Source: Candidatus Saccharimonadota bacterium
Lineage (GTDB): Bacteria; Patescibacteriota; Saccharimonadia; Saccharimonadales; Saccharimonadaceae
Length of the DNA stretch: 64,000 bases
Assembly (NCBI GenBank): GCA_028286285.1
Contig: JAQBRV010000002.1
Location: forward strand, 180,814-244,813
Direction: 5' to 3'
Shown here: piece by piece, positions 1 to 64,000 of the stretch
How positions within the stretch are numbered: position 1 is the first letter of the stretch
How the letters are laid out: the number at the start of each line of letters is the position of its first letter
Made by a program: the position numbers and the translations under genes
Notes under the pieces: generated by a model
Told to the model about the DNA's origin: nothing
The model's database searches: none
The model's input: only the letters and a program-made list of their open reading frames with translations

Positions 1-144
1 CTTCCAAAGTGGCTGTTCGCGTACTTTAATGGTATTGAGCCCATGAATCGTCAGCCGCTCTCTGGCCTCAGAGTTCGACAATCCCTTATCCGACACCCGT
101 AAGTCTTCAAGCGTCGCCTGCGCGGATTTATTGTAATAAAGCAT
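1..144 (-). CDS. P-type cation-transporting ATPase, N-terminal fragment
   Basis: The first 48 codons of a gene that runs off the left edge; ATG at 144. The visible protein reads like the cytoplasmic N-terminal domain of P-type cation pumps: a helix with LSNSEARERL followed by HGLNTIKV and a basic/aromatic stretch (REQPLWK) that normally leads into the first membrane segment. The ATP-binding and phosphorylation sites lie outside the window, so the transported ion cannot be named. It is the next gene downstream of greA on the same strand but is separated from it by a strong terminator. Confidence 0.7.
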   Translation of the reverse strand, partial: MLYYNKSAQATLEDLRVSDKGLSNSEARERLTIHGLNTIKVREQPLWK

Positions 145-163
145 TAGCTCTATTGTAACAAAA

Positions 164-191
164 AATCACCTCTTTAACGAAAGAGGTGATT
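164..191 (-). terminator. Rho-independent terminator of greA
   Basis: A perfect 12-bp stem (164-175 with 180-191) with a four-base loop, followed on the minus strand by a run of six T. It lies 20 bases past the greA stop and just before the ATPase start, so it should separate the two genes. Confidence 0.85.
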
Positions 192-211
192 CTATAGGAG
201 GAGACCAATAA

Positions 212-682
212 CTACATGATCCGTATGAGTTGGAGCTGGTTGGTTTGGAAGCGTTTCGTGGTCCATTCGATAGTTTGCTGCGCGGTCTTGCCGATCAGGC
301 TTTGGCCGAGTGGACTGAGGATCGAGATTCGACCGTCACTTGGGTTGGCTTCGATACTGTCAACGATGGTGTAACGCATCAGGCGTCCTTGCTGGTCAAT
401 CAGCTCGACGACTGATCCCAGGGCGACCCTGAGTGCATCTCGCTTACGCGGCAATTGCTTTGCCTCGCTGAGTAATTGTTTCTTATCCAGAAGATCAGTC
501 TCGATTGTCTCGAGCGACGCGAGCTTCTCGATCAGTGCCATGCGCTCATCGCGTTTCTCTGATTTATCGAGCTCTCGCAGCTCGTTTAGGGCTCGAGCTT
601 GGTCGTGTTCGAGCTGGTGGACTCGCTTACGGAGCTCTTTCATCCCCTGCTTGCTAAGGTATACGGTGGTGGTTGTATTCAT
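212..682 (-). CDS. greA: GreA/GreB-family transcription elongation factor
   Basis: A 156-residue protein of GreA length. Residues 10-75 form the charged N-terminal coiled coil that enters the secondary channel of RNA polymerase to stimulate cleavage of backtracked RNA. The C-terminal globular domain is seen in ALGSVVELID and in SPLGQSLIGKTAQQ. The usual coiled-coil tip motif GDLxENAEY is not recognisable, but D39 and E42 keep the spacing of the two catalytic acidic residues. An AGGAGGGAG Shine-Dalgarno precedes the ATG at 682. Function is inferred from the family; cleavage activity is less certain because of the altered tip. Confidence 0.88.
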   Translation of the reverse strand: MNTTTTVYLSKQGMKELRKRVHQLEHDQARALNELRELDKSEKRDERMALIEKLASLETIETDLLDKKQLLSEAKQLPRKRDALRVALGSVVELIDQQGRLMRYTIVDSIEANPSDGRISILSPLGQSLIGKTAQQTIEWTTKRFQTNQLQLIRIM

Positions 683-775
683 TGTCCTACTCCCTCCTGT
701 TCATTTCTACGTAGCTGTTAATCATTTTTGCTACTGGTTTCAGTATGTCCTGGTTTGCTGAGAAGTCTCTGAATA

Positions 776-1456
776 TCACCCTCTTTTTGTTGTAATTTTT
801 CCATCTTTTAACATGTACGTACGGTCAGTTTTGCCGGCGATGTCCAGGTCATGGGTCACAGCGATGATCGTGGTCTTTTCAGTTCGACTCAGGTCATGCA
901 AAAGATCGAATATCTTCTTCCCCGTCTCGCTATCGAGATTACCGGTTGGCTCATCCGCCAGGATGACAGCTGGCTTATTGGCAAGCGCTCTAGCGATACT
1001 GACGCGCTGTTGTTGTCCACCGCTGAGCTTGGCTGGTTTTCGTAGCTGCTGGTCGGGTTCGAGCCCGACTGCTGTCAGGAGCTCACGAGCACGTTCTTTG
1101 CGCTCGCTGGCTCTCATGCCCCCAAATTCCAACGCTAACATGACATTTTCGAGTGCACTGAGATTAGGAATGAGATTGTACTGCTGAAACACAAACCCAA
1201 TTTTCTTGGCGCGGTACGCAGTTTGCTTATGCGGCGACAATCGAGCAATATTGATATCATCGACATGTATCTCGCCTTTCGTGGGGGTGTCGAGGGCGCC
1301 GAGCAGGCTGAGGAGCGTACTCTTACCGCTACCGCTCTTGCCGATGATGCTAGCAAACTCGCCGGTGCTGACTGAAAAGCTGACGCTGTCCAGCGCGGTG
1401 ACTTTGCCGTGCGAGGCATTGTATGTTTTTGTAAGATCTTTTACTTCGAGTGACAT
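776..1456 (-). CDS. ABC transporter ATP-binding protein, MacB/LolD type
   Basis: A 226-residue ATPase subunit with Walker A GKSGSGKST at residues 39-47, the signature LSGGQQQR, and Walker B leading into DEPTGNLDS, the pattern typical of the MacB/LolD/FtsE subgroup. It should power the permease encoded directly upstream on the same strand (10-base gap), and a two-component system precedes both. Such modules commonly export or respond to antimicrobial peptides or handle lipoproteins; the substrate here is unknown. Confidence 0.92.
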   Translation of the reverse strand: MSLEVKDLTKTYNASHGKVTALDSVSFSVSTGEFASIIGKSGSGKSTLLSLLGALDTPTKGEIHVDDINIARLSPHKQTAYRAKKIGFVFQQYNLIPNLSALENVMLALEFGGMRASERKERARELLTAVGLEPDQQLRKPAKLSGGQQQRVSIARALANKPAVILADEPTGNLDSETGKKIFDLLHDLSRTEKTTIIAVTHDLDIAGKTDRTYMLKDGKITTKRG

Positions 1457-1466
1457 ATATTTTCTC

Positions 1467-2849
1467 CTATTCTGTTCTTAATACTTCAGCTGGTCGGACG
1501 CGGGCAATGAGATAGGCTGGCAAAGCACTACCGAGTATGGCGATGAGTAAGGTAATACCAGCCGCACCCATGAATATCTGTGGTGTGACGGTACTGGTGA
1601 CTTGCTGCAAGCCTTGATTGAATCGTTGGGTCGGTCCACCCGTACCTCTCATGCCACCAGCACTAGCCATTGGGCCTTGTCCTTGCGTCGTCTTGGGAGC
1701 AGCGCTGGCGCTTGTGACGAGTCCGTCGGTAATTGAGCCACTGACGAAAATACCGAGGGCGATACCGATCACTCCACTGACGAGGGTGAGAGTCAGCGCT
1801 TCGGTGACGAACTGAGTGATGACCTTGGAGGTCGTGCCACCGATCGCCTTGATGACGCCGATCTCTCGACGACGTTCACGCACGATCATCGTCATGGTGA
1901 GCAGGACAATCACGGCACCGGCAATAGTTGCGCCAACGACACCAGTGGTTGCTAGTGATGAAATGCTTCGTAATGATGCGACGCTGGTCTCGGCTTGCTC
2001 GGCAGAGCTGGTGATATCGGCTTTGTCACCTAATGCCGTTTTTAAAGCGCTGACGGTCGCCGTGACATTTTCACTGCTATCGACTGTCGCAACAGCACTC
2101 GTCACAGCTCCGGGTTGTTCGGTGGCTGTTTGTAGGGTGGCAAGCGGCACAACGATACCGCTGTCCTGGAAAGTATTTCCAGTTTCGTAGATACCATTGA
2201 CCGTAAAGGTCTTACCGTACAGCGTAAAGGTTGAGCCAACCGATAAGCTATTCTTCTCGGCCAAGGTCTTGCCGACGAGAGCGACAAGGTCGCTACTGGT
2301 GCTGTCGACGGTAGCACCACTGGTAAGAGTCAAGGTGCTGCCGTCACTCGCTATGGAGTTGGCATCGGTCGTGCCGGTTATGGTGGTGCGGGGGGTTCGA
2401 GCCGGACGTGCTGGGGCTGAATCTGAGGAGCCGTCACCTTGAATTACGTCTGTCGGGCCGTTGCTATCGCCAGTTGAAGTTTCGAACCGTTGCATACGCT
2501 GACCAAAACTTCCTAGTTCGAGTGATGGTGTGAGGTTGGTATCATCAGTCCCCGCCTGGTCGGTCAGGGTGCTGGCGACACTGCCTATATGAGCAGTGGA
2601 AGTGACAGTGGTGACCTGCTCGGCCGTCAAAGGATCTCCGCCCCCAAAGCCACCACGTATCCCAGCGGGATTGATAGTTATCTGATTGGCGGTGCTTCCC
2701 TTGACCTCTTCGATCTTGGCATTAACACTACTTCGTGCCACCAACATGGCTACAATCAGTGTAATGCTGATGGCCAGCATAATGACGATTGCGCCCGAGC
2801 GGAGCGGACTTCTGAGGGCATTTCTAATACCCCGACTAACTACATTCAT
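1467..2849 (-). CDS. ABC transporter permease, FtsX/MacB family
   Basis: A 460-residue protein with the MacB layout: one membrane helix near residues 17-38, a large extracellular domain (about 45-295) rich in Thr, Ser and Gly, then three membrane helices toward the C terminus. The cytoplasmic loop RERRREIGVIKAIGG is the conserved FtsX-domain coupling motif. A Gly/Pro/Gln-rich loop (SAAPKTTQGQGP and following) sits before the last helix. It pairs with the ATPase encoded downstream. MacB-type permeases work mechanically on periplasmic or extracellular substrates rather than by classical channel transport. Confidence 0.88.
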   Translation of the reverse strand: MNVVSRGIRNALRSPLRSGAIVIMLAISITLIVAMLVARSSVNAKIEEVKGSTANQITINPAGIRGGFGGGDPLTAEQVTTVTSTAHIGSVASTLTDQAGTDDTNLTPSLELGSFGQRMQRFETSTGDSNGPTDVIQGDGSSDSAPARPARTPRTTITGTTDANSIASDGSTLTLTSGATVDSTSSDLVALVGKTLAEKNSLSVGSTFTLYGKTFTVNGIYETGNTFQDSGIVVPLATLQTATEQPGAVTSAVATVDSSENVTATVSALKTALGDKADITSSAEQAETSVASLRSISSLATTGVVGATIAGAVIVLLTMTMIVRERRREIGVIKAIGGTTSKVITQFVTEALTLTLVSGVIGIALGIFVSGSITDGLVTSASAAPKTTQGQGPMASAGGMRGTGGPTQRFNQGLQQVTSTVTPQIFMGAAGITLLIAILGSALPAYLIARVRPAEVLRTE

Positions 2850-2900
2850 TTCGTTCTCCTTACTAATTCTTAAATGAGTCTGGAGTTAGTATGAAATGAG

Positions 2901-3914
2901 TTACTGATTTTTTGCTTGGGTTTTCCTAAGAATTGGCAGAAGTATAGTAAATGTCGTTTCTTTATCTGGTGCGCTGGAAGCAATCAGTTCACCATGGTGG
3001 AGTTGAACTATGGTTTTTGCGAGTGACAAGCCAAGCCCGAAACTAGTTTTAGAATGATTAGTACGGGCGTTGTCGGCGCGGTAAAAACGGTCAAAAATAT
3101 GTGGAAGATCGGTTTCGCTAATCCCCTTGCCTGCGTTTGAAATCACAAACTCTGCTTTATTATTGCGTTTACCGAGTGAAATAGTGATCGGAGAATCTGG
3201 TGGCGAATACTTGAGGGCATTATCGACGAGCACTGTAAACAATTCTTCGATACTGGGTTGATGCGCGTCGAGGATCAACGGTTTGCTACGCTGTTTGACG
3301 GTAATGCGCTTACGCGCTTTGTCATAGCGGTCGATGACAGAAAGGACAGTTGCTTGAAATGGAACTTCTTCGTGAACTAGCTTGCTAAAATCCATTTTGG
3401 ACAATGTCAGTAGTGTTTGGGATAGTTTTGTTAATTTATCAACTTCTTCGAGGTTACTCTCTAAGAGTTTTCTCATATCGTCGGCCGTCACAGTTTTATC
3501 TTTGAGCGCGACTTCAAGTTCGGTCTTCATTACCGCGAGTGGGGTACGCAGCTCGTGACTAGCATCGCTGACGAAACGCATCTCGACTTCGTGCGCTTCT
3601 TGGACTGGGCGCAAGGTGCGCCGAGCCATCAGGTAGCTGGCCACCCCACCGGCTGCCAGGACGAGACAATTGATGTAGAGAAGATTGATCAGTATATTGT
3701 GTGCAGCTTGCTCGGCCTGGGCATTGCGGATTGATTCAACGTCTGGATTGGAACGCATCTCGAAGCCTGCCGGCAAGTGTCGACCGAACTGTTCCAGCCG
3801 GGCGTTGACTTCGCTCGAGGCCGATTGAAAAACGAGCACACTAAAAAGTAGGCTGATTACCATGATAATCAGCAGATACCAGCCGGTGAGTTTTAGTGTG
3901 GCATTTTCAAACAT
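2901..3914 (-). CDS. Sensor histidine kinase
   Basis: A 337-residue membrane kinase. Helices at about 10-27 and 74-95 bracket a short extracellular sensor of about 45 residues. The HisKA dimerisation motif is SDASHELRTPL with the phosphorylated His, and the HATPase_c domain contains the N box (DNALKYS), a G1-like GKGISETD and FGLGLSLAK. Its start lies four bases after the stop of the response-regulator gene, so the two form one unit. The MacB-like pair downstream is the likely regulated target (inference from order). Confidence 0.93.
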   Translation of the reverse strand: MFENATLKLTGWYLLIIMVISLLFSVLVFQSASSEVNARLEQFGRHLPAGFEMRSNPDVESIRNAQAEQAAHNILINLLYINCLVLAAGGVASYLMARRTLRPVQEAHEVEMRFVSDASHELRTPLAVMKTELEVALKDKTVTADDMRKLLESNLEEVDKLTKLSQTLLTLSKMDFSKLVHEEVPFQATVLSVIDRYDKARKRITVKQRSKPLILDAHQPSIEELFTVLVDNALKYSPPDSPITISLGKRNNKAEFVISNAGKGISETDLPHIFDRFYRADNARTNHSKTSFGLGLSLAKTIVQLHHGELIASSAPDKETTFTILLPILRKTQAKNQ

Positions 3915-3917
3915 AGC

Positions 3918-4589
3918 TTAGGCTTGGAGCTTGTAGCCGAATCCTCGTACCGTATGCAATAGCGGCTTTTTAAACGGTGCATCGATTTTGTTGCGTAAGT
4001 ATTTCACGTAGACCTCCACGGTATTCGGCAGGATGTCGGCGTCGTAGTCCCACACGTGGGCAATGATAGTGTCTTTGGAAATCGGCCGGCCTTGGTTGCG
4101 GAGTAAGTATTCCAATAGTCCAAACTCTTTGCTGGTCAGTTGGATGTCTGTGTCGGCGCGTTTAACGCTAAAATCGACGGTATTGAGCGAGAGGTCACCA
4201 ACTTGCAAGGTGGTGCCATGGACTTCGGTTGGGCGACGTACCAAGGCACGCACACGAGCCAGCAGTTCCTCAAGCGCGAATGGCTTCACTAGATAATCAT
4301 CTGCCCCGCTGTCGAGACCTTTGGTTTTGTCGCTGGTGCTGCCGAGAGCAGTCAACAGTAGGACGGGCGTGTGGATCTTCGCCTCGCGCATAGCTTTCAC
4401 AATATCGATACCATTATGTTCACCCGGGAGCATCCGGTCGATAATTGCCATGTCATACGGCTCGGTTGTCGCCATCGCATAGCCATCGTCGCCATCATAG
4501 GAAACGTCGACCGCATAACTTTCTTGCTCGAGAGCACGTTTTAAAGCGTTAGCAATCTTGTGTTCGTCTTCAACAATAAGTATCCTCAT
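3918..4589 (-). CDS. OmpR/PhoB-family response regulator
   Basis: A 223-residue protein. The receiver domain starts MRILIVEDE, has the phospho-acceptor D51 in IIDRMLPG and the conserved Lys in LVKPFALEELLARV. The C-terminal winged-helix DNA-binding domain ends HTVRGFGYKL. It is the first gene of the regulator-kinase-ABC transporter run. A TATACT box lies nine bases upstream of the ATG, so the mRNA leader is only a few bases. Confidence 0.95.
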   Translation of the reverse strand: MRILIVEDEHKIANALKRALEQESYAVDVSYDGDDGYAMATTEPYDMAIIDRMLPGEHNGIDIVKAMREAKIHTPVLLLTALGSTSDKTKGLDSGADDYLVKPFALEELLARVRALVRRPTEVHGTTLQVGDLSLNTVDFSVKRADTDIQLTSKEFGLLEYLLRNQGRPISKDTIIAHVWDYDADILPNTVEVYVKYLRNKIDAPFKKPLLHTVRGFGYKLQA

Positions 4590-4630
4590 ATAGTCTATAG
4601 TATACGCCTAGTTTGAGATTAAGCTGAGGA

Positions 4631-4948
4631 TTAGGCAACTTGATGCTTGTCGGACCAGGTTTGCATATCTTGCAAGATCGGAATAAGGTCTTTACCTTTT
4701 TCCGTCAAGGTGTATTCGCATCGGGTGGAGTTGGACGTTGATAATTTGGTGATAATATCGTGCTCCTCTAGGCTGGCAAGTCGGGCTGACAAGGTGCGCG
4801 GGTTGATCCCGCCGACGAGGTCTTGGAGCTGGCAGAATCGGACAACTTCTTCGTTGATGAAAAAGCGCAGTAATTGCGGCGTCCATTTGTCGCCGAGGAT
4901 TTCAGTTGCCGCTTTGACGCAGCCGATGGGTTTGAGCTCTGTTGCCAT
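4631..4948 (-). CDS. HxlR-family winged-helix transcriptional regulator
   Basis: A 105-residue MarR-like regulator with the hallmarks of HxlR: an N-terminal Cys (C10), then ILGDKWTPQLL, RFCQLQDLVGGINPRTLSARL for the recognition region, and TRCEYTLTEKGKDL in the wing. Members often sense electrophiles or redox state through that first Cys. The start at 4948 has a TATAGT box eight bases upstream, a leaderless-type arrangement. Downstream on the same strand lies the response regulator; divergently lies the inverted-repeat element. Confidence 0.9.
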   Translation of the reverse strand: MATELKPIGCVKAATEILGDKWTPQLLRFFINEEVVRFCQLQDLVGGINPRTLSARLASLEEHDIITKLSTSNSTRCEYTLTEKGKDLIPILQDMQTWSDKHQVA

Positions 4949-5022
4949 ATACTAATACTATACATTGTGTAGCGAAAACCGTCAATGCTGCTACGTTCTT
5001 TACCAAAGAATCAAATATCCCT

Positions 5023-5229
5023 TGTTCTTTGCTGCGTCAAAGAACCAAACCGCCTTCTTTTGTGTCGACAAAAGAAGCAAAAACTTTTCGGACGGCTTCA
5101 CCTCTCTGGAAAAGACTCACCAAAAGACTGTTCGTTGTCTCGAGAACTCGCGTAACCTCAAACACCTCTCAACATAAAACGAAAGGCTTTTGGCTCGCTT
5201 TTCGCAGGGAGGCTGCAGATGTCCAGAAC
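5023..5229. repeat. Left arm of long imperfect inverted repeat
   Basis: This stretch matches the reverse complement of 5957-6162 along about 205 bp, with a nearly identical first 45 bases, then blocks of high similarity (around 5115-5140 and 5195-5220) separated by small indels. The arm contains two hairpins of its own: TTCTTTG/CAAAGAA at about 5025-5044 and a 10-bp stem around 5052-5075 with a GTCG loop. Reading frames through it yield similar low-complexity peptides in both arms only because the DNA repeats; I do not regard them as genes. No target-site duplication is obvious outside the arms. Confidence 0.85.
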
Positions 5230-5245
5230 CACAACAAAGATGATA

Positions 5246-5275
5246 TTTGCAAAACTAATGAGTTTATGCTATAAT
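5246..5275 (+). promoter_or_regulatory. Promoter with extended -10 for the small GC-rich gene
   Basis: TTGCAA at 5247-5252, 17-base spacer, TATAAT at 5270-5275 with an upstream TG (TGCTATAAT, extended -10). Predicted start of transcription is near 5282, giving a leader of about 170 bases. The same TATGCTATAAT string precedes the gene at 37256-37546. Confidence 0.75.
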
Positions 5276-5316
5276 GAGTATACTTCGTTTGAGTAAAGAC
5301 TTACTTCGAGGTACTT

Positions 5317-5417
5317 TGACAAGCAGACAAACACAAGGTGGGCAGTAAGTGTACTAAAAAGTATATTTACTCCTCATCTTGTGTGTTTATGGAAAAACAC
5401 AACTAGCTTTTGCTAGT
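5317..5417 (+). promoter_or_regulatory. Structured 5' leader
   Basis: Three foldable parts are visible. Bases 5317-5329 are perfectly complementary to 5865-5877, just ahead of the ribozyme. Bases 5329-5337 pair with 5378-5388 (two-base bulge) and enclose a second stem, 5344-5354 with 5361-5371, which uses G-U pairs. Bases 5402-5407 pair with 5412-5417 around a TTTT loop. The Shine-Dalgarno at 5442-5450 lies outside these stems. The structure is predicted by eye; any ligand or protein partner is unknown. Confidence 0.55.
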
Positions 5418-5451
5418 GGCGCACCACGCCCGGACAGATGTGGAGAAAGGT

Positions 5452-5781
5452 ATGACAATGTCTCTGCCATTCACACGCAGTGGACAGGACAGGTCGCCCG
5501 AGAACCTCGAGCGACCCACCATCGACAGCATGGTTACTAGCCAGGTGGCCTACACGTTGCCCTGGGGTATGTGGGTCGACAACACTCGCTGCCTCTGGCT
5601 GCACCCCAAGTACCCCATCACCGATGAAGTACGCGGTACTTCGCGTATGCGCATCGAGTTGCGCCATGACGGCTACCACGTGTGGCCCCCTGCTGACGAA
5701 ACCTGGTCTCCGTCCAAGGAGCCTGGCTACGCTAGCCCAGAGGACACGGAGTACATCCCCGTCGTCAAGCTTCACCGCTGA
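5452..5781 (+). CDS. Small Trp-rich protein of unknown function, atypical codon use
   Basis: A 109-residue protein starting MTMSLPFTRSG, with a GGAGAAAGG ribosome site at 5442-5450; the second ATG at 5458 is an equally good start. No family is recognised. The middle is rich in Trp and aromatic residues (LPWGMWVDN, CLWLHPKYP, YHVWPPADETW) and reads as a compact beta-rich cytosolic domain without signal peptide or membrane segment. Codons end strongly in C or G, unlike the neighbouring genes but like the small genes at 36190, 37256 and 38278. It is flanked by inverted repeats and followed by a hammerhead ribozyme, so its mRNA 3' end is probably made by self-cleavage. Confidence 0.7.
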   Translation: MTMSLPFTRSGQDRSPENLERPTIDSMVTSQVAYTLPWGMWVDNTRCLWLHPKYPITDEVRGTSRMRIELRHDGYHVWPPADETWSPSKEPGYASPEDTEYIPVVKLHR

Positions 5782-5832
5782 AGTTCGCGTTTACAACGAA
5801 CGTGGCAAGTGGATATAGGTTCAAACCTAGGT

Positions 5833-5857
5833 TCACGGCTTCCGTGATGTTTTCCTT
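5833..5857 (+). terminator. Weak terminator-like hairpin between gene and ribozyme
   Basis: TCACGG (5833-5838) and CCGTGA (5842-5847) form a six-bp stem with a three-base loop, followed by a T-rich tract broken by G and C (TGTTTTCCTT). It could cause partial termination before the ribozyme; if it were strong the ribozyme would rarely be transcribed. Confidence 0.35.
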
Positions 5858-5879
5858 AACCCTATGTCTGCTTGTCATA

Positions 5880-5932
5880 TTCGCTCCACAAATGTGTATT
5901 TGTGCTGATGAGTCCGAAAGGACGAAAGCGAA
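5880..5932 (+). ncRNA. Type III hammerhead self-cleaving ribozyme
   Basis: All core elements of the hammerhead fold are present in order. Stem III: TTCGC (5880-5884) with GCGAA (5928-5932), plus the conserved U5885-A5927 pair. Unpaired cleavage base C5886. Stem I: CACAAAT (5887-5893) with ATTTGTG (5898-5904), GTGT loop. Core CTGATGA at 5905-5911. Stem II: GTCC (5912-5915) with GGAC (5920-5923), GAAA loop. Core GAA at 5924-5926. Every stem is perfectly paired, and stem III is the open end (type III). Predicted cleavage is 3' of C5886. It follows the 5452-5781 gene by about 100 bases and ends 24 bases before the right repeat arm. Confidence 0.9.
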
Positions 5933-5956
5933 ACATTATAATTTATTACACTTCCT

Positions 5957-6162
5957 GGGGTCTGGGGTATCTGCAGCTTCGCTGCGGAAAATGAGACAAA
6001 AAGTTTCGTATATTGTCGAAGAGTGTTTGAACGGTTAGTGAGTTACTGAGACAACGAACACTTTTTGGTGATATTTTCCCAGCGGAGTGAAGCCACCCCA
6101 GAACTTTTGTTTCTTTTGGTTACAAAAGAAGGCGGTTTGGTTCTTTGACGCAGCAAAGAACA
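5957..6162. repeat. Right arm of long imperfect inverted repeat
   Basis: Reverse-complement partner of 5023-5229, ending eight bases before the yajQ stop. The last 12 bases (6151-6162) and the hairpin behind them (GTTCTTTG/CAAAGAAC on the minus strand) lie directly downstream of yajQ and may slow or end its transcription. The spacer between the two arms is about 727 bp and holds the promoter, leader, gene and ribozyme. Confidence 0.85.
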
Positions 6163-6169
6163 CGTTTGT

Positions 6170-6664
6170 CTATCTAAAATTTGTAAAACTAAGCGGAAAA
6201 TCGAAGTCAATGGATCGTAGTAGCGACATGACTTTTTGCAAGTCGTCTTTACTACTGCTGGTGACGCGGACTTCATCGCCCTGAATCTGGGCTTTGACCT
6301 TCGGCACTTCATCACGCAGCTTTTTCGTGATGAGCTTGGCGTTATCTTGTGACAAGCCTTGTTTGAATGGAATTTCCCAGGTGCTTTTGAGGTTGGACTC
6401 GACTGGCTCGTTCGATAGGTCGAGGGTTTTGGAACTTTGTTCGCGACTAGCGAGTTTTTTACGGATTATATCGAGAATAGCATCGAGCTGCCACTGGTTA
6501 GCTCCGATTAGTTTGAAACCGGTTTTATCATCGAGCCATTCGACAGCGGCCGGGGTACCCTTGAAGTCATAGCGCGTCGTAATTTCGCGCTCAGTTTGCA
6601 AAAAGACATTATTCATCTCAGCTTTATCAAAGTCAGAAACGATATCAAATGAGAAGTTGGCCAT
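6170..6664 (-). CDS. YajQ-family nucleotide-binding protein
   Basis: A 164-residue protein matching YajQ over its full length: it begins MANFSFDIVSDFDKAEMNN, contains TRYDFKG near residue 32, KQGLSQDNAKLITKKLRD in the second half and ends DFDFPLSFTNFR (family members end in a similar INFR). The fold is a duplicated ferredoxin-like domain; some members bind cyclic di-GMP or nucleotides and act with transcription factors. The role in this organism is unknown. The start has a -10 box six bases upstream shared with the divergent PAP2 gene. Confidence 0.95.
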   Translation of the reverse strand: MANFSFDIVSDFDKAEMNNVFLQTEREITTRYDFKGTPAAVEWLDDKTGFKLIGANQWQLDAILDIIRKKLASREQSSKTLDLSNEPVESNLKSTWEIPFKQGLSQDNAKLITKKLRDEVPKVKAQIQGDEVRVTSSSKDDLQKVMSLLRSIDFDFPLSFTNFR

Positions 6665-6670
6665 ATATCC

Positions 6671-6678
6671 AGTATACT
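6671..6678. promoter_or_regulatory. Symmetric -10 element serving two divergent leaderless genes
   Basis: AGTATACT is its own reverse complement, so TATACT can be read on both strands: 6673-6678 rightward, six bases before the PAP2 ATG at 6685, and 6671-6676 leftward, six bases before the yajQ ATG at 6664. Only 20 bases separate the two start codons, so both transcripts must be leaderless or nearly so. Confidence 0.7.
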
Positions 6679-6684
6679 AGGTCT

Positions 6685-7227
6685 ATGCAAAGTTTACTGC
6701 ATCGATTTGATACTATCGCCACAGATATAGTCCTTAGTCTGCCGATGTCGCTTCAGCCTGCCTTCTTGTTCATCACCAACTTGGGTCACCCAGCGGTTAC
6801 TATGGCTATCGGGGCGGGCATCGCATCTATAGGACTGATTCAGTCGAACGTGCGGCTTTTTATGTCTGGCAGCATGGTATGGATAGCGTTGGGTGTCGGA
6901 TCGCTCCTTAAACTGATATTCGGCAGAGCACGGCCAGTAACTGACTACGCGGCCAGTATTCGGCTTGATACACTGAGCTTCCCAAGTGGGCATACGACGG
7001 GTTCGACGATCGCCTACGGCCTGCTGGCATACTTGGCGTGGCACTTATTGCCACAGCCATGGAACTTTGTCGCATTCGGCGGCCTGATCGCTCTGATTAT
7101 ATTGATCGGCATATCACGCGTCTACCTAGGCGCACATTTCCCAACAGACGTGATTGCTGGTTGGATTTTGGGCGGTGCTGCCCTACTTGTGGTTATTTTC
7201 TTCATCCACCCTCTCGTTGGAAAATAA
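6685..7227 (+). CDS. PAP2-superfamily membrane phosphatase
   Basis: A 180-residue membrane protein with the three phosphatase motifs: KLIFGRARP, then PSGHTT with the catalytic-site His, then SRVYLGAHFPTD. About five or six hydrophobic helices surround them. PAP2 enzymes dephosphorylate lipid phosphates such as undecaprenyl pyrophosphate or phosphatidic acid at the membrane surface; undecaprenyl-phosphate recycling is a reasonable guess for a small-genome bacterium. I choose ATG 6685 because an in-frame upstream ATG would lie inside the divergent yajQ gene and before the -10 box. Confidence 0.9.
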   Translation: MQSLLHRFDTIATDIVLSLPMSLQPAFLFITNLGHPAVTMAIGAGIASIGLIQSNVRLFMSGSMVWIALGVGSLLKLIFGRARPVTDYAASIRLDTLSFPSGHTTGSTIAYGLLAYLAWHLLPQPWNFVAFGGLIALIILIGISRVYLGAHFPTDVIAGWILGGAALLVVIFFIHPLVGK

Positions 7228-7279
7228 ATGATCTCGACGATACCTCGCACATTGCAGAGAGTGATGATATAATTGCGAC

Positions 7280-8413
7280 ATGAAAGCAAAAATCGACGCC
7301 GACACACAAACTTTTGTTCGTTTCTGGCTAGTTCCGCTCGGAATCGTCGTCGCTGGCTTCGCTATTTACAGCGCTCGTACCGCCCTTGTTATTATTGGTA
7401 GTGCCCTATTCCTCGCTCTCGCCCTCAATGGCCCTGTTAGTTGGATTGAGCGGCGACTGCCTGGCAGGAGCCGTATTGGCGGTACTGCCTTGTCGTTTGT
7501 GCTGGTCGTGGCATTTTTAGGTGCGTTCGCAACACTGGTCGTGCCACCCATCGTGCAGCAAACGGCTAAATTTGTAGAGACAGTTCCTTCGATCATTAAC
7601 GGAGCCACGACGCAATATAAAGGTGTCAATCAGCTCATAACAAAGTATCACCTGGAAGATCAGGTAGACGATGCTATGACCTCGATTAAAAAGAATGCAT
7701 CTGGCTGGGCGGCGAATCTCGGTGGCAATGTCATCGGTAGCCTCTCATCACTCGGTAGTTTCCTTGTGTCACTACTCCTGAGCTTAGTCTTATCATTCCT
7801 GATGCTCGTCGAAGGCCCCGCCCTACTACGAAAACTATGGGATATGTATGATGATCAACCGAAGCTGGAATATCACCAACACGTCGTGCAGCGCATGTAT
7901 CATGTGGTGAGCGGCTACGTCGTCGGACAGTTGACAGTAGCAGGCATCGGCGCTACGCTGATGGGCTTATTCGTCTTTATTCTAAGCTTCATATTCAACG
8001 TGCCGGGCAATTTGGCGATCCCATCAGCTGCTATTTACTTTGTGTTATGTCTCATTCCGATGTTTGGCTCGACCATTGCGGCGGTGCTGATCGGTCTTCT
8101 TCTGGCGCTCAATGATCCGGTAGCAGCGATTGTTTTTGTGATCGGCTTCATTATCTACCAGCAAATTGAGAATAATGTCGTGGCACCAACCATCCAATCT
8201 AAGCGGATGGAATTGACGGCGCTCTGGATCCTTATCGCGGTGACAATCGGCCTGTATGTGTTTGGTATCGCCGGTGGTATTATCTCGATCCCAATTGCTG
8301 GCTGTCTCAAGGTTCTCTTTGATGATTACCTAGCTCATGCCAAACGCGAACGTCAGAAGAGTCAACGCTCACCGATCGCAAAACTCGTCAAGAAAACCCA
8401 ATCTGACGTCTAG
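7280..8413 (+). CDS. AI-2E family transporter (permease-like)
   Basis: A 377-residue integral membrane protein of the AI-2 exporter/PerM family: paired N-terminal helices (about 15-60), a third near 75-95, a soluble region (about 100-160) and four or five C-terminal helices. The family motif near the end appears as YQQIENNVVAPTIQ. Characterised relatives export small molecules or act as Na+/H+ antiporters; the substrate is unknown. TATAAT at 7268-7273 is six bases before the ATG, so the transcript is leaderless. The stop overlaps the convergent cysS stop by four bases. Confidence 0.88.
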   Translation: MKAKIDADTQTFVRFWLVPLGIVVAGFAIYSARTALVIIGSALFLALALNGPVSWIERRLPGRSRIGGTALSFVLVVAFLGAFATLVVPPIVQQTAKFVETVPSIINGATTQYKGVNQLITKYHLEDQVDDAMTSIKKNASGWAANLGGNVIGSLSSLGSFLVSLLLSLVLSFLMLVEGPALLRKLWDMYDDQPKLEYHQHVVQRMYHVVSGYVVGQLTVAGIGATLMGLFVFILSFIFNVPGNLAIPSAAIYFVLCLIPMFGSTIAAVLIGLLLALNDPVAAIVFVIGFIIYQQIENNVVAPTIQSKRMELTALWILIAVTIGLYVFGIAGGIISIPIAGCLKVLFDDYLAHAKRERQKSQRSPIAKLVKKTQSDV

Positions 8414-9867
8414 ATATAGAACCAAATGGTGCCGCGGGTCTCGTCTTTGAGTCCAATACCAATTCCTGTTAATTGGTCACGCAGTTCGTCCGATTTTGCC
8501 CAATCTTTACCATCTCGAGCTTGTTGACGCTCCAGAATGAGCTGTTTTTGGTCATCAGATATATCTGGTGTGGTGCCGAGGAGATTAAGTCCGAGAGTCG
8601 AGTCGATCGTTTCAAGCAACTGCACGAGACCATGCTGGTGGATATCAGCGGCAGCCTTGCCCTCCAATTGACTGAAGGCGTCATCAATGATCGCCAGAGC
8701 CGCTGGTGTATCAAGGTTGTTCGACAGCGCTTCGATGACAGCCTGTGAGGATGCCAGTAGCTGGACAGTTTTATCGTCAGCCAGCTTGTCGCCATCATCA
8801 ATCAGTGTATCGTGCGTTTGGTGGCGCAGTGCAGCCATGCTACGCCAGTTTTTGAGGCGATTTTTGGCCGCTTCGAGGTTATCGAAGGTAAAGTTACCTT
8901 CATTGGAATAATGCCCCTGCAGGACAAACATACGGTAATCCATTTCGCTATAGCCACGCTCACTGAGGTCTTGTAGTGTGTAGCCGTTGCCTAAACTCTT
9001 ACTAATCTTGGTTCCGTCCACTTTTAGGTGATTGTTGTGCAACCAATAATTGCTAAATCGTTTGCCCGTCACCGCTTCTGACTGTGCTATTTCGTTCGTA
9101 TGGTGCACGGGAATGTGATCGATGCCGCCAGTATGGATATCCAGTGTTTCGCCCAATATGTCCATTGCCATAGCACTACATTCGAGATGCCATCCTGGGA
9201 AGCCTGGTTTTTCGCTACCGTCATCAGTCAGATCGGCAGGTGTTGGCCATGCCATGTCGCGTTTTTCACCAGCTGGTGTGAACTTCCATAGTGCGAAGTC
9301 AGATGGGTTCCGTTTTTCGCTATTGAATGTGACCCTGGCACCAGCTCGTTGAGCCTCCAGATCCAGTCCGGCAAAGTCTGCATAAGTTGGGAATTTGCTG
9401 GTGTCATAATAAATGCCGTCGTCGATTTGATACGTATAATCTTTTGCTTTGAGTTTTCGGATTAACTCTAGTTGTTGAGGAATATAATCAGTTGCCTTGG
9501 TGATATGTTCCGGTGCCAGCAGATTGAGATTATTCATCCCCTCTAGGAATTGATCGCTGTAATATGCAGCAATATCCCAGGCGGTTTTGCCTTCGCGCCT
9601 GGCACCTTTTTCCAACTTATCTTCACCCTCGTCGGCGTCGCTGGTCAGATGGCCAACATCGGTAATATTCATGACACGGTCGACGGTATAGTCATTCGCC
9701 TTTAATGTGCGAACCAGTGTATCCCAATAAATATAGGCAGCCCAGTTGCCAACAGTCAGATGATCATAAACAGTCGGACCACAGGTGTATAGTTTGACCT
9801 TGCCAGGTTCTTGGCTGTTAAATTCTTCGACCTTTTTGGTCAGTGTATTATGCAGTTTCAACGTCAT
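8410..9867 (-). CDS. cysS: Cysteinyl-tRNA synthetase
   Basis: A 485-residue class I synthetase, normal length. The HIGH-type motif is HLTVGN and the KMSKS-type motif is KISKSLGN. The catalytic zinc ligands are kept: Cys in YTCGPTVYDH, Cys in HLECSAMAM, and His and Glu in VHHTNEIAQ. It charges tRNA-Cys. The start codon overlaps the last 20 bases of the DHH phosphoesterase gene, so the two are co-transcribed. Confidence 0.97.
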   Translation of the reverse strand: MTLKLHNTLTKKVEEFNSQEPGKVKLYTCGPTVYDHLTVGNWAAYIYWDTLVRTLKANDYTVDRVMNITDVGHLTSDADEGEDKLEKGARREGKTAWDIAAYYSDQFLEGMNNLNLLAPEHITKATDYIPQQLELIRKLKAKDYTYQIDDGIYYDTSKFPTYADFAGLDLEAQRAGARVTFNSEKRNPSDFALWKFTPAGEKRDMAWPTPADLTDDGSEKPGFPGWHLECSAMAMDILGETLDIHTGGIDHIPVHHTNEIAQSEAVTGKRFSNYWLHNNHLKVDGTKISKSLGNGYTLQDLSERGYSEMDYRMFVLQGHYSNEGNFTFDNLEAAKNRLKNWRSMAALRHQTHDTLIDDGDKLADDKTVQLLASSQAVIEALSNNLDTPAALAIIDDAFSQLEGKAAADIHQHGLVQLLETIDSTLGLNLLGTTPDISDDQKQLILERQQARDGKDWAKSDELRDQLTGIGIGLKDETRGTIWFYI

Positions 9868-10843
9868 GGTCTTTGAGTGCCTTGTCGGTTGCTTCGATTA
9901 ATTCTTTGACAATTGTATCGTAACTTTCGTAGGCGCGAAAACCACTGGCATAGGCGTGGCCGCCGCCGCCAAAGAAGCCGGCTACTTGCTCGGCAATCGG
10001 AATGTTCGCGCGCAGCTTGCCGGTCACTTTTCCATCAGGATACGTTTTGATCGCGACACCAAGCTCGACGCCTTCGACCAGGCGCATTTCGTCGAGCACC
10101 AGAACGCTCGGGTTATATTGATCACTATATTTTTGAATGTCTTCCCAGGGGATATGGACAAGCGCCAGCTTGCCTCCTAATAGATATTCGATCCGACCGA
10201 TGAGCTCACCTTTATAGGCGAGGATCTCGGGTGACTTTTTCATAAATTCACGGCGGCGCCCTTCGATAGTTGAAACACTGGCATCGAGTTCGGTCAGTTT
10301 ACTTGCCACCAAATAACTATTGGCTGTCACGTTTTGGGTGGTCAGACCGAGGGTATCAGAAAGGAGTGCGACAAGCATATTTTCGGCAGCCTGCGGGTTA
10401 ATCATCCAGCCTGCATCAACTGCCAGGCCATAGATTACTTCACTGGTTGAAGCTGCTGTTTCCATGAACAGTGGTGTGTGCTTAAAACTGAGTGTACTTT
10501 CGGTGGCGTGGTGATCAATCACGAGCGTCGGATGTGACTCCAGGAAGTGGCGGACGCCGGGTGTTTCCAGGACTTTCGTCAGCAGTACATCGGCGCTGGT
10601 ATCAACAATGATAGCCAGATCCGCTTTGGCGTCAAACGTACTCACTACTCTATCCCAGCCCTTTATGTAACGCATATATTTTGGAATCTCAACCGGGCAA
10701 TACAGCACGACATCTTTACCGAGATCTCCCAGAATCTCTTCCAGCGCCAACGAGCTGCCGAGCGAGTCACCATCAGGGTTTTCGGCTTGAATAACGATGA
10801 TCTTTTGTGCTTCTGTAATGAGTTGTTTTGCGGGGTCGAACAT
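9848..10843 (-). CDS. DHH-family phosphoesterase (NrnA-like)
   Basis: A 331-residue protein with DHH/DHHA1 architecture: NPDGDSLGSSLAL near residue 23, ADLAIIVDTS, then the signature VIDHHATES, and a C-terminal RNA-binding GGGGHAYASGF motif. NrnA-type enzymes degrade oligoribonucleotides (nanoRNA), c-di-AMP-derived pApA or 3'-phosphoadenosine 5'-phosphate. TATACT lies seven bases before the ATG at 10843 (leaderless). Followed by cysS with a 20-base overlap. Confidence 0.92.
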   Translation of the reverse strand: MFDPAKQLITEAQKIIVIQAENPDGDSLGSSLALEEILGDLGKDVVLYCPVEIPKYMRYIKGWDRVVSTFDAKADLAIIVDTSADVLLTKVLETPGVRHFLESHPTLVIDHHATESTLSFKHTPLFMETAASTSEVIYGLAVDAGWMINPQAAENMLVALLSDTLGLTTQNVTANSYLVASKLTELDASVSTIEGRRREFMKKSPEILAYKGELIGRIEYLLGGKLALVHIPWEDIQKYSDQYNPSVLVLDEMRLVEGVELGVAIKTYPDGKVTGKLRANIPIAEQVAGFFGGGGHAYASGFRAYESYDTIVKELIEATDKALKDHDVETA

Positions 10844-10908
10844 TGTCCTTAGTATACCAGATGAGACCCGTCATATGGTATCATAAGAGTTAATTGCGCA
10901 GGTTTAAT

Positions 10909-11220
10909 ATGACAATGACAGAAAAACACACCATTACCCCACGCCAAGTACTCGAAGAGCTTCAACGAGAGGTTGGTGTGTATGCACGACCGATGCAAGA
11001 AGCTATGCGTTTGGCGTTCGCTAACGTTTTAGGTTCAATGAACGCAGCTGTAAGCGATGAAATATTCGATCCAGCGTTCGAAGTAATGTTGCGTCAACGT
11101 ATATGCGAACTTGCCAGGCAGCGATTAGGGGCATTGGCTCTTGAAAAGGCCTGGCCATTTCTTTATCACAGTGCAGCTGACAGAAACATTCAGCAAATGC
11201 CGCTGGCTACGACGAAATAG
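10909..11220 (+). CDS. Small helical protein of unknown function
   Basis: 103 residues from ATG 10909 (MTMTEKHTIT), a start about 18 bases after the transcription start expected from a TATCAT box at 10879-10884. The sequence is predicted helical throughout (TPRQVLEELQREVG, MQEAMRLAFANVLG, ELARQRLGALALEKA), soluble, with one Cys. No family recognised. It is divergent from the DHH gene and its last 14 bases overlap the convergent recR stop. Coding is supported by a complete open frame and promoter position; function unknown. Confidence 0.5.
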   Translation: MTMTEKHTITPRQVLEELQREVGVYARPMQEAMRLAFANVLGSMNAAVSDEIFDPAFEVMLRQRICELARQRLGALALEKAWPFLYHSAADRNIQQMPLATTK

Positions 11221-11827
11221 TTCTGCGGCCATCAAGTGCATGGCCAAGAGTAATTTGATCGGCGTACTCCAGGTCAACTCCAACAGGGATGCCGCGCGCC
11301 AGGCGCGTCAATTTGACCGTCAAACCTGCCTCTTGGATGAGCCTTTGTAGGAACAAGGCAGTTGACTCACCTTCCACGCTGGCGTTAGTAGCAATAATCA
11401 GCTCTTGTATGTCGTCGGTCTTGATTCGCTCTAACAGTTCAGGAATATGAAGTTGTTCGGGTCCGATCCCGTCAATCGGTGAGATAGCCCCGCCCAGCAC
11501 GTGGTAGGTACCGTTGAACTGCCCTGTCCGTTCCAGTGCGACGATATCGAGCGGCTCTTCAACAACTGCCACTAGCTGCTTGTCACGATCGCTATCGGCG
11601 TAGAGCGGTGAGATATCCTGGTCACTTGAAATGAGAGCAAAGGTGACCGGACAGGTCTTGATACCTTCGTGGAGTTTACTCAGAACTTGCGCAAGATCGG
11701 TAGTTGTCTTGACGTTCGATTTTAACAAGAAATACGCGTAGCGCTCGGCCGTACGAGCTCCAACGCCCGGCAGTTTGCCGAGCTCATCAATGGCATCAAG
11801 GAGTGCCGTGGGAAGAAGTTGGCGCAT
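11207..11827 (-). CDS. recR: Recombination protein RecR, zinc finger degenerate
   Basis: 206 residues with the RecR order: helix-hairpin-helix ELGKLPGVGARTAERYA, then the zinc region, then a Toprim domain (VVEEPLDIVALERTG, YHVLGGAISPIDGIGPE) and the C-terminal Walker-B-like end LARGIPVGVDLEYAD. RecR loads recombinase at gaps with RecF/RecO. Unusually, of the four zinc Cys only C59 remains; the second position is T62 and the later pair is replaced in the stretch ISPLYAD. Follows ybaB by 12 bases, the classical ybaB-recR pairing. Confidence 0.93.
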   Translation of the reverse strand: MRQLLPTALLDAIDELGKLPGVGARTAERYAYFLLKSNVKTTTDLAQVLSKLHEGIKTCPVTFALISSDQDISPLYADSDRDKQLVAVVEEPLDIVALERTGQFNGTYHVLGGAISPIDGIGPEQLHIPELLERIKTDDIQELIIATNASVEGESTALFLQRLIQEAGLTVKLTRLARGIPVGVDLEYADQITLGHALDGRRTISS

Positions 11828-11839
11828 CAGGGAGCTTCC

Positions 11840-12142
11840 CTATAGACCAAGATTACCGAGGCCACCCATGAGGGGCTTCATTTTTTCAGCGGCGATTTCT
11901 TGGGCTTTGGCCATGCCATCACGGACAGCCGACTCGATCCAGCCTTCAAGCTCTTCGATATCTTCAAGGTCGACATACTCTGGATTGATTTTCACATTCT
12001 CGATCTTTAGTTCGCCGTTAATGGTGATCTCAACCGCCGGATCGTCGTCTTCGCCACCAGCTGCCACAACAACTTTTTGTTTCTTCAGATCTTTTTGCGC
12101 TTTTCGCAAATCATTCAACATTTTTACTTGGTCAAAAGCCAT
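11840..12142 (-). CDS. YbaB/EbfC-family nucleoid-associated protein
   Basis: A 100-residue DNA-binding protein of YbaB type: N-terminal helix MLNDLRKAQKDLKKQK, a beta hairpin (VEITINGELKIENVKINPE) and a C-terminal helix with MAKAQEIAAEKMK. Forms tweezer-like dimers that bind DNA. Upstream, TATAGT and a strong GGAGGAA ribosome site start a unit that continues into recR. Confidence 0.9.
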   Translation of the reverse strand: MAFDQVKMLNDLRKAQKDLKKQKVVVAAGGEDDDPAVEITINGELKIENVKINPEYVDLEDIEELEGWIESAVRDGMAKAQEIAAEKMKPLMGGLGNLGL

Positions 12143-12180
12143 ATCAGTTATTCCTCCGTGTTTACTCTCTCTACTATACG

Positions 12181-13641
12181 CTACTCAATAGTATTTTTGT
12201 AGACGTAGAAGCGATCAGCGTCAGTCTGCATTGCACTCGTGACTATTTTTGTTGGAGGGACGACCGGTCTACTTGTTGCATCATGACTTGCAATCACAGT
12301 ACCGAGTTGCAAAAATGTCGTATCGGTGACGACATACTGAATCTTCCAATTAGGATTGTACCGTTTGGCGGCCTCATAAAAAGCCTTCTCGTTGGCGGAT
12401 ACGATGAGCGTAATCACCGTATTCTTATGGTGTGGGAGCTCCGATTTCAGTAAGGTGAGATCATTTGATGCCAGGCGTGATGACGATGGGTTGTAGAGGT
12501 ATCCATACACAAACCGGTCAATACCCGACAAGATGAGTGTGGTAATAAATATCATGATCGGAATCAATCCCACGACGCGTGCGTATGGGTTTCGAGGGAA
12601 AAGCCGATACCAATAACCAATAAGGAAATCAATACCGTAACCAGTCAGTAATAAGAACGGTACAAAGGTTACATTAATCATCTGCGGATTAAGGATAAGA
12701 ATAGGTAGCAAGAGTAAAAGCCAGGCACTCAGGACATAGCTGCGAGCCGTATATTTAGCAGTAATAATGCGATATATCCCCAAGCCAACCAGGAGTAGTG
12801 AAGCGACTTCATAGACCGGCGTCATAATAATGCCATTAGTCGGATGGAACACGTCGAAGTATTGAGTGATGAGCTGACTCAGGTTTGCAACAATGTCGAG
12901 TGATGAGGGGATGCCCATCAATGTGAGTACGAGTGATGGCTGGATGACCACACTATAGACAAGTGGCAAGATAAAGATACTGGCGATCAGTACAGTAACA
13001 GTAATTCGGAGCATGGATAAATTTTTCACAAGATGGCGGAGATGTGGGTGGAGTACGACTGCGCTTAGCAGAGCAACCAGGACATAAGCACTCAGCGGTG
13101 TATATAAACTGAGGACGACGACAATGAAAAACAACATTTTCCATAGGAAAGGCATTGAGGCGCGCCGTGAAATCATGGCAGCAAAATACAGAATCCATAT
13201 TGGCCAAAATATAAAGAGGATGCCTGGTGAGCCTGATTGAGCGGCCAACAAAAAGGGTCCGGTCGTGAGGCCGATAAAAGCGGTCAAAATGGCAACGTTC
13301 GACTTAAACCACAGCCGTAGTAGTAGTACGAGACCGACAACCGACAGGAAACCAAAAATGACCGTCGGCAGCTTGATAGAAAGTTCGCTCAGGCCAAGAA
13401 AGAAAAAGCTTGCTTTCTGGATAAGGTAATACGGCATATTTACTACCATCTCAGGGCTAAAATCTTTGAGTGACAAGGCATTTGTCGTCGCGACAGCTGT
13501 AGCTTCCCGTTCGCTCAGACCGCCAGGAATATAGAGCGAGGCGACGAATAACAGTGCAATACAAGCGATGCCAACGGTGATATAGCCGAGCGTATATCGC
13601 CAGCGGTAGATAAATAAATCAGAAACGTGTTGTATGGCCAT
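12181..13641 (-). CDS. Polytopic membrane glycosyltransferase-like protein (PMT/ArnT superfamily)
   Basis: 486 residues with about 11-12 hydrophobic helices. The first loop after helix 1 (residues 40-75) and the pattern FFLGLSELSIKLPTVIFG resemble GT-C glycosyltransferases that use lipid-linked sugars (Glu-Leu-Ser before the second helix matches the ArnT/PMT family SEx-RLP region). A C-terminal soluble domain of about 90 residues follows. Role in cell-surface glycosylation is inferred. A TATAAT box lies ten bases before the ATG. Confidence 0.65.
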   Translation of the reverse strand: MAIQHVSDLFIYRWRYTLGYITVGIACIALLFVASLYIPGGLSEREATAVATTNALSLKDFSPEMVVNMPYYLIQKASFFFLGLSELSIKLPTVIFGFLSVVGLVLLLRLWFKSNVAILTAFIGLTTGPFLLAAQSGSPGILFIFWPIWILYFAAMISRRASMPFLWKMLFFIVVVLSLYTPLSAYVLVALLSAVVLHPHLRHLVKNLSMLRITVTVLIASIFILPLVYSVVIQPSLVLTLMGIPSSLDIVANLSQLITQYFDVFHPTNGIIMTPVYEVASLLLVGLGIYRIITAKYTARSYVLSAWLLLLLPILILNPQMINVTFVPFLLLTGYGIDFLIGYWYRLFPRNPYARVVGLIPIMIFITTLILSGIDRFVYGYLYNPSSSRLASNDLTLLKSELPHHKNTVITLIVSANEKAFYEAAKRYNPNWKIQYVVTDTTFLQLGTVIASHDATSRPVVPPTKIVTSAMQTDADRFYVYKNTIE

Positions 13642-13666
13642 TTATTGATTCATTATACCATGATCG

Positions 13667-15022
13667 TTATTCGTCGTGACGTTTGTCGAGCGACATGAAA
13701 CGCAGGCGCTCAGGGTGGAAGAAGAGTTCTACTTTTCCAGTTGGACCGTTACGGTGCTTAGCAATGATGAGGTCGGTGATGTTGTCGCGATCGGTGTCAG
13801 GATTGTAGTATTTTTCGCGGTAAATAAACATCACGATGTCGGCATCTTGTTCGATGCTGCCCGATTCACGCAGGTCGGCCAGTTGTGGAATCTGCGGATT
13901 ACGACTTTCGACCGAACGACTCAGCTGACTGAGGCCAATGACAGGTACGTTGAGCTCACGGGCAATAAGTTTGAGTCCTCGTGAGATTTCACTCACCTCC
14001 TGCACACGGTTGCCGTCACTGCGGCCACTGCCCTGCATCAATTGGAGATAGTCAACAATAATGAGTCCCAGTGGTGCTTCATGAGCGGCACGGCGAGCTT
14101 TTGTACGCATTTCAAGTACCGACAGACCCGGTGTGTCATCGATATAAATCGGCGCTTCGGCCATCTCACCCATCGCTTCGGATAGCTTGCTAAAATCTTG
14201 GTCGCTCAGATTACCGGTACGAATATTCCACGCATCAACACCCGAGGCGTCGGCCAACATACGGTCAACCAGTTGTTCTTTGCTCATTTCGAGGCTAAAG
14301 AAAAGTACCGGTTGCTTGGCGATCGTCGCCACGTTATACGCCAGGTTGGTAACGAGAGTTGTCTTACCCATAGCTGGACGGGCGGCGAGGATAATCAGGT
14401 CGGAACGCTGCAACCCGGCGGTCATGTTGTCGAGGTCGCGGTAGCCGGTGCGGATACCTCGCAGGGTACCTTTGTTGCGGTGCAGCTCTTCTAGACGGTC
14501 AAAGCTTTCGGTCAAGATACTCTCCAAGCTGGCTAGATCTTGTTTGAGCGACTGGTCGCTAACACTGAATAGCTCGGCCTCGGCCTTTTCAAGTAATTCT
14601 TGAGTCGTCGTATCCTCATCGAAGCCCATTTCAGATATTTCCGTACTTGCTTTGATGAGTCGGCGACGAACAGCTTTTTGGGCAACCAACTCGGCGTAGG
14701 CTTCAGCGTGAGCGGCAGTAGGCACGTAGGTAGTGAGTTCAGTCAGGTAGGCGGAGCCACCGACTATTTCCAGCTCTTTCTTCCGTTTCATCTCCTCCGT
14801 CAGGGTCAAAAGATCAACCGGACGGTGTTTTTCATAAAGCCGCATCATGGCGCCAAAGACGGTGCCGTGGCGTTTGTCGTAGAAGTCTTTGGCGGTGACG
14901 TGCTCGGAAATATCAGCCAGCACTTCCTCATCAATAAGAACAGCGCCCAGTAGGCTCATTTCTGCATCGAGATTTTGTGGAGGGATTTTCCCCGCCGGAA
15001 CTTCCTTACTATTTGCCATCAC
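13667..15022 (-). CDS. dnaB: Replicative DNA helicase DnaB
   Basis: 451 residues. N-terminal DnaB domain (PPQNLDAEMSLLGAVLID), linker, and RecA-like ATPase with Walker A ARPAMGKTTL, Walker B LIIVDYLQLM, and the arginine-finger region GPTGKVELFF. No intein or insertion. Hexameric helicase that unwinds DNA at the fork. Two adjacent ATG codons (15022 and 15019) are possible starts; both lie inside the end of dnaX, so helicase and clamp loader are co-expressed. Confidence 0.97.
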   Translation of the reverse strand: MMANSKEVPAGKIPPQNLDAEMSLLGAVLIDEEVLADISEHVTAKDFYDKRHGTVFGAMMRLYEKHRPVDLLTLTEEMKRKKELEIVGGSAYLTELTTYVPTAAHAEAYAELVAQKAVRRRLIKASTEISEMGFDEDTTTQELLEKAEAELFSVSDQSLKQDLASLESILTESFDRLEELHRNKGTLRGIRTGYRDLDNMTAGLQRSDLIILAARPAMGKTTLVTNLAYNVATIAKQPVLFFSLEMSKEQLVDRMLADASGVDAWNIRTGNLSDQDFSKLSEAMGEMAEAPIYIDDTPGLSVLEMRTKARRAAHEAPLGLIIVDYLQLMQGSGRSDGNRVQEVSEISRGLKLIARELNVPVIGLSQLSRSVESRNPQIPQLADLRESGSIEQDADIVMFIYREKYYNPDTDRDNITDLIIAKHRNGPTGKVELFFHPERLRFMSLDKRHDE

Positions 15023-16421
15023 TTTCGACTACTACCTCTTCTCCTCCACCCATAATAGCAGCTACTTTGGCAGCCTGCTCATCCTTCAGTGGAGAGCCTG
15101 TGGGAACGGTGTTGATAACTATGTTGTGGTAGCCGAGCGCTTCCAGGGATTGAGCAATCAGCGGGCGATATTTTGTATCATCGAGCTTTTTCTTGTAAAA
15201 GTTATTGACAGCATAGATCGTCAAGCCATGTTCGTCGATATCGTAGCTGCATTTCGCGAGTACGCTATAAATTGCTACGTAGTGCTTTTTGGTATGATCA
15301 ACCAAGGCTTGCCAGTCGAAGCCTTTGAGTATTTCGCGTGCGTCCTGGCTCGAGACCACCGCTTTGGCTACGGGATCTTTTGGTTTTTTCTGAGTAGCCA
15401 TCTTTTCAAGTGACGGGATGGGGGCTTTGATAACGATGGGAGGTGCAACTGCCAGAGCGGCCGATTTAGGTTTTAGTTGGGTGTGAGCAGCCAAAACGGT
15501 TAACAATTTGATAGCGGGTTGTGATGATCGGGCGACTTCGACCAGCTGATCCAAGAGCGGCAAAAGTTCGGGCTTAGTCGCAATCGTCGTGCGAATAGCA
15601 CCAATTAGCTGGCTCGTGAGGGTCGAGGCTTGGATACCGAGCGACTCACTCTCATCGAGGGTAGTCACGATCGTTTCAATACTGTGTGTCTGGTATCCCT
15701 CAAGGAGCCGCGCGATAATTGTGGCTGGTGCTAGTCCGAGGGCTTGCTCGACAAGTTCGTGGGTGATGCCAGTTTTCTCATCAGCCAGACTGGCGAGTTG
15801 ATCAAGCAGTCCGATACTATCGCGAAAGCTACCCTGCCCTCGCTGGGCAATCAGTTCCAGGGCTTCAGCGTCAATCTTGATGTGTTCTTTTTTAGCGATT
15901 TTCTTCAGATGAGCGGCAGCATCAGCCGGTGTGATGGCGCGAAAGCCGAATTGCTGGGTGCGACTTACGATAGTCGCTGGCAGTTTGTCGGCATCGGTCG
16001 TGGCGAGGATAAATACGACGTGCTCTGGTGGCTCCTCGAGCGTTTTAAGCAGCGCATTAAAGGCGGGTTTACTGAGCATGTGTACCTCATCGATGATGTA
16101 TACTTTTTTCTCGGCCGAGACCGGTGCTAGCTGCACCTTTTCGCGCAGGTCGCGTACGTCTTCCACGCCATTATTACTGGCAGCATCGATTTCAATGATG
16201 TCGAGGTGGTTTGAGTCTTCGTCGTAGGGCAATTTGTTGATTTCATGAGCTAGAATACGCGCCACCGACGTCTTGCCGACACCCCGAGGTCCGGTCAGGA
16301 GATAAGCATGGGCAATGCGCCCCTGCGCCAGAGATTGTTTCAGAACTGTCGTAATATGTGACTGTCCCTCAATCTCATCGAGCGATTTGCTCCGATATTT
16401 TCGATATAATGCTGTACTCAC
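15009..16421 (-). CDS. dnaX: DNA polymerase III clamp-loader subunit gamma/tau, zinc module missing
   Basis: 470 residues, GTG start at 16421 after a GAGGGAA ribosome site. AAA+ features: Walker A GPRGVGKT (44-51), Walker B VYIIDEVHMLS, sensor-1 LATTDADKLPATI, SRTQQF arginine finger, sensor-2 GSFRDSIGLLDQ. In most DnaX proteins a four-Cys zinc module lies between ARILA and EIDAASN; here that interval is only INKLPYDEDSNHLDII with no Cys. The C-terminal third is short, closer to gamma plus a small tail than to full tau. Confidence 0.95.
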   Translation of the reverse strand: MSTALYRKYRSKSLDEIEGQSHITTVLKQSLAQGRIAHAYLLTGPRGVGKTSVARILAHEINKLPYDEDSNHLDIIEIDAASNNGVEDVRDLREKVQLAPVSAEKKVYIIDEVHMLSKPAFNALLKTLEEPPEHVVFILATTDADKLPATIVSRTQQFGFRAITPADAAAHLKKIAKKEHIKIDAEALELIAQRGQGSFRDSIGLLDQLASLADEKTGITHELVEQALGLAPATIIARLLEGYQTHSIETIVTTLDESESLGIQASTLTSQLIGAIRTTIATKPELLPLLDQLVEVARSSQPAIKLLTVLAAHTQLKPKSAALAVAPPIVIKAPIPSLEKMATQKKPKDPVAKAVVSSQDAREILKGFDWQALVDHTKKHYVAIYSVLAKCSYDIDEHGLTIYAVNNFYKKKLDDTKYRPLIAQSLEALGYHNIVINTVPTGSPLKDEQAAKVAAIMGGGEEVVVESDGK

Positions 16422-16499
16422 GTGTTTGTTTCCCTCACTCAGTCGTTCTAGACTCTATTGTACGCTTGTTTTGTGTTTATTTTGTTGTGATTTATAGAA

Positions 16500-16519
16500 A
16501 AATCCGGCCAGGCCGGATT
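16500..16519 (-). terminator. Rho-independent terminator
   Basis: GC-rich stem AATCCGG/CCGGATT (16501-16507 with 16513-16519) followed on the minus strand by TTTTTC. It ends the transcript of the 16545-17060 gene just before the dnaX promoter region (TACAAT near 16460). Confidence 0.8.
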
Positions 16520-16544
16520 CTTCCAGGTACGATAGTAGTTCGCG

Positions 16545-17060
16545 TTAGAGTGCAGCTTCGACAGCTGCCCAGGTCGCGTCGGGGTTCTCGGTTGGCACGA
16601 TAATAGTGACTTGGTCGCCCATTTCGAGGCGGAAATATGTCACGCTAGCGAGTAAGATACGGTATTCTTTACCGTTAGCTTCCACATAGTAGGCGCCGTC
16701 GTGCTGTACGAGCGTGCCAATGATCTGTTTGCGGTCAATCGGGCCAATTTGCTTGTAGATGAAGCTGCCGTCATCGGCGATGGTCAGTTTGAGAATATCA
16801 CCCTCTACGAGCTTTGATTTGCTGGCATAGTTAGCGGGGACTGGGTATTCTTTGCCGTCTGGGCCGGCCATCTTTTGGCCATCGAAGATACCTTCGACAA
16901 CTTTGCCGCTGACTTCTTCCGTGCTACTTCGTGGGGTTATTGCTACGCCATCGTCACCGATGATACTAATCAGTAACTCTTTGGCGGCGGCTAGGTTCGT
17001 TTCGGCATCCTGAATAAGGGTTTTCAGTCGTTTGACTTGTTTTTCTGGTAATTCAGACAT
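16545..17060 (-). CDS. Conserved-looking protein of unknown function
   Basis: 171 residues. Residues 1-45 are a charged coiled coil (EKQVKRLKTLIQDAETNLAAAKELL). The remainder looks like two small beta-barrel modules: one with GPDGKEYPVPANYASKSKLVEGD, the second with HDGAYYVEANGKEYRIL and FRLEMGDQVTIIVP. No membrane segment and no Cys. I do not recognise a named family. It has its own leader with an AAAGGA ribosome site and a dedicated terminator, so it is expressed alone between rplL and dnaX. Confidence 0.75.
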   Translation of the reverse strand: MSELPEKQVKRLKTLIQDAETNLAAAKELLISIIGDDGVAITPRSSTEEVSGKVVEGIFDGQKMAGPDGKEYPVPANYASKSKLVEGDILKLTIADDGSFIYKQIGPIDRKQIIGTLVQHDGAYYVEANGKEYRILLASVTYFRLEMGDQVTIIVPTENPDATWAAVEAAL

Positions 17061-17202
17061 AGTTCTCGCATTTCCTTTGTCTATTTTTGTGTAATACTAC
17101 TCATATATATACCAACCTCGAGTGTTCGTGTCAAGCGCCGCCGTTTTCCACAAACAAAACAGAGGTACCAAAATAATTGTTGTTAATTTTATTAACATAC
17201 AA

Positions 17203-17231
17203 AAAGCACCCCTCGCAAAGAGGAGCGCTTT
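17203..17231 (-). terminator. Terminator of the rplJ-rplL operon
   Basis: Twelve-bp stem (17220-17231 with 17203-17214, two G-U pairs) with a five-base loop, then TTTTT on the minus strand; located 34 bases after the rplL stop. Confidence 0.85.
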
Positions 17232-17264
17232 AAGGCACAGAGTGACAATTGGTCAGAGGTGAAA

Positions 17265-17648
17265 TTAGCTAAGTTCGACGGTTGCGCCAGCTTCTTCAAG
17301 CATTTTCTTGGCAGCTTCAGCGTCGTCTTTTGACACCTTTTCCTTGACTGGTGCAGGAGCACCATCAACGATAGCTTTTGCTTCACCAAGACCAAGACCA
17401 GTGATCTCTTTAACAGCCTTGATAACAGCGACTTTTTGGTCACCAGCAGCTGCAAGAGTTACAGTGAACTCAGATTTTTCGTCTTCAGCGGCAGCGCCAG
17501 CGTCACCGCCAGCAGCAGGACCAGCAACAGCAACAGCGGCTGCAGTAGGTTCGATACCATATTCATCTTTCAAAATTGTTTTAAGGTCGTTAACCTCGAG
17601 TACAGTAAGCTTTGTTAGCTCTTCTGCTAGTTTCTTTACATCAGCCAT
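17265..17648 (-). CDS. rplL: Ribosomal protein bL12 (L7/L12)
   Basis: 127 residues. N-terminal dimerisation helices ([20 protein letters not shown]), Ala/Gly hinge ([19 protein letters not shown]) and the C-terminal factor-binding domain with [20 protein letters not shown] and [12 protein letters not shown]. Stalk protein that recruits translation GTPases. It follows rplJ by 22 bases with a good ribosome site. Confidence 0.98.
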
Positions 17649-17670
17649 GATAGCCTCCTTATATTATTCT

Positions 17671-18195
17671 TTAACTTGTAGCTTTGGCTTCCACGCCATC
17701 GAGTAGCGCATGAAGATTGCCTGAAAGGGCGTTTGTAACATCGTGAACTGGTGAAAGCAGCTGCGAAATAACTTCGCCGATTAGCTGGTTCTTGCTTGGC
17801 AAGCCAGCCAGTGCTTTCACGTCGTTTGCGTCAAGGTTCGCTCCCTCACCTGAAAATGCACCAACGAATTGGAGCGCAGGATGAGTTTTTGCAAAGTTGT
17901 TTAAAACTTGCGCAGGTGCGACTTCATCCTCAGTGCTAATAGCATAGAGGAGCTGACCGCTCAGAGCTGAAGTATCGACATTTTTGTAGGTGTCGATTGA
18001 TTCAATAGCCACGCGGACAAGACGGTTTTTAATGACCGTAATCGTCACGCCGGCTTCGCGGGCAGCTTTACGAAGTTCTTGGATGTCAGCAACACTGAGG
18101 CCTTGATACTGTGCGTAGACAGTCATCTTGGCACCGGTGAGAACTGTGCTCATTTCGGCAACCAAAGCTTTCTTTTTATCGCGGGTAATTGCCAT
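17671..18195 (-). CDS. rplJ: Ribosomal protein uL10
   Basis: 174 residues, normal length. N terminus MAITRDKKKALVAEMSTVL, rRNA-binding domain with KNRLVRVAIE, and a C-terminal helix that carries bL12 dimers. Preceded by an L10 leader and an intrinsic attenuator, so autoregulation by the L10-L12 complex is expected. The rplK and rplA genes that usually precede it are elsewhere in this window (28218 and 25033). Confidence 0.97.
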   Translation of the reverse strand: MAITRDKKKALVAEMSTVLTGAKMTVYAQYQGLSVADIQELRKAAREAGVTITVIKNRLVRVAIESIDTYKNVDTSALSGQLLYAISTEDEVAPAQVLNNFAKTHPALQFVGAFSGEGANLDANDVKALAGLPSKNQLIGEVISQLLSPVHDVTNALSGNLHALLDGVEAKATS

Positions 18196-18263
18196 AAAAA
18201 TCCTTCCTTCGATTACATTTTTCTGACCAAATTGTCAATGTGCTGATAATGTGAGAAACAAAA

Positions 18264-18294
18264 AAGTCTTTGATTCTCGCACTACCAAAGACTT
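18264..18294 (-). terminator. Attenuator hairpin in the rplJ leader
   Basis: Nine-bp stem AAGTCTTTG/CAAAGACTT (18286-18294 with 18264-18272) followed by TTTTTTG on the minus strand, between the L10 leader and the rplJ start. An intrinsic terminator in this place is the usual output of L10 leader regulation. Confidence 0.8.
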
Positions 18295-18319
18295 GCATGA
18301 ATGAAATGTTTATTTACAT

Positions 18320-18362
18320 CCTCGGTAGCTAATTAAGTGTCTCCACGGCTACTGTCTCTGGT
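18320..18362 (-). promoter_or_regulatory. Ribosomal protein L10 leader (L10-binding RNA)
   Basis: On the minus strand the core reads ACCAGAGACAGTAGCCG followed by a variable helix and TTAATTAGCTACCGAGG, matching the L10 leader pattern (AGACAGUAG ... UUAAU..CUACCGAGG). Binding of the L10-L12 complex here should favour the downstream terminator. Confidence 0.8.
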
Positions 18363-18376
18363 AATGTCTAGTCAAC

Positions 18377-18405
18377 AGTATACCGTACAGCCTTTTATAA
18401 TGCAA
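18377..18405 (-). promoter_or_regulatory. Promoter of the rplJ-rplL operon
   Basis: On the minus strand TTGCAT (18400-18405), a 17-base spacer, then TATACT (18377-18382). The start of transcription falls near 18370, just before the L10 leader. Confidence 0.75.
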
Positions 18406-18451
18406 CAACGATATTGAAATATGCATGCATTTGTGCTATAATATACTATTG

Positions 18452-19351
18452 ATGAATTCAATTGACAGCTTTCCCCGCATCTCCCATTCAGATTTAGATG
18501 CGCAAATTGGCAAGACGGTGAAACTACCTCGTATACAAGCCGCGTATACTAGAGAAGCTATTGCTGTTGCTGCTAAAAAACTCGGTACGACCAAACAGGC
18601 GGTTGAGATCGGTCAGCGTGTCACTAATCTCACAGTTAATGAGGAAGAGCGACGACGTGCCCACCATACACGGTATCGACACATGATCGCAATGTCCGAA
18701 GGTGAACATATCGTGACAGGTGAAACAGATAACCTTGTAGAAAGTGCACTCGTCGATTTTAATACACGAGCCGCCGGGCTCAGTGTGCTCACTGCTGATA
18801 GCTATTGGCGGAGTGCGGCTAAGGGAGTATCGGGTGAGCTGGCGTATGTTGAACAGCTTGGCAACTGGGATAGTGCTCATGATCTTGACGAACAAGTCCG
18901 CGGCTTGAAAGAATCCCCGGTGCTTGCAGATGCTGGCATTACTTTGGAACATATCCATCAAGACGACGATGCCAAGATAAACTATGGCGTGCGGTTTGTT
19001 AACCTTCATGACCACACCTCTTCGCCTTTATCTATTCTCGTCGTGCGTAAGCGAGCAGTTGCGGATGTTCGTGGTAGCAATGGTGAAGAGATAGAGCTCG
19101 TCCGCCGTTCTGGGTTTTTGATTAATCCCCTCGATCTCTCAAGAAATGCTCTTATCGATATACTGGATAACGGTATGTCAAAAGTCAAGGATCGCCGAAA
19201 AGCTTGGAGTCAGGAATTCGGTGAAGCTACCGTCGAACCTTTTTTTGAGGATAAGAAATTAAGAGACAGTTCGACAAAAGTACTCCCAGTTACATCACTT
19301 TACTTTGCACTTGATCGACATATAGAGCCACAGACAGATGAGAATGTCTAA
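18452..19351 (+). CDS. Protein of unknown function, first gene upstream of folA
   Basis: 299 residues from ATG 18452, nine bases after TATAAT (18437-18442); an ATG at 18425 lies upstream of that box and is rejected. The N-terminal third is Lys/Arg-rich and helical (AAYTREAIAVAAKKLG, NEEERRRAHHTRYRHM), the middle and end mixed alpha/beta (VRFVNLHDHTSSPLSILVVRKRAV). No signal peptide, no membrane helix, no Cys. No family recognised. It is transcribed in the same direction as folA but folA has its own -10 box. Confidence 0.7.
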   Translation: MNSIDSFPRISHSDLDAQIGKTVKLPRIQAAYTREAIAVAAKKLGTTKQAVEIGQRVTNLTVNEEERRRAHHTRYRHMIAMSEGEHIVTGETDNLVESALVDFNTRAAGLSVLTADSYWRSAAKGVSGELAYVEQLGNWDSAHDLDEQVRGLKESPVLADAGITLEHIHQDDDAKINYGVRFVNLHDHTSSPLSILVVRKRAVADVRGSNGEEIELVRRSGFLINPLDLSRNALIDILDNGMSKVKDRRKAWSQEFGEATVEPFFEDKKLRDSSTKVLPVTSLYFALDRHIEPQTDENV

Positions 19352-19375
19352 TCCGCGCATGATATTATAGAGTCA

Positions 19376-19864
19376 ATGAAAAGTATTATTGTAGCCTACG
19401 ACAAAAACAGGGGTATTGGTGCTGCCAATGACTTGTTATGGCTCCGTGATCTGCCGGCTGATCTTCGTCACTTCAGAGAGCTGACGACCGGCTCGACGGT
19501 TATTATGGGGCGAAATACCTTCCAGTCTATCGGCAGGCCACTCGCGAATCGTCACAATATCGTCATTAGTCGCCAGCAAGAGGCCATCGATGGCGTCACG
19601 GTGGTTGAAAGTATCGAGCAGGCTTACGAAGCCGCCCCGACGTCTGATGTTTTTGTCATCGGTGGTGGCCAGATTTATACACTCGCTCTCTCGACGGTAG
19701 ATCGAATTTACGCTACCGAAGTAGATGAAGTTTTTTCAGCTGCCGATATCTTTTTTCCAACGATTAATGATGATGAATGGCACGAAGTCTCGCGCGAAAA
19801 ACACACAAAAGACGAGGCAAATAAGTACGACTATTCGTTTGTGATGTTCGACAGGAACACCTAG
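19376..19864 (+). CDS. folA: Dihydrofolate reductase
   Basis: 162 residues, normal DHFR size. Begins MKSIIVAYDKNRGIGAANDL (substrate and NADPH pocket), continues with DLRHFRELTTGSTVIMGRNT, the IGRPL loop and VIGGGQIYTLAL (nucleotide-binding glycines). Reduces dihydrofolate to tetrahydrofolate, the cofactor consumed by ThyA encoded 3 kb downstream. TATTAT at 19363-19368 is seven bases before the ATG (leaderless). The next gene starts in its stop region. Confidence 0.97.
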   Translation: MKSIIVAYDKNRGIGAANDLLWLRDLPADLRHFRELTTGSTVIMGRNTFQSIGRPLANRHNIVISRQQEAIDGVTVVESIEQAYEAAPTSDVFVIGGGQIYTLALSTVDRIYATEVDEVFSAADIFFPTINDDEWHEVSREKHTKDEANKYDYSFVMFDRNT

Positions 19865-20877
19865 TGTATAGCGCGCTCGTTCCGGAGATACTCGCCAAGT
19901 ACGGCATTGAATCAAGCAAGATATTCCCTGCTCAAAAGGGATATCGCAATGAATCGTATAAGGTGGAGTTACGCGGTGGTGACGAGGCAAACCTTATTTT
20001 TTTCAAACGCGAGCCGCAGATTGTCGACCGTGTTAATCGCGCTGACGCAGTGGCTCGTATTGCCAGCAATTACCATCTCCCTGTCCGCATTCGCCGCGAT
20101 TATCGCTTAGTGCGGCTACGTGAAGACTCGGTCGCCGGGCTCTATTCGTATTTGCCAGGTCTCACGATTTCGTGGGAAGCCTACACAATGAAGCACATTA
20201 AACTCCTCGGCTGGGCGATGGCCGATCTACATACGGCTCTCGGCCCAGTACACGATCCATCACTAACGTATCACAAAGTAACGGATGAACTCAGCGGCCT
20301 AGTCAAAGCTATGGCGGTATACTTCAAAAGTCCTACTGTCGAAAAAGCTATGCGCCAGAAGCTTGGTGTTACTCTTGAGTCGTCACGGCTCGATGACTTC
20401 CCTGACCTCCTGGATAGTCTGGCGACACACCCTGAGCAGCAGATGCTCCATCTCGATATGGTTCGAGGCAATGTCCTGTTTGAGAATAATACGCACGACC
20501 AACGCTGGTCGATTGGTAACATATCGATAACGGGCATAATTGACTTCGAAAAGACCGCCTATGGTCATATTCTGTTCGACCTCGCCCGTAGCTTGGCGTT
20601 TTTGCATGTGGATTGTGTGTCGAAAGAGCCGGTGAAAATATATAAATACTTCCTCAAGTCGGGGTACGAAAAACGAGGTGGTAGACCACTCGATCTGACA
20701 GCTAACTTTGATGGCCAATCATATGAATCGATCCTTCAGGAACTGGTCAATATGTACCTCGTGTATGATTTTTACAAGTTTCTTGTCCACACTCCGTATG
20801 AGTCACTCGATGACAACCATCACTATATCCGGACACGTAATATACTTATCGACCATGCTATGCTACGATATTTGTAG
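19864..20877 (+). CDS. Aminoglycoside-phosphotransferase-like small-molecule kinase
   Basis: 337 residues with GTG start overlapping the folA stop. The kinase core is seen in the catalytic loop HLDMVRGNVLF (H-x-D-x4-N) and the metal site GIIDFEKTAYGHILFDLAR. The first lobe has KGYRNESYKVEL, a likely nucleotide loop. APH-fold enzymes phosphorylate aminoglycosides, choline, homoserine, sugars or nucleosides. Its place between folA and a cytidylyltransferase suggests a nucleoside or alcohol substrate, but this is inference. Confidence 0.8.
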   Translation: MYSALVPEILAKYGIESSKIFPAQKGYRNESYKVELRGGDEANLIFFKREPQIVDRVNRADAVARIASNYHLPVRIRRDYRLVRLREDSVAGLYSYLPGLTISWEAYTMKHIKLLGWAMADLHTALGPVHDPSLTYHKVTDELSGLVKAMAVYFKSPTVEKAMRQKLGVTLESSRLDDFPDLLDSLATHPEQQMLHLDMVRGNVLFENNTHDQRWSIGNISITGIIDFEKTAYGHILFDLARSLAFLHVDCVSKEPVKIYKYFLKSGYEKRGGRPLDLTANFDGQSYESILQELVNMYLVYDFYKFLVHTPYESLDDNHHYIRTRNILIDHAMLRYL

Positions 20878-20895
20878 ATTCATAGAGGAGTAGGT

Positions 20896-21450
20896 ATGGC
20901 AGATTGGAAGAAGCGATTGATTTCCCAGAGTGACTTAATGACACTCGGTGAGACGTTGCGAGCAAAAGACAAAAAGATCGTTTTTACCGCTGGTTCGTGG
21001 GATCTTATTCACGCCGGCCAATGTCGATATCTCGAAAAAGCCCGAGCTAAGGGTGATGTCTTGGTCGTTGGCGTCAGTAGTAACAATGCGATTAGTCGTG
21101 TTAAAGGACCAAACAAACCAATTCTCGATGAAAAAATCCGCGCCGAAATGCTAACCTTCCTCCGTTCGGTTGATTTTGTCACCATCCTACCTGAACCAAG
21201 TTGCCAGCCATCGCTCGGGCTACTCCGACCAGACACCTTTATTACAGTCAATGAAGACTGGACCGATAATTACAAAGAATCCCGTGAATACAAAACAGTC
21301 ACTAAGTACGGCGGCGAAGTCATCGTGGTTGATCGACAGTCAACGAGCGTCTCGACTACCCAGATCCTTCAACGTGCGGTCGGCGGTCATCTCAATGATG
21401 TTCTCAAAGATTTCATGCAGTATCGCAAAGAACCAATCAAAGAGAAGTAA
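20896..21450 (+). CDS. Cytidylyltransferase-like nucleotidyltransferase (RfaE2/TagD type)
   Basis: 184 residues. The Rossmann-like core starts KIVFTAGSWDLIHAGQCRYL, where HAGQ is the HxGH-type nucleotide motif with Gln in the second His place; the C-terminal signature is STSVSTTQIL (ISTTxI type). Enzymes of this family transfer CMP or AMP to a sugar phosphate or alcohol phosphate. GAGGAG precedes the ATG. Its stop and the next start share TAATG, so translation is coupled to the HIT gene. Confidence 0.85.
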   Translation: MADWKKRLISQSDLMTLGETLRAKDKKIVFTAGSWDLIHAGQCRYLEKARAKGDVLVVGVSSNNAISRVKGPNKPILDEKIRAEMLTFLRSVDFVTILPEPSCQPSLGLLRPDTFITVNEDWTDNYKESREYKTVTKYGGEVIVVDRQSTSVSTTQILQRAVGGHLNDVLKDFMQYRKEPIKEK

Positions 21451-21974
21451 TGGCAGATCTTAGCGAAGCCGACAAGCAGATTATGTATCGCGACGCCAGG
21501 GTATCCGGCAAGTACGACGAAATCTGGCAGTCGGTTGGCAAATGTGTCTTTTGTGACCTCAACGATAAGTACGTTTTTTACGAAGAAAACGGTGTCGTCA
21601 TGACAGTTGCCTTGTTCGCCTACATTGATGGACATTTCATGATTATCCCACGTCGTCATGTTCGCTCAGTTAAAGACCTGACGCCGAGCGAATGGGAGAC
21701 GATGCGCAAGTTTATGTACATTGCTAAAAAACTGATCCGAGAGACACACGGTATCAAGGGTATGCAAATTGTTCAAAAAGATGGCGCCACGGCACAAAGT
21801 ACCGTCGAACATATTCATTTCCACTGTGTGCCTTTTGACCAACCTGATCTTAATACTTGGCATTATCGTCAGCTCGATCACACCCCGGCTGAAAATGCCG
21901 CTATGTATCAGGACAAGCACGAGAAAATTGCTAAGCTGAGCCAGCGTTTCGCCAAGAAGTACCAAGATGACTGA
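21450..21974 (+). CDS. HIT-family nucleotide hydrolase/transferase
   Basis: 174 residues. The catalytic His triad is in VEHIHFHCVPF and the first strand has IIPRRHVRSV. CVFCDLN near residue 32 resembles the zinc or dimer region of HIT proteins, with only part of the Cys pattern. HIT enzymes cleave dinucleoside polyphosphates or nucleotidylated amines. It overlaps the deaminase start by eight bases, so it belongs to the nucleotide operon. Confidence 0.9.
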   Translation: MADLSEADKQIMYRDARVSGKYDEIWQSVGKCVFCDLNDKYVFYEENGVVMTVALFAYIDGHFMIIPRRHVRSVKDLTPSEWETMRKFMYIAKKLIRETHGIKGMQIVQKDGATAQSTVEHIHFHCVPFDQPDLNTWHYRQLDHTPAENAAMYQDKHEKIAKLSQRFAKKYQDD

Positions 21975-22944
21975 GTATTATTTCGACTGGAGTGACCTGG
22001 TGTTTGGCAGCAAGAAGCCGCTGCGTAGCTTACATGCTACATTGATTGCCACCCCCAGGCAGCTGTCCGGCGAACGCTTCACTCAACTAATCAAAGCATA
22101 TCTTCCTCACGGACATGTCATCGTCGGGATTGCTAAACATGGCTACATCGACGGCTTTGAAGACCAGCCGCAATTTAAAACGCTTCAGCTCTCGTCGATT
22201 CGTGCTGCCATTGATAAAATTAACACTCACAGCCCCCACAAGGTATATGTACTTGAGTACAGCCAGCGTGATAACTCGGTCATTTTTGAAAAGCTGAATC
22301 CTAAACGCGTCGTCCTGGTCAATGGTTCATGGGCTTCGTCGTTTCACCTACGTCCCGAATTTTATACGCTGGTATCTAACGATATACTATTTGATTTTGT
22401 TTCACCATTCGCGAGTGAACAGGAAGCAAAAACATACGAGACTAGTTTGCGAGCGAAATTAACATACCATTTGCCTGAGGGACATCTATCTAATATCGAG
22501 GTTATGGAAGCGAGTGCCCGAGTTGCTCGGTCGTCATACGATACATCATTTCAGACCGGTGCGGTGCTTGCCAAGCCAAGTGGTAAATCGTTTAGTGTTG
22601 AGCTTGCCGCTCATAACATTGTCATCCCCTACGAAACTTTTGCTCTGCATCACGGCGCATCGCGAGAGCGGCACCGATCCCCCGCCGGCGATCAGAATCA
22701 TTACGACACGGTACATGCTGAAGCGGCGCTAATAATTCGTGCAGCAGAAAACAATATTAGTTTGAAAAACAAAACACTGTTCGTAAACCTACTTCCCTGT
22801 CCAACCTGCGCACGCAACCTCGCTCTGACAGATATCAGCGAAGTTGTGTATTCGCACGACCACTCTGATGGCTATGCGGTGGCCTTACTGGAAGCTGCCG
22901 GCAAAACAGTCAGGCGTATAACCAGTCTCGAGAGTACGATATAA
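21967..22944 (+). CDS. dCMP/cytidine-deaminase-family protein with a long N-terminal domain
   Basis: 325 residues. The C-terminal part (about 180-325) is a CMP/dCMP deaminase domain: H250-A-E252 as zinc ligand and proton shuttle, and C278-P-T-C281 completing the zinc site. The N-terminal 170 residues are an added alpha/beta domain (HGHVIVGIAKHGYIDG, KRVVLVNGSWASSF) I cannot assign; it could bind a nucleotide or partner. With thyA immediately downstream (TAATG overlap), production of dUMP for thymidylate synthesis is the likely role. Confidence 0.85.
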   Translation: MTEYYFDWSDLVFGSKKPLRSLHATLIATPRQLSGERFTQLIKAYLPHGHVIVGIAKHGYIDGFEDQPQFKTLQLSSIRAAIDKINTHSPHKVYVLEYSQRDNSVIFEKLNPKRVVLVNGSWASSFHLRPEFYTLVSNDILFDFVSPFASEQEAKTYETSLRAKLTYHLPEGHLSNIEVMEASARVARSSYDTSFQTGAVLAKPSGKSFSVELAAHNIVIPYETFALHHGASRERHRSPAGDQNHYDTVHAEAALIIRAAENNISLKNKTLFVNLLPCPTCARNLALTDISEVVYSHDHSDGYAVALLEAAGKTVRRITSLESTI

Positions 22945-23762
22945 TGGGAAGTATGACACACCCGGAATACGAATATTTAAAGTTGATGGCTGAGATCCTG
23001 AAGAATGGGAAGAGCAAGCCGACGCGCGGTATCCACGGGATAAAATCGATCTTTGGCTACCAGATGCATTTTGATATGCGGGCTGGCTTTCCACTGTTAA
23101 CTACGAAAAAAATGCCATTTAAGACGCTGCTACACGAACTTTTTTGGTTTATTTCAGGTAGCACGAACATTCAATACCTACACGATCACAAGATTCATTA
23201 CTGGGATGGCTTCGCCGACGACAAACTCAACCTTGGGCCAGTCTACGGTGCGCAGTGGCGTCATTGGAAATCTCCCGACGGAACAGAAATAGACCAATTG
23301 CAATGGGCAATCGATGAAATAAAAAACAATCCTCACTCCAAAGGTATTATTGTCAGCGCCTGGAACGTGGCTGATTTAGAGGCAATGCGCCTCCCCCCTT
23401 GCCACACTATGTTCCAGTTTGATGTCACGAAGGGTAAGCTACGTATGCAGTTATACCAGCGATCGTCGGATGTCTTTTTAGGGCTGCCGTTTAACATTGC
23501 ACAGTACGCCATGCTATTGCAGATGGTGGCTCACCTGACTGGCCTTGAGGCACGCGAACTGATTGTATCGATTGGTAATGCGCATTTGTACACCAACCAC
23601 CTCGAGCAAGCTAAAGAGCAAATCCAGCGCAAGCCCTTGCCATTTCCAAAACTCAAGATTGTTGGTGATGTTTCATCAATCGGTGATTTTGCCGAAGAAA
23701 ACTTTGTACTCGAAGGTTATGAGGCGCTGCCTCATATCAAAGCCCCACTTGTTATTCTGTAG
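22944..23762 (+). CDS. thyA: Thymidylate synthase ThyA
   Basis: 272 residues. Matches ThyA throughout: TRGIHGIKSIFGYQM, LHELFWFISGSTNI, the catalytic Cys in LPPCHTMFQF, RSSDVFLGLPFNIAQYA and NAHLYTNHLEQ. Converts dUMP to dTMP using methylene-tetrahydrofolate; with FolA and the deaminase it forms a complete thymidylate module. The first ATG overlaps the deaminase stop; a second in-frame ATG at 22953 is also possible. The last ten bases overlap the convergent glycosyltransferase stop. Confidence 0.97.
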   Translation: MGSMTHPEYEYLKLMAEILKNGKSKPTRGIHGIKSIFGYQMHFDMRAGFPLLTTKKMPFKTLLHELFWFISGSTNIQYLHDHKIHYWDGFADDKLNLGPVYGAQWRHWKSPDGTEIDQLQWAIDEIKNNPHSKGIIVSAWNVADLEAMRLPPCHTMFQFDVTKGKLRMQLYQRSSDVFLGLPFNIAQYAMLLQMVAHLTGLEARELIVSIGNAHLYTNHLEQAKEQIQRKPLPFPKLKIVGDVSSIGDFAEENFVLEGYEALPHIKAPLVIL

Positions 23763-24915
23763 CTAATTTCGTATATAGTTCACTATGTTCGCGCGCCATG
23801 CGATCCAGTGTAAATCGCTTTTCAAACGCGTCGCGACAATCTGTTCGCTGGAGACTATCGAGCCGAGTCATCGCTTTTATCAGCTCACCAGCGATGTCGC
23901 TAGTCTGACTATTAACTATAAAGCCAGTTTTTCCGTCTTCAATAATTTCTGTGGTAGCGCCAATGTCGAGCCCAATTACTGGAGTACCGCATGCCAGTGA
24001 CTCAATAGTTACCATGCCGAAGGGTTCGGCGAAGGTTGATGGTACGAGGAGCGCTTTGGCATTGCCGAGGAACTGTCGCTTCTCATTGTCAGATTTAATA
24101 TGCCCGACGTATTCGATAGTGTCACCGAGTTGGGGCACTACTTTATTCTGCCAATAGCTATCTTTGCTGTGCCCGGCGTAGTGTTTGCCGGCGATCTTGA
24201 GCTTTAGTGGTTTATTAGTGTGCTCATTGTAGCGTTTGATGGCCTCAATGGCGTAATGAACGCCCTTAGGTTCGATAATCCGTCCCAGGTAGGCTACGTA
24301 GTCATTTGAGGGTTCGTCAACCGGCTGAAGTCTATTAGGGTCGAGACCGTGGTAGATATTGGCAACCCAATTAGTATCGGGTGGCATACCTGCTCGCTGG
24401 GCGTACGACAGTGATATCCACGGTAGCTGGCTGTATTTCGGAAAGACGCTTTTATACCGAACTAAGAAGTTGAATGGGTCATGATGAGTAAAGACGACGG
24501 GCGTGTCGATCAGCTGCGCGAACGGCAGTGCGATGTCTTCCTCGTTGGTATAGATGTGAATGACATCGAGTTCTCCGCGCCGTGCCATGGCGTAGGCGTG
24601 AGCAATCAGCTCGGCCTGGACTTGGCGCGCCAAGCTAATAAAGGTAAAAGGATGCTTTTTTAGCAGATCGATATATGTATCACCCCGACCGGCCAGTTCT
24701 GTCTCGAAATACGACATATCCGCCGTGATATTTCGAACCTTCGTCTCGGCTGCGCCAGGGGTAAATAGCGTCACTTCCACATCAGAGTTGGCCAGATGCT
24801 CGGCTAGTTCAAGCGCTAGTCGACCAGGTGAAAAGATGACACGCGGCAAGATATCGCGCTGGATAAAAATATGTGGGACGACGAGTCCAACTCTAATTTT
24901 TGGTTTCGTCGTCAT
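23752..24915 (-). CDS. Glycosyltransferase family 4
   Basis: 387 residues, GT-B fold. N-terminal acceptor domain begins KIRVGLVVPHIF; C-terminal donor domain has YLGRIIEPKGVHYAIEA and the GT4 motif FAEPFGMVTIESLACGTPVIG with the catalytic Glu pair. Probably builds a surface polysaccharide or glycolipid; donor sugar unknown. Its ATG lies inside the end of a 32-codon frame that carries the operon's ribosome site. Confidence 0.9.
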   Translation of the reverse strand: MTTKPKIRVGLVVPHIFIQRDILPRVIFSPGRLALELAEHLANSDVEVTLFTPGAAETKVRNITADMSYFETELAGRGDTYIDLLKKHPFTFISLARQVQAELIAHAYAMARRGELDVIHIYTNEEDIALPFAQLIDTPVVFTHHDPFNFLVRYKSVFPKYSQLPWISLSYAQRAGMPPDTNWVANIYHGLDPNRLQPVDEPSNDYVAYLGRIIEPKGVHYAIEAIKRYNEHTNKPLKLKIAGKHYAGHSKDSYWQNKVVPQLGDTIEYVGHIKSDNEKRQFLGNAKALLVPSTFAEPFGMVTIESLACGTPVIGLDIGATTEIIEDGKTGFIVNSQTSDIAGELIKAMTRLDSLQRTDCRDAFEKRFTLDRMAREHSELYTKLATE

Positions 24916-24991
24916 CGAGGAAGCTTAGATCAAGCTCGCCACTATTTACTTCTGGCTCATCGTAGTAACCGTCAGCCTGTGTATCAGTCAT
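24893..24991 (-). CDS. Very short acidic ORF leading into the glycosyltransferase
   Basis: 32 codons (MTDTQADGYYDEPEV, ending LDDDETKN), highly acidic. It has better initiation signals than the next gene: TATACT, then AAGGAGAG five bases before the ATG. Its last 23 bases overlap the glycosyltransferase start in another frame, so ribosomes finishing it could restart on the ATG at 24915. It could be a genuine small protein or a coupling leader. Confidence 0.55.
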   Translation of the reverse strand: MTDTQADGYYDEPEVNSGELDLSFLDDDETKN

Positions 24992-25032
24992 ATGCTCTCC
25001 TTAGTATTACTGTTCGTAGTATAGCAAATTTT

Positions 25033-26028
25033 CTAATTTACGACGTTCTCAACCTTGATACCAGGACCCATAGTGGTACTGATACTGGTTGAGCGGACGT
25101 AGCTACCCTTGATACTTGATGGCTTTTGGCTTTGCAGACTATCGAAGAAGCTCTTAGCGTTCTCTTCGAGCTTGGCAGCGCCAAAGCTGACCTTACCAAC
25201 CGCTAGGTGGACAATCGCTTGTTTGTCGACACGGTATTCTACCTTGCCAGCCTTTGCTTCTGAGACAGCCTTAGCAACATCAGTTGCAACCGTACCACTC
25301 TTTGGGTTTGGCATCAGGCCACGTGGACCAAGCAGACGAGCGTACTTACCGAGTTTTGGCATGTACTGTGGAGTTGCAACCAGGATATCAAAGTCGATAA
25401 CTTCTTTATCAAGCTGTTTAATGAAGTTTTCGTCACCGACAACATCAGCTCCAGCTTTTTTAGCAGCAGCGTGGTCGCTTTCTGGAGCGAATACTGCTAC
25501 GCGGACAGTCTTACCGGTACCATTTGGCAATGAAACGGTGGCACGAATGTTTTGGTCGGCTTGACGAGGGTCAACACCGAGGCGAACGTGAATTTCAACT
25601 GAGGCGTCGAATTTGGTCGGGTTGGTCTTAACGGCAACTTCAAGCGCTTCTTTAAGGGTATATACCTTGTCTTTTTCAACATGCTCAGCCAGTTTTTGGT
25701 AGCTTTTGCCACGTCGTTCGATGAGCGGACGAGTGACAGGGCGTGGGCCTTTTTTCTTGACTTCTTCGGCTTCTGGATCTTGAGCTGTGGTGTCACCAGC
25801 TTCTTTGCGGGCTTCTTTTTCGGCCTTTTCAGTCACTTCTTTGATTGATTTTTCACTCCGCTTTCCGCTTTTAGCAACTAGCTTTTCAGCAGGGGCAGCT
25901 TCGGCTACGATAACTGCTGGTGCATCAGCACTCGCAATTGCAGCTTCAATCTCAGCGATTGTGTTTTTCTCAGTTACTTTAAGACCGAGGTCTTTTGCCT
26001 GTGCGAGCAGGTCGGCTTTCTTTGCCAT
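25033..26028 (-). CDS. rplA: Ribosomal protein uL1 with extra N-terminal domain
   Basis: 331 residues, about 100 longer than usual uL1. Residues 105-331 are a normal L1 (VTRPLIERRGKSYQKLAE, VRVAVFAPES, LGPRGLMPNPKSGTV). Residues 2-32 (ADLLAQAKDLGLKVTEKNT and following) look like the small Rho-N/HeH-type helical module; residues 33-104 are an Ala/Glu/Lys linker. Start chosen at the ATG at 26028, with AGAAAGGG upstream, because the frame above it lacks similarity. rplK is not adjacent. Confidence 0.95.
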   Translation of the reverse strand: MAKKADLLAQAKDLGLKVTEKNTIAEIEAAIASADAPAVIVAEAAPAEKLVAKSGKRSEKSIKEVTEKAEKEARKEAGDTTAQDPEAEEVKKKGPRPVTRPLIERRGKSYQKLAEHVEKDKVYTLKEALEVAVKTNPTKFDASVEIHVRLGVDPRQADQNIRATVSLPNGTGKTVRVAVFAPESDHAAAKKAGADVVGDENFIKQLDKEVIDFDILVATPQYMPKLGKYARLLGPRGLMPNPKSGTVATDVAKAVSEAKAGKVEYRVDKQAIVHLAVGKVSFGAAKLEENAKSFFDSLQSQKPSSIKGSYVRSTSISTTMGPGIKVENVVN

Positions 26029-26096
26029 AGGTGTAAACCCTTTCTGTGGTACAAACGACGTTTTACGGTCTCCCAACATTGATTGTTATGGTGTTA

Positions 26097-26411
26097 TTAT
26101 AGCACATTTATACGTTCTTCGGCAACCAGGACAGCCTCTTGAATGATAAGGAGTGGCAGCGTGATGCCAAAACTCAGTTCATCAATCTTAGGACGAAGCT
26201 CAGTATTGAGTGAGGCGTAATCTTGACTGAGCTTATAGGTGAGTTGCTTGATTTGGTTGCCTAGCGCGCGTTGATCGATCGTTTCATCATGCCGATATGT
26301 ATACCAGAGGCTATCAAGTGTATCAATAAGTTGCCGTGCAGCAGTCAATCGTTGATGAACATCGCTGTCTTCGTCGTCCTGGTCGTGTCCGTGAAAAAAT
26401 TCAGCTGACAT
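26097..26411 (-). CDS. Small helical protein of unknown function
   Basis: 104 residues from the ATG at 26411 (MSAEFFHGHDQDDEDSD). An acidic, His-rich N terminus precedes helices (QRLTAARQLIDTLDSLWY, IKQLTYKLSQDYASL). No Cys, no membrane helix, no recognised family. It is divergent from the FAD oxidase gene, and its stop is about 70 bases upstream of rplA. Confidence 0.6.
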   Translation of the reverse strand: MSAEFFHGHDQDDEDSDVHQRLTAARQLIDTLDSLWYTYRHDETIDQRALGNQIKQLTYKLSQDYASLNTELRPKIDELSFGITLPLLIIQEAVLVAEERINVL

Positions 26412-26492
26412 ATGTACGTTTAGTGTAAGGGTAATAAAACATATATTCAAGAGAGTTGCTTCTTGTGGTCGATTCGTATTATGCTAGTGGTT

Positions 26493-28151
26493 ATGGACGA
26501 GATAAAACAAACCTTAAAAACACGTGGTTTTAGTGGGGATATCGATGATTCGGCTGAGCGACTAGAATTTTATTCGCACGATGCATCGATGTTTGAGATC
26601 GTGCCGAAGCTCATCATTGCGCCGAAGACCGCTAAGGATGTATCTGTCGCCGTCACACTTGTGGCCGAGAGTAAGAAGCAGCACAAGGGTTTGTCGCTTA
26701 CTGCCCGCAGTGCCGGTACTGACATGAGCGGTGCGGCCATCAATGATTCGATCATCGTCGATTTCAATCGTCATCTCAATAAGATCATTTCCGTCAAAAA
26801 AGATCGCGCCGTCTCTCAGCCCGGTGCTTTTTTTAAGGATTTTGACAAAAAAACTGGATCGTATCTTTTGCCGAGCTACCCTGCCAGCAAAGATATGTGC
26901 ACAGTCGGCGGTATGGTCAATAATAATAGTGGAGGCGAGAAATCACTCGAATTCGGAAAGACCGATAAATACGTGCCAGCTTTAAAATTTGTCTTTGCCG
27001 ATGGTATCGAGCGGATTGTTAAACCACTCAAAAGAGACGAACTCAATGCCAAGATGGGTCAAGATGATTTCGAAGGTCGAGTGTACCGCGATATGTTTCA
27101 TTTGCTCGATACAAATTATGAGCAGATTAAAGCCGCCCGCCCAAATGTCAGCAAAGATTCAACTGGCTATCACCTGTGGAACGTCTGGGATAGAGAGAAA
27201 GGTATCTTTGACCTGACGCAGGTAATTATCGGTGCTCAAGGCACACTTGGTTTCACGACCGAGGCCACCTTCAAGCTCGTGCCGCGGCCGAAACACTCTG
27301 GCCTGCTGGTACTGTTTATGCGAGATATTGAAGAGCTCGGTGATCTCATAAAAACGGTGTTGAGTCATAAACCAGCCACCTTTGAGAGTTTCGATGATTC
27401 GACGCTATGGTTGAGTATTCGTTTTATGCCGAGTTTTCTCAAGCTACTGGGGCCGGTGCGCTTTATTCACCTCCTGCTCACCCTGATCCCCGATGGTCTG
27501 CAGCTGTTGCGCGGCATTCCAAAACTCATTCTGATGGTAGAATTTACGGCCGACACGGAGGAAGAAGTTAGGGCGAAGATTCACAAACTCCATAAGGAAC
27601 TCGCTCACGTCAAAGCCCGATATGAAATTAATGGCTTTGAAGAAGATGCCACTGAAGCCAAGGGCGAAAAGTTTTGGATTATGCGGCGCTATAGTTTCCA
27701 ACTGCTCCGCAGCAAAGTAAAAGACAAACACACAGCACCGTTTATTGATGACCTGGTCGTTAATCCAGAATATCTGCCTGAGTTTCTGCCCCGTATCCGT
27801 AGAATTATCAAGAAATACAAATTATTCGCTACGGTGGCTGGCCACATGGGTGACGGCAACTTTCACATCATTCCCCTCATGAACATCGAACGAGAATCAG
27901 AACGCAAAAAGCTGCTTCCAGCCATGAAGGAAGTTAATGAATTGGTGCTGAAATATCACGGCAGTCTTAGTGGCGAACATAACGACGGTCTGGTGCGCGG
28001 GCCGTGGCTGGAGCAAATGTATGGTCGTGACATGCTAGATATCTTTCGCGATACCAAACATATTTTCGATCCACAGAATATATTTAATCCTCATAAAAAA
28101 GCCAATGCTGATTGGGATTACAGCTACTCACATATTCGTAAGAAGTTTTAG
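26493..28151 (+). CDS. FAD-binding oxidoreductase, D-lactate/glycolate dehydrogenase type
   Basis: 552 residues from ATG 26493, ten bases after TATTAT. N-terminal PCMH FAD domain: ARSAGTDMSGAAINDSIIVDF-like loop, TVGGMVNNNSGGEKS for the pyrophosphate and IGAQGTLGFTTEATF. C-terminal FAD-oxidase domain: VAGHMGDGNFHIIPL and SGEHNDGL with the catalytic His residues, then FDPQNIFNPHKK. Oxidises a 2-hydroxy acid, most likely D-lactate. No membrane helix is clear, though LGPVRFIHLLLTLIP could attach to the membrane. The electron acceptor is not encoded nearby. Confidence 0.88.
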   Translation: MDEIKQTLKTRGFSGDIDDSAERLEFYSHDASMFEIVPKLIIAPKTAKDVSVAVTLVAESKKQHKGLSLTARSAGTDMSGAAINDSIIVDFNRHLNKIISVKKDRAVSQPGAFFKDFDKKTGSYLLPSYPASKDMCTVGGMVNNNSGGEKSLEFGKTDKYVPALKFVFADGIERIVKPLKRDELNAKMGQDDFEGRVYRDMFHLLDTNYEQIKAARPNVSKDSTGYHLWNVWDREKGIFDLTQVIIGAQGTLGFTTEATFKLVPRPKHSGLLVLFMRDIEELGDLIKTVLSHKPATFESFDDSTLWLSIRFMPSFLKLLGPVRFIHLLLTLIPDGLQLLRGIPKLILMVEFTADTEEEVRAKIHKLHKELAHVKARYEINGFEEDATEAKGEKFWIMRRYSFQLLRSKVKDKHTAPFIDDLVVNPEYLPEFLPRIRRIIKKYKLFATVAGHMGDGNFHIIPLMNIERESERKKLLPAMKEVNELVLKYHGSLSGEHNDGLVRGPWLEQMYGRDMLDIFRDTKHIFDPQNIFNPHKKANADWDYSYSHIRKKF

Positions 28152-28170
28152 TTGAATATGGGAATAACAA

Positions 28171-28195
28171 AATACACCGCACATAGCGGTGTATT
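28171..28195. terminator. Bidirectional terminator
   Basis: Perfect ten-bp stem AATACACCGC/GCGGTGTATT with loop ACATA between the convergent FAD oxidase and rplK genes; A-rich on the left side and T-rich on the right, so it can act in both directions. Confidence 0.85.
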
Positions 28196-28217
28196 TAATT
28201 GACGAAGATATTAGCTA

Positions 28218-28643
28218 TTAGCCTTCGACTTCAACACCCATTGAACGGGCGGTGCCGGCGATCACTTTGACGGCACCATCAACATCAATTGCGTTGAGGT
28301 GGTCTTTTTTGATCTCGGCGATTTCTTCGAGCTGAGCACGAGTGATTTTACCAACTTTGTCGGTGTGCGGCTTACCGCTTCCCTTTTTGATGCCAATTTT
28401 CTCACGAATCAGGTCATCAACTGGTTGTCCCAGAGAGTTCCAAGTAAATGAGCGGTCTTCGAACACCTGGAGGTGAACGATCACATCTTTGCCCATCATG
28501 TCTTTGGTAGCGTCGTTGAATGGGTTGATGAAGTCCATCATATTAAGACCCCATTGACCGAGGGTAGAGCCGACTGGAGGTCCAGCGGTCGCACGGCCTG
28601 CCGGCACGCGGAATTTAATATTTCCAATAATTTTCTTTGCCAT
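28218..28643 (-). CDS. rplK: Ribosomal protein uL11
   Basis: 141 residues: KFRVPAGRATAGPPVGSTLGQ at the N terminus, DVIVHLQVFEDRSFTW and the C-terminal GTPase-centre RNA-binding domain with DHLNAIDVDGAVKVIAGTARSMG. It stands alone, not next to rplA, unlike most bacteria. Confidence 0.98.
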   Translation of the reverse strand: MAKKIIGNIKFRVPAGRATAGPPVGSTLGQWGLNMMDFINPFNDATKDMMGKDVIVHLQVFEDRSFTWNSLGQPVDDLIREKIGIKKGSGKPHTDKVGKITRAQLEEIAEIKKDHLNAIDVDGAVKVIAGTARSMGVEVEG

Positions 28644-28793
28644 GATTTTCCTTCTTGTACTCAGTACTTATTACCGAGTGCGTAACTAGAATATTGTAGC
28701 GTATTTAGGGGTATTTATCAAGGTGGCAAAAAAGTACTTGCGGAGTGTATGTAAAAGGCATATGATTACATCAAAGACAGACGGAAGATCGAC

Positions 28794-29984
28794 ATGAAAA
28801 ATCCAGTAAATAAGCTGTACGACACGATACTCCCCGACCCGCAGACACTATGGGATCGAGGTGATGCAAATATGGAAGAAGTTGAGATTGACCAAGGACG
28901 GTACATGAATGTACCGTTTTTTGATATAGAAATCGAAGATGTAAAGCGACTTAAGCCTGGCCGTATTATTGATCATCTCGAGCGTGATATTGGAGAGTTT
29001 CATGGGTTTCGAGTCCGAACATCCGACGGTATAGATAGAGCCGCCAGGGTTTATAAACTCGATGACTTACATCGATCGCCATCTGACATGTATCTCCATG
29101 CCGATACTGCCTGGACGACACCAATAACTGGCCATAATGATTATGCGATTTCACGGCTTGCAAGCCAGACGGGACTCGATGCTGTCATTGTTGGAGCCGA
29201 ACATGGTACGAATAAATACCCATATCCTCTCGAATTACTCCGCGTTGGACATACGGCACTCAGAAGTACCGGCATTTCACTGGCCAAAAGCGCGCAGAGC
29301 TCCCAGCTAATCACGACACATCTTCGGGATGAATACCAGGGTGAACTTGGTTTGTCAAATAATATGCTTATGACCGGTGAATCGCGTGGATCGATGCTCG
29401 CCCCAGCGCATTATCCGTATGCAAAGTATTACGGAAATACCATCCTCTACAGTGATACAACTGCACCATGTGTGCCGGAAAAGATGTTTAGCGAGAAGGC
29501 GGATTCCCTACGCCTAGCAGCATGGCTTGGGTATGAGGCGGTCGGCGGCCTGATGCTCGGCATGGAAATTATGGGGCAGCAAGCGTTCAAGCGTCGTCTC
29601 GGCACAGTAGCTCTCAACCCGAATTTCGTCGTCAGCAATCTCATCGGTGTCGGACCAGCACTCTTTAGCGGTGAATTCGGCAAGTTTGCTGATTGGGTAC
29701 CACGTGATGCAGCGATGTTCTATTCGACCTTCAAAAATGATTTGTTCGCTAAGCCAGACGTCCTCCGCAGGCTCTATAAAGATCACGAGAATGTCTATAT
29801 ACGTACGCATAAGAGCGGTACACATGCCACATTAGCAAACGACAAGGTCATCGATGCAAAATCGATGCGTTTCAACGCCTTTCAAGCACTGTATGGTGCT
29901 AAGGGTAGTGCCATTTCACCACAGGAATTACGGGCTATATATGACATGCGAGTCGGCCACTCCAGACTCGAGCTCGCCGCTTAA
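28794..29984 (+). CDS. Putative alpha/beta-hydrolase-fold protein, lineage-specific
   Basis: 396 residues. The only clear catalytic signature is MTGESRGSML, a G-x-S-x-G nucleophile elbow with S197 and residues after it that fit a helix. WTTPITGHNDYAISRL and DAVIVGAEHGTN could be the preceding strand and oxyanion region, and RTHKSGTHAT near the end offers a His. A hydrophobic patch (AVGGLMLGMEIMG) follows the elbow. No signal peptide. GGAAG precedes the ATG. Substrate unknown. Confidence 0.6.
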   Translation: MKNPVNKLYDTILPDPQTLWDRGDANMEEVEIDQGRYMNVPFFDIEIEDVKRLKPGRIIDHLERDIGEFHGFRVRTSDGIDRAARVYKLDDLHRSPSDMYLHADTAWTTPITGHNDYAISRLASQTGLDAVIVGAEHGTNKYPYPLELLRVGHTALRSTGISLAKSAQSSQLITTHLRDEYQGELGLSNNMLMTGESRGSMLAPAHYPYAKYYGNTILYSDTTAPCVPEKMFSEKADSLRLAAWLGYEAVGGLMLGMEIMGQQAFKRRLGTVALNPNFVVSNLIGVGPALFSGEFGKFADWVPRDAAMFYSTFKNDLFAKPDVLRRLYKDHENVYIRTHKSGTHATLANDKVIDAKSMRFNAFQALYGAKGSAISPQELRAIYDMRVGHSRLELAA

Positions 29985-30001
29985 CAGCGAGTAATTTCAA
30001 T

Positions 30002-30031
30002 AAAAATGAACCACTAGCGAGGTTCATTTTT
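30002..30031. terminator. Bidirectional terminator
   Basis: Eleven-bp stem AAAAATGAACC/GGTTCATTTTT (30002-30012 with 30021-30031) with an eight-base loop between the hydrolase-like gene and nusG. Confidence 0.85.
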
Positions 30032-30042
30032 ATATATCAAAT

Positions 30043-30588
30043 TTAGACTTTTTTGACTTGCAGTGCATCAAGTTCGACAGGTGTGTCGCGGCCAAACATG
30101 CTGACCATGACCTTGATCTTACCCTTTTGGGTGTCAATCTCTGAGATAGCACCGTCGAAGCCTTTGAACGGGCCATCAGTGATCGAAACAACTTCGCCTT
30201 CGCGGAAGTCGATCTGGTGCTTTGGATCTTCCACGCCCATGCGCTTCTTGATCTTGGCAATTTCAGAGTCTGAGACGGGTGTTGGTTCAGTGCCGCTGCC
30301 GACAAAGCCAGTGACGCCAGGAGTATTACGGACGATGTACCAAGTTTCATCAGTCAGTTTCATTTCCACTAGAGCATAACCCTGGAAAATCTTAGCTTCA
30401 ATAACTTTACGTTTACCGTTTTTAATCTGGATCTGCTTTTCTTTCGGTACCATCACGTCGAAGATCTTATCGGCCATGTCGACGGCATTAATGCGCTGAC
30501 GAATACTATCAGCTACTTTCTCTTCGTAGCCGCTGTAGGTATGAATGGCATACCACTGCCTTGATGAATCGTATCGGTTTTTTGACAT
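30043..30588 (-). CDS. nusG: Transcription termination/antitermination factor NusG
   Basis: 181 residues. NGN domain: RQWYAIHTYSGYEEKV, then VPKEKQIQIKNGKRK and FQGYALVEM; C-terminal KOW domain with FREGEVVSITDGPFKGFDG. Links RNA polymerase to Rho or ribosomal S10. It follows secE by 14 bases, the common secE-nusG pairing. Confidence 0.97.
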   Translation of the reverse strand: MSKNRYDSSRQWYAIHTYSGYEEKVADSIRQRINAVDMADKIFDVMVPKEKQIQIKNGKRKVIEAKIFQGYALVEMKLTDETWYIVRNTPGVTGFVGSGTEPTPVSDSEIAKIKKRMGVEDPKHQIDFREGEVVSITDGPFKGFDGAISEIDTQKGKIKVMVSMFGRDTPVELDALQVKKV

Positions 30589-30602
30589 AGTTCCTTGTTC
30601 CT

Positions 30603-30932
30603 TTATCCTAATATTTGCTCAAATAAAAATTTAAATCCGGCGTCGAGCAATAGTACCATCACGACGAAGAAGCCAGTAAACAGCAGCACGGCGCCGGTCA
30701 GGCTCCAGGTGGCACCACGAGTTGGCCAACGGACTTGGCGCAGTTCCGCCCACGCACCTTTGAAATAGCGACCCATAGCTACAAATGGCCGTAGGATAAT
30801 GAATGGTGAACGGCTACTTGAGGCTGAGATCGTTGGCTCAGCTACTTTCGCTGCCTTTACCTTCTTTGAGGGTGTGTCACTGCTCGCTTTAATGCGAGTG
30901 ACTGTACTTGTGCTATCTTTTTTTGCTGCCAC
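30603..30932 (-). CDS. secE: Preprotein translocase subunit SecE with N-terminal extension
   Basis: 109 residues; the core (about 52-109) has the SecE helix YFKGAWAELRQVRWPTRG followed by one membrane helix (GAVLLFTGFFVVMVLLLDAG). The first 45 residues are Lys/Ser/Thr-rich and low-complexity, not found in minimal SecE. Partner of SecY encoded at 56510. Confidence 0.93.
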   Translation of the reverse strand: MAAKKDSTSTVTRIKASSDTPSKKVKAAKVAEPTISASSSRSPFIILRPFVAMGRYFKGAWAELRQVRWPTRGATWSLTGAVLLFTGFFVVMVLLLDAGFKFLFEQILG

Positions 30933-31033
30933 CTATTTAGGTCTCCCAATTAAAAAAGTTTGCTTAGTGCAAACTGTCAACTGCCAGTATATATCACTAG
31001 TGGGCACCCGTCAAGCATGGTATGATAAGAGGG

Positions 31034-32167
31034 ATGTTTACCGCGCTATTTATCGGGCTTCTGGGCGCCGTCGCTCTGGTTATTATTGTATCGTTTATTC
31101 GCCTTGAGCGTGCCATTCGGCGGCACACCTACCGCCCAACTTCGATTGATGTCGAGCTTCCGACTGTCAGTGTCTGTATCCCAGCTCGTAATGAAATGCA
31201 CGCCATGACTGAATGTCTGGAACGGGTGCTAGCTAGTGATTATCCAAAGCTCGAAATTATCGTGCTCGATGACAGCTCGGTCGACGACACCTCAGTTCTG
31301 ATCAAGTCATTCGCGCATGCCGGTGTCCGGTTTGTTGATGGTCGTGCCTTGCCTGACGGGTGGTTGGGTAAGAATAATGCCCTCCAGGGCCTCTTGGAAG
31401 AAGCCAGCGGGCGTTACATCTTATTTCTGGATGTTGACACAACTCTGAAACCGAGTAGCATCACGCGCATCGCAGAGCAGCTACTCGCTCATAACCTACC
31501 ACTTATTTCGGTAATGCCACAGCGTGAGGATGGTTTGCGAGCGAGTATATTTCTCGGTACTCTACGCTATTTCTGGATACTCTTCATGGGAAGTGATAAA
31601 AATCCAGCCGTCAGCGCAGCAACATGGTTGGTGTCTCGCGAGAAGTTACTGGCTATCGGCGGCCTTACTGAGTATAAAGACCACACCCAGCCTGAAATTG
31701 AGGTTGCCAAAGCCCTTGATGCGGTTAATGGCAGTCAATTGATCATTAGTAACAAAGATCTCGGCGTGAGCTATGAAAAAAAATGGACATCACAGGTGGA
31801 GACAAGTATCCGCTTGTTGCGACCGCTGTTTAGAAACAGCCTCAGTGCATCTCTTGTTGTATTCTTGCTGTGCTTTGTCGCTATTTTTCCCATTGCAAGC
31901 TTGATTTCATTCGTTGTCCTCGGGAACATTTTTGGCGTTTATCTGGCCAGCATCGTACTCCTGCTCACCACCATACTATCACTACGCTACTTTAAGGTCG
32001 CCTGGCGCTATGGCTGGTGGCTCGGTGCGATCCATTGGCCCTACGTTGTCCTCCAGGAAGCAATACTAACGCTCGTCAGTATTATCACCTATGCCCGCAA
32101 TGCGGTTACCTGGAAAGGTCGTCCGATACGAAACGGTCGCCGCAGCAAATTATTTTTTGAGAGGTAA
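31034..32167 (+). CDS. Glycosyltransferase family 2, membrane-bound
   Basis: 381 residues. One N-terminal membrane helix, then the GT-A domain: VSVCIPARNE, IIVLDDSSVDD, the DxD motif in LFLDVDTTL, and three or four C-terminal helices. Processive or lipid-linked sugar transfer at the inner membrane face is likely. TATGAT at 31021-31026 is seven bases before ATG 31034; the ATG inside that box is rejected as a start. Its end overlaps the convergent kinase stop by 18 bases. Confidence 0.9.
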   Translation: MFTALFIGLLGAVALVIIVSFIRLERAIRRHTYRPTSIDVELPTVSVCIPARNEMHAMTECLERVLASDYPKLEIIVLDDSSVDDTSVLIKSFAHAGVRFVDGRALPDGWLGKNNALQGLLEEASGRYILFLDVDTTLKPSSITRIAEQLLAHNLPLISVMPQREDGLRASIFLGTLRYFWILFMGSDKNPAVSAATWLVSREKLLAIGGLTEYKDHTQPEIEVAKALDAVNGSQLIISNKDLGVSYEKKWTSQVETSIRLLRPLFRNSLSASLVVFLLCFVAIFPIASLISFVVLGNIFGVYLASIVLLLTTILSLRYFKVAWRYGWWLGAIHWPYVVLQEAILTLVSIITYARNAVTWKGRPIRNGRRSKLFFER

Positions 32168-33772
32168 ACGAATACCGAAGCTTGAGCCGTGGTTAAGTCG
32201 GCTGGTCATCTCGATGGTGCAGCCTAGCTTCTTCGCAAGCTTAGTGGCCACGTAGAGTCCAAGTCCAGTGCCCCCGGTCTCGCGGGTGCGGTAATCCTCT
32301 GAGCGATAGAACTTCTTAAATATCTTGTCCTGGTCGGCTTTGCTGATGCCGATACCCGTGTCTTTGACGAGAAAATGAACCGTCTGCGTATTAGTGCTAA
32401 CCGACAGCGTCACTTTACCCTCTTTGGTGTATTTGATGGCATTGGTGATGAAGTTCTGCAGCAGCTCGTGGAGGTAGAGGCGACTGGCGGTGACGGTGCC
32501 GAGCTTGGCGGCAGCATCAAGGTCGAGCTTCAGCCCCTTCTTCTTAGCCTCGGGCGCATATTCGTTATAGAGACCCTCTACCAGTTCTTTGACGTCGATA
32601 TCCTCAGCAGCGTCGGCCACGCCACGCTCGGCGCGAGATAGTGTACTAAGGTCATTGACCATCTTTGCCAAGAAGACAATCTGTTCATGCGCCGTCTCCA
32701 GCCCCGCGCGCAGCAGATCATCATGGATATCGTCGCGGTCAAACATTAGCTGTGCGTTACTAATGGTACCTTCGGCAATAGTAATTGGGGTGCGCAACTC
32801 ATGGCTAACCACACTAATAAACTCATCGCGCTCCTCTTCGAGACTTTTTGACTTGGTGATATCACGCAGAATGATAATATAACCATCCTCGGAATTAGCC
32901 TTTTTGGAACGACTAAAGCTACTGCGGATTGGCGAATAGGTCAGCTCTAGTCGCACTTCTTCACCGCCAATCGTCATGGTCAGACTATCTGCAATACTGA
33001 CGCCGCGCGAGTCCTTCAATAGGTCAATAAATCTAACGACTTTGCTGTCTTCGTTATAAAGCGTCATGACTTCGTCAATATGTTTTCCACCCAGACTTTC
33101 GTTGGTGTCGAGTAGACCGAGACTGGCAGCGTTATAGACCTCAATCTTACCGTTTTTATCAGTACTGAGTACGGCATCAGCCAGATTATTCACTAGTGTC
33201 AGGATACTATCGCGCTGCAATACTTCTTGTTTTTTGCTTTTTTCAAGCATAGCACTGTCGGTTTGTTGAGCTTTGGTTAGCGCAATGGTCGCCATTCCCA
33301 CGATAATGATGGACAGTACCGCCATGATGTCGTTTACTATTACCTCTGAACGCTCAACGTGGATGATGATATCGGCCGCTGCAATGGCGACCAATGCCAT
33401 TAAATTTAGCCTCAGACCACTATCTGCGAAGAAGGCGTAGGTTGCGAGCAGTAGCAATACCCAGCAGCCAATGAATGGCATGGTAAAGCCGGAAATAAGG
33501 AGTAGGTATGCTGCTCCAAGTAAGTAATACGAGATCAGACGGATGGCTGCACTGCGCTGTGACTTTACATAGAACAAGAACTGGAAGGCTCCCAAGAGCA
33601 TCCAGCCAGCCATGAGACTAAAGAATATAATGTCTGAGGTATAAAAGGTTGAAGGGACGACTTTATACATGATTAGTAGCCCGTATAGTGTCAAAACAAC
33701 AGGAATCAGCAGCCCACTCCAGCGCATAATTCGTTGTGATTTTTTGCTTGTCGTTATCCCACCAAACTCCAT
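32150..33772 (-). CDS. Multi-pass sensor histidine kinase with PAS domain
   Basis: 540 residues. Residues 15-175 hold about six or seven membrane helices with short loops, a sensor embedded in the membrane. A PAS domain follows (about 190-320: ADAVLSTDKNGKIEVYNAAS), then HisKA with FISVVSHELRTPI and HATPase_c with NAIKYTKEG, DTGIGISKAD, GGTGLGLYVATKL. No response-regulator gene is adjacent, so it is an orphan or signals to another locus. TATAAT is nine bases before the ATG. Confidence 0.93.
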   Translation of the reverse strand: MEFGGITTSKKSQRIMRWSGLLIPVVLTLYGLLIMYKVVPSTFYTSDIIFFSLMAGWMLLGAFQFLFYVKSQRSAAIRLISYYLLGAAYLLLISGFTMPFIGCWVLLLLATYAFFADSGLRLNLMALVAIAAADIIIHVERSEVIVNDIMAVLSIIIVGMATIALTKAQQTDSAMLEKSKKQEVLQRDSILTLVNNLADAVLSTDKNGKIEVYNAASLGLLDTNESLGGKHIDEVMTLYNEDSKVVRFIDLLKDSRGVSIADSLTMTIGGEEVRLELTYSPIRSSFSRSKKANSEDGYIIILRDITKSKSLEEERDEFISVVSHELRTPITIAEGTISNAQLMFDRDDIHDDLLRAGLETAHEQIVFLAKMVNDLSTLSRAERGVADAAEDIDVKELVEGLYNEYAPEAKKKGLKLDLDAAAKLGTVTASRLYLHELLQNFITNAIKYTKEGKVTLSVSTNTQTVHFLVKDTGIGISKADQDKIFKKFYRSEDYRTRETGGTGLGLYVATKLAKKLGCTIEMTSRLNHGSSFGIRLPLKK

Positions 33773-33807
33773 AGTAGTGTCATTATACCTTGTTTTGGAG
33801 CCGACGC

Positions 33808-34500
33808 CTATACGGAGGGCGTTTGGGACTTGAGAACTTTACGATGCTGTTTAAACTGTGGATCGCCCCGCGCCACCAATTCCCAGAAGGTGGGACTATG
33901 ATTCATCTGTTGAGTATGAGCTAGTTCGTGCACTAAGACATAGTCAATCAGTTCAAACGGCAACTTCATCAGTGCAATGTTGAGACTGATCGTGCCATTA
34001 CTACTACAGCTTCCCCATCGGCCACTGGCATGAGAAAATCGGACTTTGTCGTACGTATAACCGAGATCTGCCGCGAGATAGGATAATCGTTTTGGTAAAT
34101 AACTCTTTGCTTCAATACGGAGGGCTGCGATGATAGCTTCACGCACCGTGGTCGTCGTCGCTGCTTCATCAAGTGTCATGCCAGGCGGTAGTGTCACACT
34201 TATATGCTGACCGTGGCGCTCTACCTGTAGCCGATCCCCTTCGCGAACAATCAGACTGTGGCTCTTGCCTATCTGCATGCCGTCGCTCAAGGGTATGGCT
34301 GCGACTTGATGTTGAGCAAGGAGTGCGCGTAATTGCCCTCGTGATGTACCAATCAACCGGCGGATGTAGAGCATGGGGGTATAGAGCGGTGTCGAGATAC
34401 GCAATGTGCCATCGGGGGCGACCCGCATCCGGACAGATTGCGCTTTAACGCTCCGTCGGATTGTGATCGTACCAAACTCTTTATCAATGAGTGTTGGCAC
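33808..34500 (-). CDS. YgjP/WLM-like metal-dependent hydrolase
   Basis: 230 residues. Zinc motif HELAHTQQMNHSPTFWELV (HExxH plus a downstream His), preceded by RWGSCSSNGTISLN, the typical signature of the YgjP/DUF45 family. An N-terminal beta-rich domain covers residues 1-100. These proteins are predicted metalloproteases with uncertain substrates. Starts five bases after the stop of the ATP-binding kinase gene. Confidence 0.92.
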   Translation of the reverse strand: MPTLIDKEFGTITIRRSVKAQSVRMRVAPDGTLRISTPLYTPMLYIRRLIGTSRGQLRALLAQHQVAAIPLSDGMQIGKSHSLIVREGDRLQVERHGQHISVTLPPGMTLDEAATTTTVREAIIAALRIEAKSYLPKRLSYLAADLGYTYDKVRFSHASGRWGSCSSNGTISLNIALMKLPFELIDYVLVHELAHTQQMNHSPTFWELVARGDPQFKQHRKVLKSQTPSV

Positions 34501-34505
34501 GGGGG

Positions 34506-35063
34506 TTACCTCGCGCGTCGAACGTCGCGCAGTGAGCGAACTGGCGGTGTGCTGTGAGTGGATATATCTGCTCTTGGGCCAGACAGGCGCTTTAACACGC
34601 TGCGTACCTGAGTGGCGTAGGTGTGTTTGCCGCTGATAACAACAGGCTTTTCGGTGGCATGAGGCGGACTAAATCGCTTCGTCAGACGTTCATGCTCATC
34701 TTTAGAGTGTTTAGACTGCTTCAAAGAACGAGTCAGGGCTGTTTCAGGGTCAGTCTGCACCCAAATGAAAATTGTTTCATAGCCGTGCTGCTTGAGATGC
34801 TTAACCAGCTCTGTTCGTTCGGTACGGGTATGGGCAACACCCTCGAGTACAATCGAATAGTTTGTTTTTAGTAGTTCACGCATCTGATGAGCAATGAGCT
34901 TCGACAACTGCTTTGGGTCACTTACGAATGGACGAAAGGTGTCATAATTGATGTAGGGGGCGCTAAAAGTGTCCGAAAATTTTTCTGCAAAAAAACTTTT
35001 GCCGCTTCCTGGAATACCAACCATCACGATTGCGTGAGGTCGATTTAAACTCAACGATTTCAT
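34506..35063 (-). CDS. P-loop kinase of the zeta-toxin/polynucleotide-kinase type
   Basis: 185 residues. Walker A GIPGSGKSFFAEKF at residues 16-29, a following acidic NYDTFRP and the lid-like region TRSLKQSKHSKDEHERLTKRF. The fold fits small ATP-dependent kinases; no antitoxin gene is adjacent, so a toxin role is unlikely to be the default reading. TATACT lies seven bases before the ATG (leaderless). Confidence 0.78.
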   Translation of the reverse strand: MKSLSLNRPHAIVMVGIPGSGKSFFAEKFSDTFSAPYINYDTFRPFVSDPKQLSKLIAHQMRELLKTNYSIVLEGVAHTRTERTELVKHLKQHGYETIFIWVQTDPETALTRSLKQSKHSKDEHERLTKRFSPPHATEKPVVISGKHTYATQVRSVLKRLSGPRADISTHSTPPVRSLRDVRRAR

Positions 35064-35101
35064 ATATGACAGTATAGCAAAATTATGGCATTTATAACAA
35101 A

Positions 35102-35725
35102 TTATGAACTTGGATCGTGGCCAAGTTCTACGAGTTTCTCTATGAGTTCGTCTTTTGTTAAGTGCGATGTATCGACAGTGTTATGAACGGCGATCATATA
35201 GCCTTGTAGCACCTGTTTCAGGCGGATAGCATCGCGACGCCAAAAATAGTTGATCTGGTAATGATCGGTCGAGTTCATGACTCTACTCGAGATGGTCAGC
35301 GAGCCAAATAGCGGCCCGACACTGGTGGTGACATTCAGAATGTCTTCTATACGAATACTGATCACGCTCGATGACCAGAAAAATGTTCGGATAGTAATGG
35401 TGACCTTGGTTCTATCAACGACCAGGGTGTCGGGAAACAGATTGTTTGGCAGCATCACCGTCTGGGCGATAGCTAAGATTTCTTTGGATTGGGCGACAAT
35501 CTTATTAAGCTTTTTAGCCGAACGAGTAGCGTTCGTTTGCTTTATCTGAGGTGGATAAAGTACGGTGACGTCCTGTTTTAAGAACTCCTTCGTCACATCA
35601 TACGTCCTCGTCGCTGTCTGTCCCATTTTGCGACTTTGTCGGAGCAATAATTCATACGGAGTCGGTCGCTTTTGATCGTCATCAACCATTGTTGCTGGTT
35701 GATTGAGTGATTCTTCGTCGTCCAT
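35102..35725 (-). CDS. Protein of unknown function with PH-like domain
   Basis: 207 residues. Acidic N terminus, then a region of beta strands (TLVVDRTKVTITIRTFFWSS, SVISIRIEDILNVTTS, FGSLTISSR) that resembles a PH-like/GRAM module, and a short helical C-terminal tail (HLTKDELIEKLVELGHDP). No membrane helix. Strong signals upstream: TATACT, then GGAGG eight bases before the ATG. Family not recognised with certainty. Confidence 0.65.
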   Translation of the reverse strand: MDDEESLNQPATMVDDDQKRPTPYELLLRQSRKMGQTATRTYDVTKEFLKQDVTVLYPPQIKQTNATRSAKKLNKIVAQSKEILAIAQTVMLPNNLFPDTLVVDRTKVTITIRTFFWSSSVISIRIEDILNVTTSVGPLFGSLTISSRVMNSTDHYQINYFWRRDAIRLKQVLQGYMIAVHNTVDTSHLTKDELIEKLVELGHDPSS

Positions 35726-35806
35726 ATTATTTCCTCCGATACACTGCCTATAGTATACACCACATGTGGGGGGTAAAGCTAGCTTTGCAACGATAGAGTG
35801 TCAAGT

Positions 35807-36085
35807 CTAGAATATCGAGATACGAATGCTAAAATAACTCAAAATCAGCAATACCATGACGACTGCGCCCAATACTCGTCTAAAGTAACTCGACCCCTTT
35901 ATTATTTCGAGGTATGCCCATGTAAATAATACCGCTCTATTGAGCTGCTCAAGATTGTGTTTCAGATTAGTGTCGCCCATCACCATCGTGATTGCCAAAA
36001 CCAAAAGCCATGTGAGTAGCAACGAGTTGGGGACTTGGATAATAGCCAGTTTTCCGTGACTGTCTGTAAAAAATCTTTTTATCAT
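35807..36085 (-). CDS. Small two-helix membrane protein
   Basis: 92 residues from ATG 36085, chosen because GAGAGGA lies just upstream and TACAAT above it. Two hydrophobic helices (SLLLTWLLVLAITMVMG and VLGAVVMVLLILSYF) with a charged loop. No family recognised. Confidence 0.65.
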   Translation of the reverse strand: MIKRFFTDSHGKLAIIQVPNSLLLTWLLVLAITMVMGDTNLKHNLEQLNRAVLFTWAYLEIIKGSSYFRRVLGAVVMVLLILSYFSIRISIF

Positions 36086-36116
36086 ACTTCCTCTCATTGT
36101 AGCAAAAATTAAAGCA

Positions 36117-36155
36117 CCCTCGGCCACTGGAGCAATGCTCTACGGTGGCCGAGGG
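36117..36155 (-). terminator. Terminator of the 36190-36402 gene
   Basis: Long 11-bp GC-rich stem (36145-36155 with 36117-36127) with an inner GAGC/GCTC hairpin, followed on the minus strand by TGCTTTAATTTTTG. The T-tract is interrupted but the stem is very strong. Confidence 0.7.
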
Positions 36156-36189
36156 GGTTAGACGAGACAATCTTTGAGCGAGGATTAGC

Positions 36190-36402
36190 TCAGTCTGGCT
36201 TCCAGTCTTTTTCGGGTTCGTGTGTGAGTATGTATCCCACGACGAGGAAGAGGAAAGCAAGGACGAGCGCGACGCCGCCGATAGTCGAACCGTCTTCATT
36301 CGAGACATAGTCGATCGACAAAATGCCGATCCCCATGATGGTCAGTGAGACGGCGATTTCGACGCATGAGCCGAACTGTGATGTGTCATCATTCGTGGAC
36401 AT
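36190..36402 (-). CDS. Tiny two-helix membrane protein, C/G-ending codons
   Basis: 70 residues from ATG 36402, preceded by TTGGAG. Two helices (VEIAVSLTIMGIGILSIDYV and GGVALVLAFLFLVVGYIL) and a charged C-terminal tail ending EPEKDWKPD. Third codon positions are strongly C/G, unlike the surrounding chromosome. A long hairpin terminator follows. Unknown function. Confidence 0.65.
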   Translation of the reverse strand: MSTNDDTSQFGSCVEIAVSLTIMGIGILSIDYVSNEDGSTIGGVALVLAFLFLVVGYILTHEPEKDWKPD

Positions 36403-36523
36403 GCAATACTCCAATCACTTGGCGTGGGCTAACTATGTTGCGATGATCCAATATAGTTATTCTACCATCGAAACACAGAATAATCAAATCTTGGTATACT
36501 GGATATAAACAGGAGGATAATGT

Positions 36524-36880
36524 ATGAATAAGAAGTTAAGTATACTTTTCACCAACTTTTCGAGCGTAGCGTCATCTGTTTTGGGACGGCCATGGATGTT
36601 CGTGCTTGCCCTTTTCCTACTACTATTATGGGCACTCAGCGGGCCAATCCTTGGCTTTTCGGATACTTGGCAGCTAGTCATCAATACCAGTACGACAGTT
36701 ATCACGTTCCTGGCTGTGTTTATCATTCAGAACACGCAGAATCGAGATAATCTGGCTATTAACCTCAAACTTGATGCCTTGCTAAAAAAGCAAAAGATTG
36801 ACAGCCAGAAGCTCTTAAAAGCTGAAGACGAGAGTGACAAACGGCTCGAAAAGGATAAGAAGAAAATGCAAAAAAAGTAG
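36524..36880 (+). CDS. Low-affinity iron permease-like small membrane protein
   Basis: 118 residues. Two membrane helices (about 25-43 and 52-68), then the family signature FLAVFIIQNTQNRDNLAINLKLDALL, where QNTQNRD is nearly invariant in this small-membrane-protein family. A Lys-rich coiled C terminus follows. Family members are called low-affinity iron permeases by similarity to fungal Fet4, but bacterial function is unproved. AGGAGG precedes the ATG. Confidence 0.85.
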   Translation: MNKKLSILFTNFSSVASSVLGRPWMFVLALFLLLLWALSGPILGFSDTWQLVINTSTTVITFLAVFIIQNTQNRDNLAINLKLDALLKKQKIDSQKLLKAEDESDKRLEKDKKKMQKK

Positions 36881-36978
36881 ATACCTTTTACAGAGAGATC
36901 TCTGAATCCCACCTGAAAGATATTCAAATAAGGTTTATAATAGTATATGTACACAAACTATAAACGGAGGGGTTTTAA

Positions 36979-37182
36979 GTGGAAGAAAAGAAAGAAACCG
37001 TAGTAGTGGATAGGGGTGCGGAAAAGCGAAGTTCGAGCGGTGTTTGGACCGTCATCGGTGTTGTGTTACTTGTATTGATCGTGCTTTACTTTATTTTCAA
37101 CGGATTTAGCATGTTTGGAGGTGGTCAAACGACACCGACGACAGATGTGAATATTACGCCACCCGCCTCAACTGGGCAGTAG
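36979..37182 (+). CDS. Small single-span membrane protein
   Basis: 67 residues, GTG start at 36979 with ACGGAGGGG upstream. A charged N terminus (EEKKETVVVDRG), one membrane helix (WTVIGVVLLVLIVLYFIF) and a Thr/Pro-rich tail outside. Unknown function. Confidence 0.6.
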   Translation: MEEKKETVVVDRGAEKRSSSGVWTVIGVVLLVLIVLYFIFNGFSMFGGGQTTPTTDVNITPPASTGQ

Positions 37183-37213
37183 ATCTATTCGCTCTACGGT
37201 GTGTACAAATAAA

Positions 37214-37256
37214 AGTAGACCCCCCGTCAGTCCCGGAGGACCTATGGGGGTCTACT
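37214..37256 (-). terminator. Strong terminator of the 37256-37546 gene
   Basis: Perfect 11-bp stem (37246-37256 with 37214-37224) enclosing a 21-base loop that itself contains GTCC/GGAC; followed on the minus strand by TTTTATTTG. The stem begins within the stop codon of the gene. Confidence 0.85.
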
Positions 37257-37546
37257 CATGGGGTGACGAGGGGCGGCTTGAGATGGACGATGACGTGGGT
37301 GATCATGTCACCACAGTAGCGGAAGTCGACCTCCCAGGTGTCCTCTTCGATCTGGTTGATCGCAGAGCGAACCTCTTGCCTGAAAGTCTGTGGAAGGTGC
37401 TGCGCAGCTTCCAGAAACTGCTCATTCAGAGCTCTCTGACTCTGCGGTGGTGTACGTCGACGAGCATCCGTGACCATCTTCTCGGCAAACTCATGCGCCG
37501 TTCCGTTAATCAAGCGGAGTGCCCGCTCGGGGGTGAGCATGGACAT
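37256..37546 (-). CDS. Small soluble protein of unknown function, C/G-ending codons
   Basis: 96 residues from ATG 37546 (MSMLTPERALRL), with AAGGAAA seven bases upstream; an ATG further up (37585) lacks such a site. Mostly helical (AHEFAEKMVTDARRR, FLEAAQHLPQTFRQEVRSAINQI), then a short beta end (WEVDFRYCGDMITHVIVHL). The promoter has TATGCTATAAT near 37640-37650, the same extended -10 string as at 5266-5275, and a leader of about 90 bases. Confidence 0.65.
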   Translation of the reverse strand: MSMLTPERALRLINGTAHEFAEKMVTDARRRTPPQSQRALNEQFLEAAQHLPQTFRQEVRSAINQIEEDTWEVDFRYCGDMITHVIVHLKPPLVTP

Positions 37547-37719
37547 CGTATTTTCCTTCATCTCAGTTGTAGGTACACTGTTCACTCAACATCCGAGCAA
37601 TCATGCACTCAAGACGGAACTACTTAGATTAGCCCTATTATAGCATAAGTGGTAAGATAAAGCAAGTACCAGGCTCTCGACGTCCACTATACGAACGATT
37701 GAGTACTCCGCCTTCCCGA

Positions 37720-38118
37720 CTAACCTACAAGTTTATTCAGTACGCCTCTATTTTTGACTATGTTCTTGTAATCCCATTGAGTCACTTTTGACTTCTCTAA
37801 CCATCGGTTTAGTTGGTCTATATCAATATCCTCAGCGGAGCTATAGCTTGCGATTGCTGCTTTGAACGAGCCTTCCACCTCAAGACTCGGCTCATCAAAT
37901 GATTGCCCGCTCCAAAACATGATTTTGACATGGTCTTTGCTAGCAGGAACGTAGTAGGCGACGATCGGATTTCCATCGAGGAACCAGGCAGGGTTACGAT
38001 GATACAGTTTTGAGGTTGCGCCATCAAGTGATGAATTAATCTCATTCATCAAGGTTTGGCAGATCTTTTTAAGGTTAGCGGGCTGAGCTTTGTTATAATC
38101 AATGATTTCGTTTGTCAT
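37720..38118 (-). CDS. DUF1801/YdhG-like protein
   Basis: 132 residues with the family layout: helix at the start (LKKICQTLMNEINSSL), HRNPAWFLDGNPIVAYYVP, KIMFWSGQSFDEP and a helical end. These small iron-frataxin-like or sterol-like fold proteins are common and uncharacterised. The N terminus is chosen at the ATG 38118. Confidence 0.75.
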   Translation of the reverse strand: MTNEIIDYNKAQPANLKKICQTLMNEINSSLDGATSKLYHRNPAWFLDGNPIVAYYVPASKDHVKIMFWSGQSFDEPSLEVEGSFKAAIASYSSAEDIDIDQLNRWLEKSKVTQWDYKNIVKNRGVLNKLVG

Positions 38119-38277
38119 AGGGGAAGTATAACAGAAAAGAGATGGCGGTCATTGAGGACGATCCTAGAACGTTGTGTCATTGACATATAATTCTACTCAT
38201 GTTTATATACTAACAACCTTCACTCGTTGATACTACTTTCCGAGAGGAGGTAGCTATCTTTCACAGACAGGAATGTG

Positions 38278-38493
38278 ATGTCAATGACATCTCCTACTCA
38301 ACCCCCGGCCAAGATCAATGCTCTCGGATGGAAGCTTGCCACGGTCACCCTCTCCTTCATGTTCATCGTGTCAGTCACTCACCCCGTCACATCAGGTGAC
38401 TACAGCGACGGATACCAGAAGGGAGTGGAAGACACCTGCGCGGCATTCGCACTAGCTTATCCCAACAGCGCACCACTGTGTACGAAAAAATGA
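38278..38493 (+). CDS. Small secreted or membrane-anchored protein, C/G-ending codons
   Basis: 71 residues from ATG 38278 (a GTG at 38275 is also possible), with AGGAA upstream. One hydrophobic segment (LATVTLSFMFIVSVTHPV, about 20-37) acts as signal peptide or anchor; the outside part has two Cys (EDTCAAF and PLCTKK) that could form a disulfide. Codon choice resembles the genes at 5452, 36190 and 37256. TTGACA near 38180 with a TTATAT box starts a leader of about 80 bases containing a GAGA-loop hairpin. Confidence 0.65.
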   Translation: MSMTSPTQPPAKINALGWKLATVTLSFMFIVSVTHPVTSGDYSDGYQKGVEDTCAAFALAYPNSAPLCTKK

Positions 38494-38579
38494 AGGGATG
38501 AATGTCCTGACTCATTCCCTACTGAGGACAGCCGTCACTGTTGATGTGTGGATTTGCCCCACGTCAATGAAAAGATAGC
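38494..38579 (+). other. Structured 3' untranslated region, candidate pseudoknot
   Basis: Directly after the stop, GGGATGA pairs with TCATTCCC (one bulge), and GTCCT in that loop can pair with AGGAC downstream, giving an H-type pseudoknot. A second stem TTGA-TGTGG/CCACG-TCAA follows. Bases 38571-38579 (AAAGATAGC) are complementary to 38253-38261 in the leader. I could not match this to a known ribozyme or riboswitch. Confidence 0.4.
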
Positions 38580-38582
38580 GAA

Positions 38583-38605
38583 AGCCCCAGAAATGGGGCT
38601 CTTTT
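38583..38605 (+). terminator. Terminator of the 38278 gene
   Basis: AGCCCC/GGGGCT (38583-38588 with 38595-38600), loop AGAAAT, then CTTTTC. Ends the transcript about 110 bases after the stop codon. Confidence 0.8.
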
Positions 38606-38645
38606 CATGGTGATATTTTCATTTTTTCTAAAGTCTGTCCGGATA

Positions 38646-38774
38646 TTAAACTAAGTCGGCTAGTTGGATTAGGATCGGACGGACAATCGCTGGTCGTCGT
38701 GTAGGAACCAAGCGGCAAAAAACGATCGCTACAATAATAAATGCCGTCACGCCAATTACGGTTCGCTTTTGCAT
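38646..38774 (-). CDS. Possible 42-residue membrane peptide
   Basis: A short frame with MQKRTVIGV followed by a hydrophobic helix (TAFIIVAIVFC) and an Arg/Pro-rich tail. No good ribosome site is visible, but a TTGAAT/TATGAT-like pair precedes it. It fills most of the 351-base gap between the terminator at 38605 and the prepilin stop; otherwise I see nothing there. Confidence 0.3.
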   Translation of the reverse strand: MQKRTVIGVTAFIIVAIVFCRLVPTRRPAIVRPILIQLADLV

Positions 38775-38844
38775 CATACAATAACTGTATTCAATAAAAA
38801 GACCTGAGAAGAAATCTTTCAGCGTTAAGCTCAGCAGTCCTTAC

Positions 38845-39309
38845 CTAGTAGGGGCCGCCACTTAGTATGGTGCAGGGTGCAGCTAGCGTGCCGACGCTTG
38901 TGTTGAACTGTACTCCTGCAGTGAAATCATAATATCTCACTTTCATTCCCGTAGGTGAAGCTGGGCTGCAGGAGCTGTAGAAGATTGTAGACGTGGTTTG
39001 TGTGCCATCAAGTAATACGGGCGAAAATACTAAACCAGTGCCGACGAGGCTCGTCTCCTTATTGAGCTCGAAGTCGGAGATACTACTCGGATAATGGCCA
39101 GTTAAGACATTTACTGCCTCAGCTTTTTTAAGAGCTATATTGTACATCGACAATGAGGCACTCGTTTTCCCACGCGCTTGGACGCCATTATAAGCTACGA
39201 TCGTGATGGCAGCTAAGATGCCTATAACAACTATAACTATGAGAAGTTCGACTATTGTGAACGCCGAAGAGGCTTTGTTGCGCGACAGTTGTATATTGTA
39301 AGCAGACAT
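38845..39309 (-). CDS. Type IV pilin-like protein (prepilin)
   Basis: 154 residues from ATG 39309. The class III signal is seen in RNKASSAFTIVELLIVIVVIG: a short basic leader, then the conserved Phe-Thr-x-x-Glu at the start of the long hydrophobic helix (peptidase would cut before the Phe). The rest is a beta-rich pilin head with two Cys (SSCSPAS and APCTILS) that may form a disulfide. No assembly genes are nearby, so it is probably a minor or orphan pilin. Confidence 0.85.
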   Translation of the reverse strand: MSAYNIQLSRNKASSAFTIVELLIVIVVIGILAAITIVAYNGVQARGKTSASLSMYNIALKKAEAVNVLTGHYPSSISDFELNKETSLVGTGLVFSPVLLDGTQTTSTIFYSSCSPASPTGMKVRYYDFTAGVQFNTSVGTLAAPCTILSGGPY

Positions 39310-39361
39310 TAGTATTCGCAGTATAACGTAGGTGCAGTTGGAACACAACAACATTAGCTTT

Positions 39362-39514
39362 ATGATTAACGGAGGTCAAAATGCTCATGGAGCCCCTAGC
39401 AGACGAACTTCGCAACCTCAGATGACTTTTTCATCAAAAGGAAACAAAAACGACCCGAAGGCCGCTAATGATGAATTGAAGTCGCTGCTCACCTACATGG
39501 GGAGTGCTTCGTAA
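39362..39514 (+). CDS. Possible 50-residue protein
   Basis: Frame MINGGQNAHGAPSRR ... LLTYMGSAS, Lys/Asn/Ser-rich and without hydrophobic segment. ACGGAGGTC lies inside it rather than upstream, so a 14-codon frame starting at 39381 uses the better ribosome site. The end overlaps the convergent YCII gene by 22 bases. Doubtful. Confidence 0.25.
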   Translation: MINGGQNAHGAPSRRTSQPQMTFSSKGNKNDPKAANDELKSLLTYMGSAS

Positions 39515-39792
39515 ACACAGACAGCACCATTTTTCAACGTAACCAGTGGACAACCCTCGGCTAGCTCGGTCGCTTCTTCCATGCTGTCGGCGCTGATAAT
39601 ACTATACCCTGTCGCTGGCTTGTCATTGACCGGCATTACGCCACCCTCATGAACAGCCTGACCGTTATTATTAAATGGGTTGCCGGCGTCGATAAGCTTC
39701 TCACCCAGTTTGCCGAACCATTGTCCCCAAGCGTCGTTGTCGCCCGCGTCAGTCGCGTTACTTGCGCTGTAGATGTATACATATTTTCCCAT
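39493..39792 (-). CDS. YCII-related (DGPF) domain protein
   Basis: 99 residues: MGKYVYIYSAS, WGQWFGKLGEKLIDAGNPF, SIISADSMEEATELAEGCP and VCVYEALPM at the end follow the YCII/DGPF ferredoxin-like fold. These small proteins are often linked to sigma factors or regulators; an ArsR-type regulator lies just upstream on the same strand. Function unknown. Confidence 0.8.
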   Translation of the reverse strand: MGKYVYIYSASNATDAGDNDAWGQWFGKLGEKLIDAGNPFNNNGQAVHEGGVMPVNDKPATGYSIISADSMEEATELAEGCPLVTLKNGAVCVYEALPM

Positions 39793-39850
39793 TATTTTAT
39801 ACCCTTCCGGCTCTTCGAGCCGCTATTTAATATCCTTGTGCTCCCAGAAG

Positions 39851-40186
39851 TCATTCATTCATCCTGGAAATGTAATTTTCAAGTGAAGCATCGGGACTTC
39901 CCCACCCTGTTTGATATTGAGTGATCCAGGCTTGCACCTGGTGGAGCGTTTTTTGATTGAGAGCAACGAAATTCGTCCGCCCTGACTTTTTTCGAATAAT
40001 CAACTCAGCATTTTCCAGACTCCGTATGTGTCTATGGATAGCCGGCAGCGAAAGGTCGTGATGCTGAGCAAGCTGCCCTACCGTCGCGGGGTTAAGAGAT
40101 AATTCATGAAGAATCCCGCGCCGTTTCTGGTTGGCTAAGGAATTGAGAATTGTATCAAGTCTTAGGGAGTCGTATGTTGTATTCAT
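39851..40186 (-). CDS. ArsR-family winged-helix regulator
   Basis: 111 residues. Helix-turn-helix: ILNSLANQKRRGILHELSLN, then TVGQLAQHHDLSLPAIHRHIRSLENAELI, then the wing RKKSGRTNFVALN. No metal-binding Cys pair is visible, so it belongs to the non-metal branch often paired with SRPBCC or YCII proteins. The YCII gene follows 58 bases downstream. The start codon lies on a perfect palindrome, pointing to autoregulation. Confidence 0.9.
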   Translation of the reverse strand: MNTTYDSLRLDTILNSLANQKRRGILHELSLNPATVGQLAQHHDLSLPAIHRHIRSLENAELIIRKKSGRTNFVALNQKTLHQVQAWITQYQTGWGSPDASLENYISRMNE

Positions 40187-40212
40187 ATAGTTAACTTATG
40201 TGTTAACTATAT
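40185..40212. promoter_or_regulatory. Operator palindrome for the ArsR-type regulator
   Basis: ATATAGTTAAC (40185-40195), six-base spacer, GTTAACTATAT (40202-40212): perfect 11-base arms. It overlaps the regulator ATG and supplies a TATA-like -10 region, so bound regulator should block its own transcription. Confidence 0.75.
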
Positions 40213-40300
40213 ATCGTGAATTGAAGCAAGTCAATACGATATGGTTAGTTTTACGGCTAAGTAAGAAAATAGACCAGCAGATGCTCGTCTTTTTTCTTGG

Positions 40301-40372
40301 CAGGGGCGCGTGGAATCGAACCACGATTTCAGGTTTTGGAGACCCGTGTACTAACCGTTGTACTACGCCCCT
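40301..40372 (-). tRNA. tRNA-Trp (CCA)
   Basis: 72 bases. Acceptor AGGGGCG/CGCCCCT with discriminator G, D stem GTAC/GTAC, anticodon stem CGGGT/ACCTG with loop CTCCAAA (anticodon CCA), T arm CGTGG TTCGATT CCACG. The terminal CCA is not encoded. Reads only UGG, in line with UGA as stop. Confidence 0.95.
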
Positions 40373-40556
40373 TCACAGTGGGTTATTGTAGCAGATTTGT
40401 GTTTTTGCGACTAGAGGTGAGGGCTTTTGAGCGGGTTTTACAAAGATAAGCGTGAAAACAGTTGTAAAAGCATAACCGTATCCCTATAATATAGAGCAAA
40501 TGAGCTAATAAAAAGGAGTGTTCGACTGGCTCACGTATGAGTCGTTGACATGGGCT

Positions 40557-41777
40557 ATGAAAATCTTAATGCTCGGGTGGGAGCTTCCGCCTCACAACAG
40601 TGGAGGACTCGGTGTGGCATGTTATCACATGTCAAAAGCATTGGCTATTGCTGGGGCTGAGATTGACTTCGTTGTCCCCTACCAGGCTACTCACCCCGAC
40701 ACCGAGTTTATGACTGTTCACGGTGCAACACCGCTTACCCCGCTTGAGCGCTATGGTCTCGGAGCCTACGACAGCGATATGTTACTCGGACGCCATCTGA
40801 AAGATGCTGATATCGGTGATTTGACAGATATGCGCGGCGTCCAGAAATCATATATCCAGTTTGTGGAAGAATTCGTCAGTAACAACCACGTCGATGCCAT
40901 TCATGCCCATGACTGGCTAACGATGGAAGCCGGTATGCGTGCCAAGGAACTGACCGATGCGCCGCTCATCGTCCATGTGCATGCCACCGAATACGATCGC
41001 TCCGGTGAACACTACGGCAACCCAGTAGTACACGAAATCGAACAACAGGCACTACTAGCAGCTGATCGGATTGTGGCTGTCAGTAATATCACCAAGAGCA
41101 TCATCGTGCAGCGCTACCAAATCCCTGCCGAAAAGGTGGAAGTCATCCATAACGCTATTGATGTCGACAGTTTTGGGCCATATGAATACGACCAAACGAC
41201 GTATAAATACCTGGAAGAGCTGAAACGCGAGGGTTATACTATCGTCAGCACCGTCACGCGCTTTACAGTTCAAAAAGGCTTAACTCATTTTCTCAAGGCT
41301 GCCGCTCGTGCCTCTGAGAAATACGGCAAATTTGCTTTTTTACTGGCTGGAGATGGCGAACAGCGCAATGAACTGATGCGACTCAGTGCCGAGCTAGGCA
41401 TTGCTGACAAAGTATTTTTCACCGGGTTTGTGCGCGGCAAACAGTGGCGCGATGCTTATAGCGTGTCTGATATCTTTGTGATGAGCTCGGTCAGCGAGCC
41501 ATTTGGTCTGACTGCACTCGAGGCAGCGCACCACGACAACGCTCTCATCATCACCCGCCAATCTGGTGTCGGCGAAGTTCTCAGTAACGTCTTCCGCTAT
41601 GAATTCTGGGATATCGACACACTGGCCGATCAGATGGTCGGTATCGCGACCTCTCCAGCCCTTGTGAGTGAGCTGACCCAGAATGTCAAGCGAGAGTATG
41701 ACCGCATTTCGTGGCATGATGTCGCCATGCGCTGCATGGCGCTGTACAGCCATATGAAGAGCGGGGTAACATCGTGA
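40557..41777 (+). CDS. Glycosyltransferase (glycogen/starch-synthase-like, GT4/GT5)
   Basis: 406 residues from ATG 40557 (MKILMLGWELPPHNSGGLG). The start resembles glycogen synthases (glucose-nucleotide site GGLG), and the donor domain has FTVQKGLTHFLKAAA, LLAGDGEQRNELM, FTGFVRGKQW and EPFGLTALEAAHHDNALII. A GTG further up (40518) is in frame, but AAAAGGAG touches it, so I prefer the ATG. TATAAT lies at about 40484. First gene of the alpha-glucan operon; the next start overlaps its stop (GTGA). Confidence 0.88.
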   Translation: MKILMLGWELPPHNSGGLGVACYHMSKALAIAGAEIDFVVPYQATHPDTEFMTVHGATPLTPLERYGLGAYDSDMLLGRHLKDADIGDLTDMRGVQKSYIQFVEEFVSNNHVDAIHAHDWLTMEAGMRAKELTDAPLIVHVHATEYDRSGEHYGNPVVHEIEQQALLAADRIVAVSNITKSIIVQRYQIPAEKVEVIHNAIDVDSFGPYEYDQTTYKYLEELKREGYTIVSTVTRFTVQKGLTHFLKAAARASEKYGKFAFLLAGDGEQRNELMRLSAELGIADKVFFTGFVRGKQWRDAYSVSDIFVMSSVSEPFGLTALEAAHHDNALIITRQSGVGEVLSNVFRYEFWDIDTLADQMVGIATSPALVSELTQNVKREYDRISWHDVAMRCMALYSHMKSGVTS

Positions 41778-43003
41778 GTCAACGCGGTATCACCCTCTAT
41801 CTTCACGTCCATCAACCGTGGCGTGTGCGAAAATATAGCATTTTTGACACGGCTCACGCTCATGACTACTTCGACGAGCCATCAACTGACACCGATAGAA
41901 ATAACGAGAAAGTACTACGAAAAGTAGCTGACAAGTCGTATCGCCCGATGAACGCATTGTTACTCAAGCTTCTACAGACTCATCCGGAGTTCAAAGTCTC
42001 CCTGAGTATTACTGGTACGTTTCTTGAACAGGCTCAGCGCTGGACGCCTGATGTTATCGAAAGCTTCCAGCGATTGGTTCAGACAGGTCGTGTCGAGATT
42101 GTGGCCGAAACCTATTACCATTCTCTGGCGTTCTTTTACAGTCGTGAAGAGTTTGTCCGCCAGGTGGAGCTGCACCGGGCCAAGATTAAAGAGCTGTTTG
42201 GTGTCGAGACGAGAGTGTTTCGTAACACCGAGCTTGCCTATAACAATGAGCTGGCTCAGTGGGCTGACGGTTATGGATTTAAGGGTATTTTGGCTGAAGG
42301 CTGGGATCCAGTGCTTGGTGGCAAAAGCCCAAATCGCGTCTACCAACCGACGGGAACCGAGAACATTGCTCTCCTCCTAAAAAATTATCGACTAAGCGAT
42401 GATCTCGCCTTTCGTTTTAGCAACAAAGCCTGGGAGCAGTGGCCATTGTCATCAGACACCTACACTAGCTGGGCGAATGACTCACTAGGCGATGATGCGC
42501 TCGTGAACCTTTTTATGGACTACGAAACCTTCGGTGAGCATCAGTGGGCAGATACGGGAATTTTTACTTTCTTCGAAGAGTTTGTCAGTAAGTGGTTGTC
42601 GAACCCTGCCAATACTTTTTATACTGTCTCTGAGGCCATCGAGACTCATCGGCCAGTTGATGGGATCAGTATGCCGCAGACGATCACCTGGGCGGACACC
42701 GAGCGAGACTTAACTGCCTGGCTCGGTAATACGATGCAACAAGAGGCACTGCGCTATCTTTATGAGCTGGAGTCGGATATCCTGCGTACCAACGATCGAC
42801 AGTTAATTGCTGATTGGCGGTCACTTCAAACTTCCGACCACGTCTACTACATGTGTACTAAATGGTTCACTGATGGTGATGTGCATGCCTACTTTAGTCC
42901 CTACGATTCACCGTATGACGCATTTCTCTACTTCATGAACGTCCTGCGCGACCTGCGCTACCGATTGCACGCCCATCACGGCACTGGAGGCCTGCATGGC
43001 TAG
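41774..43003 (+). CDS. Glycoside hydrolase family 57 (alpha-amylase type)
   Basis: 409 residues, GTG start. GH57 signatures: LYLHVHQPWR at the N terminus, the motif GVETRVFRNTELAYNN with the probable nucleophile Glu, GFKGILAEGWDPVLG, and FMDYETFGEHQW with the acid/base Asp region. Acts on alpha-1,4 glucans in the cytosol (no signal peptide). Overlaps the GH15 start by eight bases. Confidence 0.92.
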   Translation: MSQRGITLYLHVHQPWRVRKYSIFDTAHAHDYFDEPSTDTDRNNEKVLRKVADKSYRPMNALLLKLLQTHPEFKVSLSITGTFLEQAQRWTPDVIESFQRLVQTGRVEIVAETYYHSLAFFYSREEFVRQVELHRAKIKELFGVETRVFRNTELAYNNELAQWADGYGFKGILAEGWDPVLGGKSPNRVYQPTGTENIALLLKNYRLSDDLAFRFSNKAWEQWPLSSDTYTSWANDSLGDDALVNLFMDYETFGEHQWADTGIFTFFEEFVSKWLSNPANTFYTVSEAIETHRPVDGISMPQTITWADTERDLTAWLGNTMQQEALRYLYELESDILRTNDRQLIADWRSLQTSDHVYYMCTKWFTDGDVHAYFSPYDSPYDAFLYFMNVLRDLRYRLHAHHGTGGLHG

Positions 43004-44939
43004 GCCGATCGTCCTCTCTAACGGCGAACTTCATGTCGGTATCAACCGCTTTGGTATGGTGCACGACTTCTATTACCCGTATGTAGGGCTCGAAAATCAT
43101 TCGGCGGGCAAAGACCTCCGACACAAAGTCGGCGTGTGGGTTGATGGCAGCCTGAGCTGGCTCGATGACGGCGAATGGACATTTGTCTTTGGCTATCCTC
43201 ACCTAGCACTCGTCGGGCACACCGTTGCTAAGAACGAACGACTGGGGATAGTAGTTGAATTCGACGACGTGGTCGATAGCGAAATCTGTGCGCTGCTTCG
43301 CAATATCCATGTGGTGAACCTTTGGGATCAAGAGCGTGATATTCGCTTGTTTATGCACCAAGCGTTCATCATCGGGGACTCTCGGAGTAATACCGATACG
43401 GTGCAGTATATCCCCGGCAGCGAAGCGATCCTGCACTACCGAGGACGACGAGCCTTTATTGTGTCGGGTGTGTATGAGAATCAACCATTTGACCAGTATA
43501 CTGTGGGGCTGTTTGGCATTGAGGGGCATGACGGTACGTTTAGAGACGCCGAAGATGGTGAGCTGAGCTTTAACAATGTGGAACACGGGCGGGTCGATTC
43601 GACTATCCGATTCAAACTAACTATACCGCCACTAAGTTCGGTGCGTGTGCATTATTGGGTGACGGCAGGTAAGTCATTGCGTGAAGCCCTGGCGATTCAT
43701 AAACAGATCAAAGAGCATGGCTTTTCAACTCGAATTAAGATTACGGCAGATTGGTGGCACGAATGGTTGGAGCCAGCGGTGCGAGTGGCAAAAAAGATTA
43801 GTCCAGAATACCAAGAGAGTTTTATCCAAAGTATTATGATTATCAAATCACAAATTGATAAGCGCGGTGCCATCATCGCCAGTACCGATACTAGTTTGTT
43901 GAATTATTCACGCGATGCCTACAGCTACTGCTGGCCACGCGACGGTGCCTATGCGCTCTGGCCGCTCATCCGGATTGGTTACACCGAAGAGGCGCTGCGG
44001 TTCTTCGACTTTTGTAGAAAAGGCCTCCATCCAAGCGGCTATTTGATGCATAAATATCGAGCAGATGGCGCGCTGGGGAGCAGTTGGCATCCTTACATTC
44101 AGGATGGTGAGACAGCGCCACCACTGCAAGAAGATGAAACAGCCCTCGTCTTGTTTGTGTTTGCTCAATTTTATAACCTTCATCCCGACACGGATGTGCT
44201 GGATGACTATTACCTCGATATGGTCGTGCCGATGGCGAATTTCCTGGCTGAATATGTGAATCATGAAACAGGATTGCCAAAACCAAGTTACGATCTGTGG
44301 GAACAGGTCTACTTAACGACAACCTACACTACGGCGACTGTCTATGCAGCCCTGGTAGCAGCAGCGGATCTCGCAGAGGTGATGAAGGACAACCAACGCT
44401 CGGTCAAATGGCGCTCGGCAGCCGATGATATCATGACAGCTGCACACAAGCACCTGTATAACCCCGAACGCAAATCGTTCTACAAAGGTATGACATACAA
44501 GGATGGGCAGCTTCATAAAGACGCCACGATTGACGTATCCAGTATTTTTGGGTCATTCCTCTTTGGTCTATTCCCGGCAGGAGGTGTTGAAATGATGAGT
44601 TCAGTCGAGACCGCTCGTGGACTATTCGGTATGGATACAGGCGCTCCAGGCTTGCCACGATTTGAAAACGATGAGTACCGACGGGATGACCCTAATATCA
44701 CTGGCAATGTGTGGTTTATCACGACGCTCTGGCTAGCGCAATACTATATCGAGCACGATAAGTTAGAGGAAGCCAACGAGATACTCCGCTGGGTGCGCGA
44801 CAACGTACAGTACAACACAATGCTCGGTGAGCAGATAAATCCTACGACGAATGAGGTGATTGCACCCGCCCCACTGACCTGGAGTCATGCCGAGTATATC
44901 TCGACGTTACTTGATACGATTACGGGATCGAAGAAATAA
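42996..44939 (+). CDS. Glycoside hydrolase family 15 (glucoamylase/trehalase type)
   Basis: 647 residues. N-terminal beta-sandwich domain (SNGELHVGINRFGMVHDFYYP) and an (alpha/alpha)6 catalytic domain with SYCWPRDGAYALWPLI, LQEDETALVLF and EQINPTTNEVIAPAPLTWSH near the end, positions where GH15 has its catalytic Glu pair. Releases glucose from alpha-glucans or splits trehalose-like sugars. Third gene of the operon. Confidence 0.92.
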   Translation: MARPIVLSNGELHVGINRFGMVHDFYYPYVGLENHSAGKDLRHKVGVWVDGSLSWLDDGEWTFVFGYPHLALVGHTVAKNERLGIVVEFDDVVDSEICALLRNIHVVNLWDQERDIRLFMHQAFIIGDSRSNTDTVQYIPGSEAILHYRGRRAFIVSGVYENQPFDQYTVGLFGIEGHDGTFRDAEDGELSFNNVEHGRVDSTIRFKLTIPPLSSVRVHYWVTAGKSLREALAIHKQIKEHGFSTRIKITADWWHEWLEPAVRVAKKISPEYQESFIQSIMIIKSQIDKRGAIIASTDTSLLNYSRDAYSYCWPRDGAYALWPLIRIGYTEEALRFFDFCRKGLHPSGYLMHKYRADGALGSSWHPYIQDGETAPPLQEDETALVLFVFAQFYNLHPDTDVLDDYYLDMVVPMANFLAEYVNHETGLPKPSYDLWEQVYLTTTYTTATVYAALVAAADLAEVMKDNQRSVKWRSAADDIMTAAHKHLYNPERKSFYKGMTYKDGQLHKDATIDVSSIFGSFLFGLFPAGGVEMMSSVETARGLFGMDTGAPGLPRFENDEYRRDDPNITGNVWFITTLWLAQYYIEHDKLEEANEILRWVRDNVQYNTMLGEQINPTTNEVIAPAPLTWSHAEYISTLLDTITGSKK

Positions 44940-44940
44940 G

Positions 44941-45618
44941 ATGAAAAGGATAATTACTCGCCTTCTCCCCCATAAACTACTGCTTCATCGAGCCAACAAA
45001 CATGTCATTATGAATTTTGCCGAAACTGTCGGGCTAGTTTATTTCGGACATGTTAATCAGCGCGATGACGACGATCAGCTGATTCGCGGCCTCACCCTGT
45101 CGCACAATCACCGTGATGCTCATTATAGTGTTGGGTCGCTCTATAAATACGACGTGGCACTCGTTGAACGTACCGACACCATCAGATATCCTAATAAGCC
45201 CGCACATCAGCACCGCTGGCTCGTCATGCAGTTTGATCTACACACTGTACGCGATATTCCGCATGTCTTCCTCGGGCTTCATACCCATAGTGACGCCTTT
45301 TATGCCACTTTGTTTGCCAAATTCAGCACTCTACAGCGGGCGCCGCTTGGCACGTTTGGAATGTACGACCGATCATTTACTGATCGCTATGCTATCTACA
45401 CCACACCAGCCGAATCGTTAACGGTAGAACGACTGTTCGACACCGAGACGACCAAGATTGTGGCACAACATTTCGGTACGCTGACGGTTGAGATCAGTGA
45501 CGGCTGTCTGTATCTTTATTCAGAACATGCCCGCATCTCGAAACACCTCCTCGAGACAATGCTGCAAAATGGCATCTGGCTCGCCAAGCATATCGACGAG
45601 CGAGCGGCTCTCCTCTAA
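44941..45618 (+). CDS. Protein of unknown function at the end of the glucan operon
   Basis: 225 residues from ATG 44941 immediately after the GH15 stop. Basic N terminus (MKRIITRLLPHKLLLHRANK), then a mixed alpha/beta protein with several His (HIGHLY spaced in HNHRDAHY, HQHRWLVMQFDLH, HTHSDAFY). No membrane helix. No family recognised; the position suggests a link to glucan use, but the His-rich patches could bind metal. Followed by a terminator. Confidence 0.7.
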   Translation: MKRIITRLLPHKLLLHRANKHVIMNFAETVGLVYFGHVNQRDDDDQLIRGLTLSHNHRDAHYSVGSLYKYDVALVERTDTIRYPNKPAHQHRWLVMQFDLHTVRDIPHVFLGLHTHSDAFYATLFAKFSTLQRAPLGTFGMYDRSFTDRYAIYTTPAESLTVERLFDTETTKIVAQHFGTLTVEISDGCLYLYSEHARISKHLLETMLQNGIWLAKHIDERAALL

Positions 45619-45623
45619 TAAAA

Positions 45624-45648
45624 AACTCCGATCTGGTTGATCGGAGTT
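45624..45648. terminator. Bidirectional terminator
   Basis: Ten-bp stem AACTCCGATC/GATCGGAGTT (45624-45633 with 45639-45648), loop TGGTT, between the glucan operon and rpmG. Confidence 0.85.
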
Positions 45649-45657
45649 CTCTTGAAC

Positions 45658-45864
45658 CTAGTTCTTGCGTTCTTTGACTTCGTTGCGTCCAAGACTCTTT
45701 TTTGTCTCGGTGTAGGTAGCATGTTTCCGAGCAATTGGGTCGTACTTCTTCAGCACGACTTTGTCGGTCGTGTTCTGGGTGTTCTTCGTGGTGTAGTAGG
45801 TACGGTGACCAGTCAAATCGCTGACGAGACCAACTAACTTCCGCTTTGTATTCTTCTTTGCCAT
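45658..45864 (-). CDS. rpmG: Ribosomal protein bL33, zinc-free form
   Basis: 68 residues. TYYTTKNTQNTTDKVVLKKYDP and KHATYTETK are the bL33 hallmarks. All four zinc Cys of the C+ form are gone (the protein has no Cys), so this is a C- type. Not adjacent to tRNA or secE genes as in many bacteria. Confidence 0.93.
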   Translation of the reverse strand: MAKKNTKRKLVGLVSDLTGHRTYYTTKNTQNTTDKVVLKKYDPIARKHATYTETKKSLGRNEVKERKN

Positions 45865-45934
45865 TACTTACTCGCTTAAGATTGTTATTTCTAATTCCTA
45901 CTTATTCTAGCAGCTTTTTTCGATAATTACTAGG

Positions 45935-46075
45935 GGTATTGACCACATCTACCCCGCTGAGTAAACCAAGTCAGCTTGCTGACTGTTTGCGAAGCGAAAG
46001 GAGAAACAACGAAAGACTTGTTCTATCTTTTGCTACTTGTTCGCAAAAGATGAGCAAGGCTGCAATGAGTTTCGA
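45935..46075. repeat. Possible degenerate copy of the 5.0/6.1-kb repeat
   Basis: Shares the flavour of the inverted-repeat arms: GTCAGC/GCTGAC hairpin, then GAGAAACAACGAAAGAC (compare GAGACAACGAACAC in the right arm), then an eight-bp TCTTTTGC/GCAAAAGA hairpin. Similarity is patchy and by eye. Confidence 0.3.
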
Positions 46076-46080
46076 CGTGG

Positions 46081-46153
46081 AGCCACGACTGGGATTTGAA
46101 CCCAGGACCTCATCCTTACCATGGATGCGCTCTACCAACTGAGCTATCGCGGC
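46081..46153 (-). tRNA. tRNA-Thr (GGT)
   Basis: 73 bases. Acceptor GCCGCGA/TCGTGGC (one G-U), discriminator T, D arm GCTCAGTTGGTAGAGC, anticodon stem CATCC/GGATG with loop ATGGTAA (anticodon GGT), T arm CTGGG TTCAAAT CCCAG. CCA not encoded. Confidence 0.95.
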
Positions 46154-46231
46154 ATACCTCGAACGATTTTACCATATTGACTACTGATGAGCCAAATAAA
46201 TATTTCGAATGTTCAGCGAATTCGAGCGCTC

Positions 46232-46660
46232 TTATTCATTGGTTAGTTTGCCGGCTTGAGCCTTGGCGCTCTCCAATGCAGAAACAACGTCGTCGTAGTC
46301 CATATTGAAGGCGTATGTTATCGCATCATCAAGATCGCTCATGTACCTAGTAACATCCCCGACGTCTCGACTCAATATACCCGTGGCTATCAAAAGACCG
46401 ATTTGTGCTTTTGTGTATTCTTCCCCGTGTTGTTGGTTAACTACTTCTTCACCCACGACTTGGTAATGGCTACGAAGCTCCAAGACTTGTTCGGCCTCTC
46501 CCGCTAGGTAGGCATCACGAGCGGCATCCCTTAGTAATAGCAGTTCGGTAGTCTCCAAGAAGCCAAGCTCCTTGGGTAAGCTGTCAACCTGACTGTCTCC
46601 GGTCGCCTCACCAGCTCCCGGCGTGGTCGGTAGATGCTCTGGTATCTCTCCTGATTCCAT
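46232..46660 (-). CDS. Acidic helical protein of unknown function
   Basis: 142 residues, acidic, with helices LPKELGFLETTELLLLRDAARDAYL and TKAQIGLLIATGILSRDVGDVTRY separated by a short charged loop. The N-terminal 30 residues are disordered (Gly, Pro, Thr). No Cys, no membrane helix. TATAAT lies six bases before the ATG (leaderless), with TGC in front (extended -10). Family not recognised. Confidence 0.65.
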   Translation of the reverse strand: MESGEIPEHLPTTPGAGEATGDSQVDSLPKELGFLETTELLLLRDAARDAYLAGEAEQVLELRSHYQVVGEEVVNQQHGEEYTKAQIGLLIATGILSRDVGDVTRYMSDLDDAITYAFNMDYDDVVSALESAKAQAGKLTNE

Positions 46661-46708
46661 ATACTAATTATAGCATGTGTCAAAACATTGTGCTGCGCGT
46701 CGCTTCAC

Positions 46709-46751
46709 GAACCTACGAAGTTTTGCCTTGAGCAAAACGCTTCGTAGGTTC
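46709..46751. repeat. Long hairpin between tRNA-Tyr and the 46232 gene
   Basis: GAACCTACGAAG-TTTTGC pairs with GCAAAA-CG-CTTCGTAGGTTC: 18 base pairs with a two-base bulge and a five-base loop. GAACCTACGAAG also occurs inside the tRNA-Tyr T arm and variable loop (CTTCGTAGGTTC on the minus strand), so this hairpin contains a copy of the tRNA 3' half and its inverted copy. Confidence 0.75.
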
Positions 46752-46768
46752 AAATCAGCTCCTCTGCC

Positions 46769-46804
46769 AAAAAGAAGAGTCCCCCGAGGAGGACTTTTCT
46801 TTTT
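46769..46804 (-). terminator. Terminator after the tRNA-Thr/tRNA-Tyr pair
   Basis: Fourteen-bp stem (46769-46782 with 46791-46804, one G-U pair) ending with CTTCTTTTT on the minus strand. It starts two bases after the tRNA-Tyr 3' end. Confidence 0.75.
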
Positions 46805-46806
46805 GG

Positions 46807-46887
46807 TGCCGGAAGTAGGACTCGAACCTACGAAGCCGAAGGCGGGAGATTTACAGTCTCCTGTGATTGCCACTACACGATTCCGGC
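46807..46887 (-). tRNA. tRNA-Tyr (GTA)
   Basis: 81 bases. Acceptor GCCGGAA/TTCCGGC, discriminator A, anticodon stem GGAGA/TCTCC with loop CTGTAAA (anticodon GTA), a short class II variable arm (GCC/GGC stem), T arm GTAGG TTCGAGT CCTAC. CCA not encoded. Confidence 0.95.
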
Positions 46888-46894
46888 GATATGG

Positions 46895-46968
46895 AGCCGC
46901 TTTACGGACTCGAACCGTAGACCTGCTGTTTACAAAACAGCTGCTCTAACCAACTGAGCTAAAGCGGC
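46895..46968 (-). tRNA. tRNA-Thr (TGT)
   Basis: 74 bases. Acceptor GCCGCTT/AAGCGGC, discriminator T, D arm GCTC/GAGC, anticodon stem GCTGT/ACAGC with loop TTTGTAA (anticodon TGT), T arm TACGG TTCGAGT CCGTA. It lies seven bases from tRNA-Tyr, so both come from one transcript. Confidence 0.95.
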
Positions 46969-47022
46969 GTCAGTAGCTATTCTATCTTAAAAAGCGATGT
47001 TTTTCAAGGTGAATCTTCCCTG

Positions 47023-47676
47023 TTACATCACCACGCGGCGAGGTTGCTTGACGCGCTTTGGCTGCGCCTGAGGAATAATCATTTTAGCAACTTTGTTACG
47101 AAGTTCCAATGAGATTTCAGTTTGACCGGTTCGTTCGTAGGCATCGGCCAAGATGGTTAGAGTTTGAGGGATCGGATCTATCTCAACAGCCCGCTCCAGT
47201 GCCGTAATCATCTTGCGGTCTTGGCCAAGCTTCTCTTGCACTTTTGCGTAAGCGATGTGGCGTGCTGAGATACCCTCTTCCATAGACAGGGCTTGCTCGA
47301 AAGCGAGACCCGCCTTAGTGTAGTCCTTTGTTTCATAGTAGATTAAGCCGACGTTATGCAGGCTGCTGGCACTCGGCTCAAGACTTTGGGCAATCTCAAA
47401 ACATTCGATCGCATCTTTAAATGCCTTCTGTTTGGCGTAGAGGATACCAAGACGATTGTAAGCGGTGGCGTTACGCTCGTCGACACGCAGAATGGTCAGG
47501 AGGGCTTTTTCGGCACGCAGATACTTCTTGTCACGAATCGACTCTTGAGCTACAGCCCAGAGTTGATCGAGTTTTTCAGAAATCTTCTGCGGCAAATCGG
47601 TCGCAACCTCATCCAGTGTTTGACGGCTCATGATGACCCAAAAGCCAAATGCCGCTACGAGGAGTAGTCCTATCAT
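47023..47676 (-). CDS. Membrane-anchored TPR protein
   Basis: 217 residues from ATG 47676 (MIGLLLVAAFGFWVIM), chosen because TATAAT lies nine bases upstream; a start seven codons earlier would lie above the box. One N-terminal helix, then about four TPR units (ATAYNRLGILYAKQKAFKDAIECFE; SSLHNVGLIYYETKDYTKAGLAFEQAL; ALERAVEIDP). A basic tail ends it. Likely a scaffold at the membrane; partner unknown. Confidence 0.85.
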   Translation of the reverse strand: MIGLLLVAAFGFWVIMSRQTLDEVATDLPQKISEKLDQLWAVAQESIRDKKYLRAEKALLTILRVDERNATAYNRLGILYAKQKAFKDAIECFEIAQSLEPSASSLHNVGLIYYETKDYTKAGLAFEQALSMEEGISARHIAYAKVQEKLGQDRKMITALERAVEIDPIPQTLTILADAYERTGQTEISLELRNKVAKMIIPQAQPKRVKQPRRVVM

Positions 47677-47686
47677 ATACTCTTCA

Positions 47687-48493
47687 TTATACCACAAGCT
47701 GGGTGAGCGTCAGGCGCACGTTGCCGTTCATTTTGAGCCGTTCACTGGCTGTAAGCAGCTTATCGAGCTGCAAAATTAGTGATTTCTGCGGGTGTTGGCT
47801 GAGGCTTCGCCGTGTCATTCGAATCGCCGCATCAAGCAGCTGCTGTGCCCTGACGCGGTTGTCTTTATAACTGTTGATGGTGAGTAGCCTTTCATACGGT
47901 TGAGCCTGGAGGAGATCTCGGGCATCTTTCATGCGCTGAGCAGCTTCGTTGAAGTATTCCTCGTCAGCTACCAGCCGAGCAAGTTCTTGGGGCAATCCTT
48001 CGGCAATGTAAAGGAGTTGTCGTCGCACCACTTCGTCAGCTATACCCATGTCTGTGAGGTAGCGATCGGACTGTTCACGCGTGATAGATGGAATGACGTG
48101 GTGCTGAACGCGTGATCGAATAGTTGGTAGTAGCACGTCAGGTCGCGACGAGGTCAGAATGAAGTGAATCGATACATTTGGCTCTTCAAGTAGCTTCAAG
48201 AACGCACCCTGGGCACTGGTAGTCATGGCATCGGCTTGGTCGACGATCACATACTGTCGCTCGACTGACTTAGAACGAGTAGTTTCGTATAATTGACGAA
48301 TCGCTTCGGTTGAAATAGGTCGTGAAGCTTTAGCGTCATCCGGTGAGACTACCGTCACCTGGTTCCCGTTTGCAATCTTGTGCGCCACATCGAGGAGTCC
48401 AATGCCTTCGATTCCCGAGATGAGCAGCGATTGCGGACTGCTGAGCTGAAGTTGAGCGATCAATGTCTCGGTGTCAGCGTGAACCAGGCTCAT
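47687..48493 (-). CDS. DNA polymerase III delta-prime-like clamp-loader subunit
   Basis: 268 residues. AAA+ fold with a degenerate P-loop (SGIEGIGLLDVA, no Lys-Ser/Thr), QYVIVDQADAMTTSAQGAFLKLLEEP as the Walker B/sensor region, and PTIRSRVQHHVIP as the SRC-type Arg site. A delta-prime subunit does not hydrolyse ATP, in agreement with the broken P-loop. No zinc Cys. It follows the RluD-like gene by one base. Confidence 0.85.
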   Translation of the reverse strand: MSLVHADTETLIAQLQLSSPQSLLISGIEGIGLLDVAHKIANGNQVTVVSPDDAKASRPISTEAIRQLYETTRSKSVERQYVIVDQADAMTTSAQGAFLKLLEEPNVSIHFILTSSRPDVLLPTIRSRVQHHVIPSITREQSDRYLTDMGIADEVVRRQLLYIAEGLPQELARLVADEEYFNEAAQRMKDARDLLQAQPYERLLTINSYKDNRVRAQQLLDAAIRMTRRSLSQHPQKSLILQLDKLLTASERLKMNGNVRLTLTQLVV

Positions 48494-48494
48494 A

Positions 48495-49661
48495 TTACAA
48501 AGCAGCCTCTGGGAACTGAGCGATGAACGCTGATGGGATTGGGGCTTCGAACACGCGTCGATCTCCAGTTGGAATCGTGACCTCTAGACGGTAAGCGTGC
48601 AGATACATCCTATCGGCTGGTTTGCCATAGACTTTGTCACCATGGATTGGTGCGCCGATATAGGCCAGGTGGACACGTAGCTGGTGAGTACGCCCTGTTT
48701 CTGGCTTCAAAATGACGAGGCTTTGATTGCCCTTAGTGGCAATTACTTCGTAGTTAGTCTGAGCCGACTTACCTTTTATATCAGCACGAAATGTACTCGG
48801 TGCAGATGGGTTACGGGCGATCGGGAGATCAATACGAGCCTCAGCTTGCGATAGAATCCCATCGGCAATGGCAAGATAGGTTTTTTTGGTCTTGCGATCG
48901 GCAAATTGCTTCTGAAGTAATTTAGCTGTCTCTTCGTTCTTGGCACCGATCATCACCCCACTGGTGTCTCGATCGAGGCGGTGGACGATACCAGGACGGT
49001 TGCCATCGAGCTGATAGGTCACGAAACGACGGAAGAAATCTGCCACAGTGAACTCATCATTCAATGCCCCCTTGGAGTGTGTCAGAACGCCGACTGGCTT
49101 ATTGATCACGATGACATTGTCATCTTCGTAGATAATCGGCAGCGTCTGATCACTAAAATCCGTAGCCTCGGGCACATTAATCTCAACCCCGTCGTGTTCG
49201 CTAATGTCGTACTTGGTCGATGTCTGTACCTCACCATTGACCTTGATATGCCCGGCTTTGATATGTTTTTGCCAGGTACTGCGCGAGAAATCAGGGTTAC
49301 GCTCGGTGAGCCACAGGTCAAGCCGGTGTTTGGTATTGGCGACCGCATACAGATAGACGTCCTTGCCCTTAAACGGTAGGCCGTAGGTTGTCAGGTCGTC
49401 ATTAGGATTGGCGATGACCATGCCAGTGATTTCCGGCTTGTCGCTATGAATTTGATCGGTGATATAGACAATGTCATCTTCGGCCGAATCATCGTAGAGC
49501 ACATAATATCGCTGCTTGTTAAAACGAAATGATACCAACGTATTTAACGGGCCAGGGTTGCTAATATGAACTTGTTCGATGTGCCGTGGCACATTATCAT
49601 CACCGGCAATTTTAAATTTTCTGAGGATCCCTAAAACATCTGAACTTGTAACTTTTACCAT
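48495..49661 (-). CDS. RluA/RluD-family pseudouridine synthase with N-terminal extension
   Basis: 388 residues. An S4 RNA-binding domain (HRLDLWLTERNPDFSRS and HIKVNGEVQT, about 108-170) and a catalytic domain with the Asp in GIVHRLDRDTSGVM, then RTHQLRVHLAYIGAPIHGD. Modifies uridines in 23S rRNA or tRNA. The first 105 residues are an extra domain (VSFRFNKQRYYVLYDDSAE) not found in standard RluD. TAATG couples it to trpS. Confidence 0.9.
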   Translation of the reverse strand: MVKVTSSDVLGILRKFKIAGDDNVPRHIEQVHISNPGPLNTLVSFRFNKQRYYVLYDDSAEDDIVYITDQIHSDKPEITGMVIANPNDDLTTYGLPFKGKDVYLYAVANTKHRLDLWLTERNPDFSRSTWQKHIKAGHIKVNGEVQTSTKYDISEHDGVEINVPEATDFSDQTLPIIYEDDNVIVINKPVGVLTHSKGALNDEFTVADFFRRFVTYQLDGNRPGIVHRLDRDTSGVMIGAKNEETAKLLQKQFADRKTKKTYLAIADGILSQAEARIDLPIARNPSAPSTFRADIKGKSAQTNYEVIATKGNQSLVILKPETGRTHQLRVHLAYIGAPIHGDKVYGKPADRMYLHAYRLEVTIPTGDRRVFEAPIPSAFIAQFPEAAL

Positions 49662-50767
49662 TAATCCTCCTTCGGACGAAGGCCGACGGCTCGCTGAGCA
49701 CGCAGCAGGGTTTGGTTGGCCTGGAGCCGCATGGCCGTCTCTGATGTTTCGAGTTTGGTGAGGATCTGATCGTCGCTAACTGAGGCAAGTCGCAGCTGGA
49801 AATCGATCAGGAAAGCTTTGACCTCTTCGGCTACGACTGCCTTGAAGTCACCGTAGCTTGATTGTCCTTCAAATTCAGCAATCGTCTCAGCGCGTGGCCT
49901 ACTGCGCAGTAGTGATAGGATTTCGAGTAAGTTGCTAATACCTGGCTGGTTAGCTTTGTCAAAGTGGATTGCGGCCTTATCATCAGTGGTAGCGCTCATC
50001 ACCTTTTTGGCAGCCGCGTCAGGATCGTCACCGAGGAAAATAACACCACGGCCGCTATCGTCCGACTTGCTCATCTTTTTGGTAGGATCGATTAGGTCTT
50101 TGATACGCAGCCCCTGATCGTTTCCGAAGAATTCATGTTGTTTCGCGACAGGCTCTGGCACGGCGAAGATATCGCCAAAGCGCTTATTCATGCGTTCTGC
50201 GATGTCGCGGGTGAACTCAAGGTGTTGTGACTGGTCATCACCAACGGGTACGTACTGCGCGCCGTAGAGAAGGATGTCGCCCGCCATAAGAACTGGATAG
50301 TTAAATAAGCCTGCTGTGACTTCTTGTCCTCTGGCGTCCCAGGCAGCTATGAGTGAGCCGTTCGCGTCTAGCAACTTTCCTGTAAAATCAGATTGCAGAA
50401 TGCCACGCCCCTTATCTTTAAATTGAGTCATACGCGCCAGTGCACCAAAGCCAGTGAAGCAATCGAGGATCCAGGTCAGCTCGCTATGCGCCGAGATCTG
50501 ACTTTGCCTGTAAAGATAAATATTCTCGCTATCAACCGGCAAGCCGGCAGCGACAAACAGTCGTGCGTTATGAAGAATCTGTTCGTACAATTGCGCGTGA
50601 TCAATCGGTGTTGTGAAGCTATGAAGATCAGGAATAAACATATTAATCTGATACTCATCAGACTTGGTCTTCGCCATATCGATGATAGGTAAAATACCAC
50701 CAAAGTAATTACCGAGCGTTAGGTCGTTGTTGGCACGAATGCCAGTCAGGATTACAGGTTTACTCAT
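49661..50767 (-). CDS. trpS: Tryptophanyl-tRNA synthetase
   Basis: 368 residues. Class I: signature NDLTLGNYFG in place of HIGH, KMSKS motif in DPTKKMSKSDD, and the Trp-binding region YQINMFIPDLHSFT. TATAAT is seven bases before the ATG (leaderless). First gene of a trpS-rluD-delta-prime unit. Confidence 0.95.
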   Translation of the reverse strand: MSKPVILTGIRANNDLTLGNYFGGILPIIDMAKTKSDEYQINMFIPDLHSFTTPIDHAQLYEQILHNARLFVAAGLPVDSENIYLYRQSQISAHSELTWILDCFTGFGALARMTQFKDKGRGILQSDFTGKLLDANGSLIAAWDARGQEVTAGLFNYPVLMAGDILLYGAQYVPVGDDQSQHLEFTRDIAERMNKRFGDIFAVPEPVAKQHEFFGNDQGLRIKDLIDPTKKMSKSDDSGRGVIFLGDDPDAAAKKVMSATTDDKAAIHFDKANQPGISNLLEILSLLRSRPRAETIAEFEGQSSYGDFKAVVAEEVKAFLIDFQLRLASVSDDQILTKLETSETAMRLQANQTLLRAQRAVGLRPKED

Positions 50768-50782
50768 TAGATGTATTATAGC

Positions 50783-51592
50783 CTATTTTACGTCCGTTGT
50801 CTCTTTGATTGAGCGCACCACTGCAGGCACGAAGAGTCCCGTTACTTCGTGGGCGGCAACGATCGTCCTGAGCTGGATATTGGGCCTGTTTTTGGCTATC
50901 AATCGCAAGTTCTTTCCAACTACAAACGGATCGAGCGTGCCTTTGATAATTTTGACGGGCATACGGAGCTTTTGGACATCATGGAGTGAAGTTTGATTGA
51001 TAATCATCGCCTCGAGCGCGGCCATGAAACTGTCGACGTTTTCTTCTGTCAGATTGAATGATTTGTTGATGAGGTTATATCTCGCTGCAAATGCAGCAAG
51101 TCTCATGAATTGCTCCGGGTAGGCACGTATAGATGCATAGAGGCGCCGCAGTACCTTGTCGCTTCGCGGTAACAGAGTCTTGACGTCATCAATCTGGTAG
51201 AATGGCGGACTACAAAGGATGAGTGACTTCACGAGCAATGGATAGCGTTTTGCCATCTCCACAGCCACCAGCGCACCCAGGGAGTGACCTACCACGACAA
51301 TTGGCCCTGTCAGACGTAATTTGAATAGCGTGGCTAACACGGAGTTGGCCTGCGTTTTCGCATTGTAGAGTGCCCAGCTTGGATGTGGTGAATCCCCAAA
51401 GCCAAGAAGATCGATGGTGATGACGCGAATATCGCTCGGCAGATGCGCAATTACCTCACTCCATGCATCGCCTGAGTTACCAATGCCGTGAATGAATAGA
51501 ACCGTGGCTCGTGGCTTCTTAGGGCGTTGATTGTGGCGCACATTGAGGGTATATGGCACTTTGAGCCATTTGTGAATGAATGTGTCGAGCAT
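50783..51592 (-). CDS. Alpha/beta-fold hydrolase
   Basis: 269 residues from ATG 51592. HGIGNSGDAW is the oxyanion loop, VVGHSLGALVAVEMAK the nucleophile elbow with Ser, and VAAHEVTGLF carries a probable catalytic His. The substrate is unknown. TATACT is seven bases before the chosen ATG; longer in-frame starts run through the ribosomal terminator and rpsI and are rejected. Confidence 0.88.
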   Translation of the reverse strand: MLDTFIHKWLKVPYTLNVRHNQRPKKPRATVLFIHGIGNSGDAWSEVIAHLPSDIRVITIDLLGFGDSPHPSWALYNAKTQANSVLATLFKLRLTGPIVVVGHSLGALVAVEMAKRYPLLVKSLILCSPPFYQIDDVKTLLPRSDKVLRRLYASIRAYPEQFMRLAAFAARYNLINKSFNLTEENVDSFMAALEAMIINQTSLHDVQKLRMPVKIIKGTLDPFVVGKNLRLIAKNRPNIQLRTIVAAHEVTGLFVPAVVRSIKETTDVK

Positions 51593-51613
51593 TCTCTCTA
51601 GTATAGACCATAC

Positions 51614-51647
51614 AAAAACATCCCGCACTGATGTACGGGATGTTTTT
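51614..51647. terminator. Terminator of the rplM-rpsI unit
   Basis: Twelve-bp stem AAAAACATCCCG/CGGGATGTTTTT (51614-51625 with 51636-51647) just past the rpsI stop; runs of T on both strands. Confidence 0.9.
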
Positions 51648-51662
51648 TTGGGTGAAGTCGAA

Positions 51663-52061
51663 TTAACGCTTCGAGAACTGTTCACGTTTACGTGCTGAGC
51701 GAAGACCGTATTTCTTACGTTCTTTCTCGCGTGGATCACGCTTCAAAAACTCGGCTTTTTTCAGCGTCGAACGTAGGTCGGCGTGACCAACGGTGATTGC
51801 TTTAGCAATCGCCAGCTTGATCGCGTCGACTTGACCTGACAAACCGCCACCTTTAACTTTGATAGTGATATCAAAGTCTTTTTGCATATTAACGAGGGCT
51901 AGTGGATCAGTGATCTCAGCTAGCAGCGTTTTGTTTTCAGACAAGTACTCGCTCGCAGGCTTGTCATTAATGGTCAGGTTGCCCTTACCTTTGTACAAAC
52001 GTGCACGTGCTGTAGCAGCTTTGCGTCGTCCGAGGCCGTAAAAGTATTTAGATTCAGCCAT
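51663..52061 (-). CDS. rpsI: Ribosomal protein uS9
   Basis: 132 residues: YFYGLGRRKAATARARLYKG at the start, KVKGGGLSGQVDAIKLAIAKA in the middle, and the basic tail GLRSARKREQFSKR that reaches the P-site tRNA. Last gene of the alpha/L13-S9 run. Confidence 0.98.
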   Translation of the reverse strand: MAESKYFYGLGRRKAATARARLYKGKGNLTINDKPASEYLSENKTLLAEITDPLALVNMQKDFDITIKVKGGGLSGQVDAIKLAIAKAITVGHADLRSTLKKAEFLKRDPREKERKKYGLRSARKREQFSKR

Positions 52062-52062
52062 A

Positions 52063-52503
52063 TTATTTAACCTCTACTTTCTCTGGAGTTTGGGCAGTAT
52101 GAGAGTGGTCGCTGCCAGCAAAGACACGCAGACGCTTCATACGCTCACTCGAGAGCTTATTTTTCGGAAGCATGCCTTTGACGGCAAGTTCGATGAGTCG
52201 CTCTGGGTACTTTTCGCGGACTTCAGCCACGGTTGCGTCCTTGATACCACCAGGGAAACCACTATGTCGGTAATACTTCTTGTCGTTTTCTTTGTTACCG
52301 GTAAAGACAGCGTCTTTAGCGTTAATGACGATAACATAGTCACCACCATCAATGTGGGCAGTAAAGGTCGGCTTGTACTTACCGGTCAGGTAAGTAGCGA
52401 TCTTCGTGGCGATGCGACCAACCGGTGCTTCTGAAGCATCAATCAAGATCCAGCGCCGTGAAACTTCACTAGGCTTTTGTGAGTAGGTTTTTGCATTAAC
52501 CAT
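52063..52503 (-). CDS. rplM: Ribosomal protein uL13
   Basis: 146 residues, with RRWILIDASEAPVGRIATKIA, HIDGGDYVIVINAKDAVFTG and AVKGMLPKNKLSSERMKRL. Its start overlaps the rplQ stop as TAATG and rpsI follows after one base. Confidence 0.98.
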   Translation of the reverse strand: MVNAKTYSQKPSEVSRRWILIDASEAPVGRIATKIATYLTGKYKPTFTAHIDGGDYVIVINAKDAVFTGNKENDKKYYRHSGFPGGIKDATVAEVREKYPERLIELAVKGMLPKNKLSSERMKRLRVFAGSDHSHTAQTPEKVEVK

Positions 52504-52895
52504 TACGCTTTCACCTCTTTCTTAGGGATGCTCTTGAGCTCATCAACGAATGAGACAGTGGCAAGTTGCGCGCCGTCACCAGTTCGCATGCGAGTCCTGA
52601 GGACGCGGACGTGGCCACTGTTACGACCGGTGAGTTGCGGTGCAATCTCATCAACCAGCTTAAAGGCAGCTGCTTGGGTAGAAAGCTTGGCAATCACTTG
52701 TCGGCGGCTAGCCAGGTCACCCTTTTTAGCTTTTGTAATCACTTTTTCGATGTAGCGAGCGGTCTCTTTGGCTTTTGGCAATGTTGTCTCAATCTTGCCA
52801 TATTCAACAAGACTGGTCGCCAGACCCTTCAAGAGTGCTCGTCGTTGGTCGCGTTCGCGGCCAAACTTACGTCCTTTATATCCGTGTCGATGCAT
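52503..52895 (-). CDS. rplQ: Ribosomal protein bL17
   Basis: 130 residues, MHRHGYKGRKFGRERDQRR then LATSLVEYGKIETTLPKAKE. It follows rpoA by one base; in many bacteria rpoA-rplQ is the end of the alpha operon. Confidence 0.98.
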   Translation of the reverse strand: MHRHGYKGRKFGRERDQRRALLKGLATSLVEYGKIETTLPKAKETARYIEKVITKAKKGDLASRRQVIAKLSTQAAAFKLVDEIAPQLTGRNSGHVRVLRTRMRTGDGAQLATVSFVDELKSIPKKEVKA

Positions 52896-52896
52896 C

Positions 52897-53820
52897 TTAC
52901 AGCTCCAGCTCCGCTAGCTTATCTTTCACTTCGTCGAGTGCTTTTGAACCAAAGCCCTTGAGCTCACGAAGGTCTTGTTCGCTCAATGTCACGAGGTCGT
53001 GAACAGTGCGAATTTCGTTGTTGATCAGCGCGTTGGCTGTTCGTGCCGTTAGGTTTAGGTCCTCGATAGGCGTGTTCAGCTCATTCGTCTCTGCTTCATC
53101 AGCTTGGCCGAGTGCAGGAGCCGCTTCAACAGTCGTGCTGCCAGCGAGGGCTGAGTACTGGTTAACCAGGATAGCTGCAGCTTCTTCGAAGGCTTCACGA
53201 GGGCTCAGTGAACCGTCGGTTTCAATGTTAACAGATAGTTTATCGAGGTTTGTCTCACGACCGACACGAGTACCTGCCACCTTATAGCGGACACGGAGGA
53301 CTGGTGTAAAGACGGCGTCGAGGGCAATCATGTCGCTGTGAAGGCGTGAGTCGCTTGATTCTTCAATCGTGCGGTACCCGCGTCCAGCTTCGGCGACGAA
53401 GTCAATAACGACTGATTTCTTCGGGTCATCAATGGTAGCGATAATTTGTTCTGGGTTGATAACATCAACATCAGCGGTTGTTTTGATATCACCGGCTGTA
53501 ATAACACCAGCGCCTTTTTTCTCAAGACGAAGTTCGACTGGCTCGTCAGTGTGGACGTTCAGGCGAACATTCTTAAGATTAAGCATGATATCAACAACAT
53601 CTTCTTTAACACCAGCTACTGTAGTGAACTCGTGTGTTGCTCCTTCGATACGGAAGGCAACGATAGAACCACCACGAACACTTGAGAGTAGAACGCGACG
53701 AAGGCTATTGCCGAGTGTGTTGCCGTATCCAGCGTGGAGGGGCTCAATAACGAACGTAGCACTTGTGTTGCTGTGCTCTTCGACGTTCGCCAGTGCTGGA
53801 TTGTGAATAACTTTTGACAT
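52897..53820 (-). CDS. rpoA: RNA polymerase alpha subunit
   Basis: 307 residues. N-terminal dimerisation domain (EPLHAGYGNTLGNSLRRVLLSS) and C-terminal domain (LNLTARTANALINNEIRTVHDL and LKGFGSKALDEVKDKL). Starts 20 bases after rpsD. Confidence 0.98.
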   Translation of the reverse strand: MSKVIHNPALANVEEHSNTSATFVIEPLHAGYGNTLGNSLRRVLLSSVRGGSIVAFRIEGATHEFTTVAGVKEDVVDIMLNLKNVRLNVHTDEPVELRLEKKGAGVITAGDIKTTADVDVINPEQIIATIDDPKKSVVIDFVAEAGRGYRTIEESSDSRLHSDMIALDAVFTPVLRVRYKVAGTRVGRETNLDKLSVNIETDGSLSPREAFEEAAAILVNQYSALAGSTTVEAAPALGQADEAETNELNTPIEDLNLTARTANALINNEIRTVHDLVTLSEQDLRELKGFGSKALDEVKDKLAELEL

Positions 53821-53840
53821 ATATGTAGGCTCCTTACCCT

Positions 53841-54458
53841 TTATCGTGAGTAATACTCAACAATTAGTTGTTCGTTAATATCGGCTTCGGCTTCTTCGCG
53901 CTTTGGAACTCCGGTCACGCTAATTTTCAGCTTCTTGTGATCGCTCTTGATCCAGCCAAGGGGACCTTGGACAGAATCATTTACGATGTCGTCAATTTGC
54001 GAAAAGTAGCCAGACTTGATGCTCTTAGGGCGAACTTCGAGTTCGTCACCGGGCTTGAGGCGGATTGATGGAATATCAACACGTGTGCCATTTAGTAGGA
54101 AGTGTCCATGACCAACCAGCTGACGAGCAGCTCGGCGGCTTGTGGCAAAACCAGCGCGGTACACAGCATTGTCCATGCGGAGCTCCAGGAGCTGCAGGAG
54201 GTTTTCACCAGTCAGGCCTTCGCGGCGACCAGCTTCATCCATTAAACGTGCGAATTGCTTTTCAAGTAGGCCATACAGACGCCGAACTTTTTGCTTTTCA
54301 CGAAGTTGTGTTGCGTATAGACTCTGTTTACCCTGACGACCACCACCGTGCTGACCGGGAATACCAGATTTCTTTGCCATGATCTTGTGCGCTTTTGGAT
54401 GCAGCGCATACCCTTCACGACGGCTCTGTTTAACAATAGGAGATGTATCTCGTGCCAT
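53841..54458 (-). CDS. rpsD: Ribosomal protein uS4, zinc-free form
   Basis: 205 residues with HPKAHKIMAKKSGIPGQHGGGR and an S4 domain (RMDNAVYRAGFATSRRAARQLVGHGHF). The N-terminal zinc Cys of the C+ form are absent. Confidence 0.98.
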   Translation of the reverse strand: MARDTSPIVKQSRREGYALHPKAHKIMAKKSGIPGQHGGGRQGKQSLYATQLREKQKVRRLYGLLEKQFARLMDEAGRREGLTGENLLQLLELRMDNAVYRAGFATSRRAARQLVGHGHFLLNGTRVDIPSIRLKPGDELEVRPKSIKSGYFSQIDDIVNDSVQGPLGWIKSDHKKLKISVTGVPKREEAEADINEQLIVEYYSR

Positions 54459-54460
54459 TA

Positions 54461-54862
54461 CTAGACCCTCCGTGCTTTCTTTGGACGAACGCCACCATGT
54501 GGAACGCCTGTTACATCTTTGATGCTCTCGACAGTGATATCAAATGCACCAAGTGCACGAATCGCTGCGTCACGGCCTAGGCCAACACCTTTAACGAAGA
54601 CGTCGACGGCTTTCATGCCGTGCAGTGACTGAACGTTTTCAGATGCTTTTTCGCTGGCGATTTGGGCAGCATAGGCGGTGCCTTTTTTGCTACCACGGAA
54701 ACCACAGGCACCAGCACTGCTGGCGGCGAGAACGTTACCCTTTTTATCGGTAAACGTGATTATAGTGTTATTAAATGTTGCTTGGATGTGCAGCTGACCA
54801 GCAGGAACTGATCGGCGCTGTTTCTTACGAGTTGTTTTAGTTGTCGTTGTTGCTTCAGCCAT
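54461..54862 (-). CDS. rpsK: Ribosomal protein uS11
   Basis: 133 residues: GQLHIQATFNNTIITFTDKKG, SSAGACGFRGSKKGTAYAAQ and the tail GVPHGGVRPKKARRV. N-terminal Thr/Lys extension. It lies two bases from rpsD. Confidence 0.98.
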   Translation of the reverse strand: MAEATTTTKTTRKKQRRSVPAGQLHIQATFNNTIITFTDKKGNVLAASSAGACGFRGSKKGTAYAAQIASEKASENVQSLHGMKAVDVFVKGVGLGRDAAIRALGAFDITVESIKDVTGVPHGGVRPKKARRV

Positions 54863-54877
54863 ATATCAAGTTCCTTT

Positions 54878-55264
54878 CTACGTCTTAGACGCTGCTTTTT
54901 TCTGTGTGCCACCAACTGCTACGGCGCGTCCCTTACGAGTTCGTGCATTCGTTCGAGTACGCTGGCCGTTAACCGGGAGACCTGCTTTATGGCGAAGTCC
55001 GCGGTAGGCGCCCACATCTTTAAGTCGTTTAATATTGTTGGTAACGAGACGTTGGAGATCGCCTTCGACGGTGTAATTTTTGTCAATTACCTCGCGAAGT
55101 CGTTGTTCTTCAGCCTCGGTGAGATCTTTCACCCGAGTGGTCGGCTCAATTGCTGCCGCCGCAAGGATGTCTCGAGCAAATGTCGGACCAACACCATAAA
55201 TATAGGTGAGAGCCACGTGCACTTGTTTTTCTGAAGGGATGGTTACCCCTGCAATTCGAGCCAT
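54878..55264 (-). CDS. rpsM: Ribosomal protein uS13
   Basis: 128 residues, [33 protein letters not shown] and [20 protein letters not shown]. rpmJ ends two bases upstream. Confidence 0.98.
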
Positions 55265-55266
55265 GC

Positions 55267-55383
55267 TTAACCCTGCCTTTGCTTGTTCTTAGGTTTTTTC
55301 TTGTTGATGACGCGGAGTACGCCTTTACGGCGAACTATTTGGTCATCGGGACTGATTTTCTTGACACTCGCACGAACTTTCAT
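55267..55383 (-). CDS. rpmJ: Ribosomal protein bL36, lacking all zinc ligands
   Basis: A 38-residue protein between infA and rpsM, its standard position. Start [14 protein letters not shown] and end [10 protein letters not shown] match bL36, but the zinc set is missing: positions 11, 14 and 27 (normally Cys) are Ser, Asp and Asn, and position 33 (normally His) is Asn. No Cys or His remains in the protein. Confidence 0.95.
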
Positions 55384-55419
55384 GAGCGCTTAGTACTCTC
55401 TCGGTCAAACCCGTTTAAT

Positions 55420-55674
55420 TTAATTTCCTGCAGACACCCTAGGGGTCTGCTCGTCTTTCATGCGGAAGCTGATTCTGCCCTTCGTAAGATCGTAAGGGGT
55501 CAACTCAACTTCCACCCAATCGCCGGGAACAAGTCGGATATAGTGCTTGCGCATTTTACCTGAAATGTGGGCAATAATACTATGGCCATTCTCGAGTTCT
55601 ACCTTGAACTGAGTATTAGGCAGTGCTTCCACCACCTTTCCTTTCAGTTTGATTACTTCCTTTTGACTAGCCAT
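55420..55674 (-). CDS. infA: Translation initiation factor IF-1
   Basis: 84 residues from ATG 55674 ([19 protein letters not shown]), chosen over upstream in-frame ATGs because the OB-fold begins here and TATAAT precedes it by 15 bases. Contains [24 protein letters not shown] second TACAAT lies further up, and between the two boxes there is an eight-bp hairpin CATTCGTG/CACGAATG (55735-55760) that could end sortase transcripts or regulate infA. Confidence 0.96.
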
Positions 55675-55807
55675 AGATAACAGTAGTTCATTATACATGA
55701 ATTGTACTCTGCTCGCAAGCATTTTTGAGAATTACATTCGTGTCTCTACCAGCACGAATGCTTTATTGATACTCCTATTGTAGCGTAGTGTATAAATTCG
55801 TCAAGTC

Positions 55808-56494
55808 TTACTGATCGCTTATAGTGGCTCGGAGCATAACGCGCTGGTCGAATTGCTGAATCTTTGGTACCCAATTGCCAGCGGTGGTGATGAGGCTGAG
55901 ACCTTCTTTGTCATCATCAATCGGCAACATCATCTGTTTCATGCCCGTGGTATTAACTTCGTCAAGTGACATCAGGTTATTCTCTACCACGCTATATGTA
56001 AATTTCTTGCCGTCGCCGCGCTCAATCGTAATCTTGTCGCCAGACTGAAGCGTACCGAGCTTTGTGAACGCGCCAGTTTTATCGGCACCACCACTGTGTC
56101 CATCAATCAGCACTGCGCCATAGCCTTGACCTGGAGCAGCGCTTTTCTCGTACCAACCAGTGTCGTGGATGTTTTTGGGCATATCTATCAGGTTATTTGC
56201 GTTCAAGCCAATCTTTTGCACTCGAATGTGTTCTATACCAAGTTTAGGGATAGAGATGTATCGAGGATGCGTCGCTGGAACCGTGTAGCTATCAATGCTT
56301 ACTTGAGAGACATCAGACTCATTAACTCGAGGATCAGCGGATGCAATAGGAAGTGGGATTGGTGGCATTTCACCTGTGGTATACCATTTGTAAGCATACC
56401 AACCGCTCACCGCCAGAAGAGCCACGAAAAGAAGTACAAAGAACCATCGCCATAGGTGAAATTCCCGTTTTTCTTTTATTTCAAGTCCCGCCAT
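55808..56494 (-). CDS. Sortase-fold membrane protein with the catalytic Cys position occupied by Thr
   Basis: 228 residues. One membrane anchor (residues 16-36), then a sortase barrel: YISIPKLGIEHIRVQKIG, the His motif VLIDGHSGG (H133), and the Arg motif FDQRVMLRA (R218). The strand that should carry the catalytic Cys (TLxTC) reads SLITTAGNW, with T204 where Cys belongs; the codon is ACC and the protein has no Cys at all. It is placed between secY and infA. Either it is an inactive sortase-like scaffold or uses other chemistry. Confidence 0.82.
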   Translation of the reverse strand: MAGLEIKEKREFHLWRWFFVLLFVALLAVSGWYAYKWYTTGEMPPIPLPIASADPRVNESDVSQVSIDSYTVPATHPRYISIPKLGIEHIRVQKIGLNANNLIDMPKNIHDTGWYEKSAAPGQGYGAVLIDGHSGGADKTGAFTKLGTLQSGDKITIERGDGKKFTYSVVENNLMSLDEVNTTGMKQMMLPIDDDKEGLSLITTAGNWVPKIQQFDQRVMLRATISDQ

Positions 56495-56509
56495 AGCCTC
56501 TTTCGTATC

Positions 56510-57922
56510 TTATTTATAGTCGTCGTACGTTACCATGAGTGCACGCGAATTGATTTGACGGAGTGATTCAAGCCCAACTGAGACAACAATCAAAAGTCCC
56601 GTACCACCAATAGCCAGGTTGGCACTCTGTAGACCGGTAAGGTTATACATGAGATATTCGACCGCAAACGGCAATACAGCGATGACACCAAGTACGAGTG
56701 AGCCGAATAAGATCAATCGATTCATGGTTTGGCTGAGATATTTTTCGGTCTGTTCTCCGGGTCGTACGCCATCGATAAAGCCACCTTGTTTTTGCAAGTT
56801 TTCAGCAATCTCATTGCTGTTAAACACAATCCCGGTGTAGAAGTACGTGAAGAGAATCACCAGGATAAAGTACATAGCCGGGTAGATAAAGGCTTCCATG
56901 GTCGTCCCTGTAAATTGTCCTGGATTCGGTGTCTGGAACCAGGTGATGAGCTTATCGGCAAAAGCAATGTAGTTTGGGTTTTGCGTCGCCTTAAGCACCT
57001 GACCAATGAAGGCCGGGAGTGACAAGAAGGCGACCGCGAAGATAACTGGGATCACACCAGCTGCAATGAGCTTCATCGGTAGAATGCTTTTAACACCACC
57101 GTAGTTACTATTGCCCTGGACGCGCTTGGCATAGTTGATCGTTACTACGCGTTGGGCTTCATTGATCTTGACGAGCAGGTATAGCACTATAAGCGATATA
57201 GCCGCCAGAGCTAATGCTACCCCGAACATCATCGGACTGACTGGCACCGTGAACCAGCCAAATACACTGAGAGCGCCGTCTTTTGTGTCGAAAACGGATT
57301 GCGTTAACGTGGCCAAAGTCGACGGCAACTGGCTAATAATACCGGCAAAAATAAGCAGACTCAGACCATTGCCGATACCCTGTTCGGTCATCAGCTCACC
57401 AAGCCACATCAGCAGCATAGCACCCGCAGTCATAGCCGAGATGGCCACGATCCATTCCACGGGTGTCGTTTCCCCAAGAGTCGTTGTGTTACCAGCCAGG
57501 ACGCTTTGCCGCAGGATGTAGATAAAAGCGATCGATTGCACGACGGCTAGAGGCAGGGCGATCATACGCGTCCACTGCTGGATTTTGCGTCGTCCCGATT
57601 CACCGTCTTTATGGAGCTCTTCGAGCTTAGGAATAGCCTTAGTCAGCAGCTGCGTGATAATACTAGCCGTAATGAATGGGCTCAGTCCTACCAGTACAAT
57701 CGAGAAGCTAGCGAGTGCACCACCAGAGAGGAGGTTTAAGAACCCACCAAAGTCTGTCCCGCTCACGACGCTGTTAATGACTTCTTTCAGCTTGGTTGGC
57801 TCGGCCAGCGGCACTGGAATATGTGCTAGGAAGCGGTACACAACGACGATACCGAGCACAATCAACAGACGTTTCTGCATGTCTTTATTCTTGAATGATT
57901 TAAAGATTGTTTTCCAGTTCAT
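56510..57922 (-). CDS. secY: Protein translocase channel SecY
   Basis: 470 residues with ten membrane helices; FLNLLSGGALASFSIVLVG (plug region), GIGNGLSLLIFAGI and the cytoplasmic loops of SecY. A terminator lies upstream, so it starts its own transcript from a TATAAT box near 57985-57990. Confidence 0.97.
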   Translation of the reverse strand: MNWKTIFKSFKNKDMQKRLLIVLGIVVVYRFLAHIPVPLAEPTKLKEVINSVVSGTDFGGFLNLLSGGALASFSIVLVGLSPFITASIITQLLTKAIPKLEELHKDGESGRRKIQQWTRMIALPLAVVQSIAFIYILRQSVLAGNTTTLGETTPVEWIVAISAMTAGAMLLMWLGELMTEQGIGNGLSLLIFAGIISQLPSTLATLTQSVFDTKDGALSVFGWFTVPVSPMMFGVALALAAISLIVLYLLVKINEAQRVVTINYAKRVQGNSNYGGVKSILPMKLIAAGVIPVIFAVAFLSLPAFIGQVLKATQNPNYIAFADKLITWFQTPNPGQFTGTTMEAFIYPAMYFILVILFTYFYTGIVFNSNEIAENLQKQGGFIDGVRPGEQTEKYLSQTMNRLILFGSLVLGVIAVLPFAVEYLMYNLTGLQSANLAIGGTGLLIVVSVGLESLRQINSRALMVTYDDYK

Positions 57923-58025
57923 TGGTAATTCTGCCCTATTCTTTGAATTTTATTGCTACCACCCGTAGCACAATACTTTACATATTATACTATAGATTGC
58001 TCTTGTTCTTTGGTAAAGAACAAAG

Positions 58026-58044
58026 AAAAAGACCCTTTCGGGCC
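58026..58044 (-). terminator. Short terminator between rplO and secY
   Basis: GGCCC-GAAA-GGGTC (minus strand, one G-U pair) followed by TTTTTC. Marks the end of the spc ribosomal run before secY. Confidence 0.7.
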
Positions 58045-58067
58045 TCATCTCTTAATCCAAAGACGGA

Positions 58068-58547
58068 TTACTTATCAGCTTTTTCAGCTTCTTTTGTGCT
58101 CTTTTTGAGCGGAGTCGGTACCTTTTCAAATGCGCCACCAGCTTTTGTAACGGCTGCTTGAACACTTTTTGAGGCGCCTTGCACCTTGAGGGTGACTTTT
58201 TCAGTCAATTCACCACGTGCGATCACCTTGACAGTGTGAAACGGTGTTGAAACGTAACCCTGCTCAAATAACGTAAAGTTATCTGCTGTCTTACCCTTAA
58301 ATGCGTTGAGGTGGTCAAGGTAGACCACTTGCGCAGGGGTGCGCAAGCTCTTAAAGCCGCGATGTTTTGGTACAGCTTGCACCAATGCTCGTTGGCCACC
58401 TTGGAACGTGGCACGAAGTTTCTTACCAGTACGTGAACCCTGTCCCTTGGTACCACGACCAGCGGTTTTACCACCACCGGCGGCAATACCGCGACCGACG
58501 CGTTTCTTGTCTTTATTTGCTGTGACCTGGAGTTCATTGTATTTCAT
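58068..58547 (-). CDS. rplO: Ribosomal protein uL15
   Basis: 159 residues with the Gly-rich KRVGRGIAAGGGKTAGRGTKGQGSR-type start (read in pieces), FQGGQRALVQAVPKHRGFK, and an acidic-basic tail. Directly follows rpsE by TAATG overlap; the rpmD gene usual between them is absent. Confidence 0.97.
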   Translation of the reverse strand: MKYNELQVTANKDKKRVGRGIAAGGGKTAGRGTKGQGSRTGKKLRATFQGGQRALVQAVPKHRGFKSLRTPAQVVYLDHLNAFKGKTADNFTLFEQGYVSTPFHTVKVIARGELTEKVTLKVQGASKSVQAAVTKAGGAFEKVPTPLKKSTKEAEKADK

Positions 58548-59110
58548 TACTTTGTCTCCTCTTCAGCGGCTTCCTTTTTCACGGGAGCTTTCTTCTTCGG
58601 CGTATTAAGCCATTCGCTTCGGGGAACAAGTGTCTTCAACGCTTCGATTGTTGCGTAGGCGATGTTAACCTTGTTGGTGCTACCAAGAGACTTCGACAGC
58701 AAGTTGTGAATACCTGTCACGCCAATGATCTGACGCACCACACCACCGGCAATAACACCGGTACCAGGCGCTGCTGGCTTGATGAGGACACGAGCACCTG
58801 ATAGCTTGACTTCAGCATCGTGTGGGATCGTGTTGTTGAGCACCGGAATGGTAATCATATTCTTCTTTGCAACATCAGTAGCTTTGGCGATAGCGGCTTG
58901 GACATCTCCGCCCTTTGAGACACCGACACCAACTTTATCTTTCTTGTTGCCAACGACGACGAGGGCTTTAAAGCGGAAACGGCGTCCACCTTTTACCACA
59001 CGAGCCACACGGTCGATGTTAATGACTACTTCTTCAAACTCTTTTGGCGCTTCTGGGGCTGCCTCGCGTCGGCGAGGAGCACGGCTTCGTTCAGCGGTTT
59101 GTTCTGCCAT
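58547..59110 (-). CDS. rpsE: Ribosomal protein uS5
   Basis: 187 residues from ATG 59110 (MAEQTAERSRAPRRRE). dsRNA-binding domain FEEVVINIDRVARVVKGGRRF, GNKKDKVGVGVSKGGDV, and PRSEWLNTPKKKAP near the end. N-terminal Arg/Ala-rich extension. Confidence 0.97.
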   Translation of the reverse strand: MAEQTAERSRAPRRREAAPEAPKEFEEVVINIDRVARVVKGGRRFRFKALVVVGNKKDKVGVGVSKGGDVQAAIAKATDVAKKNMITIPVLNNTIPHDAEVKLSGARVLIKPAAPGTGVIAGGVVRQIIGVTGIHNLLSKSLGSTNKVNIAYATIEALKTLVPRSEWLNTPKKKAPVKKEAAEEETK

Positions 59111-59111
59111 A

Positions 59112-59465
59112 TTAAAACTCCAATCCTTCTTTGCGGGCAGCATTAGCCAGTGACTTCAGCCGACCAGCATACTGGCGGCCGTTACGATCAAATACTACCT
59201 TAGTTATTTTTGCCTTCTTGGCTTTCTTCGCGATATCAATACCGACAACAGCGGCTTTTTCGATCATCGTACCGGTTGCTTTGGTACCAACCGTTGTGGC
59301 AGCCGCGATGGTGCGCTGCTTTTCGTCATCAATCAGCTGTGCATTGATGTGAAGATTACTAATAGTCACCGTCAGACGAGGTCGAGCAGCGGTACCCGTA
59401 ATCTTTGCGCGGACACGCTTCTTGCGAAGAGTCTTGTTGAGTTGTTTTTTATGTGCAACAGCCAT
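59112..59465 (-). CDS. rplR: Ribosomal protein uL18
   Basis: 117 residues: LRKKRVRAKITGTAARPRLTV, HINAQLIDDEKQRTIAAATT and VVFDRNGRQYAGRLKSLANAAR. Binds 5S rRNA. One base from rpsE. Confidence 0.98.
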   Translation of the reverse strand: MAVAHKKQLNKTLRKKRVRAKITGTAARPRLTVTISNLHINAQLIDDEKQRTIAAATTVGTKATGTMIEKAAVVGIDIAKKAKKAKITKVVFDRNGRQYAGRLKSLANAARKEGLEF

Positions 59466-59467
59466 GA

Positions 59468-60001
59468 TTACTTACCAGCCTTTCCAGCTTTTCGAAGCAC
59501 AACTTCGTCAGTATATTTAATTCCCTTACCCTTGTACGGTTCAGGTTTCTTAAGTGCACGGATTTCGGCGGCAACTTGACCGACTTGTTGTTTGTCGATA
59601 CCACTCACGGTGATCGTCATTTTCTCAACTGCCAGTGTTACACCAGCCGGTGCTTCGTATTTGACAGGATGAGAGAAACCGAGCTGCATGTCGATAGCCT
59701 GACCGCCACCATTAACACGGAAGCCGACACCATTTACTTCAAGTTTCTTTTCAAATTCCTTTACAACACCATCAACGGCGTTATTCAGGAGGGCACGCTG
59801 CAGGCCGTGTTGGGCCTTGGCGATCCGTTCGTCATCTTTACGCGCGACGATCGCTTGGGTACCTTCTAGGGTAACCGTCACGTCGCTCAGATGCGGCACT
59901 GTCAGTTCGCCTTTTGGCCCTTTGACAGTAATAACATCTGAGTCAACCGTGATTGTCACACCGGTGGGTACGTCAATTGGTAGTTTTCCGATTCGACTCA
60001 T
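59468..60001 (-). CDS. rplF: Ribosomal protein uL6
   Basis: 177 residues from ATG 60001 (MSRIGKLPIDVPTGV), chosen over an upstream frame that would overlap the small gene before it. Contains VKGPKGELTVPH and the C-terminal GIDKQQVGQVAAEIRALKKPEPYKGKG. Confidence 0.98.
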   Translation of the reverse strand: MSRIGKLPIDVPTGVTITVDSDVITVKGPKGELTVPHLSDVTVTLEGTQAIVARKDDERIAKAQHGLQRALLNNAVDGVVKEFEKKLEVNGVGFRVNGGGQAIDMQLGFSHPVKYEAPAGVTLAVEKMTITVSGIDKQQVGQVAAEIRALKKPEPYKGKGIKYTDEVVLRKAGKAGK

Positions 60002-60002
60002 A

Positions 60003-60236
60003 TTATTTTCCTTCCTTATTTTCTTCAAAAACATTTACACCACTGCGTTCAATGCCGTGTTCTCGGTCATCCCGATGGAGAACATCATCGGCTAGAGAAC
60101 GGAGCTCAAGCCCAAAACGAGTTCCTTCTCCAGCCTCAATCGCTCGTTTGCCGGCATCAATGACATCTCGTAGTGCCTCGTTTAGCACGTCTTTCGAGTC
60201 ATTTTTGCGTTCAACCTGTGGTGCATGTTCATCCAT
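60003..60236 (-). CDS. Small extra gene inside the spc operon, unknown function
   Basis: 77 residues between rpsH (one base away) and rplF (one base away). Charged helical protein (VERKNDSKDVLNEALRDVIDAGKRAIEAG), with an Asp/Arg stretch (LADDVLHRDDREHG). No Cys, no membrane helix. No standard spc-operon gene sits at this place. Exact packing with neighbours argues it is translated. Candidate ribosome-associated or regulatory factor, by context only. Confidence 0.75.
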   Translation of the reverse strand: MDEHAPQVERKNDSKDVLNEALRDVIDAGKRAIEAGEGTRFGLELRSLADDVLHRDDREHGIERSGVNVFEENKEGK

Positions 60237-60237
60237 A

Positions 60238-60639
60238 CTAATATACCTTCAGTAGTAACTCACCACCGAGTCGCTGTTTGACAGCTTCTCGACCAGTGAT
60301 CACGCCTTTACTGGTACTGACGAGCACGAGGCCACGTCCGCTCTTTACCTTCGGGATGTCGTTGGCACTGACGTACACACGGCGTCCAGGTTTTGAAAGA
60401 CGAGTTAGTTCAGTAAAGGTACTGTTTTCGCCAGGCCTATTGATCGTGATGACCAATGTATCGCGTGGTTTACCGGCTTCGGTTTTCACTTCAGCTAAGT
60501 AGTTGTTTTTCTTGAGTTGTTCAGCGACAACCTTCTTGAGCTTGCTGCTCGGTACGCGGACTTCGGTTTTGCCAACCATAGCCGCGTTACGAATACGGGT
60601 CAGAAGGTCGGCGATTGGGTCAGTTGATTGTAGTGACAT
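60238..60639 (-). CDS. rpsH: Ribosomal protein uS8
   Basis: 133 residues: DPIADLLTRIRNAAMVGKTEV, PSSKLKKVVAEQLKKNNYL, and the signature GRGLVLVSTSKGVITGREA. Confidence 0.98.
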   Translation of the reverse strand: MSLQSTDPIADLLTRIRNAAMVGKTEVRVPSSKLKKVVAEQLKKNNYLAEVKTEAGKPRDTLVITINRPGENSTFTELTRLSKPGRRVYVSANDIPKVKSGRGLVLVSTSKGVITGREAVKQRLGGELLLKVY

Positions 60640-60656
60640 AGTCTATTCCTTCCTTC

Positions 60657-60926
60657 TTACCAGCTACTCTTCGTGACGCCTGGGATTTCACCCTTTGAGG
60701 CTTTTTCACGGAAGTTAATACGATTCAATCCGAAGCGGCGCATGTACCCGCGAGGTCGGCCATGAAGTACATCACGGTTCTTCCAGCGGCTTGGGCTACT
60801 GTTTCGGGGTAATTTCTGAAGACCGTCTTGGTCACCAAGCTCTTTGAGTTCGGTACGCTTGGCTGCATACTTCAGGATCATTTTTTTGCGTTTTTCGTCT
60901 CGTGCGACAGCAGATTTCTTAGCCAT
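60657..60926 (-). CDS. rpsN: Ribosomal protein uS14, zinc-free form
   Basis: 89 residues, with [24 protein letters not shown] and [20 protein letters not shown]. The two CxxC motifs of the C+ form are absent; no Cys at all. TAATG overlap with rplE. Confidence 0.98.
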
Positions 60927-61510
60927 TACCGTTGGCCTCCTTCTTTTTCAAATGGTAGTCCAAACTTTTCAAGAAGTGCCTTAGAATGGGCGGGATCTTC
61001 GTTGCGGATGACAAACGTAATCTGTAGGCCGTGAACCACTTGGGTTTCTTCGAACGAAAGTTCTGGGAAAATCGATTGTTCGGTTACGCCGAGGCTATAG
61101 TTGCCTGAAGCGTCAAAGGCTTTGTTAGAAATACCGTGAAAGTCACGCACACGAGGCAGTGATATACTCACGAAACGGTCGAGGAATTCGTACATACGAG
61201 CTCCACGCAGTGTGACACGTGTTCCGATTGGGCTGCCCATGTTAGCACGGATTTTGAATCCAGCGATGGATTTCTTCGCCAGGATCTGCACCGGAGCTTG
61301 TCCGGTTACTTTTGTGAGGGTGTTGACGACAATCTCTTGGTAGCGCTTGTCGTCTTTGTTTTTACCGGTTCCTACGCTGACTACAATTTTCTCTAAGCGC
61401 GGTACTTCGTGTACGTTGCCCAGAGTTAGTTCGGCTTGTAGTTCCTTGGTGTACTGCGAAGTATACAAGGCTTTCAGGCGAGGAGCGGCAATAGGTGCGG
61501 TTTTAACCAT
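60926..61510 (-). CDS. rplE: Ribosomal protein uL5
   Basis: 194 residues: [38 protein letters not shown]-like motif and [17 protein letters not shown]. Binds 5S rRNA. Overlaps both neighbours by one base. Confidence 0.98.
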
Positions 61511-61833
61511 TACTTAATCTCCTTGTTCTTTGCTTGACGAGCCAGGCGAACCTTGACGCCGTCAGCGTTCTTTACGTAGCCGATACGGCTCGTTTTACTT
61601 GTTTTTTCATCAATCACCAGAGCAACTTTGTGAAGAGGTGTACCGACGTGAACGTCTTTGTGACCACCCCGTGGATTGAGCTGGGTTGGCTTAACGTGAC
61701 GGTGCTTAGTACCGACACCTTCGATCAAAACGGCGTTCTTTTTCGTCAGAACAGCCAGTACTTTACCCGTAGTGCCTTTATTGCTGCCGCTGATAATCTT
61801 GACGGTGTCATCTTTTTGAATACGACGAGTCAT
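61510..61833 (-). CDS. rplX: Ribosomal protein uL24
   Basis: 107 residues: QKDDTVKIISGSNKGTTGKVL (KOW) and HVKPTQLNPRGGHKD. Confidence 0.97.
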   Translation of the reverse strand: MTRRIQKDDTVKIISGSNKGTTGKVLAVLTKKNAVLIEGVGTKHRHVKPTQLNPRGGHKDVHVGTPLHKVALVIDEKTSKTSRIGYVKNADGVKVRLARQAKNKEIK

Positions 61834-61834
61834 A

Positions 61835-62203
61835 CTAGAGTACCTCCGGAGCTAGGCTGATGATCTTGGCGTAGCCCATGTCACGCAGTTCGCGGGGCAC
61901 AGGACCAAACACACGAGTCGCCTTTGGTGTTTTGTCATCGTTGATGATCACAGCAGCGTTGTCATCGAAGCTGATGGTGCTCCCATCCTTACGACGAATC
62001 TGATTGCGGGTACGAACGATGACTGCCTTAACGACAGATTTTCGCTTTACTGTTCCCGTCGGGTTAGCTTCCTTAACGGTTGCTACAATTAGATCACCCA
62101 CGTGGGCGTAACGACGACGGGTGCCACCAAGAACACGGATACAAAGAATTTCCTTTGCACCGCTGTTATCGGTTACTTTAAGACGAGTTTCTTGCTGAAT
62201 CAT
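61835..62203 (-). CDS. rplN: Ribosomal protein uL14
   Basis: 122 residues: [37 protein letters not shown] and [19 protein letters not shown]. One Cys. Confidence 0.98.
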
Positions 62204-62481
62204 TACGCTTCAACCTCCGTCTCCTTCAATTCGATGCTACCACGAGATTTCTCATGGATGGTATCGAGCTTGAAGCTCTTCGTCTTTGAAATTGGGCGGG
62301 TCTCTGAAATAGTGACCTTATCGCCAATTCCGGCTTCATTGTTTTCATCGTGAGCAGTGTACTTACGCGAAACAGAATACTGTTTCTTATAAATAGGGTG
62401 AGTCTCACGACTAGTCACAGTGATGGTAATTGTCTTATCGCGAACATCCGATGTCACGATACCAGTCAATGTCTTGGCCAT
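62203..62481 (-). CDS. rpsQ: Ribosomal protein uS17
   Basis: 92 residues: [39 protein letters not shown] and [15 protein letters not shown]. Confidence 0.97.
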
Positions 62482-62482
62482 A

Positions 62483-62722
62483 TTATTTACTCTCCTTCTT
62501 TGCCGTCAGCTCAATTGCTCGGATAGCAGTGTGCAGGCGGGCAATATCTTTACGTAGGCCCGTAATGACTCGTGGGTTCACGAGTTCACCCGAGGCGTTG
62601 GAACGCTTGGCTTCAAGTTGATCAGTGATCTTTGTTTGAAGTTCAGCTTGTAGCTGATCAATAGTCTTTATTTCATCAGCCTTCTTGGCGGTTGTCTTCT
62701 TGGTTGTTTTTGCAGCAGCCAT
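62483..62722 (-). CDS. rpmC: Ribosomal protein uL29
   Basis: 79 residues. The first 16 are an Ala/Lys/Thr extension; the L29 helices follow (IDQLQAELQTKITDQLEAK, ASGELVNPRVITGLRKDIAR). Confidence 0.95.
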   Translation of the reverse strand: MAAAKTTKKTTAKKADEIKTIDQLQAELQTKITDQLEAKRSNASGELVNPRVITGLRKDIARLHTAIRAIELTAKKESK

Positions 62723-62724
62723 GA

Positions 62725-63138
62725 TTAAGCCTCCTCTCGCTTGATGAATTTAGTTCGAACCGGCAGCTTGTGGGCAGCCAGACGCATTGCTTCGCGGGCA
62801 ACTTCTTCGGTTACGCCCTTCATTTCGAATAGTACGGTGCCGGCTTTTACCTTGGCAACGAAGAATTCAGGGTTTCCCTTGCCACCACCCATCTTGAGAC
62901 CAAGCGGCTTTCGGGTGACGGGGATGTGTGGGAAGATACGAATCCAAATCTTACCACCACGTTTGATGTGACGGGTCATTGCTTGACGCGCTGATTCAAT
63001 CTGACGTGAGGTAATGTCGTTGTTACCTTGTGATTGGAGAGCGAAGTCACCAAAAGCGATGTAGTTACCACGAGTGGCCACACCATTGTTTTTACCTTTG
63101 CGAACTTTTCGATACTTGGTTTTCTTAGGAAGTAACAT
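62725..63138 (-). CDS. rplP: Ribosomal protein uL16
   Basis: 137 residues: [40 protein letters not shown] and [17 protein letters not shown]. Coupled to rpsC by TAATG. Confidence 0.98.
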
Positions 63139-63776
63139 TACCGATCCGCCCTTTCACCTTTGTAGATCCATACCTTTACACCGACAATGCCAGCGCCAGG
63201 CAACGTTGCCCGGGTACTATGGAAGTCGATGTCAGCACGCAGAGTATGCAGTGGTACTGAACCTTCAATAATTTTCTCGCGACGCGCCATCTCAGCATTA
63301 TTGAGCCGTCCGGCAACCTGGATACGAATACCCTTGGCACCAGCGTTCATAGTGTTGAGTGCCGACATCTTGGTCGCACGACGGAAGTTAATACGTCGTT
63401 CTAGTTGACGAGCGATGTTCTCAGCCACAAGCTTAGCAGCCAGTTCTGGTCGCTTCACCTCTTCAATGTTGATACGAACTGGCAAGCTAGCGAGCTTTTC
63501 AATCTGAGTTTTGAGCTCAGTGACACCAGCACCACCGCGACCAATCACCACACCAGCTTTAGCGGTGTGAATAGTAACCGTAATGAGGTTAGCGGAACGC
63601 TCGATCTCAATGCGGTTAATGGTCGGACGAGACGAGAACTTCTTTTCAATCAGTTCACGAATATGAATGTCTTCCGCCAGCCACTTAGCAAAATCTTTTT
63701 TACCAGCGAACCAACGTGAGTCCCAGTTCTTATGAACTTGGAGGCGGAAGCTAATTGGGTTTACTTTTTGGCCCAT
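63138..63776 (-). CDS. rpsC: Ribosomal protein uS3
   Basis: 212 residues: [20 protein letters not shown], a KH domain with [17 protein letters not shown], and the C-terminal domain [20 protein letters not shown] and [13 protein letters not shown]. Confidence 0.98.
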
Positions 63777-63777
63777 A

Positions 63778-64000
63778 TTATTTTTCCTCCTTGGTTACAG
63801 TTTTTTCGCTAGCAGGTTTCGCTGCTGGCTTCTTCTTTGGCTTTTCGGTACCACTGACTTCAACCAGAATGTTAGACGATTTCTTCTCAAATGGAAGCGC
63901 TCGGCCACGTGAAGCTGGTTTAAAGCGTCGCAAACGAGTACCGGTAGTGACGGATAGTGTTGAAATTACTAACGTTTTCCCGTCAAGCCCGTGATTGTTG
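63778..64000 (-). CDS. rplV: Ribosomal protein uL22, C-terminal part
   Basis: The last 73 codons of a gene that continues past the right edge. NNHGLDGKTLVISTLSV, then RLRRFKPASRGRALPFEKK and SSNILVEVSG match uL22, followed by a basic tail (KPKKKPAAKPASEKT). Stop TAA at 63778-63780, one base from the rpsC start. Confidence 0.93.
   Translation of the reverse strand, partial: NNHGLDGKTLVISTLSVTTGTRLRRFKPASRGRALPFEKKSSNILVEVSGTEKPKKKPAAKPASEKTVTKEEK

Follow-up and report, generated by a model that had tools for sequence, protein, structure and literature searches.

Hammerhead ribozymes have been described in prophages, where they flank single genes and were proposed to act in mRNA processing (Perreault et al. 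2011, PMC3088659), and a review calls the biological role of prokaryotic hammerheads open (PMC6155905). In the open-access literature, to which our search was confined, we found no work joining hammerheads with Saccharibacteria, TM7 or CPR bacteria in this sense. A second point of comparison is offered by the hok-type mRNAs of type I toxin-antitoxin systems, in which a long-range 5'-3' fold-back competes with local hairpins. The hammerhead analyzed here lies in a stretch of 64,000 nucleotides (the window) from a Saccharibacteria genome of 774 kb in four contigs. Together with the sTRSV-like type III hammerheads (RF00008), it has the catalytic core, the A15.1-U16.1 pair, C17, an open stem III and closed stems I and II; in contrast to the family model, it scores 10 bits below the cut-off, has a short 4-nt loop II and is preceded by a conserved strand, P0'. 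Its loops appear similar to the UGUGCUU and GUGA loops of sTRSV. The ribozyme is a new member of a known hammerhead class. As in the prophage examples (PMC3088659), hammerheads of this kind stand beside single, changing, phage-like genes, occur in arrays and in part accompany anti-defence cargo; unlike them, the present unit has a chromosomal placement in one bacterial order, a structured leader that stays constant, a stem that joins the 5' and 3' ends, and an exchange of the ribozyme for intrinsic terminators. For such a closed-loop mRNA with hammerhead/terminator exchange we found no description in the open-access literature, and it looks new. We consider it probable (about 0.74) that the hammerhead serves to make the 3' end of an independent mRNA cassette with a single gene, closed into a loop by the pairing of P0, a strand of the leader, with P0'.

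The hammerhead and its relatives

Direct reading of the ribozyme revealed stem III (5880-5885/5927-5932, UUCGCU/AGCGAA), stem I (5887-5893/5898-5904, CACAAAU/AUUUGUG, loop GUGU) and stem II (5912-5915/5920-5923, GUCC/GGAC, loop GAAA), with the core motifs CUGAUGA at 5905-5911 and GAA at 5924-5926, the A15.1-U16.1 pair at 5927-5885, and C5886 at position 17, where an H is required. Stem III is open, stems I and II are closed, and there are no mismatches; folded alone, the segment adopts exactly the type III shape (z -3.4). The earlier note's description of a canonical type III hammerhead, with three mismatch-free stems in 53 bases, is therefore borne out, and the type III hammerhead at 5880-5932 is confirmed as complete and intact in its core, its predicted cleavage site lying between C5886 and C5887. 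The RF00008 model matched 5879-5933 with 38.1 bits, at E 2.3e-6 when a 1.2-kb stretch was searched and at E 3.4e-7 in the whole-genome search. Because this score lies below the Rfam gathering cut-off of 48.5 bits, which is a library convention rather than a biochemical criterion, the hammerhead is absent from a default Rfam scan of the window. The earlier note would take the lack of a score above cut-off as a refutation, and formally this is what the model search gave; the match is nonetheless highly significant, and 71 of the 75 related genomes carrying a significant RF00008 match share the shortfall. Further intact hammerheads were not found in the window, which holds a single copy.

When 297 related genomes were searched, 75 contained RF00008 matches at E<=0.01, with 149 matches in total, so that the description of bacterial hammerheads as uncommon does not hold for this order; of 287 genomes sampled across the whole phylum, 14 had hammerhead matches (E<=1e-4), including 11 from beyond the window's order. 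Among 60 hammerheads of identical dimensions, 95.8% of the stem cells were paired as compared to 70% after shuffling, 296 cells were changed on both sides as compared to 83, and the U16.1-A15.1 pair was invariant (60/60). The loops proved not to be featureless: loop I mostly reads UGYGUR (UG[UC]GU[AG] in at least 39 of 60, summed among the sequences listed) and loop II reads NAAA in 56 of 60. Because both loops are conserved in these same-size relatives, a contact between loops I and II is plausible, which weakens but does not settle the doubt raised earlier that such a contact is not obvious.

The genome contains a second hammerhead (contig 1, 84551-84605, 49.6 bits; L015, L060), which directly follows a promoter-like sequence; a gene starts 27 nt downstream of it. 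It belongs to a minority of hammerheads in the order that sit in 5' UTRs and, because of this position, cannot serve 3'-end formation. Three 5' UTR hammerheads precede similar genes. At L031 and L089, genes similar to the one following the second own-genome copy likewise have a 5' UTR hammerhead.

The transcription unit and its closing stem

Viewing the window's ribozyme as a lone curiosity turned out to be incomplete, since it has many relatives and closes a conserved transcription unit that has a promoter-like sequence, a structured leader and a 5'-3' closing stem of its own. The unit spans about 5247-5933 and is ordered as promoter-like site, H1, P0, H2, small RAGATH-10-like hairpins, Shine-Dalgarno sequence, gene, 3' hairpin, P0' and hammerhead:

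5247..5275, + strand: promoter-like TTGCAA-17-TATAAT with TG before the -10 (consensus scan, 10/12 matches)
5281..5313, + strand: H1, 5' terminal hairpin UACUUCG-UUU-GAGUAA ... UUACUU-CGAGGUA (direct reading)
5317..5329, + strand: P0, 13 nt, UGACAAGCAGACA, forming the 5' side of the closing stem (inverted repeat, covariation, held-out test)
5332..5383, + strand: H2, long rod hairpin CACAAGGUGGG...CUCAUCUUGUG of 23 pairs (covariation)
5368..5450, + strand: RAGATH-10-like segment with three small hairpins and, at its end, the Shine-Dalgarno GGAG at 5442-5445 (RF03147)
5452..5781, + strand: cargo gene of 109 codons, actinophage protein family (sequence and fold matches)
5803..5819, + strand: local 3' UTR strand UGGCAAGUGGAUAUAGG, alternative partner of P0' (-26.7 kcal/mol; own better than swapped, p 0.004)
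5833..5847, + strand: 3' UTR hairpin UCACGGCUUCCGUGA with a U-rich tract downstream (scan; conserved in tails)
5865..5877, + strand: P0', UGUCUGCUUGUCA, forming the 3' side of the closing stem immediately upstream of the ribozyme (complement of P0; covariation)
5880..5932, + strand: type III hammerhead ribozyme (RF00008, 38.1 bits; 60 same-size relatives with covariation)

The small protein gene noted earlier upstream of the ribozyme is thus present, ending 98 nt before it, and the earlier note rightly tied the hammerhead to the 3' end of a small mRNA and its chromosome to the CPR, here Saccharibacteria. Transcription is predicted to start at about 5282, and TATGCTATAAT-like -10 sequences recur about 50 nt upstream of P0 in relatives. 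The 3' UTR contains a terminator-like hairpin with a U-rich tract (5833-5856) upstream of P0'; it may act as a weak terminator or pause. Some messages may end there and would be without P0' and ribozyme. Elsewhere in the window, a ribosomal protein L10 leader (18251-18379, - strand, 64.6 bits) is an ordinary one.

Leaders were found with a covariance model, R1, that is blind to the 3' end. R1 leaders occurred in 44 of the 297 relatives and, phylum-wide, in 3 of 287 genomes, all within the window's order; among the genomes searched, the leader is known only from this order. Likewise, the P0'-plus-hammerhead pattern was found in 12 DNA stretches among 84,980 species, all labelled Saccharibacteria, TM7 or Saccharimonadia, and among 2.9 million viral contigs neither this pattern nor the leader pattern had a match. 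Over its final 135 nt, the window's unit shares 78-92% identity with the cassette ends of several other genera, whose ORFs differ, and its leader is similarly alike in some of them, comparisons indicating that the cassettes are a fixed frame around changing ORFs.

Within the leader, 13 of the 23 H2 pairs were changed on both sides, with 93% of cells paired (18 sequences), and for the whole leader structure including H2 none of 500 shuffles reached the observed covariation. The arrangement of H1 is by eye the same in aligned leaders. The RAGATH-10 model (RF03147) finds a match in the 3' portion of the leader at 28.8 bits (E 0.005), short of the 41.2-bit gathering score, so that both RNA matches in the window fall below their Rfam cut-offs; two relatives exceed the RF03147 cut-off (G154, 72.9 bits; G165, 53.3 bits). 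Of H2, the Rfam model includes the 3' arm alone and gives it the Shine-Dalgarno region as partner, whereas the covarying partner of this arm lies upstream, outside the model. The RAGATH-10 outer stem, formed by CCUCAUCU with the Shine-Dalgarno region, and H2 are mutually exclusive. Although 9 of 10 pairs of the outer stem are possible in the window, own sequences gave no clear gain over swapped ones in 18 leaders (p 0.37), and we set aside an anti-Shine-Dalgarno switch through this stem as lacking specific support.

An inverted-repeat search revealed P0 as the exact complement of P0'. In 26 cassettes, 97% of P0/P0' cells were paired, a value inflated by the partial choice of these cassettes for complementarity. 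Less dependent on this choice are the two-sided changes, affecting 6 of 13 pairs and 21 cells and equalled by none of 500 shuffles, and a held-out test, in which the P0 partner was better in a leader's own downstream sequence than in swapped ones (31.2 vs 23.0, p 7e-5). Sliding the P0 alignment by one column reduced pairing to below 30%. Because G-U pairs occur in P0/P0', pairing as RNA is favoured over DNA inverted repeats. In the predicted mature mRNA, P0 and H2 had a pairing probability of 1.00, and the local alternative of P0' and the RAGATH-10 outer stem each had 0.00.

The cassette works like hok-type mRNAs in combining a 5'-3' pairing with competing local hairpins, a likeness from which we claim no membership. 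Here, the closing stem itself would be the working part: the partner of P0' would set translation, and hammerhead trimming or termination would start the refolding. P0' indeed has two mutually exclusive partners, each better in own than in swapped sequences (p 7e-6 for P0 duplex energies in the first cassette set), the local partner is strong in 17 of 27 cassettes, and P0 is retained where the hammerhead is dead or replaced. Because the local 3' UTR strand pairs with P0' specifically, a hok-type fold-back switch is a possible alternative, to which we give a less than even chance: the proposed anti-Shine-Dalgarno switch has no specific support over the swap control and a probability of 0 in the predicted mature mRNA, and toxin-like cargo was not recognised. 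Unlike hok-type mRNAs, moreover, the cassette obtains its 3' end by ribozyme or terminator and carries diverse cargo that is not hok-like. As compared to such a switch, end protection is the simpler inference for what the loop does.

Ribozyme or terminator at the message end

The strongest evidence for a role of the ribozyme in 3'-end formation is its exchange for a terminator in relatives. Leaders and hammerheads also occur together: of 48 held-out leaders, 9 were followed by an Rfam-detected hammerhead 300-1400 nt downstream on their own strand, whereas over this range the opposite strand had none, and the chance expectation was about 0.015 from the density of matches. Many leaders are without a recognisable hammerhead, and for 21 held-out leaders lacking an Rfam hammerhead match we read what comes after P0'. 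An intrinsic terminator was present in 10 of 21, as compared to 1 of 21 control windows, a CUGACGA hammerhead in 3 (L182, L196, L199), and neither a hammerhead nor a clear terminator in about 8. Of 27 hammerhead cassettes, 5 also had a terminator-like site within the corresponding 110 nt. Relative G075 has a terminator in place of the hammerhead, and in relative G154 (L061) the hammerhead core is broken while the adjoining P0 has covaried and is retained. A degenerate hammerhead adjoining an intact P0/P0' pair was also seen in G182 (L189). These arrangements indicate that hammerhead and intrinsic terminator are interchangeable after P0'.

The placement relative to genes is also directional. 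According to mechanical ORF calls, a same-strand ORF of at least 100 aa ends within 250 nt upstream in 72 of 83 hammerheads, and downstream ORFs show no strand preference (34 vs 33); stop codons lie 11-234 nt upstream, mostly 40-130. Within 80 nt past the hammerheads, terminators were not in excess over control (5/86 vs 4/86). By eye, small ubiquitin-like ORFs precede hammerheads at L062, L079 and L125, with ThiF/E1-like genes adjoining at L062 and L079.

For the main reading, that of a loop-closed cassette with a ribozyme-formed end, we propose the following course. Transcription would begin near 5282, run through the leader, the cargo gene of 109 codons and the 3' UTR, and continue beyond 5933, with no terminator directly after. 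The hammerhead would then fold and cut between C5886 and C5887, leaving a message that ends in ...CAUAUUCGCUC with a 2',3'-cyclic phosphate. Just before the cut, P0' would pair with P0 near the 5' end to give a looped message, a pairing that could compete with the local 3' UTR hairpin. Looping probably protects the ends against nucleases and/or enables the leader to detect that the message is complete. The computations show the ribozyme fold with its conservation, the P0 and H2 pairings, their position around a cargo gene and the exchange of hammerhead for terminator; from there we infer the promoter, in vivo cleavage and a stabilising or controlling benefit of the loop.

Cargo, genomic setting and remaining explanations

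The 109-aa cargo protein matches a protein of Rhodococcus phage Weasels2 (E 3e-12), and its fold matches Weasels2 and Clavibacter phage CN1A proteins; the family also occurs in IMG/VR contigs, as detected with a two-sequence profile, and in a Tsukamurella plasmid. Degenerate protein patterns scanned over viral and genome contigs had returned no cargo homologue. The protein had no match in Pfam, PHROG or NCBIfam, nor among PDB folds at E<=0.001. In relative G296, a 60%-identical homologue lies upstream of a hammerhead. Of 68 cargo ORFs, some of them mechanical calls and perhaps not genes, few match any family, among them a Thoeris inhibitor (Tad4), a NUDIX protein and a glycoside hydrolase, and the set matches 13 phage families. 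We found neither hammerhead nor RAGATH near the phage homologues of the cargo and, with the leader and tail patterns absent from viral contigs, rejected a viral origin of the whole cassette.

The hammerhead stands alone between chromosomal genes, with a convergent yajQ downstream. Because none of 29 other yajQ loci has a hammerhead, the cassette looks like an insertion at this locus. A tRNA gene lies near 5 of 20 leader loci (L182, L184, L185, L194, L195), which hints at tRNA-linked insertion. Nested inverted repeats (5023-5233/5956-6162) lie on both sides of the cassette, with a perfect stretch of 41 nt and about 79% agreement over 200 nt. Their arms flank no other cassette among the loci compared, and short pieces of the left arm are scattered as repeats through 6 of 100 other relatives, with 7 in a single genome; we therefore rejected them as mobile-element ends and treat the arms as separate, putatively REP-like repeats.

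This setting bears on the explanation that flanking hammerheads process long prophage-type transcripts into single-gene mRNAs. Precedent comes from the single genes, such as ardA, flanked by hammerheads in prophages (PMC3088659), and the partly phage-like cargo, the one Thoeris-inhibitor family match and the tandem gene-hammerhead arrays of some genomes agree with it. The window's hammerhead, however, is solitary, has its own promoter-like sequence and faces the convergent yajQ, and the composite has no match in the viral contigs, so that we regard this explanation as unlikely. Still less credible is a relic, that is, a sequence-perfect hammerhead that is untranscribed or unused: degenerate copies exist in relatives, but the core is intact and the stems are kept by compensating changes in the 60 relatives. 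A retrozyme- or viroid-like element, whose hammerhead would free a unit-length RNA that is circularised and spreads, is the least probable, despite the type III fold, the tandem copies in some genomes and a mobile-looking distribution of conserved UTRs with changing ORFs, since the locus has one hammerhead rather than one at each end and hence no unit to excise, some cassettes carry a terminator instead, and no reverse transcriptase was noticed in an unsystematic reading of loci.

Beyond the loop-closed cassette in the window, a broader proposal is tentative and rather doubtful: that Saccharibacteria possess lineage-specific autonomous closed-loop mRNAs, in which a fixed structured leader pairs with the 3' end, exchangeable and often phage-derived cargo is followed interchangeably by a hammerhead or an intrinsic terminator, and translation depends, through the competing pairings, on proper 3'-end formation. 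The relatives provide a natural control experiment, as the same mRNA class with its closing stem ends in a hammerhead, in a dead hammerhead (one genome) or in an intrinsic terminator; 3'-end formation is therefore directly testable. In episymbiotic CPR bacteria, an unannotated class of structured mRNA marks accessory genes.
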